From contig JAFGPD010000009.1 in assembly GCA_016926185.1 (NCBI GenBank), positions 1 through 39,657 of the forward strand: a stretch of DNA of 39,657 nt. Reading direction: 5' to 3'. How positions within the stretch are numbered: position 1 is the first letter of the stretch; each line of letters begins with the position of its first letter. Positions 1-39,657 of this stretch are shown here, piece after piece. The DNA is from Candidatus Woesebacteria bacterium (GTDB lineage: Bacteria; Patescibacteriota; Microgenomatia; UBA8517). Both the position numbers and the translations under genes were made by a program. The notes below the pieces were generated by a model that was not told the origin of the DNA, did no database searches, and saw only the letters and a program-made list of their open reading frames with translations.

Positions 1-69
1 GAACCCACACGGTTCTATTGAACCACAAGATTTTAAGTCTTGCGCGTATGCCAATTCCGCCACCACGGC
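1..69 (-). tRNA. tRNA-Leu (anticodon UAA), 3' end cut by the window edge
   Basis: Read on the minus strand from 69, the sequence gives an acceptor strand GCCGTGG, a D arm, an anticodon stem CAAGA/TCTTG around the loop CTTAAAA (anticodon TAA at 35-33), and then a long variable arm (GGTTC...GAACC) as expected for a class II leucine tRNA. The T arm and the 3' acceptor strand lie beyond base 1. The 5' thirteen bases resemble the ends of the two repeat copies that follow at about 120-bp spacing. Confidence 0.93.
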
Positions 70-123
70 CTATTTAAAAATATAATTTAACTTTATATTT
101 ATTTTATTTCAAAAAATATCTTA

Positions 124-190
124 TTGCCTTATCAGGCAACCAATTCTCCACCTTCGCCAAGGCTTCGGTGGACTTAGCGCCGCCACGGCT
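124..190. repeat. 67-bp palindromic repeat, copy 1
   Basis: This is the first of two copies of a 67-bp element, the other at 243-309. They agree at 58 of 67 positions and are identical over the first 28. Each copy starts with a 6-bp stem hairpin (TTGCCT-tatc-AGGCAA), continues with a second imperfect palindrome bounded by CCAC and GTGG, and ends in GC-rich sequence that on the minus strand resembles the 5' end of the adjacent tRNA-Leu. It is a REP-like intergenic element with no coding potential that I can see. Confidence 0.8.
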
Positions 191-242
191 TAGATTGATA
201 TTTCCTTACTCTTAAAAACTTCTACATTATTCAAAGAGCAAT

Positions 243-309
243 TTGCCTTATCAGGCAACCAATTCTCCACATTTGTCTAGGCTACGGTGGACTTAGTGCC
301 ACCGCGGCC
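243..309. repeat. 67-bp palindromic repeat, copy 2
   Basis: This is the second copy of the element at 124-190, in the same orientation. The terminal hairpin is perfectly conserved. The nine differences fall in the inner loop of the second palindrome and in the tRNA-like end. The spacer between the copies is AT-rich and unlike the spacer next to the tRNA, so only the 67-bp unit is duplicated. Confidence 0.8.
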
Positions 310-360
310 CAATTCATATTATAACTGATAGGCATATGTTAATGTAAGAAAGAAGTTTAT

Positions 361-1422
361 TTATTCTTCAAGTTCTTCCGGGGTTGGAGTCGCGGTAGGT
401 TCTGCTTCGGGTTCATCTGAACCGACGATGACAATTATGTCATAAGTTGAATCATCGTCAAGCTCTGCTGGAACAGAGCTAACATCATAGCTTTCAGAAA
501 GCGCTGCACTTATCGTATCAAAAACGCTTTCTGGAACACTCTCTTTAAGGCTAATTTGTGTACTGCCGTAATCATAGCTTTCTGCATTACCCGTGTCAGC
601 TTCATTGAAACCTGCTTCAACGAGCATATCATTTACCTTTCCTGCCTCACCGGGAACACCGGATCCATTGAGAACGCTTACCGAAAATTCTGTAAGATCA
701 ACTACTTCTTCAACTTCTGGTGTTGGAGTTGCTGTGGGTTCAGGTTCGTCAACGTCTCTTACGACGATCTGATTAGTGTTATCTTCAGGCTCAGGCTGGA
801 CATCCATATTCGTTTTATAATAATAAAAACCTCCGCCTATGGCTCCTGCGATCAGCATGATAATAACAACGATTATGATGATTTTCTTACCAACACCCTT
901 ACTTTCTTGTATTCCGCTGTCTTCTGTTATAGGTGTCTCATTAAGCCACTTTTTAACTTCTTTTTGAGATTCGCTGCCTTCGGCTTTGAAGACTCCTTCT
1001 TCTTTTGAAGGATCGTTTATCTTTGGTGTGGATCCCAGCGTTATCTTGGGGGTTAGAGGCTCTTCGGTTTTTGTTTCCGGTCCTGTTTCTGGCTTTTCTG
1101 CCTTAACGGTTTCAGTTTCTTGTTCTTCAGATCTGTTTTTATCAGAGTCCAGCAGACTGAAGGATGGTGTTACTTTTATGTCAGTTTTGGGAGGTTTAAG
1201 TTCTGTCTCAGATTTTTCCTCTCCAGTTTTGTCTTTATCTTGAGTGTTTATTTTTATTTCTTCTTTGGTGTCTTCTGATGGTTTCTCTTCAGATGTCTCC
1301 ACAGTAACGAAACGTGGTTTGCTTGTTTCCTCTTCTTTTTCTTGAGAATTATTTTCTTTCAGTTTAGCCTCATCTTGATCGGCTTTTCCTAGGTCGGGAA
1401 CTTTTGATTTGTCTTTAGCCAT
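361..1422 (-). CDS. LytR_C-domain single-pass membrane protein with long disordered N-terminus
   Basis: This 353-residue protein has three parts. Residues 1-175 are highly charged, low in complexity and rich in Glu, Lys, Thr and Ser. One transmembrane helix spans about 181-201. After a Pro/Thr linker (residues 224-236), residues about 246-335 match the LytR C-terminal domain, with the start VSVLNGSG. A second copy of the linker motif EPTATPTPE closes the protein. The charged side near the helix suggests a cytoplasmic N-terminus and an external LytR_C domain. That domain often accompanies LytR-CpsA-Psr cell-wall glycopolymer ligases, but no ligase domain is present here. The ATG has a Shine-Dalgarno site (AAGGAAA) about 7 nt upstream. 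Function beyond an envelope role is unknown. Confidence 0.8.
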   Translation of the reverse strand: MAKDKSKVPDLGKADQDEAKLKENNSQEKEEETSKPRFVTVETSEEKPSEDTKEEIKINTQDKDKTGEEKSETELKPPKTDIKVTPSFSLLDSDKNRSEEQETETVKAEKPETGPETKTEEPLTPKITLGSTPKINDPSKEEGVFKAEGSESQKEVKKWLNETPITEDSGIQESKGVGKKIIIIVVIIMLIAGAIGGGFYYYKTNMDVQPEPEDNTNQIVVRDVDEPEPTATPTPEVEEVVDLTEFSVSVLNGSGVPGEAGKVNDMLVEAGFNEADTGNAESYDYGSTQISLKESVPESVFDTISAALSESYDVSSVPAELDDDSTYDIIVIVGSDEPEAEPTATPTPEELEE

Positions 1423-1510
1423 AATTTTCCTTTCGGATATAATACATTTTGTTACAAATTAGCTATGTTTGTCAATTGGTATTTATGAATAACTTTTTGT
1501 GAAGTATCAG

Positions 1511-1532
1511 TATCAATGTTAAAATATTGATA
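1511..1532. promoter_or_regulatory. AT-rich inverted repeat at the tRNA-His promoter
   Basis: Perfect 7-bp arms (TATCAAT and ATTGATA) surround an 8-nt centre, 8 bp upstream of the tRNA-His 5' end. The right arm overlaps a -10-like TATATT at 1531-1536. It may be part of the tRNA promoter or chance symmetry in AT-rich DNA. Confidence 0.3.
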
Positions 1533-1539
1533 TATTCCT

Positions 1540-1617
<78 letters not shown>

Positions 1618-1652
1618 ACCGGACATATTGTTGGGATGTTTTGGGTTCGAGC

Positions 1653-2114
1653 TTAATTATCTTGTGTGCCTGCTTCTCTTAAAATCCTGGTTCCAATTTG
1701 AATATTTTGAGCTGTTATACTTCCATCAGAATTTTCTTCACCGAAAACCACAATGCTTTCCCCTTCACTCAAATCATCTATTGAACCCTCTTCGGTTTTA
1801 TTGATAGAACTATCCTCAGTTATCAAAATAATTTTACTGCTATCATCGGACAGTTTTACCGTAATACTATCATCACTCTTATCAAGAATTTCTCCATTTA
1901 CAGGTCTTAACCCCATATTTCCGTTTCTATCACCAAACTGTCTATCGCCCATCCTGTCTCGAAATTCTTCTGGTATATTTCTCATGAATTCAGGATGTTT
2001 ACTTTCCTGAAATTTCATTCCTACGAAAAAACCTAAACCTAGAAAAACCACCGCAACGACAATATTAATAATATACTTATTGTTAGTTTTTTTATCATTT
2101 TCCTCTTCTGCCAT
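1653..2114 (-). CDS. Small membrane-anchored protein of the MacAB operon (DUF5666-like)
   Basis: The protein has about 153 residues. It has a charged N-terminus, one transmembrane helix (IINIVVAVVFLGLGFFVGM), a polar Arg/Asp/Gly stretch, and a C-terminal half of short beta-strand-like segments (GEILDKSDDSITVKLSD, SIVVFGEENSDGSITAQNI) that resembles DUF5666-type small beta domains. The start is ATG at 2114: a strong Shine-Dalgarno (AAGGAGG) lies 8 nt before it, whereas an upstream GTG would overlap that site. It is the last gene of the efflux operon, 20 bp after the permease. An accessory role in the same envelope process is inferred from position only. Confidence 0.75.
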   Translation of the reverse strand: MAEEENDKKTNNKYIINIVVAVVFLGLGFFVGMKFQESKHPEFMRNIPEEFRDRMGDRQFGDRNGNMGLRPVNGEILDKSDDSITVKLSDDSSKIILITEDSSINKTEEGSIDDLSEGESIVVFGEENSDGSITAQNIQIGTRILREAGTQDN

Positions 2115-2134
2115 TGTCCTCACCTCCTTTTAAT

Positions 2135-3355
2135 TTATTCGTACCTCAACGCTTCTATTGGTTCTAATTTTGCGGCTTTTTGTGCGGGATACCATCCGAA
2201 AAGTATTCCCACTCCAGCTGAAACACTAAAAGCTAAAATTATTGATTTTAAAGATATTACAAAAGGCAGATCCATATGATTGGTTATTACTGCTGAAACC
2301 GTTATTCCCAATATTGTCCCGATAATTCCGCCAATTAATGTGATCATCACTGCTTCTGTTAAAAATTGAGCTGTAATAATTTTTCTTTTTGCTCCCAGTG
2401 CTTTTCTTAGTCCAATCTCACGAGTCCTCTCAGTGACTGTAACTAGCATAATATTCATTATTCCAATACCTCCGACCACAAGTGAAATTGCAGCTATTCC
2501 GGACAGAAGTGTTGTAAATGTCCCTGTGACGGATGTGATCGTTCCGATTACGTCTTCCTGAGAAAATATCCTAAAATCAGCATCATTAGCACTTCTAATT
2601 TTATGTCGATTAAGAAGAACTTGTGTAATTTGATCTTCTGCCTGTTGCATCACGTTTTCACTGATCGCACTAACCGAAATTGAGCCGACATAATCAACAC
2701 CATAAAGAATTTTTTGTGCGGTAGTTAGTGGTATAAAAACACTTTCATCTGGATTGTTAAAACCCGTTCCACCTTTTGATGCGGTTACTCCAACAACTGT
2801 AAAGACTTGTGAATCGATACGTACTGTTTGACCTACAGGGTTTGAATTTTCTCCGAAAAGATCGGTCGCCACTGTCGTACCCAAAACTACAACCTTAGAA
2901 AGTCCGTCAACATGTCTTTGATTTATAAACGAGCCACTTGATAGATCAACACTTCTTACTGTCTGATATTCTGGTAAAACTCCAATAACTTGCGCATTAG
3001 TATTATTTCTACCTGCAATAATTTGACCTCTGGAGGAATATTCTGCTGATACACTTTCGATTGTTGTGATAAGAGTAGACTCTTTCAAAGCCTCGGCATC
3101 GGCTAAGGTAAGTGATTGTATACTCTCCCCCCCTCTAACCCCGCCGAAAGCTTGAGAACTAGGTGATATTGTGAGCAAGTTTGAGCCCAATGATTGAATT
3201 TGGTTAGTAATCGAGCTTTGTGTTGATTGACCCAAAGATACTAAAGCTATAACACTTCCGATACCAATAATAACCCCCAACATTGCAAGAAATGTTCTTG
3301 CTTTATTAAGAGTAAGTGTAAGTAAACTTTCTTCAATGAGTTCATGTGTTTCCAT
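2135..3355 (-). CDS. MacB/FtsX-type ABC transporter permease
   Basis: This 406-residue permease has the MacB plan. One N-terminal transmembrane helix (about residues 20-42, MLGVIIGIGSVIALVSLG) is followed by a large extracytoplasmic MacB_PCD domain and three C-terminal helices of the FtsX fold. The characteristic motif GIGIMNIMLV followed by TERTREIGLRKALGAK is present. It starts 2 bp after the ATPase gene, in the order adaptor, ATPase, permease. Such systems drive export of substrates from the outer membrane leaflet or periplasm by mechanotransmission; the substrate cannot be read from sequence. ATPase and permease are separate polypeptides, unlike fused E. coli MacB. Confidence 0.93.
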   Translation of the reverse strand: METHELIEESLLTLTLNKARTFLAMLGVIIGIGSVIALVSLGQSTQSSITNQIQSLGSNLLTISPSSQAFGGVRGGESIQSLTLADAEALKESTLITTIESVSAEYSSRGQIIAGRNNTNAQVIGVLPEYQTVRSVDLSSGSFINQRHVDGLSKVVVLGTTVATDLFGENSNPVGQTVRIDSQVFTVVGVTASKGGTGFNNPDESVFIPLTTAQKILYGVDYVGSISVSAISENVMQQAEDQITQVLLNRHKIRSANDADFRIFSQEDVIGTITSVTGTFTTLLSGIAAISLVVGGIGIMNIMLVTVTERTREIGLRKALGAKRKIITAQFLTEAVMITLIGGIIGTILGITVSAVITNHMDLPFVISLKSIILAFSVSAGVGILFGWYPAQKAAKLEPIEALRYE

Positions 3356-3357
3356 AT

Positions 3358-4074
3358 TTACTTTATAACTAATTTTTGCTTACCATTATGTCTATCTTCG
3401 TCAATTTCTCCATCTCTAATATGAATTATTCTTTTTGCATACTGCGCTATTTCTTCTTCGTGAGTGATCATAAGAATGGTGTTACCCTTTTTATTAATTT
3501 CTTGGAAAACTTCCATTATTTCTTCTGCTTGACGACTTGCAATATTTCCTGTCGGTTCATCGGCAAGAATAATACTCGGGTTCATACTCAATGCTCTTGC
3601 GATAGCAACCCTCTGCTGCTGACCACCCGACAACTGTCCCGGAGTGTGGTAAAGACGATCTCCCAACCCCACCATCTCAAGATATTTCTTTGCTCGTTTA
3701 ATTCTTTCCGTCTTTTCAACACCTCCATACATCATTGGTATCGAAACATTTTTAAGTGAAGTTGTTCTGGGAAGTAAGTTATAGAATTGAAAAACAAAGC
3801 CTATTTTTTCATTTCTAATATCAGCTAATTCATCTTCACTCAATTTTTCAACTTGCTTACCATCAAGGAAATATTCACCTGAGGTGGGTTTATCCAAAGC
3901 ACCTATTATATGCATCAGAGTGGATTTGCCCGAACCCGAAGGGCCCATTATTGCCAGAAATTCTCCTTTTTCTACGGAGAATGATATGTTTTGAAGGGCT
4001 TTAACCTCTATCTCTCCAGTTTTGTAAGTTTTTGAGATATTTGTTAACTCTATTAAATTCTTTGGAATGCTCAT
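3358..4074 (-). CDS. ABC transporter ATP-binding protein, MacB/LolD type
   Basis: This 238-residue ATPase carries Walker A GPSGSGKST (residues 44-52), the Q-loop region (FVFQFYNLLPRTT), signature LSGGQQQR, Walker B IILADEPT and the H-loop His in MITHEEE. The LLPRTT and SGGQQQRVAIARAL segments are typical of the LolD/MacB/FtsE subclass. It lies 8 bp downstream of the adaptor gene and 2 bp upstream of the permease, so the three are almost certainly one transcript and one complex at the cytoplasmic membrane. Confidence 0.95.
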   Translation of the reverse strand: MSIPKNLIELTNISKTYKTGEIEVKALQNISFSVEKGEFLAIMGPSGSGKSTLMHIIGALDKPTSGEYFLDGKQVEKLSEDELADIRNEKIGFVFQFYNLLPRTTSLKNVSIPMMYGGVEKTERIKRAKKYLEMVGLGDRLYHTPGQLSGGQQQRVAIARALSMNPSIILADEPTGNIASRQAEEIMEVFQEINKKGNTILMITHEEEIAQYAKRIIHIRDGEIDEDRHNGKQKLVIK

Positions 4075-4082
4075 GTTTCATT

Positions 4083-5306
4083 TTATCTTGTGATCATTCT
4101 CATTTCCCCACCACCAGGTATAAATCCTCTATTTTCTCCACTTTGTGACTGACTGCTTGTTGAAACTGATTGAGTGTTTGTTAGTATCTCATCTCCCTCG
4201 TAAAGTCCTGAGATTATCTCCGTTTCAGTATCGCTTGAAATTCCCACCTCAACAGTTGTCTTAACCTGCTCATCATTTTCCATTTTTGTTACAGTTGTAT
4301 CACTCCCTGAATAATTAACTGCACTTGAAGGAACTGTCAATATATTGGCTTTTGTTTCCACAATAATATTGGCTGTTGCTGCCATGTTGGGTAGTATCTC
4401 ATCAGAGCTTGTGTCAAGCTGAATAATTACCGGGTAGGTTGTTACATTACTAGTAACTGAACCGACCCTATCAACACTTACAACCTTTCCTGTAAATGTT
4501 TTATCAGTAATAGAATCCAGCATAATTGTTGCTTTTTGATCCGGTTTAATATTTACAACATCTATCTCCGAAACATTAAAAGTAGCAATAGGAAGTCCTT
4601 CAGTTCCGATCGTTGCAACTCTTTGATTTGCTCGCGAACCGCTAGCTGTTTCTGCTGCACCGATATTCATCCCTTGCGCAATAGTTACACTTTTCACTGT
4701 TCCTGATGTGGGGGAGGTTATTACCGGTGTTGTTGTTCTTAATGATATTGCTGCAGAAGAGAGTCTGGCTTCTGCGACTTTTACATTGTCTATTGCGTTT
4801 CTCTGCGATGTTTCCGCACGAACTCTTGTTTCTTTGGTTGCCAGATCCTCATCATCATCATGTCCTTTTATCTCATCGTAGGTAACAGCGAGACCGGCAT
4901 CAGCCACTTCAAGAGCGTTTTTTGCAGAATTAACTGAGGACACTGAACCCAAATAACTGGAATATGCCGATAGATAGTTTTGTTGTCCTTGCACATCGAG
5001 TTCGATCTCTGCGAGCTTTTGACCTTTGTAGACATAGTCACCATCGCTGATATACACTTTTTTTACAGTTCCGCTTGCTTGGGTAGTAACGTTTTCAATA
5101 TTGGAACTGACTATTGTACCTGAAGCCGTGACTGATGAGATAATAGTTCCCTTTTCTACTGTTGCAGTTTGAGGAGTCATTGTTTCAGTGGCGCTACTTC
5201 TAGAATATAAGTAATATCCAGCAGCAATTAATATAAATATAATTATCAGAACTCTACGTTTATCTTGCAGTAACCAGCTTTTTAAATTGATTAATACTTG
5301 TCTCAT
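4083..5306 (-). CDS. Efflux adaptor subunit, MacA/HlyD family
   Basis: About 407 residues from ATG 5306. An N-terminal membrane anchor (RVLIIIFILIAAGYYLYSR) is followed by a biotinyl-lipoyl-like half motif (VTTQASGTVKKVYISDGDYV), a helical hairpin with many Ala, Ser and Glu residues, the second lipoyl half (ITSPTSGTVKSVTIAQGMNI), a beta-barrel domain and a membrane-proximal domain. This is the membrane-fusion adaptor that pairs with the ATPase and permease downstream. The reading frame extends to a TTG at 5354, but a promoter with its -10 box 7 nt before ATG 5306 lies inside that extension, so I chose the ATG. The Ser/Gly-rich C-terminus probably is disordered. Confidence 0.9.
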   Translation of the reverse strand: MRQVLINLKSWLLQDKRRVLIIIFILIAAGYYLYSRSSATETMTPQTATVEKGTIISSVTASGTIVSSNIENVTTQASGTVKKVYISDGDYVYKGQKLAEIELDVQGQQNYLSAYSSYLGSVSSVNSAKNALEVADAGLAVTYDEIKGHDDDEDLATKETRVRAETSQRNAIDNVKVAEARLSSAAISLRTTTPVITSPTSGTVKSVTIAQGMNIGAAETASGSRANQRVATIGTEGLPIATFNVSEIDVVNIKPDQKATIMLDSITDKTFTGKVVSVDRVGSVTSNVTTYPVIIQLDTSSDEILPNMAATANIIVETKANILTVPSSAVNYSGSDTTVTKMENDEQVKTTVEVGISSDTETEIISGLYEGDEILTNTQSVSTSSQSQSGENRGFIPGGGEMRMITR

Positions 5307-5313
5307 AGCCGAT

Positions 5314-5341
5314 AGTATACTACTTTGAATATTAAATCCAA
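5314..5341 (-). promoter_or_regulatory. Promoter of the MacA-like gene, probably leaderless
   Basis: On the minus strand a -35 TTGGAT (5341-5336), a 16-bp spacer and a -10 TATACT (5319-5314) are followed after only 7 nt by the ATG at 5306. Transcription from this promoter would begin at or next to the start codon. No Shine-Dalgarno sequence is present. Confidence 0.6.
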
Positions 5342-5477
5342 ATTCTGAGAACAAACTTAAAGATTCTTAAATTAATACAATATTATGGAGAATATTTTTT
5401 CAAAGGAGGTTTCAATTAAGTAAAAATAATCTTCGTAAGAGTTACATTATCAACCTTGTTTAATTGGTAATAGGTTC

Positions 5478-5547
5478 GAACATCCCTTCGGAAGACTCAG
5501 GACAAGCGTCTGATAGTCTATCCTAACTCCGACAAGTCAGACTTGTC
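5478..5547. repeat. REP-like palindromic intergenic sequence
   Basis: The 320-bp gap between the MacA-like and cold-shock genes contains several short palindromes: AGAC(5493-5496)/GTCT(5508-5511) and a clean hairpin GACAAG-tcaga-CTTGTC (5531-5547). The GC content is higher than in the flanks. There is no second copy in this window. An isolated Shine-Dalgarno-like AAAGGAGGT at 5402-5410 has no start codon after it. The rest of the gap shows nothing I can name. Confidence 0.4.
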
Positions 5548-5654
5548 TTAGTTTGTTTGGATTTCCCATTTTTGAGGATAATTCAAATAAGGATCCGCTG
5601 TAATGAATAAATAATGGCATTTCAGACAAACTACTAAATAGATCTAAAGGAAGG

Positions 5655-5660
5655 TATAAT
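5655..5660 (+). promoter_or_regulatory. -10 box of the cold-shock gene
   Basis: A consensus TATAAT lies 17 nt before the GTG at 5677 and 35 nt before the ATG at 5695. No good -35 box is seen at the usual distance. Transcription would start near 5667, leaving a short purine-rich leader. Confidence 0.5.
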
Positions 5661-5676
5661 ACGGAAAGGAAAGGGG

Positions 5677-5895
5677 GTGTGTACTAAAAATAATATGAAC
5701 GGAAAAATAAAAACAAAGACAGATAAAGGCTATGGTTTCATTTCGAGAGAAGGAGAAGAAAAAGATCTTTTCTTTCATTCCAATGATTTGGAAGGTATTT
5801 CTTTTGACGAACTCCAAGAAGGAGCAGAAGTAACTTTTGAAATAGAAGAAGGTGAAAAAGGTCTAGCTGCAAAAAAGGTAAAAGTTGCTGAGTAA
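5677..5895 (+). CDS. Cold-shock domain protein
   Basis: Up to 72 residues, essentially one cold-shock OB-fold domain. RNP1 is KGYGFIS and RNP2 is LFFHSND, the surfaces that bind single-stranded RNA or DNA; the protein ends GLAAKKVKVAE as is usual. These proteins act as RNA chaperones in the cytoplasm. Two starts are possible. GTG 5677 has a purine-rich Shine-Dalgarno (GGAAAGGA) 6 nt upstream; ATG 5695 gives the family-typical start MNGKIK but sits 17 nt after the GGGGG run. RNP2 has Leu-Phe-Phe instead of the usual Val-Phe-Val. It is transcribed alone. Confidence 0.9.
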   Translation: MCTKNNMNGKIKTKTDKGYGFISREGEEKDLFFHSNDLEGISFDELQEGAEVTFEIEEGEKGLAAKKVKVAE

Positions 5896-5949
5896 TATCC
5901 ACAATTTTTAGACTGCATAAAGATAACGATCAAATATTTTAGGAGTATT

Positions 5950-5964
5950 GCATTTTAATAATGC
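5950..5964 (+). terminator. Weak candidate terminator after the cold-shock gene
   Basis: A 5-bp stem GCATT/AATGC with a 5-nt loop, followed by TAGGGTTTTG, lies 54 bp after the stop codon. The stem is weak and the T-run short. Otherwise the gap to 6080 holds only AT-rich sequence with A and T runs. Confidence 0.25.
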
Positions 5965-6079
5965 TAGGGTTTTGTGCGTCTAATAATACGAATTTTTTAT
6001 GAAAAAAAAGAACGAATCCGTTTTTAAAAAAATGGGTTTCAAACACGCCGTAAGTACTTATAAGTCGTTTAAGTAGTAT

Positions 6080-6137
6080 TTATTCATGATTAGATGTTGA
6101 GGCTTGACCTGCAACGTGGCCTGTGCTGAGTGCTTTT
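6080..6137 (-). pseudogene. Duplicated 3' end of the HI0933-type flavoprotein gene
   Basis: Read on the minus strand this fragment encodes KALSTGHVAGQASTSNHE and then TAA. The intact flavoprotein at 7443-8693 ends KALSTGYVAGSFASMNTLS. At DNA level 6108-6137 and 7474-7503 match at 28 of 30 positions, with 19 consecutive identical bases. Upstream of this point (6138 onward) the similarity is lost, so only the last few codons are present. It is either the displaced original gene end left by an insertion, or the remnant of a tandem duplicate. Confidence 0.7.
6108..6137. repeat. 30-bp direct repeat, left copy
   Basis: This is the left member of a direct repeat pair (other copy 7474-7503, 28 of 30 identical) that brackets a two-gene cassette. 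Both copies read as the C-terminal codons of the flavoprotein on the minus strand. Confidence 0.75.
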
Positions 6138-6172
6138 AATAAATTAGATGCTTTGGGCGTAATTACAAGTTT

Positions 6173-6481
6173 TTATAGAAGAGTTAAACCAATTAAGTAC
6201 GATAGTAGATTTGTAATTATTGATAGAAATGCACTTTTCTTTTTGTTCAAAACAGGCAGGAATAAAAGTACTTCTGTAAAAATCACAACCAACTCAATTG
6301 ATAAATGTGAATAAGATAATGTTGAAAAATAATATGCCCAAGGATGCGTTATTATGTTTATGACAAAACTATATAAAAATATTCTAAAGTCACGAAGTAT
6401 GAAAAGTGTCAATAAAGATTCACTTATTAGTGTCAATAAAAGGTAAATTATGTATTTGTTACTGTAACTGAGGATTGTCAT
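6173..6481 (-). CDS. Small four-helix membrane protein, second gene of cassette
   Basis: This 102-residue protein is hydrophobic throughout, with four predicted transmembrane helices at about residues 10-29, 33-52, 60-78 and 82-102. Polar residues recur inside the helices (NIITHP, ELVVIFTE, SIITNLLSYLIG). That arrangement reminds me of an unnamed family of small membrane proteins seen in archaea and bacteria, but I cannot prove membership. Its start overlaps the 3' end of the secreted-protein gene by 23 bp, so the two are probably translated together and may form a complex. No function is known. Confidence 0.65.
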   Translation of the reverse strand: MTILSYSNKYIIYLLLTLISESLLTLFILRDFRIFLYSFVINIITHPWAYYFSTLSYSHLSIELVVIFTEVLLFLPVLNKKKSAFLSIITNLLSYLIGLTLL

Positions 6482-7367
6482 CTGGCTTTTCTGGATTATT
6501 TGTATTTATTATATGTTCGGCATTAACAATTCTTGATTGTTTCTTGATATGACCTTTTTGTGATTTTTTTCCTACGACAAAGCCTAATACACCTCCCGAA
6601 AAGAATAGAGAAAAACCAGCTGTGATTAGCCAATTAATGTCTAGTGAAGAATATAGATCATCATTGACAGCTGGGTCTTCTTTTTGGGGAGTTTTTGTAA
6701 TATTCAATTTTACTGTAGGGTATACATATTCTGTAGGTGTGGGCGTGATTTTTGGAGTTGTAAAAGGAGCATCAAGAACTTGATCAACAGTTAAACTTTC
6801 AACAAATGAATTGGCGATTTCTTTGTCATCGGTATATCTGATTATTGGATCAGAAACAGATATTATTAATTCATTATTCTCTTCATCTACACCTTCAAAT
6901 GTGACAATATAATCTTTTCGCATCAAATTGTTTGTGATTGAAACCACTTCATGTGTATGAGGAATTTCTGTTTTTGTAACTATGGCATTTTTATAAGCAT
7001 CAGAATTGCAATTTACAGAGTATGTTATGTTACCCTCTCCCCAGCTACCTATTTCTTTATGAATATCAGAAGTAAATATTTTAGAAATTGCAGCAGGATA
7101 AGAGTAACCCATACATTTTGATTCAGAACCGAAATTGCAGGCATCACCGGAGTTTAATAAATTAAAATCACGTTTTCCTTCACATTCGCCCCAATCTGCC
7201 ATTATTGGTTGAACGATCCAATAATCTGAAACGTTTTCCCATCCCTCAAATCTTACATATGAACCGATAGTTTTTTGATCATCTCTTAAAGCGTCAGCAT
7301 GAATATCAGATATATGTGATAGTAGAAGCGTTAATGTTAAAAGCAGAATGAAAATTATTTTATACAT
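6459..7367 (-). CDS. Secreted, C-terminally anchored protein of unknown function
   Basis: This 302-residue protein begins with a signal peptide (IIFILLLTLTLLLSHISDIHA). The extracellular part is about 220 residues, has four cysteines within about 75 residues (CEGKRDF, CNFGSESKC, VNCNSD) that could form disulfides, and ends in a Thr/Pro linker (TPKITPTPTEY). One transmembrane helix (about 245-265, WLITAGFSLFFSGGVLGFVVG) is followed by a basic cytoplasmic tail. I recognise no domain. It is the first gene of a two-gene unit with the four-helix protein and lies between the 30-bp direct repeats. Confidence 0.7.
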   Translation of the reverse strand: MYKIIFILLLTLTLLLSHISDIHADALRDDQKTIGSYVRFEGWENVSDYWIVQPIMADWGECEGKRDFNLLNSGDACNFGSESKCMGYSYPAAISKIFTSDIHKEIGSWGEGNITYSVNCNSDAYKNAIVTKTEIPHTHEVVSITNNLMRKDYIVTFEGVDEENNELIISVSDPIIRYTDDKEIANSFVESLTVDQVLDAPFTTPKITPTPTEYVYPTVKLNITKTPQKEDPAVNDDLYSSLDINWLITAGFSLFFSGGVLGFVVGKKSQKGHIKKQSRIVNAEHIINTNNPEKPDDNPQLQ

Positions 7368-7416
7368 ACGTAAATAAATGCTAGCATATTATGAACATCA
7401 TATACAATTTACGTAT
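7366..7416. promoter_or_regulatory. Long-spaced perfect inverted repeat at the cassette promoter
   Basis: Perfect 10-bp arms, ATACGTAAAT at 7366-7375 and ATTTACGTAT at 7407-7416, are separated by 31 bp. The left arm overlaps the start codon of the secreted-protein gene and the spacer contains the palindrome ATGCTAGCAT. A TTGTAT-N18-TAGCAT promoter for that gene can be drawn inside. The arms could bind a dimeric regulator, or be a cassette boundary feature. Confidence 0.4.
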
Positions 7417-7442
7417 AATATTTTTCTGCCAATAATATGAGA

Positions 7443-8693
7443 TTATGACAGTGTATTCATTGAAGCAAAACTGCCCGCAACGTAGCCTGTGCTGAGTGCT
7501 TTTGTGATATTGAATCCTCCCGATGGACCATCCAGACATATTATCTCTCCTGCAAAATAAAGCCCTTCTACTATTTTTGATCCCATCGTTCTTGAATCTA
7601 TCTCTTTAATATCTACTCCTCCGTGGGTGACAATTGATCTTTTGATCGATTCTACCCCTTCGATCTTAAACTCAAAATATTTCATGAATTTAATCAATGC
7701 ATCAAGCTGCTGTTTAGTTAAAGTTGAGCTTTGCTGATGCAGGTCAATGCCTGTCCAGCTGGCAGCATATAGTACAAGTGATCTGGGAAACAGTGAATTA
7801 AGAAGGCTCTTATACTCTTTCTTTGGGGTATCATTGATCTTTCTAATTATGCTTTGTCTTAAGGTTTTTTCATTGAGCTTCGGACGCAGATCGATTCTGC
7901 ATGTAACCTTTTTCCCCAGATTGAGATGTTCGTATACTGAACGTGAACACTTTAGGACAATAGGACCCGACAAACCATTGTGCGTAAAAAGCATCTCGCC
8001 GAACTCTTTTGAGAATATTTTCTCTTCTGAAGAAAAACTTATTTCAACGTTTTTAAGAGAAAGACCGGCTAATTCATTCACGTTCCTGTCTTTTGTAAGA
8101 AGTGGTGTAAGAGCCGGAATGGGGTCGATTATCTTGTGTCCAAAAGATCTTGCAAATTTATAACCGTCACCGGTTGAGCCGGTTTGAGGATATGACGCTC
8201 CGCCTGTTGCGATTATTATTTTTTTTGCACGAAAATCATTATTTTTTGTTCTGACTTTAAAGACATCCTTTTCTTTACTGATAGATCTAACTGGTGTGCT
8301 ATAAGAAATATGAACATCTTTATCCTTTAATTCTTTAAGCAGGCAGTTTAGGATATCTTGGGAATTGTCACTTTTTGGGAAAACTCTCTGTCCCCTTTCC
8401 TCTTTGAGTCTCACTCCTCTGCTTTCAAAAAAGTTAATAATATCTTTATTGGAAAATCTGCTAAGCGAGCCATAGAGGAATTTACCTAGACTTCCGAAAG
8501 CATCAACTATCTCATCAATTTCCTTGGTTGTGGTTACATTACATCTCCCCTTTCCGGTTAATAGCAACTTGACACCTGCAGAAGAATTCTTTTCCAAGAT
8601 CATCACATCATTATCATCATTTTTTGCACTGACCCCTGCCATCATACCGGCAGGACCGGCCCCAATTATCAATACATCGATACCCCTGTCCAT
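7443..8693 (-). CDS. HI0933/BaiN-family NAD(P)/FAD-dependent oxidoreductase
   Basis: The 416-residue protein starts with an FAD-binding dinucleotide fold (VLIIGAGPAGMMAG, residues 8-21), followed by LLLTGKGRCNVTTT, characteristic of the HI0933-like flavoproteins. The second FAD contact ATGGASYPQTGSTGDG and the C-terminal GLYFAGEIICLDGPSGGFN complete the family pattern. Related proteins reduce unsaturated substrates or have unknown substrates. The last 10 codons are duplicated at 6080-6137 beyond a two-gene cassette. The ATG at 8693 follows a TATAAT by 8 nt without any Shine-Dalgarno sequence. Confidence 0.92.
   Translation of the reverse strand: MDRGIDVLIIGAGPAGMMAGVSAKNDDNDVMILEKNSSAGVKLLLTGKGRCNVTTTKEIDEIVDAFGSLGKFLYGSLSRFSNKDIINFFESRGVRLKEERGQRVFPKSDNSQDILNCLLKELKDKDVHISYSTPVRSISKEKDVFKVRTKNNDFRAKKIIIATGGASYPQTGSTGDGYKFARSFGHKIIDPIPALTPLLTKDRNVNELAGLSLKNVEISFSSEEKIFSKEFGEMLFTHNGLSGPIVLKCSRSVYEHLNLGKKVTCRIDLRPKLNEKTLRQSIIRKINDTPKKEYKSLLNSLFPRSLVLYAASWTGIDLHQQSSTLTKQQLDALIKFMKYFEFKIEGVESIKRSIVTHGGVDIKEIDSRTMGSKIVEGLYFAGEIICLDGPSGGFNITKALSTGYVAGSFASMNTLS
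7474..7503. repeat. 30-bp direct repeat, right copy
   Basis: This is the right member of the pair with 6108-6137. It lies inside the coding sequence of the flavoprotein, over codons for KALSTGYVAG. In an insertion model this copy restores the gene's reading frame and stop. Confidence 0.75.
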
Positions 8694-8701
8694 ATGAAGA
8701 T

Positions 8702-8707
8702 ATTATA
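8702..8707 (-). promoter_or_regulatory. -10 box 8 nt before the flavoprotein start
   Basis: A consensus TATAAT on the minus strand ends 8 nt from the ATG at 8693, so the transcript should begin at or next to the start codon. The -35 region is T-rich without a clear match. Confidence 0.5.
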
Positions 8708-8737
8708 TATTTTTTTGTTTAATAAAAAGGCGGGTGA

Positions 8738-9322
8738 CTAATTTTTACCCATCCTACCTAATTGTTCCTTGAAAAAGTAAGAGTAGTAGAAAAGAAGCGG
8801 TGTTGCACTCCAGGCCATTAAAGGAACTTTTTTCATGAAAAATAAGTAAGTTACTATTGCACCAGCTACAAAATTATCAATTATCCCAAAAAGAAGCACA
8901 TACTTTGTGAATTTACTACGATAAAATCTATAGGGAAAGTAATATATTACAGCACCGATGAGTGATCCTATTCCCAGTATTCTCCAATATATTGAGCCCA
9001 TGCCAAACATTGTCAGTAAATATTTTGGAGAAAATATCAGAAACAACCCCCAAGGGAATATCAAAAGGATCAAGTTGACAGTGAGTATTCTTTTGAATTC
9101 ATTAATACGGTGTTTTGCCTTTTTGAATCTGCCTTCCTTCTCGGTCAGTATCAAATAAACAAAAAGAAGATAAAAAGAGATAATTATCCAATTTTCATAA
9201 GCCCAAAGCCTTCTTTGGAACATTTCTATTCTTGGTGTCCTGATAAATTTTGCAAACGCGTAAAATATTCCCGATATAAAAAATGTGTGAATGAAAAAAT
9301 AATATAATTTCCTCGGTTTCAT
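8738..9322 (-). CDS. Multi-pass membrane protein of unknown function
   Basis: This 194-residue protein has about six hydrophobic segments (residues roughly 7-23, 44-60, 79-98, 104-126, 140-162 and 168-186) connected by short basic loops rich in Arg and Lys. I recognise no family motif. It ends 44 bp before the flavoprotein start and has its own promoter, so co-transcription with the flavoprotein is possible but not required. Confidence 0.7.
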   Translation of the reverse strand: MKPRKLYYFFIHTFFISGIFYAFAKFIRTPRIEMFQRRLWAYENWIIISFYLLFVYLILTEKEGRFKKAKHRINEFKRILTVNLILLIFPWGLFLIFSPKYLLTMFGMGSIYWRILGIGSLIGAVIYYFPYRFYRSKFTKYVLLFGIIDNFVAGAIVTYLFFMKKVPLMAWSATPLLFYYSYFFKEQLGRMGKN

Positions 9323-9329
9323 ATAAAAG

Positions 9330-9359
9330 ATTTTATTATTATTGCTAACAATATTTCAA
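9330..9359 (-). promoter_or_regulatory. Promoter, leaderless arrangement
   Basis: On the minus strand -35 TTGAAA (9359-9354), an 18-bp spacer and -10 TAAAAT (9335-9330) are followed after 7 nt by the ATG at 9322. No Shine-Dalgarno sequence separates them. Confidence 0.6.
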
Positions 9360-9470
9360 GTTCAGATAATATTCTTTTTGGCAACTATACTCAACTAAAA
9401 AAGTCTTTTCCAAGAAATTTACCTAGTGATGTCAAATATTGTTTTATAAACATTATTGTATTTTATCTTA

Positions 9471-9476
9471 TATAAT
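9471..9476 (+). promoter_or_regulatory. -10 box upstream of the YibE/F gene
   Basis: A consensus TATAAT lies 31 nt before the ATG at 9508. The implied leader is about 25 nt and has only a weak purine run (GTGAAAG). The -35 hexamer is unclear. Confidence 0.4.
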
Positions 9477-9507
9477 ACAAAACGTAAGTGAAAGTTTTTA
9501 GATCATA

Positions 9508-10617
9508 ATGATGAAAAAGTTCATATTCATTATAATAACGATATTTACAATACTTGTTGCATCCTACCAAAAAGTGTCAGCACAAGTAAAAGATCCCCAG
9601 GATACACCTTTTGAGGAAACATTAGAAGGTGAAGTTGTTGAGATATTAGAAGAAAAAGAAATAAACGATTATGGATCTTTAAGAATATATCAGAAGCTTC
9701 GGATAGAGATAACAAAAGGCTCATTAGAGGGTAAAGATATTAATGTTGAAAACGGGAAGTACCCCACAGCGAACTTGGTAGAGTACAAAATTGGTGACAG
9801 ATTAGTTATCTACCGTTCTAAGGATATTCAAGGAAATGATATGTTTTTGATATCTGATTATGTAAGAAGAGATGCTCTTTTCATTTTATTTCTGATATTT
9901 GCATTGTTAGTGATATTTGTAGATAAAGCTTGGGGTTTAACATCGATCCTTGGTATGGGTTTTTCATTTTTAATTACTTTCAAGTTCATATTGCCTCAAA
10001 TTATCAGAGGTTCAGATCCTGTTTTGACAGCAATAATCGGTTCGATATTTATAATACTGGTAACTTTTTATCTGTCACATGGGTTTAACAAAAAAACTCA
10101 TATTGCAATAGCGGGAACTTTTATTTCACTAATAATAACCGGTGTCACCGCATCGGTATTCGTTAATTATTCCAAACTTACAGGGTTTGCTTCGGAAGAG
10201 GCTGGTTTCCTGAACTTTGAAAGACAAGGTTCTATAAATATGAAAGGTCTGCTGCTTGCCGGAATAATAATAGGAACTTTGGGGGTTTTGGATGATGTTA
10301 CTGTATCGCAATCTGCGATAGTCTATCAATTGAGATCTGTTAACCGGAGATTGAGGCTGAAACAATTGTATAAAAAAGCTATGAATGTTGGACATGATCA
10401 TGTGTCTTCAATGGTAAATACGCTGGTGCTCGTTTATACCGGTGCAGCAATGCCTCTTCTTTTGCTTTTTGTCAATAATCCAAGACCTATATCTGAGGTA
10501 ATAAATTACGAGATAATTGCAGATGAGATCGTAAGAACACTGGTTGGGAGTATAGGATTGGTTTTGGCCGTACCAATTACCACATTTCTGGCAGCCTTTA
10601 TAATTACAAGAAAATAA
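9508..10617 (+). CDS. YibE/F family membrane protein
   Basis: The 369-residue protein has an N-terminal signal anchor (FIFIIITIFTILVASYQKVSA), a soluble beta-rich domain to about residue 115, and then seven or so transmembrane helices. The segment DKAWGLTSILGMGFS and the motif GTLGVLDDVTVSQ are hallmarks of the YibE/F-like family (seen in Lactococcus and clostridia). These are multi-pass proteins of unknown transport or sensing role. ATG 9508 and ATG 9511 are both possible starts. The gene is flanked by convergent or divergent neighbours and so is transcribed alone. Confidence 0.9.
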   Translation: MMKKFIFIIITIFTILVASYQKVSAQVKDPQDTPFEETLEGEVVEILEEKEINDYGSLRIYQKLRIEITKGSLEGKDINVENGKYPTANLVEYKIGDRLVIYRSKDIQGNDMFLISDYVRRDALFILFLIFALLVIFVDKAWGLTSILGMGFSFLITFKFILPQIIRGSDPVLTAIIGSIFIILVTFYLSHGFNKKTHIAIAGTFISLIITGVTASVFVNYSKLTGFASEEAGFLNFERQGSINMKGLLLAGIIIGTLGVLDDVTVSQSAIVYQLRSVNRRLRLKQLYKKAMNVGHDHVSSMVNTLVLVYTGAAMPLLLLFVNNPRPISEVINYEIIADEIVRTLVGSIGLVLAVPITTFLAAFIITRK

Positions 10618-10866
10618 TTCAAAAATATATCAGCTAAGATCTTTATAAATATTACAGATATTGAGCCTGAGTTTAGTTTATTTCTATCTTCATAAAAAAC
10701 ATGGACTTTAGATGCAGTACAGGATGAATTCATATCAAAACATGGGCTTTTTAATGACACCCCCTGTTTATATCCACCCGTGGTGATTTATTTCTTAATT
10801 GATCCAATATAAATAGATTGATGTTTCGTTTAGCATTTATAATTGGTAATATTATTTTATCTATTT

Positions 10867-11496
10867 ATGAACCTGTCCAAGAAAAGTTTAATTAGATTCT
10901 TAACTAAGAAAAGACAAAAGACAAAAGTGTGGCTTTTAATAAGTCTTTTGTCTTCACTTTTTGTTCTGATGTTTTTGTATACCTCTGGAGCAATACCCAT
11001 CCTTTATGTCAATGGTTATCCAATATATGGCCCTGAGGTTACAAGCTTAATAAATGAGCATGGTATAAGTGGTGCTTTCGAAAAGTCTATTGAGTATAAA
11101 TTGATACAGTTCGAGGCAAACCGAAGAAATATCAAGATCACTGCTCAAGAAAAATACGAACAGTACCTTAAACTTAAAAGACAGGCTGAACTTCAAGGAA
11201 CCACTATTGCAGAAATGATAGCAAAGAGCGGACAGACTTACGAAGAATTTGCACAAAACGTAGAAACAACGATCACAATATACAGGCTTTTAGGTGAAGA
11301 CCTTTATATTTCTGAAGACGAGGTGGATAAATATTTCTATGATAATAACTTGCTTTTCGAGAATGTCGACAATTCAAAATTAAGAGAAGATGTCAAACAG
11401 GTTCTATTTAACGAAAAGTTAAGTGAAAGATATGCCGATTTCATAAAAGAAGCCAGAGCGAATTCAGATATCGATTATTTTCTTTTTACCGAGTAA
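10867..11496 (+). CDS. Membrane-anchored SurA-N-like protein without PPIase domain
   Basis: About 209 residues from ATG 10867. A basic N-terminus and one transmembrane helix (VWLLISLLSSLFVLMFLYTSG) are followed by VNGYPIYGPEVTSLI, the usual opening of SurA/PrsA-type chaperone domains, and a helical region with QFEANRRNIKITAQE and GQTYEEFAQ. The parvulin isomerase domain expected between the chaperone helices is absent. It probably acts as a tethered extracytoplasmic folding factor. A TTG 24 nt upstream keeps the frame open but has no support. Its last 22 bp overlap the convergent binding-protein gene. Confidence 0.75.
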   Translation: MNLSKKSLIRFLTKKRQKTKVWLLISLLSSLFVLMFLYTSGAIPILYVNGYPIYGPEVTSLINEHGISGAFEKSIEYKLIQFEANRRNIKITAQEKYEQYLKLKRQAELQGTTIAEMIAKSGQTYEEFAQNVETTITIYRLLGEDLYISEDEVDKYFYDNNLLFENVDNSKLREDVKQVLFNEKLSERYADFIKEARANSDIDYFLFTE

Positions 11497-12791
11497 GTTT
11501 TTGGATAATACAAAAAAGCGGCTGGTGAATCCTCCAAAAGAAAACGTTGGAAATCAAGATATATTCTTTTACGTTCTTGCTGATCGTTTTCTGTTCTGCC
11601 ATCTTCTAATAATTTATCAATCCTGGGATTTGTATAGGCAGAAATGTTCGTATCGGTTTGCGTTGAATGCCATATAGAATATTGATCTGGATCTTCAGGA
11701 AGATCAAATATTGCCAAAAATGCCTGAAATTCTGTAGGAATTATTGCGGAAACTTGAAGGCTGACTTCTAATCCTGCTTTTTCCCAATCTTCTTTTATGA
11801 TCTCAGCTGTAGATAAAAGTGCAGGTGCACTAACCAATTTAATGGAAGGCTTTCCGCTGTTTTTCGTGATCTCATCAATTATTTCTTTTGACCTATCTGT
11901 GTCGAAATCATATCTTTTTATTGTCGGATTAAATGCCCATGAATTTTTGGATATTGGACTTATTGCCCTGTCTAAGGATAATTCATCCTTGTTAATAGCG
12001 TATGTAAGAGCTTGTCTTGTTGTTTTGTCAGATAGCAGATCGTCGCTGGTGTTGTAAAATAAAGTGACGACCTGATCGGTGTTTATTACAGTTATTGTTT
12101 CAGAATTATCCCATTCATTGAAAGGAGATGGATCAAAAAGATTCAACATCTCATCTATCTCACCGAGCTTGTATGCAACTTTCGTCCTTTGTTCTGTTGG
12201 GTAGAATTTATATGTCACCTGATCACCATTATTTGCTATCTTAAGGTCAGATATCGCGTTTTCTGAAAAATTGATATTTTTCACTTTCCATAGATCTGTT
12301 CCCAAAAGCCCTCTTTTGAATATTGGTTTGCTGACTATTGTAGGAAAGGGTGCAAAAGGTTCTTTTAGAATGAAGGTAATTGTTTTATCATCTGGTCTTT
12401 CTATTGAAACATCTTCAAAGTTGTACGAAATATCATCACTTGTTAGCTTCTCACCATCATGCCAGTAGATATTGTCACGAAGATGGAATATCCATGTTTT
12501 TCCATTATCAGGGGTTTCCCAATTCTCTGCTAAAGATGGCTGTGCATTTTGTTCTTCATCAATAAAGGTAAGACCATCACTGATCTTATTAAGAATTTCA
12601 TCTGGAAGATTTTCTGTTGTGTATCGGCCTGCTATTCCGATACTGATCTCGTTATGTGATACTTTATTTACAATTATCTTGTTTACTATATAGGTTATTG
12701 CAATGCCCAAGATCACACCAAAAATTATTAAGAATTTGAACCTATTAATGAATGCTAAGGTTAATCGGAATATATATCTTATATTTTTCAT
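11475..12791 (-). CDS. Oligopeptide/nickel-type solute-binding protein (SBP family 5), membrane-anchored
   Basis: This 438-residue protein has the SBP_bac_5 fold. The early segment GLTFIDEEQNAQPSLAENWE and then TWIFHLRDNIYWHDGEKLTSDD are classic for Dpp/Opp/Nik binding proteins, as are QALTYAINKDEL and the closing KRIYLDFQRFLLEDSPAAFLYYP. Instead of a lipobox it has an uncleaved-looking transmembrane anchor (residues about 20-40). No permease or ATPase of a peptide importer is nearby, so the partner transporter, if any, is elsewhere. It lies 12 bp downstream of secG and is probably co-transcribed. Confidence 0.9.
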   Translation of the reverse strand: MKNIRYIFRLTLAFINRFKFLIIFGVILGIAITYIVNKIIVNKVSHNEISIGIAGRYTTENLPDEILNKISDGLTFIDEEQNAQPSLAENWETPDNGKTWIFHLRDNIYWHDGEKLTSDDISYNFEDVSIERPDDKTITFILKEPFAPFPTIVSKPIFKRGLLGTDLWKVKNINFSENAISDLKIANNGDQVTYKFYPTEQRTKVAYKLGEIDEMLNLFDPSPFNEWDNSETITVINTDQVVTLFYNTSDDLLSDKTTRQALTYAINKDELSLDRAISPISKNSWAFNPTIKRYDFDTDRSKEIIDEITKNSGKPSIKLVSAPALLSTAEIIKEDWEKAGLEVSLQVSAIIPTEFQAFLAIFDLPEDPDQYSIWHSTQTDTNISAYTNPRIDKLLEDGRTENDQQERKRIYLDFQRFLLEDSPAAFLYYPKTYSVKRK

Positions 12792-12803
12792 GGGGAGGTA
12801 TCC

Positions 12804-13013
12804 CTAGAGCATTAATTGCAAGATCGATACCAAAGTAAATATTATAGCGATAATTATTGTGACCTTAAAAAACACTTTTTCAAAACCGCGTCTAGTGAAA
12901 GATGACTGCGCCTTCCAGCTTCTGGTGAAACCAGTACCCTTGGTTTGAAGTGTAACAGATAACATCAGGAATAGTCCTGTTAAGATCTGTAAGATAAGCA
13001 TAAGTTTATTCAT
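12804..13013 (-). CDS. secG: Preprotein translocase subunit SecG
   Basis: The 69-residue protein has two transmembrane helices (about 4-20 and 50-67) and the SecG loop between them, with the conserved LQTKGTGF and an aromatic/basic turn (FTRRGFEKVFFK). SecG stimulates SecYEG-mediated protein export. The ATG follows a TATAAT box by 9 nt, so the message is probably leaderless. It is the first gene of a unit with the binding protein. Confidence 0.88.
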   Translation of the reverse strand: MNKLMLILQILTGLFLMLSVTLQTKGTGFTRSWKAQSSFTRRGFEKVFFKVTIIIAIIFTLVSILQLML

Positions 13014-13022
13014 ACTAAAGGG

Positions 13023-13051
13023 ATTATACCTTAATTGACTTTGAATATGAA
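13023..13051 (-). promoter_or_regulatory. secG promoter, leaderless arrangement
   Basis: On the minus strand -35 TTCATA (13051-13046), a 17-bp spacer and a perfect -10 TATAAT (13028-13023) are followed by the ATG after 9 nt. Confidence 0.65.
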
Positions 13052-13159
13052 GATTGCCTATTAATTTTGATCACTCAGTAAACCAAAGATATTTAAATAT
13101 TTATTATGATCGTTTTTTACTCAAATCTTCTTACTTCGATCCTTTGATGCAGTTAATTA

Positions 13160-13184
13160 TTGAATTATGATCAAAATAATTCAA
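13160..13184. promoter_or_regulatory. Perfect 9-bp inverted repeat, candidate operator
   Basis: TTGAATTAT (13160-13168) and ATAATTCAA (13176-13184) surround a 7-nt centre. The element sits 16 bp upstream of the extended -10 box at 13198-13206, over the -35 region, in the 406-bp gap between secG and the holin-like gene. It could be a repressor site for the small unit that follows. Confidence 0.4.
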
Positions 13185-13197
13185 AAAATTTCATTTA

Positions 13198-13206
13198 TGA
13201 TATACT
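13198..13206 (+). promoter_or_regulatory. Extended -10 promoter of the small intergenic unit
   Basis: TG-A-TATACT forms an extended -10 element on the plus strand. A weak -35 candidate TTCAAA (13180-13185) is 15 bp upstream. Transcription would begin near 13213 and meet a terminator at 13347-13385. Confidence 0.4.
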
Positions 13207-13274
13207 CACTCGTATTCAACTTAGAGGTATCCAGTAACTAATATTATCAGGACTATCTTAAAAGGAGTTTAAGT

Positions 13275-13337
13275 ATGAGATTTAGACTCCTGCTTTCAAA
13301 AGTTTGCATGACATATCAGGACTCGATTCATACCTAG
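13275..13337 (+). CDS. Possible 20-codon small ORF in a structured transcript
   Basis: An ATG at 13275 follows a good Shine-Dalgarno sequence (AAAGGAG, 13261-13267) at 7-nt spacing and encodes MRFRLLLSKVCMTYQDSIHT, ending in TAG. The Shine-Dalgarno and ATG are inside a hairpin (GGAGTTTAA 13264-13272 against TTTAGACTCC 13281-13290). The unit also holds three copies of TATC(A/G)GGACT at 13245, 13314 and 13341. It may be a small protein, a leader peptide or a non-coding RNA in which the ORF is incidental. Confidence 0.3.
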   Translation: MRFRLLLSKVCMTYQDSIHT

Positions 13338-13346
13338 TTTTATCGG

Positions 13347-13385
13347 GACTTAATAGGGTTTTAATATAACTTAAGGTCTTTTTTT
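13347..13385 (+). terminator. Candidate intrinsic terminator of the small unit
   Basis: GACTTAA (13347-13353) pairs with TTAAGGTC (13371-13378) with one bulged G. A run of seven T (13379-13385) follows at once. The loop contains a further GTT/AAC pairing. It is on the plus strand and cannot end either flanking gene, both of which are on the minus strand. Confidence 0.5.
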
Positions 13386-13388
13386 AAT

Positions 13389-13419
13389 GAAACATCAACC
13401 TTTGTTTATCCAATGTTTC
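13389..13419 (-). terminator. Hairpin directly after the holin-like gene
   Basis: Perfect 7-bp arms GAAACAT and ATGTTTC flank a 17-nt loop directly beyond the stop codon at 13420. In the direction of the holin-like gene it lacks a T-run, so it is a weak terminator or an mRNA-stabilising stem. Confidence 0.35.
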
Positions 13420-13821
13420 TTATTTCATTAGCCAGAATAAGAAAGATGTTAATAATGATATTAGAAAAGCAAAAGCAATATACGCCAAAAATCCCTGAAA
13501 ATTGATGACTGGAAGCTCTATCCACTTGCTTGTATAACCAGGAAAATTGAAACTTATCAACTTGAATGCCGGAACAACAAGAGTTACAAGATACAAAACT
13601 ATAGCTGAACTTACCCATCTAAAAAATCCAAACGTAACAAGATTCAATGGCAGAAGAAGAATATTAATTACGGGTTTAGCCAGAAGTGATGCACCCATAA
13701 AAACAACACCGGTAAAAAGTAAAGTACGGGTACCATTTTCAAAAAATATTCCGCTTGCTATTTTTGTGGTCAGCCAAAGGGCATATGTGACAATAATATA
13801 ATGGCGGAGGATCTTTTTCAT
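13420..13821 (-). CDS. Phage-holin-family-IV-like (Phage_holin_4_2) membrane protein
   Basis: The 133-residue protein has four transmembrane helices and the pattern of the widespread bacterial Phage_holin_4_2 family (relatives of YvlD). Matching features are LLAKPVINILLLPLNLVTFGFF with its Pro residues, then a Ser/Ala-rich helix, a short extracytoplasmic beta segment and a last helix. Despite the name, most members are chromosomal and have no proven lytic role. There are no phage genes nearby. The start at 13821 follows its promoter without a leader. Confidence 0.88.
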   Translation of the reverse strand: MKKILRHYIIVTYALWLTTKIASGIFFENGTRTLLFTGVVFMGASLLAKPVINILLLPLNLVTFGFFRWVSSAIVLYLVTLVVPAFKLISFNFPGYTSKWIELPVINFQGFLAYIAFAFLISLLTSFLFWLMK

Positions 13822-13827
13822 AATAAA

Positions 13828-13856
13828 ATATTAATTTATTTGTTGATATTATTCAA
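13828..13856 (-). promoter_or_regulatory. Promoter of the holin-like gene, leaderless arrangement
   Basis: On the minus strand -35 TTGAAT (13856-13851), a 17-bp spacer and -10 TAATAT (13833-13828) are followed by the ATG at 13821 after 6 nt. Confidence 0.6.
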
Positions 13857-13911
13857 TTTATGAAATTACTTCAAATAATTACTGATAAAACATATTTTTT
13901 CAGATATTGGC

Positions 13912-15261
13912 TCAGCTGAATTTAAAAAGTTTTTGTTCTATCAGTTTATGATGATAACTTTGGGCAAAACGATGAGCCTCGTTCCTTAATCTTTGGACGG
14001 CATTCAATGCACCCCCGTTCAATCTTTCAATTATATAATTATCGATTTTATTACCTTTGATATTAGGTATTATAAGAGTTTCTTGCCTTTTAGCTATTCC
14101 TACAATAGGTATACTATTCCCAAATATCTGAACAAATACAGAAACCTGACCTTTTCCTCCATCTATGATCATCAGGTCTGGTCCCCCCCAATCTTTTAAA
14201 TGACCCGCTCTTCTTTTTGCAACTTCACTTAGTGAATCCGTATCGCTTGATGTATTCTTTTGATTTATCTTGAATCTTCTATAAAACGACTTCTCAGCAA
14301 TACCATCTATGAAAGTCACCATTGATGCTGTGGGCAAACTTCCCTGTATGTGAGCAATATCAAAACATTCAATTCTAGTCAATCGCTGGATGCCCTTAAA
14401 ATATTTTTCTAATAGCATTTTTAATTGCATAGTCTCTTTAAGTCTGATATCTCTCAGAAGATTGGGGTTTTTTACATACTCATCAGGATCAACAATAGGT
14501 TTTGTTATATATTCGATCTGATCGATCCTCCTTTTTATTTCGAGAGCTTTTTCGTATTGCTGGCTTTCAGAATAATGTTGCATTTCTTTTTTCAGATTTT
14601 TATTAATATTGTCAAAATCACCATTTAAGAACGTTTTGATATATCTGATATTTTTAAGATATTGCTGCCTCATTTCTTTTCTTTGCTGGTCATTTTTGCT
14701 CTCGATAATATTTGGGCAAGGTTCACATAATCCAATTTGTGAATGAAGACATCCTCTTTTACCCAACTTATGAGTCGAAAAGGGAAATATTTTACGGATC
14801 AATGAAAGCACTTGTTTAACATTAAAGCTTGAGGGAAATGGGCCATAAACAGATAAATTTTTACTATCATTTATGATTCTTCTCGCAGTAAGTACTCTCG
14901 GATATTTTTCTTCAGTTATTCGAATATATAAAGGGTGTTTATCATCTTTAAGTTCAAGATTGAACGGCGGTTTGATCTTTCTTATTAGTTTTGCTTCCAG
15001 TAAAAGAGACTCTATTTCAGAGGCAACTTTTATATAACTTAAGTACTCTGCTTTTTCCATCATGTTTTTTGTCTTACCGTACATCTTTGTATGAAAATAT
15101 GTGCTTAAACGGTTTTTCAGGTTCTTTGATTTTCCGATATAAAGAATTTTGTTATCTTTATCTGCAAAAATATATACACCACTTTCACTAGGAAGTTTAT
15201 TTGAACTTACATTTTTTACATTGATCTTATTTAGATCATTGATATCTAGAAAATCACTCAT
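13912..15261 (-). CDS. uvrC: Excinuclease ABC subunit C, short form
   Basis: UvrC makes the two incisions of nucleotide excision repair. The GIY-YIG nuclease is at residues about 24-100 (GVYIF at 28-32, YIGKSKNLKNR from 41). A cysteine cluster (C171, C179, C182) matches the Fe-S region of UvrC. The UVR motif that contacts UvrB is at about 219-253, and the RNase H-like nuclease at about 290-440 has Asp301 (CFDIAHIQG), Asp367 (MIIDGGKGQ) and His430 (NEAHRFAQ). At 449 residues it ends directly after the second nuclease. The C-terminal tandem helix-hairpin-helix of 600-residue UvrCs is absent; the stop is a clean TGA. It overlaps the transglutaminase gene by ATGA. Confidence 0.96.
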   Translation of the reverse strand: MSDFLDINDLNKINVKNVSSNKLPSESGVYIFADKDNKILYIGKSKNLKNRLSTYFHTKMYGKTKNMMEKAEYLSYIKVASEIESLLLEAKLIRKIKPPFNLELKDDKHPLYIRITEEKYPRVLTARRIINDSKNLSVYGPFPSSFNVKQVLSLIRKIFPFSTHKLGKRGCLHSQIGLCEPCPNIIESKNDQQRKEMRQQYLKNIRYIKTFLNGDFDNINKNLKKEMQHYSESQQYEKALEIKRRIDQIEYITKPIVDPDEYVKNPNLLRDIRLKETMQLKMLLEKYFKGIQRLTRIECFDIAHIQGSLPTASMVTFIDGIAEKSFYRRFKINQKNTSSDTDSLSEVAKRRAGHLKDWGGPDLMIIDGGKGQVSVFVQIFGNSIPIVGIAKRQETLIIPNIKGNKIDNYIIERLNGGALNAVQRLRNEAHRFAQSYHHKLIEQKLFKFS

Positions 15262-17099
15262 GATTTGATGTTTTTCGACCTGATCATTTTCCTGAAAAGA
15301 ATGAAAGTTAAGACTAAAAGTAATATTGCTACTATTGTTATATTTATTAAAAGATATACATTCTTATTTGTAGAAACATCCAAGGTGGAATCGTTTATGT
15401 TCAAAGTTACGATATCAGGGGTGTTCTTCATTAGAAGACCTTTTTCGATCTCTACCTTTACGTCTTCATTTGAAAAGGGTGGTAAATCATCGATGCTATG
15501 ACTGCTTACAAGTTTATTGTCAAAGTAGACCTTTGGTGACGCTTGATAAATTGCTTTTGGTCCTGAATTTTGTATATGAAAAATTATTTCACCTTTTTTA
15601 AAAATATTTGAAAATTTATTTTCGTAATTTATTTTTATATCACTTTCCTTATTATTTTCCACCTTACCAAATCTTACGAATATATCTTTTTGCGGTTCAC
15701 TTCCCAATTTATAACTTCCCGGAGAGTAAGGCAGTTCAGGATCACTTCCATGAATTACAAAAGCAAAGTGTTTAAGATCAAAACTCCCAAAGTAATCCTG
15801 TTTGCTGGTTGAACCCCAAGTCGGATCAATTGGAATCCACACTTTTTTCTTACTGTCCCAATATTCCGGCCATGAATGCAATACATCAGCAACTAAAGAA
15901 AGAGGCTGTAAATCGGGATTTTCTGTATATGCATAACCATTGACCTCTCTTGCAGGAATATTTGCAGCACGGGCAAGTGCTATAAATAGATCTGTATATT
16001 CCATACAAATTGCTTCTTTTGGATCTTCCAATGCTGACAACGCACCCATTCTTTTAACATCGGGATTTACCCTCGAATAATTATATGAAAGAGTATTCTT
16101 CGTAAAATTGTAAATGTCCTCCGGAGTTTTTAATCTATCAGCAAAACTTTTTATTTTTTCATTGTCTGATTGCCAGAATTCAGATGCTTTTGTATTATCT
16201 TCGAAGACCTTTTCTGTAATATCATTCATTTGTCTTGGTGAAGCAAAAACTTGAACGTTTCCAGTAACTTTGATGTCCAACTTTTCATCTTTCTTAAGTC
16301 TATATTTGGCGATCCAGTTACCATCGAGATCCACATATATGTCTTCAGGAACAGGATCTATGCTATCGTAAAGCATCGTTTGAGTTGAAGTATCGGGAGG
16401 AATGGCTATTTCATGAACTTCACTATTTTTTGATGAATTTTGAATGTGATAATTAATTTCAAAATTGAACACCTGAAACTCACCAAATCCTGCAGTAACA
16501 CTTTTTGAAGCCAGCTTATTTTTTGAAAAAACAAAGTAATTATTTTCCTCATCTTCTTTATGTGTGTCCTCAACGGGTGAGATATAAGCAAGCTCCCCCA
16601 TTGATTTTGGGATAGAAATGATAGCGTTGTAGTTAGAATAATCTTGGGGATTTTCAAGTTTTGGTAAAGTGAGTTCCCATATCTGACCTGTCTCATTTGC
16701 TAAATTCTCAAAAATATATTCAATATTAAAATCTCTTTTATTTCCTATTCCAATGACATTGTTGCTAAAGGTGACAACAATTGTTGATCTCGAACCATTT
16801 GTTATAAGTTCTGTCTTATGAATAAGACCCCCCTCTTCATATGCTGAGATATCTAGCGGTATATATTTATCAATATTCAGTGTGAACGTTTTTACGAAAT
16901 TGTAAGAGCTTAGATTTGTGATGGTTATCTCGTTTATTACTTTTGTTTTACCGTCCCTCTGGATCTCATACTTGACCAGCTTGGATATATCCACATCTTC
17001 CTGAGCTTTAACTGACGGGCTATGAAAAAAGAATAAGAATGCAATTGTGAATAACAGATATATTTTATGTTTGATAGCAGACTTGGGTATTTTTAGCAT
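15258..17099 (-). CDS. Secreted, membrane-anchored transglutaminase-like protein
   Basis: This 613-residue protein has a signal peptide (IYLLFTIAFLFFFHSPSVKA), an N-terminal beta-rich region to about 300, and a transglutaminase-like core at about 325-450 with the full triad: Cys365 (AICMEYTD), His408 (LHSWPEYW) and Asp425 (PIDPTWG). A further beta domain and one C-terminal helix (about 585-605) with a basic tail follow. It should face outside the cell as a cysteine protease or transamidase. The gene lies between uvrA (adjacent, 0 bp) and uvrC (4-bp overlap), although an extracellular enzyme has no obvious repair role. Confidence 0.9.
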   Translation of the reverse strand: MLKIPKSAIKHKIYLLFTIAFLFFFHSPSVKAQEDVDISKLVKYEIQRDGKTKVINEITITNLSSYNFVKTFTLNIDKYIPLDISAYEEGGLIHKTELITNGSRSTIVVTFSNNVIGIGNKRDFNIEYIFENLANETGQIWELTLPKLENPQDYSNYNAIISIPKSMGELAYISPVEDTHKEDEENNYFVFSKNKLASKSVTAGFGEFQVFNFEINYHIQNSSKNSEVHEIAIPPDTSTQTMLYDSIDPVPEDIYVDLDGNWIAKYRLKKDEKLDIKVTGNVQVFASPRQMNDITEKVFEDNTKASEFWQSDNEKIKSFADRLKTPEDIYNFTKNTLSYNYSRVNPDVKRMGALSALEDPKEAICMEYTDLFIALARAANIPAREVNGYAYTENPDLQPLSLVADVLHSWPEYWDSKKKVWIPIDPTWGSTSKQDYFGSFDLKHFAFVIHGSDPELPYSPGSYKLGSEPQKDIFVRFGKVENNKESDIKINYENKFSNIFKKGEIIFHIQNSGPKAIYQASPKVYFDNKLVSSHSIDDLPPFSNEDVKVEIEKGLLMKNTPDIVTLNINDSTLDVSTNKNVYLLINITIVAILLLVLTFILFRKMIRSKNIKS

Positions 17100-20054
17100 T
17101 TATGTATCTTTTGATAGATATTTTCCTGTATATGAGATTTTTACTTTTTTAATTTCTTCTGGTGTGCCTTCGGCAATAACGTATCCCCCCTCATCTCCAC
17201 CTCCAGGACCAAGATCGATTATCCAATCAGCATTTTTAATGATATCCATATTATGCTCTATCAAAAATACACTATTTCCCTTGATCGCTAAAAGCTTAAG
17301 TACTTTTAGAAGTTTATCAAGATCAGCGAAGTGAAGACCTGTTGTTGGTTCATCTAGGATATATACAGTATCACCTGTAGCCTTTTTGCTTAATTCAGTT
17401 GCCAGTTTTACTCTTTGTGCTTCACCGCCCGAAAGGGTTGTTGCAGGTTGTCCTAACTCAATATAACCCAACCCTACTGCTTTTAAAGTTTCCAATTTTC
17501 TTATTATCTGCGGATGATTATGAAAGAACTCCAATGCATCTTCTACTGTCATATCTAATATATCTGAGATGTTTTTTCCTTTGTAATCTATCTCGAGAGT
17601 TTGGCTGTTATATCTTTTACCGTTGCATTGTTCGCAGTTTATCCAAATATCACTCATGAATTGCATTTCGATCTTATTTTGCCCTTGTCCCTGGCACTCT
17701 TCACATCTTCCACCCTTAACATTAAAGGAAAATCTACCCTTTTTATATCCTCTGGTTTTAGATTCACGCAAGTTTGCAAATACGTCCCTTATATCATCAA
17801 AAACTTTTGTATAAGTGGCAGGATTACTTCTGGGTGTTCTTCCTATAGGTGACTGATCGATCAATATCACCTTATCAATATTTTCCACACCTTCTATTGA
17901 TCTATGTTCTCCAGCTTGCTCTTTGTAACGACTGCTTATTTTGTTTTTGATCGCTTTATACAAGACATCAACTAGTAATGTTGACTTTCCGCTTCCGGAA
18001 ACTCCGGTTATTACGACCAGTTTACCAAGAGGGAAATCTACATTTATATTTTTTAGATTAAACTGATTGGCTCCAATAATTTTCAGGCTTTTTTTGTCAG
18101 ATCTCCCGTTCCCGTTAATTCCAAGGTCGCTTTGAATATTTTTCAGTCCTTTGAAACTGATCTTTTTCTTACCTGATAAATATTTTCCTGTAATTGAATC
18201 CTCTTCCTTGTAAAGATCTTTAGATGGTCCATTATAAACGACCTTCCCGCCATGGCTACCGGCACCAGGTCCAAAATCCACCACATAGTCTGATTGTTTT
18301 ATCATTTCTCTATCATGTTCAACAACAATAATTGTGTTCCCCAAATCTCTTAAATTCTTTAAAGTATCAATAAGCATTTGATTATCTTTAGCATGTAGTC
18401 CAATTGTCGGCTCATCAAGAACATATAAAACTCCAGTTAAACCAGAACCTATCTGGCTTGCAAGCCTTATCCTTTGAGATTCTCCTCCTGAGAGTGTTCC
18501 TGCCGGCCTGTCCAAAGTAAGGTAGTCAACACCAACAGCAATCAGAAATTTCAATCTACCAACGATCTCTTTGAGTATTAAATATGAGATATTTTTCTCT
18601 CTTTCATTTAGATCGGTATTTTTAGAAAGATCATCGAACCACTCAATTGCCTCTTTTATTGACAATTTTGTTATGTCGGAAATAGACCTTTTATTGATAG
18701 TCACCGATAAAGCTTCTTTTTTTAGTCTTGTCCCGTTGCATGAAGGGCAAATATTTTCCCTCATGAACTTTTCTATCTCCCCCCTGACCCAATCACTTTC
18801 GGTACTGCTATGTCTTTTTTCAAGTTCGGCAATTATTCCTGGAAATGTTTCTGTGATCGTAGTGACACTTCCCTGCCTATTTGTCCCGTTCACATAATAT
18901 GTTCTTTCCCCGGTACCATATAAAATAAGATCAATTTTATCTTCAGAGATATTTTTAAGAGGTATCCTTGGATCAATACCATTCTCCTCACAGACTTTCA
19001 GAAGTATTCTTGAGTACCATGTATCATGTTCAAACATACTGGAAAAAGGAATGATCGCTCCTTCAGTGATAGTCAGATCCTTTGCAAAAAGCGTTTCCGG
19101 TTCTACTTTTAGAATATTTCCAATTCCACCGCACTCTTTACATGCTCCATGGGGCGAATTGAAAGAAAAGCTTCGTGGCTCTATTTCTGGAAGAGATATA
19201 TTATCCTGCGGACACGCAAATCTTTCAGAATACATTGATTCTTTTATTTCTTTTGGTTTTTCGGGTATCTCGTAAGTTTTATCAAGGATCTCACCAAGCA
19301 TCACCAGACCTTCAGAAAGCTTGAGTGCTTGCTCTGCTGAATCTGTTATCCTGCTTTTCAGGTTCTTTTCATATATATTGTCTTTGAGTTTGTCTTTCTC
19401 GACACTGATTTTATCCACAATGACTTGGATATTGTGCTTATTGGTTTTTATAAGGACAAAGTCATCTGAAATATCTTTTACAATTCCGTCAATTCTCACT
19501 TGCGAAAAACCTTTTGCCTTTAAGTTGTCAAAAAGACTGCTGAACTCCCCCTTTTTATCTCTGACAATAGGTGAAAGGATCATGTATTTTTGGAGCTTTT
19601 TCTGGTTAGTTTTTATACTTTCAATGATGTTCTCAACGATTTGCTCTATTGACTGACTGGCAATCTCTCTTCCGCATACAGGACAATGGGGATGTCCGAT
19701 CCTTGCATAAAGCAGCCTCATATAATCATATATCTCAGTGATAGTACCTACTGTCGATCGAGGATTTTTGCTAGTTGTTTTCTGGTCGATTGAAATTGCA
19801 GGAGAAAGTCCTTCGATAAGATCAACATCCGGCTTTTCCATAACACCTAAAAACTGTCTAGCATATGTGCTTAGTGATTCAACATATCTCCTTTGACCTT
19901 CAGCATAGATAGTATCGTAAGCCAAAGAACTCTTACCGCTGCCTGAAACACCCGTAAATACGATCATTTCATTTTTTGGTATGGTGAGATCAACATTTTT
20001 CAGATTATGCTCTCTTGCCCCCTTTATCCTTATTTCGTTATTTTGTTTTTCCAT
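17100..20054 (-). CDS. uvrA: Excinuclease ABC subunit A
   Basis: The 984-residue UvrA is the damage-sensing ATPase of nucleotide excision repair. Two ABC modules are present: Walker A GVSGSGKSSL near residue 35 with signature LSGGESQRIRLASQ, and Walker A GVSGSGKSTLL with signature LSGGEAQRVKLATEL. Zinc-binding cysteine pairs are seen at CPVCGREI, CKECGG with the upstream CPQ, CPSCNG, and CEECQGQGQ with CEQCNGKRY. It is somewhat longer than E. coli UvrA (940). It heads the uvrA-transglutaminase-uvrC unit. An inverted repeat lies 22-45 bp upstream of its ATG. Confidence 0.97.
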   Translation of the reverse strand: MEKQNNEIRIKGAREHNLKNVDLTIPKNEMIVFTGVSGSGKSSLAYDTIYAEGQRRYVESLSTYARQFLGVMEKPDVDLIEGLSPAISIDQKTTSKNPRSTVGTITEIYDYMRLLYARIGHPHCPVCGREIASQSIEQIVENIIESIKTNQKKLQKYMILSPIVRDKKGEFSSLFDNLKAKGFSQVRIDGIVKDISDDFVLIKTNKHNIQVIVDKISVEKDKLKDNIYEKNLKSRITDSAEQALKLSEGLVMLGEILDKTYEIPEKPKEIKESMYSERFACPQDNISLPEIEPRSFSFNSPHGACKECGGIGNILKVEPETLFAKDLTITEGAIIPFSSMFEHDTWYSRILLKVCEENGIDPRIPLKNISEDKIDLILYGTGERTYYVNGTNRQGSVTTITETFPGIIAELEKRHSSTESDWVRGEIEKFMRENICPSCNGTRLKKEALSVTINKRSISDITKLSIKEAIEWFDDLSKNTDLNEREKNISYLILKEIVGRLKFLIAVGVDYLTLDRPAGTLSGGESQRIRLASQIGSGLTGVLYVLDEPTIGLHAKDNQMLIDTLKNLRDLGNTIIVVEHDREMIKQSDYVVDFGPGAGSHGGKVVYNGPSKDLYKEEDSITGKYLSGKKKISFKGLKNIQSDLGINGNGRSDKKSLKIIGANQFNLKNINVDFPLGKLVVITGVSGSGKSTLLVDVLYKAIKNKISSRYKEQAGEHRSIEGVENIDKVILIDQSPIGRTPRSNPATYTKVFDDIRDVFANLRESKTRGYKKGRFSFNVKGGRCEECQGQGQNKIEMQFMSDIWINCEQCNGKRYNSQTLEIDYKGKNISDILDMTVEDALEFFHNHPQIIRKLETLKAVGLGYIELGQPATTLSGGEAQRVKLATELSKKATGDTVYILDEPTTGLHFADLDKLLKVLKLLAIKGNSVFLIEHNMDIIKNADWIIDLGPGGGDEGGYVIAEGTPEEIKKVKISYTGKYLSKDT

Positions 20055-20075
20055 GAATATTTAATATTTTTGTAA

Positions 20076-20099
20076 ATTGACAAGGTTTGACTTGTCAAT
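20076..20099. promoter_or_regulatory. Perfect inverted repeat upstream of uvrA, candidate operator
   Basis: ATTGACAAG (20076-20084) and CTTGTCAAT (20091-20099) are perfect 9-bp arms around a 6-nt centre. On the minus strand the distal arm contains TTGACA, a consensus -35. It could be a damage-response operator. It shares no sequence with the lexA-proximal repeat. The alternative is a terminator for uvrB, but no T-run follows. Confidence 0.4.
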
Positions 20100-20121
20100 C
20101 ATTAAATAATGACTTTTTATT

Positions 20122-20152
20122 CCACGCAAGACCGCCAGCGGATCTACCGTGG
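20122..20152 (-). terminator. Hairpin between uvrB and uvrA
   Basis: On the minus strand CCACG...CGTGG encloses a second stem AGATC/GGTCT around a 7-nt loop, about 40 bp after the uvrB stop. AATAAAAAG follows rather than a T-run, so it is at best a weak terminator and may be a solitary palindromic repeat. Confidence 0.3.
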
Positions 20153-20193
20153 CACTGAGATTATATATTAATGGAATAGGTGTAACAAGTTGA

Positions 20194-22272
20194 TCAGTTG
20201 TCTTCCAGGTCTCTTATCTTATCTCTGATCTCAATGGCAAATTCGAAGTTGAGATCTTTCGCTGCCAGGATCATTTCTTTTCTCAAAGAATTCGTAAGTT
20301 TCTTCCTGTCCATAGGCGTCAAGGAAGAAATGTCGATATCGGGTAGTTTTTTATAATAGCTGATAGTTTTTGAGAACATATTTTCATATTCGTTCTCTTT
20401 CTCCTTTTCTACAAGCCTGTCCCTTATTGGTTTTACGATCGATCTTGGAGTAATTCCCAGCTTCTTATTCATTTTGATTTGATACTTTCTGCGTCTTTTG
20501 ATCTCATCAAGGGCTCTTTTCATTGAGCCGGTTATCTTATCGGCGTAAAGGATGACTCTTCCTTCCACATGTCTGGCAGCGCGCCCCATTGTCTGCACCA
20601 AGCTCACCTCAGATCTCAAAAATCCTTCTTTGTCTGCATCTAATATCGCAACCAAGGCAACCTCTGGAAGATCTAAGCCTTCTCTTAAAAGATTAACTCC
20701 AACGAGACATTCATAATTGCCTTTCCTCAGATCATCCAAAATATCGCTTCGCTCAAGCGTATCAACATCGGAATGAAGATAATGCACTTTTATATCTTTA
20801 TCTTTTAAAAATTCTGACAGGTCCTCTGCGGTCTTTTTGGTGAGAGTTGTAACCAAAGTTCGATTTTCTTTGCCTTTTTCTTTCCTGATCTCTTTGATGA
20901 CATCTGTGACCTGTGTATCAACTGGCCTGATCTTAACTTTCGGGTCAGGTATTCCTGTAGGCCTTAAAAGTTGTTGCACTATCCCAGAATCAGCTTTTTT
21001 TGCATTAATTTTGCCTTTATTAACAGCCTGCTGAAAAGATTGCTTGGAAAGGCTCAATTCCAAATCCGCCGGAGTTGCACTGGTGGCAATAAAACCGGGG
21101 ATCCTTCTAATGAACTCATCGAATTTCAATGGTCTATTGTCTATTGCAGAAGGCAAACGAAATCCATAATCAATAAGTGTTTTTTTACGAGAAAGATCCC
21201 CCGAATACATTCCTCTTATTTGGGGGAATGTTATATGGCTTTCGTCTATGAAAGTAAGCCAATCTTCATTAAAGGGATGCTTGAAATAATCAAGTAGTGT
21301 GTATGGGGGCTCTCCAGGTTCTCTTCCATCAAAATATCTTGAATAATTCTCAATACCTTTGACGTATCCCATTTCAGCGATCATCTCGAGATCATATGTT
21401 ACTTTTTGTTTTAACCTGTGAGCCTCCAGATCCTTTCCTGATCTTTTAAGTTCTTTAATTCTCTTTTTCAGATCGTTTTGAATATTTTCAAAAGCATCTT
21501 TATTATCATCAGGATTTGTAATGAAATGTTTTGCGGGATACAAAACATAACTGTTCCTCATGGAAGACTCATCTTTTATCTGTGAACCGGTTACAGGATC
21601 GATGATCTTTACTGAAGAGATCCTGTTTTCTTGCAATTGCAGACTAAAACCTTCTTCCTGATATGCGGGGTAGATATCTATACGGTTGCCTCTGACACGA
21701 AAAGTCCCTCTGTGAAATCCGAAATCACCTCTTTCATATTGAAGATCAATAAGTCTGTCAATTATTTGCTCTCTTTCGATTTTGACTCCTTCAGCAAATT
21801 CAAATATGAAGTTACCATACTCTTTTGGAGAACCGATATTATAGATACAAGATACTGATGCTATTACAATAACATCATTTCTTGTCAGTAAATTTGTAGT
21901 GGCAGCGAGTCTCAGTTTATCTATTTGCTCATTTATATCTGCATCTTTTTCAATATATGTGTCAGTCGAAGGAATGTATGCCTCAGGCTGATAGTAATCA
22001 TAATAAGACACAAAGTAACTTACTGCGTTATCGGGGAAAAAATCCCTGAACTCCTGATAAAGCTGAGCCGCTAAAGTCTTGTTGTGAGAAATTATCAAAG
22101 CAGGTTTTTGTGTTCTTTCGATCACGTTGGCAACAGTGAATGTTTTACCCGAGCCGGTAACACCCAAAAGCACTTGGTTCTCAACACCTTTTTTATTTCT
22201 TTTTACGATATTTTTTATCGCATTTTCCTGGTCTTGCGTTGGTTTGTAATCTGATTTAAGTTTAAATTCCAT
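20194..22272 (-). CDS. uvrB: Excinuclease ABC subunit B
   Basis: The 692-residue UvrB is the helicase-like damage-verification subunit. Walker A is GVTGSGKTFT (near residue 40). The damage-probing beta-hairpin region YYDYYQPEAYIPSTDTYIEK is intact. DESH forms the Walker B motif. The helicase C-terminal motifs (NLLREGLDLPEVALVAILDADKEG, TMGRAARH) are present. The C-terminal UVR motif (residues about 655-690), which pairs with UvrC, is also present. It is transcribed divergently from the enolase-like gene across a 227-bp region with repeated ATTAGTAT octamers. Confidence 0.97.
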   Translation of the reverse strand: MEFKLKSDYKPTQDQENAIKNIVKRNKKGVENQVLLGVTGSGKTFTVANVIERTQKPALIISHNKTLAAQLYQEFRDFFPDNAVSYFVSYYDYYQPEAYIPSTDTYIEKDADINEQIDKLRLAATTNLLTRNDVIVIASVSCIYNIGSPKEYGNFIFEFAEGVKIEREQIIDRLIDLQYERGDFGFHRGTFRVRGNRIDIYPAYQEEGFSLQLQENRISSVKIIDPVTGSQIKDESSMRNSYVLYPAKHFITNPDDNKDAFENIQNDLKKRIKELKRSGKDLEAHRLKQKVTYDLEMIAEMGYVKGIENYSRYFDGREPGEPPYTLLDYFKHPFNEDWLTFIDESHITFPQIRGMYSGDLSRKKTLIDYGFRLPSAIDNRPLKFDEFIRRIPGFIATSATPADLELSLSKQSFQQAVNKGKINAKKADSGIVQQLLRPTGIPDPKVKIRPVDTQVTDVIKEIRKEKGKENRTLVTTLTKKTAEDLSEFLKDKDIKVHYLHSDVDTLERSDILDDLRKGNYECLVGVNLLREGLDLPEVALVAILDADKEGFLRSEVSLVQTMGRAARHVEGRVILYADKITGSMKRALDEIKRRRKYQIKMNKKLGITPRSIVKPIRDRLVEKEKENEYENMFSKTISYYKKLPDIDISSLTPMDRKKLTNSLRKEMILAAKDLNFEFAIEIRDKIRDLEDN

Positions 22273-22279
22273 ATATATA

Positions 22280-22400
22280 ATACTAATACATTAATTAATA
22301 CATATGATACAAATGGATACTAACAATTAATAATTTATGGCTTTCAAGCAGGCTAATTAGTAAATATTCGCATCATTAGTATACATTTGTAGATTAGTAT
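22280..22400. promoter_or_regulatory. Cluster of five ATTAGTAT octamers between uvrB and the enolase-like gene
   Basis: ATTAGTAT occurs at 22375-22382 and 22393-22400, with a 7-of-8 copy at 22356-22363. The reverse complement occurs at 22280-22287, with a 7-of-8 copy at 22317-22324. The two inverted copies face uvrB and the three direct copies face the enolase-like gene. The arrangement resembles operator sites in a divergent promoter. In AT-rich DNA some copies may be chance. Confidence 0.4.
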
Positions 22401-22416
22401 CTTAACATATTTGCAT

Positions 22417-22439
22417 CTTGACATCTTCGGGTTTATTTA
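22417..22439 (+). repeat. 23-bp element shared with the lexA upstream region, copy 1
   Basis: This block (it starts CTTGACATCTTCGGG and ends TTTATTTA) is identical over 23 bp to 23852-23874. It contains a consensus -35 (TTGACA, 22418-22423) but no good -10 box follows here at 16-18 bp. It lies 60 bp before the enolase-like start codon. Confidence 0.65.
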
Positions 22440-22482
22440 GATCACATCACTTTTTAAATATTCATTCTTTTCTACCCATTGT

Positions 22483-22488
22483 GATAAT
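22483..22488 (+). promoter_or_regulatory. -10 box of the enolase-like gene
   Basis: GATAAT ends 11 nt before the ATG at 22500. Transcription would begin a few bases before the start codon, leaving no room for a ribosome binding site. Confidence 0.45.
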
Positions 22489-22499
22489 ATTTGTGTGTC

Positions 22500-23762
22500 A
22501 TGGATTCTGAAATTAAATCTGTCGAGGCGAGAGAAATATTATCTGCAAGTGATTCTCCAACGATAGAAGTAGAAATAACTCTAGAAGACGGAACAAATGA
22601 AAAAGCATCCGTTCCTTTCGGTACTTCATCAGGAAGCTATGAAGCGGTTACAATGATCGATAATGACCCAAAGCGCTATGGTGGGCAAGGTATGCTCAAG
22701 GCTGTAGAAAATATAGAAAATATCATATCACCAGAAGTCATTGGTATGGACTCCTTAAATCAAAAACTTTTGGATGAAAAATTATTATCACTTGATCCCA
22801 CTGCGAGAAAGGAAGATCTAGGAGGCAATTCACTATTGAGTGTTTCATTGGCAGTTGCACGATCTGCGAGTAAATATAAAAATATTCCTCTTTACCAGCA
22901 TCTTCGTGAAGTTTATAAGATGGAGTCTAACTTGGGGAGTATGCCCAAACCAATGATGGTGTTAATGGAAGGAGGGGTACATGCTGATAACGCGACAGAC
23001 TTCCAGGAGTATCTTCTTGCCGTGACTTATGATGCAAATACAGCTGACTGTGTGCGTGTCGGTGCTGAGATATATAAGACTTTAGGGAAAATTCTTGACG
23101 AAAATGGATTTGATATAAATGTTGGGCTCGAGGGAGCCTATGCCGCAGTTAATATGAAGTCAAACACTGACCCAATTGAGTATATTAGACGTGCTATTGA
23201 ACAGTCAGGATATAACTTTGGCTCTGATGCAAATATTGCACTAGATATTGCTTCTTCAGAATTTTTTAAGGATCAGAAATATAATTTCTCTACAGAAAAC
23301 TTAGAACTCAACTCTGATGAACTTCTTAAATACTACATCGAACTAGTCGAGAAATATCATGTTTTTTCCATCGAGGATCCTTTTTTTGAAGATGACTGGG
23401 AAGCTTGGAGGATTATGTTTGAAAATTTAGGAGATAAAATAAAAATTGTCGGAGACGATTTGACTGTAACTCAAGTTTCGAGGCTTCAAAAAGCGATCGA
23501 TTCAAAAGCGATCAATTCAATAATCATCAAACCCAATCAAGTGGGAACTCTGACCGAAACGATGGAAACAATAATGCTGGCAAAGAGTCACGGTATTGAT
23601 CTTATTGTAAGTCATCGTGGAGGAGGCGAAACAACGGACACTTTCATTATTGATCTTGCTGTTTCTGTCGGTGCGAAGTATGTAAAGGTAGGTCCATCAA
23701 GGGGTGAACGGACCATAAAGTACAACAGACTGATGGAAATTGGCAAAGAATTAGCTCTATGA
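22500..23762 (+). CDS. Divergent enolase-family protein, second copy
   Basis: About 420 residues with the full enolase plan. Residues corresponding to the catalytic and metal set are kept: His161, Glu170, Glu211, Asp249, Glu292, Asp319, Lys344, His372 and Lys396. However, the substrate loop SHRSGET reads SHRGGGET, which loses the phosphate-contacting Ser and adds one residue. GDEGGFAP has become GLEGAYAA, and the opening ILDSRGNPT is ILSASDSPT. It may be a working enolase with changed affinity or act on a related substrate. The other enolase at 26854-28134 lies with gpmI and ppsA; this one stands between uvrB and lexA. ATG 22500 is chosen over TTG 22491 because of the -10 box. Confidence 0.88.
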   Translation: MDSEIKSVEAREILSASDSPTIEVEITLEDGTNEKASVPFGTSSGSYEAVTMIDNDPKRYGGQGMLKAVENIENIISPEVIGMDSLNQKLLDEKLLSLDPTARKEDLGGNSLLSVSLAVARSASKYKNIPLYQHLREVYKMESNLGSMPKPMMVLMEGGVHADNATDFQEYLLAVTYDANTADCVRVGAEIYKTLGKILDENGFDINVGLEGAYAAVNMKSNTDPIEYIRRAIEQSGYNFGSDANIALDIASSEFFKDQKYNFSTENLELNSDELLKYYIELVEKYHVFSIEDPFFEDDWEAWRIMFENLGDKIKIVGDDLTVTQVSRLQKAIDSKAINSIIIKPNQVGTLTETMETIMLAKSHGIDLIVSHRGGGETTDTFIIDLAVSVGAKYVKVGPSRGERTIKYNRLMEIGKELAL

Positions 23763-23851
23763 AATATTGTATTTAATTGCTACAAATTAATAGAATTATT
23801 TTGGAGCATCCTCATTTTTAGTTTTAATGATTTAAAAATAAAAAAATGACC

Positions 23852-23874
23852 CTTGACATCTTCGGGTTTATTTA
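23852..23874 (+). repeat. 23-bp element shared with the enolase-like upstream region, copy 2
   Basis: Identical to 22417-22439. Here TTGACA (23853-23858) is followed after 17 bp by TACAAA, a passable -10 box, so the element probably supplies the -35 region of the lexA promoter. The two copies are 1,435 bp apart, one before each of two co-oriented genes. Confidence 0.65.
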
Positions 23875-23880
23875 TTACAA

Positions 23881-23899
23881 ATAATATACGAAATATTAT
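23881..23899. promoter_or_regulatory. Inverted repeat at the lexA start site, candidate LexA operator
   Basis: ATAATAT (23881-23887) and ATATTAT (23893-23899) are perfect 7-bp arms around ACGAA, 18 bp before the lexA ATG and over the expected transcription start. LexA normally represses its own gene through such a palindrome. The sequence matches neither the E. coli (CTGT-N8-ACAG) nor the Bacillus (GAAC-N4-GTTC) box. Confidence 0.45.
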
Positions 23900-23917
23900 C
23901 GATAAATAACCAAATAT

Positions 23918-24544
23918 ATGCCACCTGTAATTTACAAAAGACAAGGAGAGATCCTAGATTTCATCAAGCAATTTATTCAAAGCAATGGTTATGCTCCGAC
24001 ACTCAGGCAAATTGCAGAAGCCATTGGTGTTTCATCGCTTGCCACGGTCCATGAACACCTTCGTTCATTAGAAGAAAAAGGAATGATAAAAAGACAGAGC
24101 GGCAAGAATAGAGGTATCGAACTTACCGATGTAACAGGTAATTTTGAGTCCGAGGGTGTAGAAGTACCAATACTTGGTTACATTGCCGCTGGAGCGCCAA
24201 TTGAGCCTCATACCGACCCTAATGCATCTCTTTCAGTATCTCCGGCTTTTGTTACAGGTAAAAAACGTGTTTTTGTTCTGCAGGTGAGAGGTGAGTCAAT
24301 GATAGAAGAACAAATTCGAGACGGTGACTTTGTTGTAATTGAGCAAACTGAGAATGCTAATAACGGAGATATCGTTGTAGCACTTTTAGATAATGGGATG
24401 GCAACATTAAAGCGATTTTTCAAAGAAACCACAAGGATTCGACTCGAACCGGCAAATGCAAAAATGAGTCCGATATTTGTAAAAAACGTAAGAATTCAGG
24501 GGAAAGTTGTTGGTCTTATCAGGAAGTATCTTAACGTCAATTAA
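23918..24544 (+). CDS. lexA: SOS-response repressor LexA
   Basis: The 208-residue protein has the LexA layout. The N-terminal winged helix (residues 1-67) has the recognition region PTLRQIAEAIGVSS followed by VHEHLRSLEEKGMIKR. The self-cleavage site is Ala91-Gly92 (YIAAGAPI). The S24-type protease domain has nucleophile Ser127 (RGESMIEEQIRDGDFVVIE) and general base Lys165 (ATLKRF). RecA filaments on single-stranded DNA would trigger cleavage and derepression of damage genes. uvrB and the uvrA operon nearby are natural targets, but no shared operator is obvious. It is convergent with dedA, 14 bp apart. Confidence 0.96.
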   Translation: MPPVIYKRQGEILDFIKQFIQSNGYAPTLRQIAEAIGVSSLATVHEHLRSLEEKGMIKRQSGKNRGIELTDVTGNFESEGVEVPILGYIAAGAPIEPHTDPNASLSVSPAFVTGKKRVFVLQVRGESMIEEQIRDGDFVVIEQTENANNGDIVVALLDNGMATLKRFFKETTRIRLEPANAKMSPIFVKNVRIQGKVVGLIRKYLNVN

Positions 24545-24558
24545 AATCTTCGAACCAT

Positions 24559-25191
24559 TCACTTGTTTTTCGTTTTTACTGCCTCTATTACAACGGGAAG
24601 AAGTGATATTATTACGATCGTAATAATTGCTAAACTAAAATTGTTTTTAATTAAAGGGATGTTGCCGAAAAAATGACCCGCAAGAATAAAAGTGCATGTC
24701 CAAGAGACACCTCCAATAATACTGAATGTCAAAAATTTTGAATATTTCATAGATCCCACTCCAGCGACAAAAGGGGAGAATGTTCTTATGATCGGAATAA
24801 AACGAGAAATTATCACTGTTTTGCCTCCATGCTTTTTATAGAACTTCTGTGTTTTTACAAGGTTCTTCTTTTTAAAAAGTTTCGGATATTCATCAAAGAC
24901 TTTTATTCCCAATCTGTTACCTAAAAAGTAATTGACCGAATCACCTAAAACAGCAGCAAAAAACAAAAGAGGCATGAGTCTTTCAAGTTTCAGTGGTGAT
25001 ATTGCCACCAATGCTCCAGCAGCAAAAAGAAGTGAATCTCCTGGAAGAAATGGCGTGATGACAAGACCTGTTTCCACAAATATCACAATAAAAAGCAAAA
25101 CATAGGTCAGATATCTATGAATATCGGTAATGTAAATAAGGAACTGGTCAAGATTTTCTAAAAAAGATAAAAGATTATTTAAATAAGGCAT
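24559..25191 (-). CDS. DedA-family membrane protein
   Basis: About 210 residues with the VTT/SNARE-associated core of DedA proteins. Matching segments are ETGLVITPFLPGDSLLFAAGAL, GDSVNYFLGNRLG, FYKKHGGKTVIISRFIPIIRTFSPFVAGVG with the two conserved Arg, and a closing GHFFGNIP. The family includes undecaprenyl-phosphate and phospholipid translocases, so recycling of lipid carrier across the membrane is a reasonable inference. ATG 25191 begins one base after the gpmI stop codon, so translation is coupled. A TTG at 25200 inside gpmI is the alternative start. Confidence 0.92.
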   Translation of the reverse strand: MPYLNNLLSFLENLDQFLIYITDIHRYLTYVLLFIVIFVETGLVITPFLPGDSLLFAAGALVAISPLKLERLMPLLFFAAVLGDSVNYFLGNRLGIKVFDEYPKLFKKKNLVKTQKFYKKHGGKTVIISRFIPIIRTFSPFVAGVGSMKYSKFLTFSIIGGVSWTCTFILAGHFFGNIPLIKNNFSLAIITIVIISLLPVVIEAVKTKNK

Positions 25192-25192
25192 A

Positions 25193-26857
25193 TCAACCAA
25201 GTAAGTTCCTGCCGGTCATTTTATCAGGTGCGGTCAATCCTAATAAGTTCAGAAGCGTTGGTGCGACATCTGCCAATATTCCCTCTTGAAGGATCCCTCT
25301 TTTCCCTTCCAAATAATCTGATATCAGGATAATAGGCACAGGATTTGTACTATGTTCTGTGTCCACTTTACCGTCTTTAAGACTTATCATTTGTTCAGCG
25401 TTCCCATGATCTGCCGTTATCAGCATGAAACCATTATTCTGCAACACATATCTTGATAATCTTCCAATACACTCGTCAACTACCTCCAATGCTTTAACAC
25501 AAGGACCAATATTGCCTGTGTGTCCCACCATATCGGGATTTGCATAGTTGACAACTGTCAAAAAATACTTTTCCTTTTTAAGTTTTTCAAGCAGAGTATC
25601 TGTTATCTGATATGCGGACATTTCCGGTTTTTTATCGTAAGTTGTCACTTTTGGTGAAGGAATGATCACCCAATCTTCATTGGGATATGATTTGTCTCTT
25701 TGACCATTAAAATAATAAGTGACAAATCTCTCTTTTTCGCTCTCAGCGATCTTGAGCTGTTTATAACCTTGAGTGCTGACAATTTCACTAAGCGGATCTT
25801 CTATCTTTTCAGGAGGGAAAGCCACATTTGCGCCAGATTCAACAAGCGCCTTTGAGTATTCTGTCATCATCACAAAATATAGGTTTTTAAGTTTTTCTCC
25901 CCTGTTGAAACTTTTGGATGACGGTTTATATTCGGGAATATGGGTCTTTTCATATTTGATCGCATGAGGATCAAAATCCCAATGTTTGTCCTCGATCTTT
26001 TGCTGATCGGAAATTAACGCTTTTGACAGCTGTCTCGGCCTGTCTATTCTGAAGTTAAAAAATATAACTGAATCATTGTCTTTTATAAGTGATTCGTTGA
26101 TATCATCATTGATTATCAGTGTCGGAAATATGAATTCATCCGTTACGCCTGCTTTGTAGGAATTTTCTATAACCTCTTTTGCCGTTTTTGCAGTTTTTGC
26201 CTTTCCTTTTACAATTGCATTGTAGGCTTTTTCTGTTCTGTCCCATCTTCTGTCCCTGTCCATTGCCCAATATCTACCCATTATTGAAGCTATCCTCCCG
26301 ACCTTTTCTCTTTGAATAACTTCCTGAACCTTTTGAATATACTCAATAGCGGAAGTCGGTGATGAATCACGTCCATCCGTTATTAGATGCAGTTTGACTT
26401 TATCGAAATTTTCCCTACTGGCCAGCTGGATCAATGCAAATAAATGTTCTAATGAAGAGTGAACACCTCCTGCCCCTATTAAACCTAACAAATTAAGGTA
26501 AGAATCGGATTCTCTGGCATGAGAAATTGCACCTCTGAGAGCATCGTTTTCAAAGAATGTTCCTTCCGCTATGCTCATATTAATTCGAGCAAGATCCTGA
26601 TATATTATTTTTCCAGCACCTATATTAATATGTCCGGTCTCAGTATTTCCTGCTTCTCCCTGGGGAAGTCCAACCGATCTTCCTGATGCTTCTAATGTTG
26701 AGTTGGGATAAGTGTCAAGAAATCTATGATAATTTGGAAGGTTTGCCTTAGAGATCGCGTTTCCGGGACCTTCAGGTGCAATTCCCCACCCATCTAAAAT
26801 AACAAGAATACCAAAATCATAGATTGTGGATTTTTTATTATTTTCAGCCGGCATCAT
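25193..26857 (-). CDS. gpmI: 2,3-bisphosphoglycerate-independent phosphoglycerate mutase
   Basis: The 554-residue enzyme interconverts 3- and 2-phosphoglycerate. It has the alkaline-phosphatase fold metal site (LDGWGIAPEG at 21-30; ITADHGNAEQM; HSTNPVPIILIS) and the substrate residues of iPGM (HLITDGRDSSPTS, GRYWAMDRDRRWDR). The phosphorylated nucleophile, Ser in GNSEVGH of well-studied enzymes, is Thr72 here (GNTETGH). Threonine serves as nucleophile in several relatives of the superfamily, so activity is likely. It overlaps eno by ATGA and is followed by dedA. It is slightly longer than the usual 510 residues. Confidence 0.95.
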   Translation of the reverse strand: MMPAENNKKSTIYDFGILVILDGWGIAPEGPGNAISKANLPNYHRFLDTYPNSTLEASGRSVGLPQGEAGNTETGHINIGAGKIIYQDLARINMSIAEGTFFENDALRGAISHARESDSYLNLLGLIGAGGVHSSLEHLFALIQLASRENFDKVKLHLITDGRDSSPTSAIEYIQKVQEVIQREKVGRIASIMGRYWAMDRDRRWDRTEKAYNAIVKGKAKTAKTAKEVIENSYKAGVTDEFIFPTLIINDDINESLIKDNDSVIFFNFRIDRPRQLSKALISDQQKIEDKHWDFDPHAIKYEKTHIPEYKPSSKSFNRGEKLKNLYFVMMTEYSKALVESGANVAFPPEKIEDPLSEIVSTQGYKQLKIAESEKERFVTYYFNGQRDKSYPNEDWVIIPSPKVTTYDKKPEMSAYQITDTLLEKLKKEKYFLTVVNYANPDMVGHTGNIGPCVKALEVVDECIGRLSRYVLQNNGFMLITADHGNAEQMISLKDGKVDTEHSTNPVPIILISDYLEGKRGILQEGILADVAPTLLNLLGLTAPDKMTGRNLLG

Positions 26858-28134
26858 TGTTGATCAGAGGCAGCGTTCTGAAGCTCAAGCTCTATGCTGG
26901 ACAATCTATTGTATTTTACAACTCTTTCACCTCTCGCAGGAGCTCCGAACTTAACAAAATCACTGCCAACACCTACTGCAAAATCAGCTATGAACCAGTC
27001 GTTGGTTTCACCGCTTCTATGAGATACGATCACTTTCCAGCCAGCATCTTTCGCCATTTTAATTACACCAAGTGTTTCTGAGATAGTACCTATTTGATTT
27101 GGTTTTACCAACACTGCATTACAGGCTCTCTCCTCAATAGCTTTTTGGACCCGTTTTGGATTAGTTGCCAATAGATCATCACCAACGATCGTTACCTGAT
27201 CAGCAAGCTCATTATAAAGCTTTTTCCAGCTTTCCCATGCATTCTCCTGGAAGGCATCTTCTAAAACTGCAAGATGATACTGATTGTTCACTTGTTTATA
27301 ATATTCCAAAAGAGCATCATCTTTTAAAGGTGAGGATTTGTCTCGTATCGTATATTGTCCGCCGCTATAGAATACGCTGGCTGCAACATCTAGTCCCAGA
27401 AAAACATCCCTACCTAACTGATAATCAGTTGTTGCTATTGATTCAACCAGAACCTCTAATGCATCTGCATTAGTAAATAGGTTGGGAGCATAACCGCCTT
27501 CGTGACCAACAGAGTGTATGGCACCCCTTCTATCAAGGTCCTTTCCCAAAGCCTGATATATTTCTACACCAATTCTTATTGCGTCGCTGTACTTTTTGCT
27601 TGAAGCAGGAATTACATGAAATTCCTGAAAGTCCAGATTTCCAGCGCCATGAAGACCTCCATTTATCATATTAAATAAAGGTGAACCAATATGAAGTTTT
27701 GAGTCAATTCCCATCTGCCTTGCAAGGCTGTTCACCCATTGGTAAAGCTGCATCCCTTTTGCAACAGCAACGGTTTTTGCAACAGCCTGTGATACAGCAA
27801 GAATGGCATTGCCCCCGTATTTTGATTTATTTTCTGTGCCATCAATTTCAACTAATTTTTGATCTATAGCCTTCTGGTCTTCGGCATCCATTCCCCAGAT
27901 GCCCGGACCCAGAACATCATTGACATTTTTAACAGCATTTAATACTCCTTTGCCGTGATACCTTTTAGGGTCATTATCCCTTAGTTCGACTGCTTCTAAA
28001 GAGCTTGTAGAAGTTCCGGCTGGTACAGCAGTGACAGCAATATGTCCACTGTCTAATTTGCAGGCAGCCTCGACCGTAGGTATTCCTCTTGAATCCAAGA
28101 TCTCTCTTGCCCAGACTTTATCTATTTTTGCCAT
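26854..28134 (-). CDS. eno: Enolase (phosphopyruvate hydratase)
   Basis: The 426-residue enzyme converts 2-phosphoglycerate to phosphoenolpyruvate. It retains REILDSRG at the start, the mobile loop with its Ser (AGTSTSS), INGGLHGAGN with the conserved His, DFQEF, GHEGGYAPN, LDVAAS, VLEDAFQ, GDDLLATN, VKPNQIGT and the phosphate loop SHRSGET. Slight departures are the loop AGTSTSS in place of SGASTGS and KFGAPARGER near the C-terminus, which the divergent copy also has (KVGPSRGER). Its position between ppsA (3 bp) and gpmI (4-bp overlap) makes it the main glycolytic enolase. Confidence 0.94.
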   Translation of the reverse strand: MAKIDKVWAREILDSRGIPTVEAACKLDSGHIAVTAVPAGTSTSSLEAVELRDNDPKRYHGKGVLNAVKNVNDVLGPGIWGMDAEDQKAIDQKLVEIDGTENKSKYGGNAILAVSQAVAKTVAVAKGMQLYQWVNSLARQMGIDSKLHIGSPLFNMINGGLHGAGNLDFQEFHVIPASSKKYSDAIRIGVEIYQALGKDLDRRGAIHSVGHEGGYAPNLFTNADALEVLVESIATTDYQLGRDVFLGLDVAASVFYSGGQYTIRDKSSPLKDDALLEYYKQVNNQYHLAVLEDAFQENAWESWKKLYNELADQVTIVGDDLLATNPKRVQKAIEERACNAVLVKPNQIGTISETLGVIKMAKDAGWKVIVSHRSGETNDWFIADFAVGVGSDFVKFGAPARGERVVKYNRLSSIELELQNAASDQQ

Positions 28135-28137
28135 AGT

Positions 28138-30411
28138 TTATTTGCCTTTCGCGATATCATTTTCTGCTTCAGCTATGACGCCTCTGACCCTATTTATAGC
28201 ATCAGGGTTGACAGAAATACTAGTAATACCATATTTTACAAGTCTTTTCACCAGATCATCGTAAACGGAAGGTGCCTGCCCGCAAATAGATGAGCTTACA
28301 CCATGTTTGTTGCATGCCTTAATAACCCTTCTTAGCGACCAATAGACTGCAGGAGACCTTTCATTAAAGGTCTCGGCAACTTCTGCATTATCCCTGTCTG
28401 TACCTGTAATAAGCATTGTAAGATCATTTGATCCAATAGATACTCCGTCAATACCCACGTCGATAAATTTATTGATCAATATCACATTGATCGGAAGTTC
28501 TATCATCATCCAGAATTTGAATGTTGGACTTTCAAAAAGGCCTTCTGCAGCCACAATTCTGCGGATCTTTCTTAACTCGTTCGGGCTCCTGACAAAAGGT
28601 ATCATTATCCAAAGATTTTTGTATTTCTCTCTAACAGCTTTAATAGCCTGAAGCTCCAAGTTGAAGACATCAGGGTCATTAATATACCTGTAAGCACCTC
28701 TGTAACCCAGAAGCGGATTTGGTTCCTCAGGTTCCCATTTATCTCCACCGGGCAGAGCTCTATACTCGTTGGTCTTAAAGTCCGTCGCCCTGTAAACAAC
28801 AGGTCTTGGGCTGAATGCCTTGCAAAACACCTCCAGATCCTTAGTAAGCTTTTCAACAAAATCTTTTTGTTTTTTATTCCTTATTGCTTCTTTGGGATGT
28901 GTGCCGATATTGGCGATCATGAATTCAGCTCGCAATAGCCCTACTCCTTGCACATCCTTTTTGGCCGTCTTTTTTGCCAAGTGTTTTTCAGCCAAATTCA
29001 CATAAAGTCTCGTGGCTGTTTTTTCATGATGAACTTTCTCTTTCTGTTTCTTGCCTTCAACTACTTCTACTTTACTGCCAACATAAACATTTCCTTTGCT
29101 ACCGTCAACAGTGACGGTCCAACCCTCTTTAAGTTTTTTTGTTGCTTCTTTTGAACCAACGATACAAGGCACTCCCAGCTCTCTGGATACGATCGCGGCA
29201 TGAGAGGTCTGACCGCCTTCATCAGTGATAATGGCAGCTGCCTTTTTCATTGCCGGAACATAATCCGGCGAGGTCATCACAGCAACCAACACATCACCGC
29301 TTTTTACTTTTTTTATCTCTTTAGGGCTTTTTAGAATTTTAACAGTACCTGTGCCGATCCCGGGACTTGCTGCAGATCCGGATAGTATAGGTGTTTCTGC
29401 AATTTTAAATTGACCGTCACTTTTTTTAATGATCTTTTTATCAACAGTTGTGACCGGCCTTGTCTGGACAATAAAAAGTTTTTTACCTTCTTTTGCCCAT
29501 TCAACATCCTGAGGATGATAATAGTGTTTTTGCAATTTATCACCAATTTTTGCAAGCTCAATTATATCCTCATTTGGTATTTTTTGAATCGTTCTGATCT
29601 TTTTTGGAACTTCCCGTTGCTTAGTATCTTCTCCTTTTTTGATCAATTGGACCTGTTGGTCTGAAATGCTTTTTGAAAGGATCGCGAAAGTCTCTTTTTG
29701 TACTTCATAATGGTCCGGGACAACCGCTCCGCCAACGATAAGTTCACCAAGACCCCATACCGCCTCAATAACGATCCTTTCCTTGTTATTTGTGACTGGA
29801 TCGATAGTGAACATCACACCGGAAACTTTTGACTGAACCATCTTTTGAACGATCACAGATATTTTCACTTTTTCGTGATCGATCTTATTTTGCTCACGGT
29901 AAAAGATAGCTCTGGCTGTAAAAAGTGAGGCCCAGCAATCTCTAACAGCAATAAGCAGGTTGTTCTGGCCTTTAATATTTAAATATGTTGCCTGCTGTCC
30001 CGCAAATGAAGCGCCGGGAAGGTCCTCAGCCGTTGCAGAGGATCTAACAGCGACCAATTTATTCCGATTGATCCTGCCAGTTAATTTTTTGTATGATCTG
30101 ATGATATCTTTTCTGACTTCACCGGGAATATCACCTCTTTTGATGATATTTTGGATCTTCTTTGCAGCACCTTGAAGATTGTCAGAATCATTTACGTCAG
30201 TATCTTTTAGAATATCATCTATCTTATGTTTTATATCGTTTTCCTTTAAGAATATATCGTAGCTTTCGACAGTCACAGCAAATCCATCAGGCACCGGAAA
30301 TCCAGCCTGTGTCATTTCTCCTAAATTGGCTCCTTTACCTCCGACAAGAGGAAGACTTTTCTTGTCAATATCTTTGAAAAAGATTGTTAATGGTTTATCA
30401 CTGGCAGACAT
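28138..30411 (-). CDS. ppsA: Phosphoenolpyruvate synthase (pyruvate, water dikinase)
   Basis: The 757-residue enzyme interconverts pyruvate plus ATP and phosphoenolpyruvate plus AMP and phosphate. The N-terminal ATP-grasp domain begins LVGGKGANLGEMTQAGFPVPDGF and contains VRSSATAEDLPGASFAGQQ. The swivelling domain has the phosphorylated His404 (GGQTSHAAIV). The C-terminal TIM-barrel carries the proton-donor Cys (SSICGQAPS) and SIGSNDLTML. It heads the ppsA-eno-gpmI-dedA operon. With no pyruvate kinase in the window, it may run in the glycolytic direction, as proposed for other organisms that rely on PpsA or PPDK; this is inference. Confidence 0.96.
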   Translation of the reverse strand: MSASDKPLTIFFKDIDKKSLPLVGGKGANLGEMTQAGFPVPDGFAVTVESYDIFLKENDIKHKIDDILKDTDVNDSDNLQGAAKKIQNIIKRGDIPGEVRKDIIRSYKKLTGRINRNKLVAVRSSATAEDLPGASFAGQQATYLNIKGQNNLLIAVRDCWASLFTARAIFYREQNKIDHEKVKISVIVQKMVQSKVSGVMFTIDPVTNNKERIVIEAVWGLGELIVGGAVVPDHYEVQKETFAILSKSISDQQVQLIKKGEDTKQREVPKKIRTIQKIPNEDIIELAKIGDKLQKHYYHPQDVEWAKEGKKLFIVQTRPVTTVDKKIIKKSDGQFKIAETPILSGSAASPGIGTGTVKILKSPKEIKKVKSGDVLVAVMTSPDYVPAMKKAAAIITDEGGQTSHAAIVSRELGVPCIVGSKEATKKLKEGWTVTVDGSKGNVYVGSKVEVVEGKKQKEKVHHEKTATRLYVNLAEKHLAKKTAKKDVQGVGLLRAEFMIANIGTHPKEAIRNKKQKDFVEKLTKDLEVFCKAFSPRPVVYRATDFKTNEYRALPGGDKWEPEEPNPLLGYRGAYRYINDPDVFNLELQAIKAVREKYKNLWIMIPFVRSPNELRKIRRIVAAEGLFESPTFKFWMMIELPINVILINKFIDVGIDGVSIGSNDLTMLITGTDRDNAEVAETFNERSPAVYWSLRRVIKACNKHGVSSSICGQAPSVYDDLVKRLVKYGITSISVNPDAINRVRGVIAEAENDIAKGK

Positions 30412-30436
30412 TTTTTTGTTTTATATTTCAATAATC

Positions 30437-30465
30437 ACTATAACAACCTCGATTAAAGGTTGCAA
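30437..30465 (-). promoter_or_regulatory. Promoter of the ppsA operon with palindrome in the spacer
   Basis: On the minus strand -35 TTGCAA (30465-30460), a 17-bp spacer and -10 TATAGT (30442-30437) precede the ppsA ATG by 25 nt. CAACCT (30444-30449) and AGGTTG (30457-30462) form a perfect palindrome inside the spacer, a natural repressor position. No Shine-Dalgarno sequence precedes the ATG; the leader is A-rich. Confidence 0.6.
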
Positions 30466-30485
30466 TAGCTGAACAGGAAAAGATT

Positions 30486-31538
30486 TTACATTTCGGAAAG
30501 TTTCTTTTTGAAATGATCAACCCAAGGAATTTTATTGGGGTCAATTCCATAGGATCTCCCTAAATAGTAGACGATCAGTGATCCAAAACATAATACTTCA
30601 AAAACCTGCGAGAGTTTCTTTTCAGAAAGCGGTTTATAACTAATATATTTATATCCTTGTTTTTCAAATATCTCTTTGGTCAGTTCATACCTTGCCTGTA
30701 TCCGTTCAAGATAAAGAGATGATTCTAAGGTCATGAAGATGACATCATTTTTAAGTGATCTTGGATTTTCAAGCCCTTCCATTAAGTGATGATTAAGCTC
30801 AGGCAGTTCAAAAAGAGCGGCAAATGTTTTTGCAGATTCGTTGAATTGATTCTTGATAGCGTGACTTACTCCGTAAAGGTGCTCTGATGCTACAAGAATT
30901 AATGCTTTATCTTTTATTTTATCAGCAAGACTTTTTGCTAGAATATCTTTGTTTTTCGGATCATTTTGATTAAATGCAGCTTTCATAGCTGCAACAGCTT
31001 CATCAATTTCTTCAGGGAAAAATGTAGCGAATTCCAAATTTTTAAAAAGTGCCAGTATCGAGCCAATAGAATAACCCAAGGCATTCCTTGGCTGACCTGA
31101 AGGATTGTATTTTGGATCAATAAGATACATAGGAAGATTATGCTCTTGAGCAATATCTTTAAGCTGTCCGCCTGATGAGATGACAAAGACCTTTGACTCT
31201 CTAAGTATAGCGTCTTTTAATGCTGATACGGTCTCTTCCGTATTGCCTGAATATGAATAGCAAATAACCAGAGTTTTATCGTCTGAATAATTGGGGATGT
31301 TGTATTGATTGAATATCTCAAAGGGGAGTCTTATTCTATTGACCAAAAGTGAATCTACAACTCTAGCACCCAGTGCAGAACCGCCCATACCGCATAGAAC
31401 TATCTTGTCACAGAACTTGTATTCATCCGGTGTATCTATCGAAGTGACTTCGTCCCATGCTTGTTTCAGCTGATCGGGATAAAGACGTATTGTCTCAAGC
31501 ACACCTTTATAAATATCTTCTAGCTTTTGGTCAGACAT
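30486..31538 (-). CDS. Bifunctional phosphoglucose/phosphomannose isomerase
   Basis: This 350-residue protein has two SIS domains. GMGGSALGARVV (residues 50-61) and SYSGNTEETVSALKDA (95-110) form the sugar-phosphate site, and the second half has NQFNESAKTFA and FELPELNHHLMEGL (243-256), the catalytic region of archaeal and CPR-type Pgi/Pmi enzymes. It interconverts glucose-6-, fructose-6- and mannose-6-phosphates and so replaces classical Pgi. In the family the motif usually reads ELNHNE; here it is ELNHHLME. It has its own promoter, 38 bp from the IMPase-like gene. Confidence 0.93.
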   Translation of the reverse strand: MSDQKLEDIYKGVLETIRLYPDQLKQAWDEVTSIDTPDEYKFCDKIVLCGMGGSALGARVVDSLLVNRIRLPFEIFNQYNIPNYSDDKTLVICYSYSGNTEETVSALKDAILRESKVFVISSGGQLKDIAQEHNLPMYLIDPKYNPSGQPRNALGYSIGSILALFKNLEFATFFPEEIDEAVAAMKAAFNQNDPKNKDILAKSLADKIKDKALILVASEHLYGVSHAIKNQFNESAKTFAALFELPELNHHLMEGLENPRSLKNDVIFMTLESSLYLERIQARYELTKEIFEKQGYKYISYKPLSEKKLSQVFEVLCFGSLIVYYLGRSYGIDPNKIPWVDHFKKKLSEM

Positions 31539-31556
31539 ATTATCTTTAACAATAAT

Positions 31557-31584
31557 TTAATATCACACCGGCAATATTAGTCAA
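31557..31584 (-). promoter_or_regulatory. Candidate promoter of the Pgi/Pmi gene
   Basis: On the minus strand -35 TTGACT (31584-31579, overlapping the end of the upstream gene), a 16-bp spacer and -10 TATTAA (31562-31557) precede the ATG at 31538 by 18 nt. There is no Shine-Dalgarno sequence. Confidence 0.45.
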
Positions 31585-32353
31585 GGACCTTAATAATTAG
31601 CTTATTTAATATTTTGTTCGAAGCAATAATTTGATTGCTTTTAATGTTCCATTTATTGCCATTGAAATCTGTAACTATTCCTCCAGCTTCTTTTACTATT
31701 AAAGATCCGGGAGAATAATCATAAATACTATTACTTCCTTTATTTAAATAAATATCAATAAGACCTGCTGAGGTCATAGCCAATTCCAAACCGCATGCAC
31801 CAAAGTGTCTGAAAGTCCTTACATTAACAATCACTCTTGTAAATAACTTTTTATAAATTTCTAGACTATTCTTATCTATTCCCTTTCCTATTGAAACAAG
31901 TGCCATGTCTAATTTATTTGTATCAGATACTTTTATTTTTTTATCATTTAAAAAGGACCCTGAACCCTTAATGGCCTTGAAGAACATATTCAATATTGGT
32001 GCATAAACAAATGAAATTACCGGCTTATAATTTTTCAATAAAGCAATTTGAGTTGCCCAGAAAGGATTACCTGCTCGATAATTCGAAGTTCCTTCTATTG
32101 GGTCTATAGCCCAAATATATTCTTTATTTTGATCTCTAGTACCCTCCTCTGTGTACAATCCAAAATCTTTTGTATGTTTTTTGAAAAAATCCTCATACAT
32201 CTTATTGGCCATTAGATCTTCATCAATTTTAATATTGCGATTTTTTGAAAATTTGATAGCTTTCCTTTGTCCAAAGTTTTTTTTGAGGAACTTGCCTACT
32301 TTTTTAACGATGTATTCTGAATAATCTAGAATATTTTCTTGACAGCACTTCAT
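31577..32353 (-). CDS. Inositol monophosphatase-family protein with altered metal motif
   Basis: This 258-residue protein has the IMPase fold: Glu69-Glu70 (LYTEEGT), the metal motif at 84-89, and the C-terminal motif around Asp212. Two departures stand out. The near-invariant DP(I/L)DGT reads DPIEGT (second Asp to Glu87), and WDxAAG reads YDYSPG. The metal ligands may still work, as Glu can coordinate magnesium, but substrate range or activity may differ. Relatives act on inositol phosphate, fructose-1,6-bisphosphate, histidinol phosphate or PAP. It overlaps the phosphohexomutase gene by ATGA, which suggests a sugar-phosphate substrate. Confidence 0.88.
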   Translation of the reverse strand: MKCCQENILDYSEYIVKKVGKFLKKNFGQRKAIKFSKNRNIKIDEDLMANKMYEDFFKKHTKDFGLYTEEGTRDQNKEYIWAIDPIEGTSNYRAGNPFWATQIALLKNYKPVISFVYAPILNMFFKAIKGSGSFLNDKKIKVSDTNKLDMALVSIGKGIDKNSLEIYKKLFTRVIVNVRTFRHFGACGLELAMTSAGLIDIYLNKGSNSIYDYSPGSLIVKEAGGIVTDFNGNKWNIKSNQIIASNKILNKLIIKVLD

Positions 32354-34452
32354 GAAATATCAAGATAATCTTCAATACCTTTTCCAAATTTCTTTTTAAA
32401 AGCATTATCTACTTTTTTAATTGGATCACTACCAAGGAATTCTAACTTTAAAAGTGTTTCCTTTTTTCTTTTTTGAATATCTTGAATATCTTTTAATTTA
32501 ATTAATTCACCTTCAATTTCGAAATATCTCAATTTGTCTTTAAGAGGTAATTGCCAAAATAGTAAAAATCCTCTCTCAGGAAAATCTATACCAAGTATTT
32601 TGTAACAATGAAGCATAAAATCTTTTTCAAGAAGTTTTAACTCATTTTCAGCATAATTTTTAATATTTTCTAAATCGTTTAGTTTACAAGGTTGTGTACC
32701 CAGTTCGAAATACATCTTAATCTTTGGTTCTGTACCAGAGGGTCTCAAGGTTACTTTCAAGGATGTGAATTTATCGAAAGGTTCAAGATGAAAAACTAAT
32801 ACATTTTTAGACAACCTATCTGTCTCAGATACAATGGGTTTTCTATCTCTGAAATCTTCAATACTATTTACTTTATATTTCCCGAATGTTTTCAGTTTTG
32901 AACCTCTCATAGTTTCCTGAATTTTATTAATTTTGGACATGCCTTCAGCTCCCGGTAATCTTATCTCAGTTAAATAATTCCTAAAGTAACCATATTTAGA
33001 ATATGTTTCATTCAGATAATCCCACAAGGTTTTTCCGTTTTCTTTTAATTCGGCAGAGAGTTCAGATAACCATAAACCTGCTACTGCAGCGTCCTTATCC
33101 CTAACATAGTTACCAGCAATGTAACCATGACTTTCTTCCAACCCAAAAAGAAAATTATCTATTTTGCCTTCATCTTCTAATTTATTCATCAGATCACCGA
33201 TATATTTGAAACCCACAGGCAGGTCTCCTTTAATTTCAACATCATTTGCATTACAGATTTCTCTTGCGAGATTGGTTGTGACACTAGTTTTTATCACGAT
33301 TCCTTTTCCTTTTAACTTGCTTTTCTTTTTTTCGATCACATAATTCAACAAAATCGAACCAATCTCGTTACCATTAAGATATTTCCATTCATTTCCATGT
33401 TTGATCATGACCCCTATCCTGTCTGCATCAGGATCACAATTCAAAATAATTTCTCCATTAATTTTTTTTGCATATTTTAATGTAGTATCAAAAGATTGGA
33501 TAACCTCCGGGTTTGGAATATTAAAAGTAACGTTTTCAAATTTACCACTTGCATAACTTGTTTTTGGATCAGCATTAACATCGAAACCTAGTTTTTTCAA
33601 ACATTTTTCTACAGATGTTGAGCCTGTTCCATGAAGAGGGGTAAATACAATTTTAATATCTCTTTTATCTGACAAGGATAACTTATTAACAGCTTCAATA
33701 TAAGCGTTATCTACTTCCTTTCCAATTAGATTTATTAATCCTTTTTTATCAGCATCTTTATAATTTAAGACCTTAATATCCTTTACATTATCAGTTACTT
33801 CTTCTACAAGTTCTTCATCATGTGGAGGAATTAATTGTCCACCAAATTCGTCGTACACTTTTTTACCATTATGTTCAGGTGGATTATGGCTAGCACTAAA
33901 CATATCGCCTGCAACCGCTTTCAAATATCTTATTGCAAAAGAAAGTTCAGGAGTTGTTCTTACATCATCAAAAATATGAACATGAATTCCATTAGCAGTA
34001 TATACTTCAGCAGCGGCATTTGCTAAATCCAAACAACTTAAATTTCTAACGGGATTAGGAAGACTATCATTAAAATATTTATTTGTATAAAATACTCTTA
34101 CATCAAATGCCAATACTACCCCGCGTTTTTTTGCATCATTTCCATATTTTTTTATTAAGTACTGAGAATGTCCTTGAGCAGATGCTTTTATTGTCCATTT
34201 ATTTATCCTGTTTGGACCGATTCCCACTTCCCCTCTTCGACCACCAGTTCCAAAGGGGATTATTTGATAAAAACAATCAAGAAGGTAATCCCATTCTTGA
34301 TTTTTAATAATATGTTTAATCTGTGGGAGATATTCTTTGTAGGTATCTTTCTCCAACCATTCTTTAATATTATCTATTGCAGCTTTTTTATACTTTTCCT
34401 CTACATTCAATTTTTTGAAGCCCGTTCTTACATTGCTCAATAAATCACTCAT
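32350..34452 (-). CDS. Phosphoglucomutase/phosphomannomutase with C-terminal extension
   Basis: This 700-residue alpha-D-phosphohexomutase has all four motifs: phosphoserine loop SASHNPP (Ser188), metal loop DPDADR (340-345), sugar loop GLEESHG (437-443) and phosphate loop RPSGTEPKIK (570-579). The layout, with about 60 extra residues before FGTGGRRG, resembles the PGM2-like branch. After the normal end near residue 610 about 90 further residues follow, Lys-rich with aromatic segments (FLLFWQLPLKDK), matching no domain I know. It interconverts hexose-1- and -6-phosphates for glycan precursors. It sits between holA and the IMPase-like gene. Confidence 0.93.
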   Translation of the reverse strand: MSDLLSNVRTGFKKLNVEEKYKKAAIDNIKEWLEKDTYKEYLPQIKHIIKNQEWDYLLDCFYQIIPFGTGGRRGEVGIGPNRINKWTIKASAQGHSQYLIKKYGNDAKKRGVVLAFDVRVFYTNKYFNDSLPNPVRNLSCLDLANAAAEVYTANGIHVHIFDDVRTTPELSFAIRYLKAVAGDMFSASHNPPEHNGKKVYDEFGGQLIPPHDEELVEEVTDNVKDIKVLNYKDADKKGLINLIGKEVDNAYIEAVNKLSLSDKRDIKIVFTPLHGTGSTSVEKCLKKLGFDVNADPKTSYASGKFENVTFNIPNPEVIQSFDTTLKYAKKINGEIILNCDPDADRIGVMIKHGNEWKYLNGNEIGSILLNYVIEKKKSKLKGKGIVIKTSVTTNLAREICNANDVEIKGDLPVGFKYIGDLMNKLEDEGKIDNFLFGLEESHGYIAGNYVRDKDAAVAGLWLSELSAELKENGKTLWDYLNETYSKYGYFRNYLTEIRLPGAEGMSKINKIQETMRGSKLKTFGKYKVNSIEDFRDRKPIVSETDRLSKNVLVFHLEPFDKFTSLKVTLRPSGTEPKIKMYFELGTQPCKLNDLENIKNYAENELKLLEKDFMLHCYKILGIDFPERGFLLFWQLPLKDKLRYFEIEGELIKLKDIQDIQKRKKETLLKLEFLGSDPIKKVDNAFKKKFGKGIEDYLDIS

Positions 34453-34459
34453 TGGTAAA

Positions 34460-35131
34460 TTATTCTAGTTCACTGATTATTATATAGTCAAGAAGGTCTG
34501 TAATATTTACAACTGAAGTTTTAGTTTTCATATCTGCCTCAGCTAGTTTCTTGAGAAATCTTTCCAGTTGTCCATCTTTATATTTTCTCATCTGCGCTGT
34601 CAGTTTATTCTTTCTCCAAGAAGGATAGTCGATACTTTCAGGAGCAATTTTTAGATAATACATATCTCTGACCTGTCTTACGATCAGTGTAAAAATAAAT
34701 TCAGGAGCATCAGTTTCTATGAGTTTATTGAACATTTTCAACGAGTTTGTAGAATTCCCGGGATAAAGTGAATCCAGAAAACTCCAGATTATCTTAGGTA
34801 GTTCAAAGTTCTCGATCTTATCTATTTTCGGAAGTGAATTAATGAAAGTCTTAGTTAAGGTTTTTCCACTATATATCACTAACGTTCCTTCAATATCATC
34901 TAAAAACCCCTTCATCCACTTTAGTTTATTTTTATCTAATTTTTCCGCGTCCTCCAAGATAAACAGTTTCTTTTCACCAAACAGCGATTGTGAAACTAAA
35001 ATATCCTGTATCTTATCGTTTGCATTGAATCTTTCTACTACCCATTCTCTTTTTTTTGCAGAATCAATAAATTTTCCTAGCCTTTCATAGCTTTTTTGAA
35101 GGTTATCACCATGTACTAATATTATTCTCAT
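34460..35131 (-). CDS. holA: DNA polymerase III delta-subunit-like protein (HolA), short form
   Basis: The 223-residue protein resembles the clamp-loader delta subunit in reduced form. It has an N-terminal strand IILVHGDN, the signature SQSLFGEKKLFILEDAEKL (about residues 48-66), strand TLVIYSGKTLTK, and a C-terminal helical collar with FTLIVRQVRDMYYLK and KKLAEADMKTKT. Normal HolA has about 340 residues; the linker to the collar is short here. Delta opens the beta clamp during loading. It lies 3 bp after the metallopeptidase gene and 7 bp before the mutase gene. Confidence 0.8.
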   Translation of the reverse strand: MRIILVHGDNLQKSYERLGKFIDSAKKREWVVERFNANDKIQDILVSQSLFGEKKLFILEDAEKLDKNKLKWMKGFLDDIEGTLVIYSGKTLTKTFINSLPKIDKIENFELPKIIWSFLDSLYPGNSTNSLKMFNKLIETDAPEFIFTLIVRQVRDMYYLKIAPESIDYPSWRKNKLTAQMRKYKDGQLERFLKKLAEADMKTKTSVVNITDLLDYIIISELE

Positions 35132-35134
35132 TTT

Positions 35135-35560
35135 TTATTCCCGCAGTTTTATATCTTTTTTGTATTGATTTATCAACTGACGAACTCTGTCATTAAAGTT
35201 CCTCTTACCGCGTTTTCTAACATGCGGAAGTAAACTTCCGGAAAAGTTCTTTGGGATATGCGCAAGCTCGTGTAGTAGAACTTCTTCCTGCTCTTTTACT
35301 TTGAGTCTGTCGAATTTCTCAGAAAGTACTTCTATCACATAAGAGGGTTTTTGCGATAGAGCGATCTGCCATATTTTTGATAATCCCCAGATCCTTGCAT
35401 AAGCCCTCGAGCTGGAATTAGTGCTCCTGAAACAGTGTATCTTGCCTTTATTAAGCCATTGAGGTTTAAGTGAGAAAACCATACGGTCCACTCTTTCTTG
35501 AATATCTGGAGCTTCTTGCCAATCCAAAGCTGTACCACTTCTTTTCTTTCTTCTTGCCAT
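35135..35560 (-). CDS. Putative zinc metallopeptidase (phage-metallopeptidase-like family)
   Basis: The 141-residue cytoplasmic protein has an HExxH zinc motif, His97-Glu98-Leu-Ala-His101 (LLHELAHIPKNFSG), followed by His113 in LLPHVRKRGKR as a likely third ligand. N-terminal features DIQERVDRM and RIWGLSKIWQIAL fit the small putative metallopeptidase family found in phages, archaea and CPR bacteria. The substrate is unknown. It is the first gene of the unit with holA, the mutase and the IMPase-like gene. A TAAATT -10-like box lies 6 nt before the ATG. Confidence 0.8.
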   Translation of the reverse strand: MARRKKRSGTALDWQEAPDIQERVDRMVFSLKPQWLNKGKIHCFRSTNSSSRAYARIWGLSKIWQIALSQKPSYVIEVLSEKFDRLKVKEQEEVLLHELAHIPKNFSGSLLPHVRKRGKRNFNDRVRQLINQYKKDIKLRE

Positions 35561-35615
35561 GGAGAAAATTTAGACCTATTTTCAATAAATTTCCAGAACT
35601 ACTTTTTTATTATGT

Positions 35616-35870
35616 TTATTGGACCCTGAAAACTTCAGCGCCTTCTTTAAGTTCGTTATTAACTTTAAGTCCGATCACATCACCCTTTTTTGCTTTTTCG
35701 ATCTTCTCGTGTTCAACTTGCATCGACTCAACATCTTGCTCAAAAAGATCCTCACCGCCTCTAACAAATTTTATTTTATCGCCGACACCCAGATCTCCAG
35801 TCAACTCCAATATTGCGACCTTTATCTTGTCGTAATAGTGAGTCACCTCTCCAATTCGAAAATCAGTCAT
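35616..35870 (-). CDS. EF-Tu-domain-2-like small protein
   Basis: This 84-residue protein corresponds to a single translation-factor beta-barrel (domain 2 of EF-Tu type): IGEVTHYYDKIKVAILELTGDLGVGDKIKFVRG, then QVEHEKIEKAKKGDVIGLKV and an ending EGAEVFRVQ. Such stand-alone proteins are annotated translation elongation factor-like and often accompany U32 peptidases, which are not seen here. The function is unknown. It has one of the strongest Shine-Dalgarno sites in the window (GGAGGTGAT, 7 nt before ATG), and that site adjoins a long hairpin, so translation may be controlled by leader structure. Confidence 0.88.
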   Translation of the reverse strand: MTDFRIGEVTHYYDKIKVAILELTGDLGVGDKIKFVRGGEDLFEQDVESMQVEHEKIEKAKKGDVIGLKVNNELKEGAEVFRVQ

Positions 35871-35883
35871 TAATTATCACCTC

Positions 35884-35966
35884 CCCCAGTGAGATAGCTA
35901 CTTCGTAGCATCTCATGGGGTCCCGTGAGATGAAGAATTCTATCTCACCGGGACTACCACTCCCGG
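35884..35966 (-). promoter_or_regulatory. Three-hairpin structured leader or REP-like cluster before the EF-like gene
   Basis: Three palindromes overlap. Hairpin B (35884-35920) pairs CCCA-TGAGAT-GCTAC with GTAGC-ATCTCA-TGGG around a GAA loop, with two bulged bases. Hairpin A (35920-35954) has 12 bp with one bulge. Hairpin C (35948-35966), CCGGGA-ctaccac-TCCCGG, uses bases that A also needs, so A and C exclude each other. TGAGAT/ATCTCA units recur in both orientations, allowing further alternative pairings. In the RNA of the EF-like gene, the 3' arm of B runs directly into the Shine-Dalgarno site. It may be a regulatory switch, or an intergenic repeat that happens to sit here. Confidence 0.55.
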
Positions 35967-35981
35967 GATCTCATGAAATGC

Positions 35982-36089
35982 TTAATTCATTATTTCATAT
36001 TTTTCAATTTTCAAGTAAAACTTATTTTTTAACCCGTAGATATAATATTTTGAAGTTACTTTTTCCAAAGTTATTTTCAAAACTTTCAT
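35982..36089 (-). CDS. Possible 35-codon upstream ORF in the EF-like leader
   Basis: An ATG at 36089 follows an AGGA at 10-nt spacing and an extended -10 box, and opens a 35-codon Lys- and Tyr-rich frame (MKVLKITLEKVTSKYYIYGL and 15 more) that stops with TAA 16 nt before hairpin C. It could be a leader peptide. In DNA this AT-rich a frame of this length may be chance. Confidence 0.22.
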   Translation of the reverse strand: MKVLKITLEKVTSKYYIYGLKNKFYLKIEKYEIMN

Positions 36090-36108
36090 TAATTCGTGTC
36101 CTGACTAA

Positions 36109-36117
36109 AGTATAACA
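36109..36117 (-). promoter_or_regulatory. Extended -10 promoter for the EF-like transcript
   Basis: TG-T-TATACT on the minus strand gives an extended -10 element. Transcription from near 36102 would produce a leader of about 230 nt covering the possible upstream ORF and the three hairpins before the EF-like gene. Confidence 0.4.
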
Positions 36118-36133
36118 CAGTAGATTTGGAAGA

Positions 36134-36751
36134 TTATTTTACTGCCAAAAGATATTTTTTCTCAACGACCTGCCAATTTATCAGCTTCATGAAAGCCTTC
36201 ACATAATCAGCTCTTTTATTCTGATATTTCAGGTAGTATGCATGCTCCCAGACATCAACAGTGAGAATTGGAGTCTGTCCATACATCAGAGGACTATTTT
36301 GAAAAGATTGTCTTGTCATTTCAAGCTTTCCGTCTTTATTCACAACCAAAAACGCCCAACCGCTCCCGAAAACACCCATTGCTTTTTCTTCAAATTTTTC
36401 AAAAAACCCATCAAGATCTCCGTAGACCTCTTCAATTGCCGATAGAAGTTTGCCTTCAGGACCGCTATGTTCATCATAAGGCTGAAGCGATTCCCAATAA
36501 AGATCGTGATTTATAACACCACCTGCAAAATTAACAACTTTTTGCCTTATGTCCTCCGGCAAATCCTTGAAGCCGACCATTAATTCTTCCGGGGTCTTTT
36601 CTTTCAGATGATCAAAACTTTCAATTGTATCAATAAGCTTATTCAAATAACCCTGATGATGTTTTAAGTAGTGGATGCGAACAGTTTCCTCATCAATATA
36701 TGGCTCAAGGTCCTTATAACCGAAGTTGAGTTTTGGCAGTTCAAAATTCAT
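36134..36751 (-). CDS. Fe/Mn superoxide dismutase
   Basis: The 205-residue enzyme turns superoxide into hydrogen peroxide and oxygen. The four metal ligands are His27 (HYLKHHQGYL), His82 (NHDLYW), Asp166 and His170 (DVWEHAYYLKY). GSGWAFLVV is present. Gln151 in FQNSP and the DVWEHAYYL sequence favour the manganese or cambialistic type. There is no signal peptide, so it acts in the cytoplasm. It follows the DUF2905 gene by 8 bp and is probably co-transcribed with it. Its presence suggests exposure to oxygen. Confidence 0.95.
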   Translation of the reverse strand: MNFELPKLNFGYKDLEPYIDEETVRIHYLKHHQGYLNKLIDTIESFDHLKEKTPEELMVGFKDLPEDIRQKVVNFAGGVINHDLYWESLQPYDEHSGPEGKLLSAIEEVYGDLDGFFEKFEEKAMGVFGSGWAFLVVNKDGKLEMTRQSFQNSPLMYGQTPILTVDVWEHAYYLKYQNKRADYVKAFMKLINWQVVEKKYLLAVK

Positions 36752-36759
36752 TATTTTAC

Positions 36760-36963
36760 TCAGGACGAAATGGATCTAAGGATAATAAAAAGCACTAAAG
36801 TTATCAAAAGTGAGCTTGCCCACGGAATATAAATTGTTTTGCCTGCTTTATATATGACAATATCTCCTGGAAATGCCAATGGCTGTCTTCTTCTTGAGGA
36901 TAAAAAATACATCAAAGCTATAGATATTCCGTAGAGCAATATTATTGTTTTTATGAACTGCAT
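36760..36963 (-). CDS. DUF2905 family membrane protein
   Basis: The 67-residue protein has two transmembrane helices joined by the family signature PLAFPGDIVIYKAGKTIYIPWASS, which matches the DUF2905 pattern (lPGDI.i...g..fy.P...s). The function of the family is unknown. The ATG at 36963 follows a -10-like TATAGA (36977-36972) by 8 nt without a Shine-Dalgarno sequence. It is the first gene of a probable unit with superoxide dismutase. Confidence 0.82.
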   Translation of the reverse strand: MQFIKTIILLYGISIALMYFLSSRRRQPLAFPGDIVIYKAGKTIYIPWASSLLITLVLFIILRSISS

Positions 36964-37028
36964 GAACTTTTTCTATACTGAAAATAACAATATCATTTAT
37001 AACACACTATATTCAACTGTGTAATTTA

Positions 37029-37427
37029 TCATGGCTCTTTAATATAATTTACCAGAAGAGTCCTTTCACGCGGACCTGAGAATTCAAAAAGGACCACTTT
37101 CTGATATGAACCCAAGACCATGCTTGCATTCTGCACGGGAACATAAAGACCGGGTCCGACAATACTTGCCAAGAAGTGGTCGCCAAAGTGTGCGGGGTCG
37201 TGAGGATGGTTATATTGGATTTTGGGTATAAGCTCCATAAAGGCATTAATATAGTCCTGATCAGTACCGGGATCAAGATCTGCGGTTGTTATCCCGCAGG
37301 TAGTGTGTGTCAAAAATAAGTAGCAATGACCGTTATGATAGGAGTTCTTCATTAAAAGATCATTCACAATTCCTGTAATATCAATTACTTCTTTATTTTT
37401 GTTCGTCTTTATCTTTAGTTGCTGCAC
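37029..37427 (-). CDS. YjbQ/UPF0047 family protein
   Basis: About 132 residues with the UPF0047 core: FLTHTTCGITTADLDPG, then HFGDHFLASIVGPGLYVPVQNASMVLGSYQKVVLFEFSGPRERTLLV. Members are trimeric, and some rescue thiamine-phosphate synthase mutants; the physiological reaction is uncertain. Family members often have HAEGN(S/A)DAH where this one has HFGDH. I chose GTG 37427 because a promoter (TTGCCT-N17-TAAATT) ends 7 nt before it. A TTG at 37436 would lie next to the -10 box itself. Confidence 0.88.
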   Translation of the reverse strand: MQQLKIKTNKNKEVIDITGIVNDLLMKNSYHNGHCYLFLTHTTCGITTADLDPGTDQDYINAFMELIPKIQYNHPHDPAHFGDHFLASIVGPGLYVPVQNASMVLGSYQKVVLFEFSGPRERTLLVNYIKEP

Positions 37428-37434
37428 TAATAAC

Positions 37435-37463
37435 AATTTAGCCTAAATCTTAAAATAAGGCAA
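37435..37463 (-). promoter_or_regulatory. yjbQ promoter, leaderless arrangement
   Basis: On the minus strand -35 TTGCCT (37463-37458), a 17-bp spacer and -10 TAAATT (37440-37435) are followed by GTG at 37427 after 7 nt. Confidence 0.5.
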
Positions 37464-37519
37464 ACGTCGAAAAGCACTTAGTACTTGATTAATAAAATAT
37501 TTTCTGACACTATAAAAAT

Positions 37520-39157
37520 ATGTTTAATATTAAAAGAAACGATCCTTTATCAAAGTCAGCAGACCAGAAAACGCCGATGTCCGGAGACCAAAGCAATATA
37601 ACAACAGTAAACACATCCGATAGCACCTCTATTCCTTCTGCGTCAATTGGTACTGATATTTCAGCCGGAAATGAGAATCAAAAAATTAGTCCAATAGGTG
37701 ATGTGTCTGGGCAATCATCTGCAAGTAACATACCTACTGTTGATACATCTCCATCAGTAAACTCACCAGATAATACTATCTCTAAACCAACAATGGGACC
37801 ATCCACACCCAACGCTAATGCAAGCACTTCTGATACAGGAATGGATATTGGTGTTCAATCAAGTCCTTCTTCAGTTGATTCAACAACCACATCAAGTGAT
37901 TCATCTTCCGTCTTTGGTTCTGTCTCTGATGATACAACTGTAACAAGTCAGAAAACTGCAGTTCCACCATCGCCTTTTTCGCAAAGTGATAGTTTTAATA
38001 CATCATCTCAAGAAAATACATCGATCCTTGACCCCGTTTCTAAAAATGAAAAAGAGATCCCCAGTATTATTCCAGGAACACCCGGTAACTCGATAACACC
38101 TCCGGAAAATAATAAAAATACTTTTTCTGAGGATTCATCTTTGACATCATCCACGGGCACAATACCGTCGATCATGCCTACAATGGGCTCCCCTGAAACA
38201 TCTTCCAGTAACCCTATTTCATCTCCGTCCGACTCATCCGCTTCGGGTCAGCCTCTCAATATATCAACAATTAACAGTGAAGGAAGCAGTGCTGATAATT
38301 CACCTCTTAAGTCGCCTCCTATGCCAGGGGTTTCAGAAATAGATGATGATAAAAAAGACGAGCAAAATATCATCGATTCTCCTCCTTCCCCATCTACTGT
38401 CATCTCTTCCTCAGACACAAAGTCAGGTGGTAAGTTCAAGTTCTTTGTGATCATTTTGATAGTTATCACTATTCTTGTATATGCGGTTGTTGCATATTTG
38501 TATTTCACAGGGGACAAGGACAACGATCCCTTTTCAGATCTTTTCGGTGACAACTCCGCTACACAACAGGTTGCGGGAAACGTCAATGGCACCACAACGA
38601 TCCCAACAAAGACACCCACACCCGTTATTACCGAAATGATCACAATAAATAACGGTGATGTGGTAAAAGAGTCAAGTATAGGAGATATCACCGTCTTGGT
38701 AAAAAAAAACGACTATCCTGAAACCGGCATAGTAGGTTTTCAGAAGGTGAATCAGTCTCCCGATAAGTCCAAACTGTGTTTTTACTCATTATCTCCCGCT
38801 GATGACCCCGCAATGTATATCTCAGATTCAGACGGGACCAATGTCGAAAAGTTGGTAAGTGATGTCTCATCTTGTTACTGGTCGTCAGATTCATCAAAGA
38901 TCGCCTACACGAACACCGCTGACGCCACTTCACCTGTTGATATCTACATTTACGATACAAAGACACTTAAGTCTACGAATCTTACTGCCCAGTCAGACGC
39001 AGAAACACTCTTCAGAAGATATGAAATAGAAAGCTGGAGTGAAAACGATACAAAAATAAATTGCAATTTCCAGGTAATTGATACAGAAAATACGGATGTT
39101 GAAAACACTGATTTGTGTGAAATTGATTTTGCAACGAAAGAAGTTCTTGACCTCTAA
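37520..39157 (+). CDS. Ser/Thr-rich single-pass membrane protein with TolB-like C-terminal region
   Basis: This 545-residue protein has a low-complexity N-terminus of about 300 residues rich in Ser, Thr, Pro, Asp and Asn, one transmembrane helix (about 308-330, FFVIILIVITILVYAVVAYLYF), a TPTPV linker, and a C-terminal region with beta-propeller-like repeats (QSPDKSKLCFYSL, YISDSDGTNVEKL, CYWSSDSSKIAYT, DIYIYDTKTLKSTNL) as in TolB/PD40 proteins. Only about three blades are present, so the propeller would be incomplete unless it oligomerises. The plan matches the LytR_C protein at 361-1422: a disordered inside part, a helix and a small outside domain. Confidence 0.78.
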   Translation: MFNIKRNDPLSKSADQKTPMSGDQSNITTVNTSDSTSIPSASIGTDISAGNENQKISPIGDVSGQSSASNIPTVDTSPSVNSPDNTISKPTMGPSTPNANASTSDTGMDIGVQSSPSSVDSTTTSSDSSSVFGSVSDDTTVTSQKTAVPPSPFSQSDSFNTSSQENTSILDPVSKNEKEIPSIIPGTPGNSITPPENNKNTFSEDSSLTSSTGTIPSIMPTMGSPETSSSNPISSPSDSSASGQPLNISTINSEGSSADNSPLKSPPMPGVSEIDDDKKDEQNIIDSPPSPSTVISSSDTKSGGKFKFFVIILIVITILVYAVVAYLYFTGDKDNDPFSDLFGDNSATQQVAGNVNGTTTIPTKTPTPVITEMITINNGDVVKESSIGDITVLVKKNDYPETGIVGFQKVNQSPDKSKLCFYSLSPADDPAMYISDSDGTNVEKLVSDVSSCYWSSDSSKIAYTNTADATSPVDIYIYDTKTLKSTNLTAQSDAETLFRRYEIESWSENDTKINCNFQVIDTENTDVENTDLCEIDFATKEVLDL

Positions 39158-39226
39158 TATTTATTTTAAAGACACAAAATCATAAAATATTACACACAAG
39201 ATACATTATTATATAAAAAGATATAA

Positions 39227-39255
39227 TTGACTTTCAATTGTTATAATAGTATACC
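39227..39255 (+). promoter_or_regulatory. Candidate promoter of the SipW/TasA-type gene
   Basis: -35 TTGACT (39227-39232), a 17-bp spacer and -10 TATACC (39250-39255) lie 55 bp before the ATG at 39311. A TATAAT at 39242-39247 is an alternative -10 without a matching -35. Confidence 0.4.
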
Positions 39256-39310
39256 TATAGGTGCTAACATTTAAAGATTAATCTGCCCCAATTGATTATC
39301 TGCCTTTAGT

Positions 39311-39657
39311 ATGCGCAAAAAAATACTTTTCAGTTTTATTACCATTAGCCTAATAAGTGTTTTTGCGGTCAAATTAACAAACTCCTTCTTCTCCGATAAG
39401 GAAACTTCAAAAGAAAATACATTTAACGCTGGAAAAGTAGATCTAAAGATCGACAACGAAAGCTACTATAACGGTGACTTCAACGGAGAAACTTCTTGGG
39501 ACTCTGATGATCTGACCGATCATAAATTCTTTGATTTTACCGACCTTAAGCCGGGAGACTGGGGCGAGGATACTATTTCTATAACAGTTGAAGATAACGA
39601 TGCATGGCTTTGTGCAGATATTGATGTAACAAGAGATGATGATAATACTTGCACCGA
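39311..39657 (+). CDS. SipW-dependent-type secreted protein (TasA/camelysin-like), 3' end missing
   Basis: The first 115 residues are visible. A basic start and hydrophobic core (KILFSFITISLISVFAVKL) are followed by FFSDKETSKENTFNAGKVDL, which closely fits the SipW-type export signal and mature start (FsDtEts.gNtf.aGtlDL) of TasA/camelysin-like proteins. The next part is Asp-rich with LKPGDWGEDTISITV, typical of the following beta-sandwich. Such proteins form extracellular fibres or act as surface proteases. No SipW-type signal peptidase lies in this window. The frame continues past base 39657. Confidence 0.85.
   Translation, partial: MRKKILFSFITISLISVFAVKLTNSFFSDKETSKENTFNAGKVDLKIDNESYYNGDFNGETSWDSDDLTDHKFFDFTDLKPGDWGEDTISITVEDNDAWLCADIDVTRDDDNTCT

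Follow-up and report, generated by a model that had tools for sequence, protein, structure and literature searches.

A 30-bp direct repeat at a flavoprotein gene end in Candidatus Woesebacteria and its likely origin in gene exchange

How does the end of a protein gene come to be repeated on the far side of two small genes? The question is raised by a locus in the window, as we call the whole 39,657-nucleotide stretch of Candidatus Woesebacteria DNA that was analysed (contig JAFGPD010000009.1 of assembly GCA_016926185.1), where part of the 3′ end of an HI0933-like flavoprotein gene recurs beyond a two-gene cassette (Table 1). The initial annotation had described two 30-bp repeats, which it read as the trace of an element inserted at the gene end or, alternatively, of an old tandem duplication followed by the loss of one copy. 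Sequence comparison within the window bears out the repeats as described, with 28 of 30 bases shared and 1,366 bp from start to start. The repeat is real and far above chance. Indeed, when the last 120 nt of the flavoprotein gene were matched against the 5 kb past its stop codon, the best 30-bp match was 28, while the best obtained in 60 dinucleotide shuffles of that flank was 22. A separate 39-bp direct repeat, non-coding and with one mismatch in its best 30 bp, is found near the left end of the contig (120-158 and 239-277).

Table 1. Features of the flavoprotein locus, in positions of the window
Feature	Position	Strand	Basis
Intact HI0933-like flavoprotein gene, 416 aa	7443-8693	-	PF03486, E=1.5e-85; TIGR00275, E=2.3e-138
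Right repeat copy, codons 398-407 (KALSTGYVAG) of the intact flavoprotein gene	7474-7503	-	
Tail of the intact gene behind the repeat, SFASMNTLS and stop	7443-7473	-	
Cassette gene 1, 302 aa; N-terminal signal peptide, Pro/Thr-rich linker, C-terminal TM helix	6459-7367	-	ORF
Cassette gene 2, 102-aa multi-TM protein	6173-6481	-	ORF
Inferred breakpoint, where the left copy loses likeness to the gene upstream (in gene direction)	6138		8/15 against 11-15/15 in orthologues
Left repeat copy, KALSTGHVAG, probable leftover of a second flavoprotein copy	6108-6137	-	sequence match; tblastx
Tail of the probable remnant behind the left copy, QASTSNHE and stop	6081-6107	-	

The repeat lies near the 3′ end of the gene without comprising its last codons, as had first been stated, and a different tail follows it in each copy. 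On the minus strand, the left copy reads KALSTGHVAGQASTSNHE and then a stop, and the right copy continues through the tail of the intact gene to the stop at 7443. Both copies do run into an in-frame stop, although a stop within nine codons is unremarkable in AT-rich DNA. The stretch 6095-6145 matches the end of the flavoprotein gene of a related genome, G002 (tblastx). The two mismatches within the core comprise one synonymous and one non-synonymous change, and the His that takes the position of Tyr in the left copy is also present in orthologues. In an ungapped register of 45 bp, the two copies are 80% identical, the additional 15 bp on the gene-body side agreeing at 8 positions.

A variable repeat at a gene end with its template downstream would be the layout of a diversity-generating retroelement (DGR), and the genome carries such a system. 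At L180 (G000:C11:22314-23018, G000 being the genome of the window), on another contig, a reverse transcriptase is followed by a template (~2817-2955) and a variable repeat (~3240-3390), and adenines of the template account for 20 of 22 mismatches. The flavoprotein repeat shares the gene-end geometry, but it spans just 30 bp, no reverse transcriptase is nearby, and its two mismatches, C/T and A/G, leave the remaining adenines unchanged. Given this mismatch pattern, so different from that of the genuine DGR pair, the DGR reading is scarcely credible here and was rejected.

The edges of the repeat carry most of the information on its origin. Identity falls from 28/30 to 8/30 just 3′ of the repeat (Fisher p=1.4e-7) and to 8/15 just 5′ of it (Fisher p=0.003). 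A natural control was provided by 62 flavoprotein orthologues from other phyla, in which pairs that share 27-29 of 30 bases over these ten codons often share just 10-15 of the next 30, and in which the tails past the VAG motif differ widely. The sharp 3′ edge can thus be accounted for by conservation that stops at the VAG motif and leaves the tails almost free, so that this edge appears to be the normal end of protein conservation and not an att boundary. The 15 nt upstream of the core behave differently. The same orthologue pairs retain 11-15 of these 15 positions, against 8 in the two copies of the window, which points to the 5′ edge, at ~6138, as the only true breakpoint. With a junction at this edge only, the left copy would be the tail that remained of another, truncated flavoprotein gene.

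This one-sided breakpoint bears on the proposal that a small element integrated site-specifically at the 3′ end of the gene and supplied a replacement tail, its integrase having since been lost or acting in trans. Integration into a gene is familiar from islands that target tRNA genes and from e14, which integrates into icd. The geometry of the locus fits, the cassette has a low GC content and is missing from relatives, and two tyrosine recombinases are encoded in the genome, the nearest integrases being on other contigs. However, as had been noted from the outset, no integrase is present; the cassette, which holds two ORFs only, contains no integrase, other recombinase or mobility gene, and its flanks are free of an integrase as well. 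The core also shows little dyad symmetry, and the search for further copies that the initial annotation proposed came back empty, since none was found elsewhere in the 1.11-Mb draft genome or in 50 genomes of the family, and no exact match was found in viral contigs. SpyCI in mutL (PMC4129442) is likewise an insert flanked on each side by homology to the gene end, yet islands of that type have their own integrase, further element genes and a recurrent attachment site, none of which is seen here. Altogether, integration at an attachment site is quite improbable, and what stands of the original proposal is that the cassette looks added. The genome also carries a dispersed ~22-bp repeat (TGTGCTTGCACTGAGCAAAGCG-like) clustered around tRNA genes (L111 870-1110; L121 2479-2667 and 4930-4990), to which the 30-bp core shows no real similarity.

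The two genes between the copies are, as first described, a secreted-protein gene and a membrane-protein gene, the start of the second overlapping the first by 23 bp. Neither protein matched Pfam or NCBIfam, and neither gave a convincing match to PHROG. No convincing relative of the 302-aa protein was found in 374 genomes of the class, GTDB contigs or viral contigs, and no relative of the 102-aa protein was found in 57 genomes of the order. Weak matches to the 302-aa protein, which fell mostly on its C-terminal linker and TM part, were dismissed, as was a 28-bp match of the cassette DNA in the related genome G044 (L224), which is AT-rich and unrelated; the structure model of the 302-aa protein was too poor for use (pLDDT 37). 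The GC content of the cassette is 30.8%, compared with a mean of 37.1% (s.d. 3.1), which corresponds to the 1.2 percentile of 1.3-kb windows. This low GC content, the absence of the cassette from the two other genomes with the flavoprotein gene and the lack of relatives of its proteins make it an apparent addition, and it is probably a new acquisition.

The HI0933-like gene itself is rare, being present in only three of the 50 genomes of the family that were compared for this locus (that of the window, G002 and G044), a comparison whose closest level is the family and not the genus. TIGR00275, which the 416-aa protein matches, denotes an aminoacetone oxidase family FAD-binding enzyme, and the G002 orthologue is 65% identical. 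Each of the three carriers has a single full copy, that of G044 being divided between two contig ends. To the right of the gene, all three share the order uvrA, transglutaminase-like, uvrC-like and ABC-substrate protein genes. Directly after it, G002 has a convergent Obg gene and G044 a convergent glycosidase-like gene; the comparison with relatives that had been called for shows both other carriers to be free of the cassette and of the second tail. Since synteny breaks at the 3′ flank of the gene in all three genomes, the DNA to the left of 6108, towards a cold-shock gene, cannot be taken as its ancestral neighbour. In the genome of the window, Obg is encoded on a separate contig (L122), where a 42-bp repeat precedes each of two separate minus-strand genes (17261-17302 and 18858-18899) and may serve both as a regulatory site.

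How, then, did a second flavoprotein end arise? The main rival to the reading that we favour is that the flavoprotein gene was tandemly duplicated, perhaps together with the cassette genes, and that all but the last ~60 bp of the second copy was then deleted. The two copies are on the same strand and in the right order, tandem paralogues exist in the genome of the window, and leftovers of local duplications are found in relatives (L127 in G044; L143 and L151 in G008). A recent duplicate, however, would be expected to share the tail as well as the core, yet identity drops at once from 28/30 to 8/30, and a dead old duplicate would be expected to decay evenly, which the non-uniform similarity (by the same Fisher test) contradicts. 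What remains is a second copy that stayed functional for long, whereas one full copy is found in each of the three carriers. Duplication and deletion are, in our estimation, unlikely to be the explanation. The alternative offered in the initial annotation came closer than integration in that it invoked the leftover of a second copy, but a diverged homologue is the more likely source of this copy than a simple tandem duplicate. The shortness of the remnant precludes a tree, and phylogeny therefore cannot separate a xenologue from an old paralogue.

We therefore consider, with moderate confidence, that ~6081-6137 is what gene exchange left of a second flavoprotein copy, namely its truncated 3′ end, with two new genes trapped between it and the intact gene. 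As in a gene-replacement scar, the truncated end lies beside the intact gene and on the same strand. Under this gene-exchange reading, incoming DNA from a related lineage would have carried all or the 3′ part of a flavoprotein gene, followed by the 302-aa and 102-aa genes. On one side, it would have been joined by homologous recombination either upstream of the resident flavoprotein gene or inside it and, on the other side, by an illegitimate join inside the last ~60 bp of the resident gene, at ~6138. The tail of the resident gene, which before the event would have ended in ...GHVAGQASTSNHE, would thereby have been stranded 1.37 kb downstream as a scar. Such a route of homologous plus illegitimate recombination, like its timing and its donor, is what we infer from the layout of the locus. 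Natural transformation is a plausible path of entry. The genome has a ComEA/ComEC uptake locus, and Patescibacteria, among which its size and gene content would probably place it, are reported to be competent and to trade genes chiefly with one another (PMC12455944).

Is this layout peculiar to the flavoprotein gene? Gene ends were scanned in the genome of the window over stretches totalling about half of it, which revealed further gene-end copies, and a protein-level test was applied to three genomes, using 35-aa termini and counting copies outside long ORFs. The latter test gave 22 non-ORF copies of termini, 21 on the same strand and one on the opposite strand, compared with 4 in a reversed-peptide control; repeat proteins or tandem paralogues account for part of the 21. 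Peptides from the middle of genes were copied less often than termini, with 4 copies in the three genomes at a slightly lower cutoff. In a 250-kb sample of E. coli K-12, a small and only suggestive control, matches occurred only in H-repeat/transposase genes and rRNA.

Individual cases resemble the flavoprotein locus closely. On G000:C22 (L158, 4284-6969), a 389-aa gene precedes a 425-aa gene on the opposite strand, behind which comes the diverged tail of a copy of the first gene, reading KVW-RDGEERILSATLSEFSE before a stop (also given as IKIKVWRDGEERILSATLSEFSE before a stop). In G008, a 382-aa gene separates a PGK-like gene from a diverged version of its tail, MLEFLSKKNLSGID (L145, 2364-4503), and the intact superoxide dismutase gene has a diverged copy of its tail 48 bp downstream (L156, 4351-5093). 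Truncated heads are found as well, with the first 21 codons of dinB (G000:C9, L111 8459-8575) and the first 12 codons of mreB (G000:C2, L104 12565-12712) each copied just upstream of the intact gene and with synonymous differences from it. Synonymous and non-synonymous changes number 6 and 2 in the dinB copy, 8 and 5 at L158, and 7 and 3 at L145, and this mainly synonymous divergence indicates that the copies diverged as working genes before they were truncated. The common pattern is an intact gene accompanied, on the same strand, by the short cut end of a diverged homologue, with or without genes between them. The flavoprotein layout thus apparently recurs at unrelated genes in this genome and in a relative represented by one contig. 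The scar loci share no sequence with one another, and some have only ~50-100 bp between the copies, which does not fit the action of one recombinase. In contrast, cut ends on the same strand at loci that share no sequence fit one homologous and one illegitimate side within the gene end.

These further loci also bear on whether the arrangement could be an assembly artefact, in which the contig was joined to the flavoprotein tail of another strain. The draft genome comprises 57 contigs, and strain mixtures could yield gene-end copies at short spacing. However, the two copies carry two mismatches, their length falls short of the usual overlap in an assembly, the sequence contains no Ns, and scars of the same type occur in G008, which is a single 1.08-Mb contig. 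An artefact is thus very improbable.

The kind of event considered here is already known, and the flavoprotein scar is another instance of it. In Vibrio, the replacement of T6SS effectors shifts the 3′ end of the old effector gene back, for which homology-facilitated illegitimate recombination has been proposed (PMC5361080). As in those clusters, new genes lie behind a conserved gene whose old 3′ end has been displaced downstream on the same strand, and no integrase was found. The Vibrio loci, however, consist of toxin and immunity genes, including orphan immunity genes, that are under obvious selection and were compared across many strains, whereas the present locus comprises a metabolic flavoprotein gene and cassette genes without an assigned family, compared at the family level. 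Small variable segments, or dimorphic loci, of bacterial species have likewise been ascribed to illegitimate recombination assisted by homology (PMC2884548). They too are short non-mobile segments exchanged at gene borders, but they were defined by multi-strain alignment, while the flavoprotein locus is defined by one genome. A literature search for gene-end scars under that name yielded nothing for bacteria.

Taken alone, this locus mainly offers a correction, in that direct repeats at a gene end need not signal an integrated island, because a sharp edge can simply reflect where protein conservation stops. Should scars of this type prove systematic, they would mark which core genes have been exchanged and where the junctions lie, even in draft genomes without a sequenced sister strain, and they would provide a way to measure homologous plus illegitimate recombination in uncultured bacteria with small genomes. 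We raise only tentatively, and with some doubt, the broader idea that in this family of ultra-small bacteria core genes regularly gain one or two new neighbours through recombination in their first or last ~60 bp, which leaves diverged scars. If this were true, the scars would be a readable record of how short segments are exchanged in reduced genomes that lack mobile elements.
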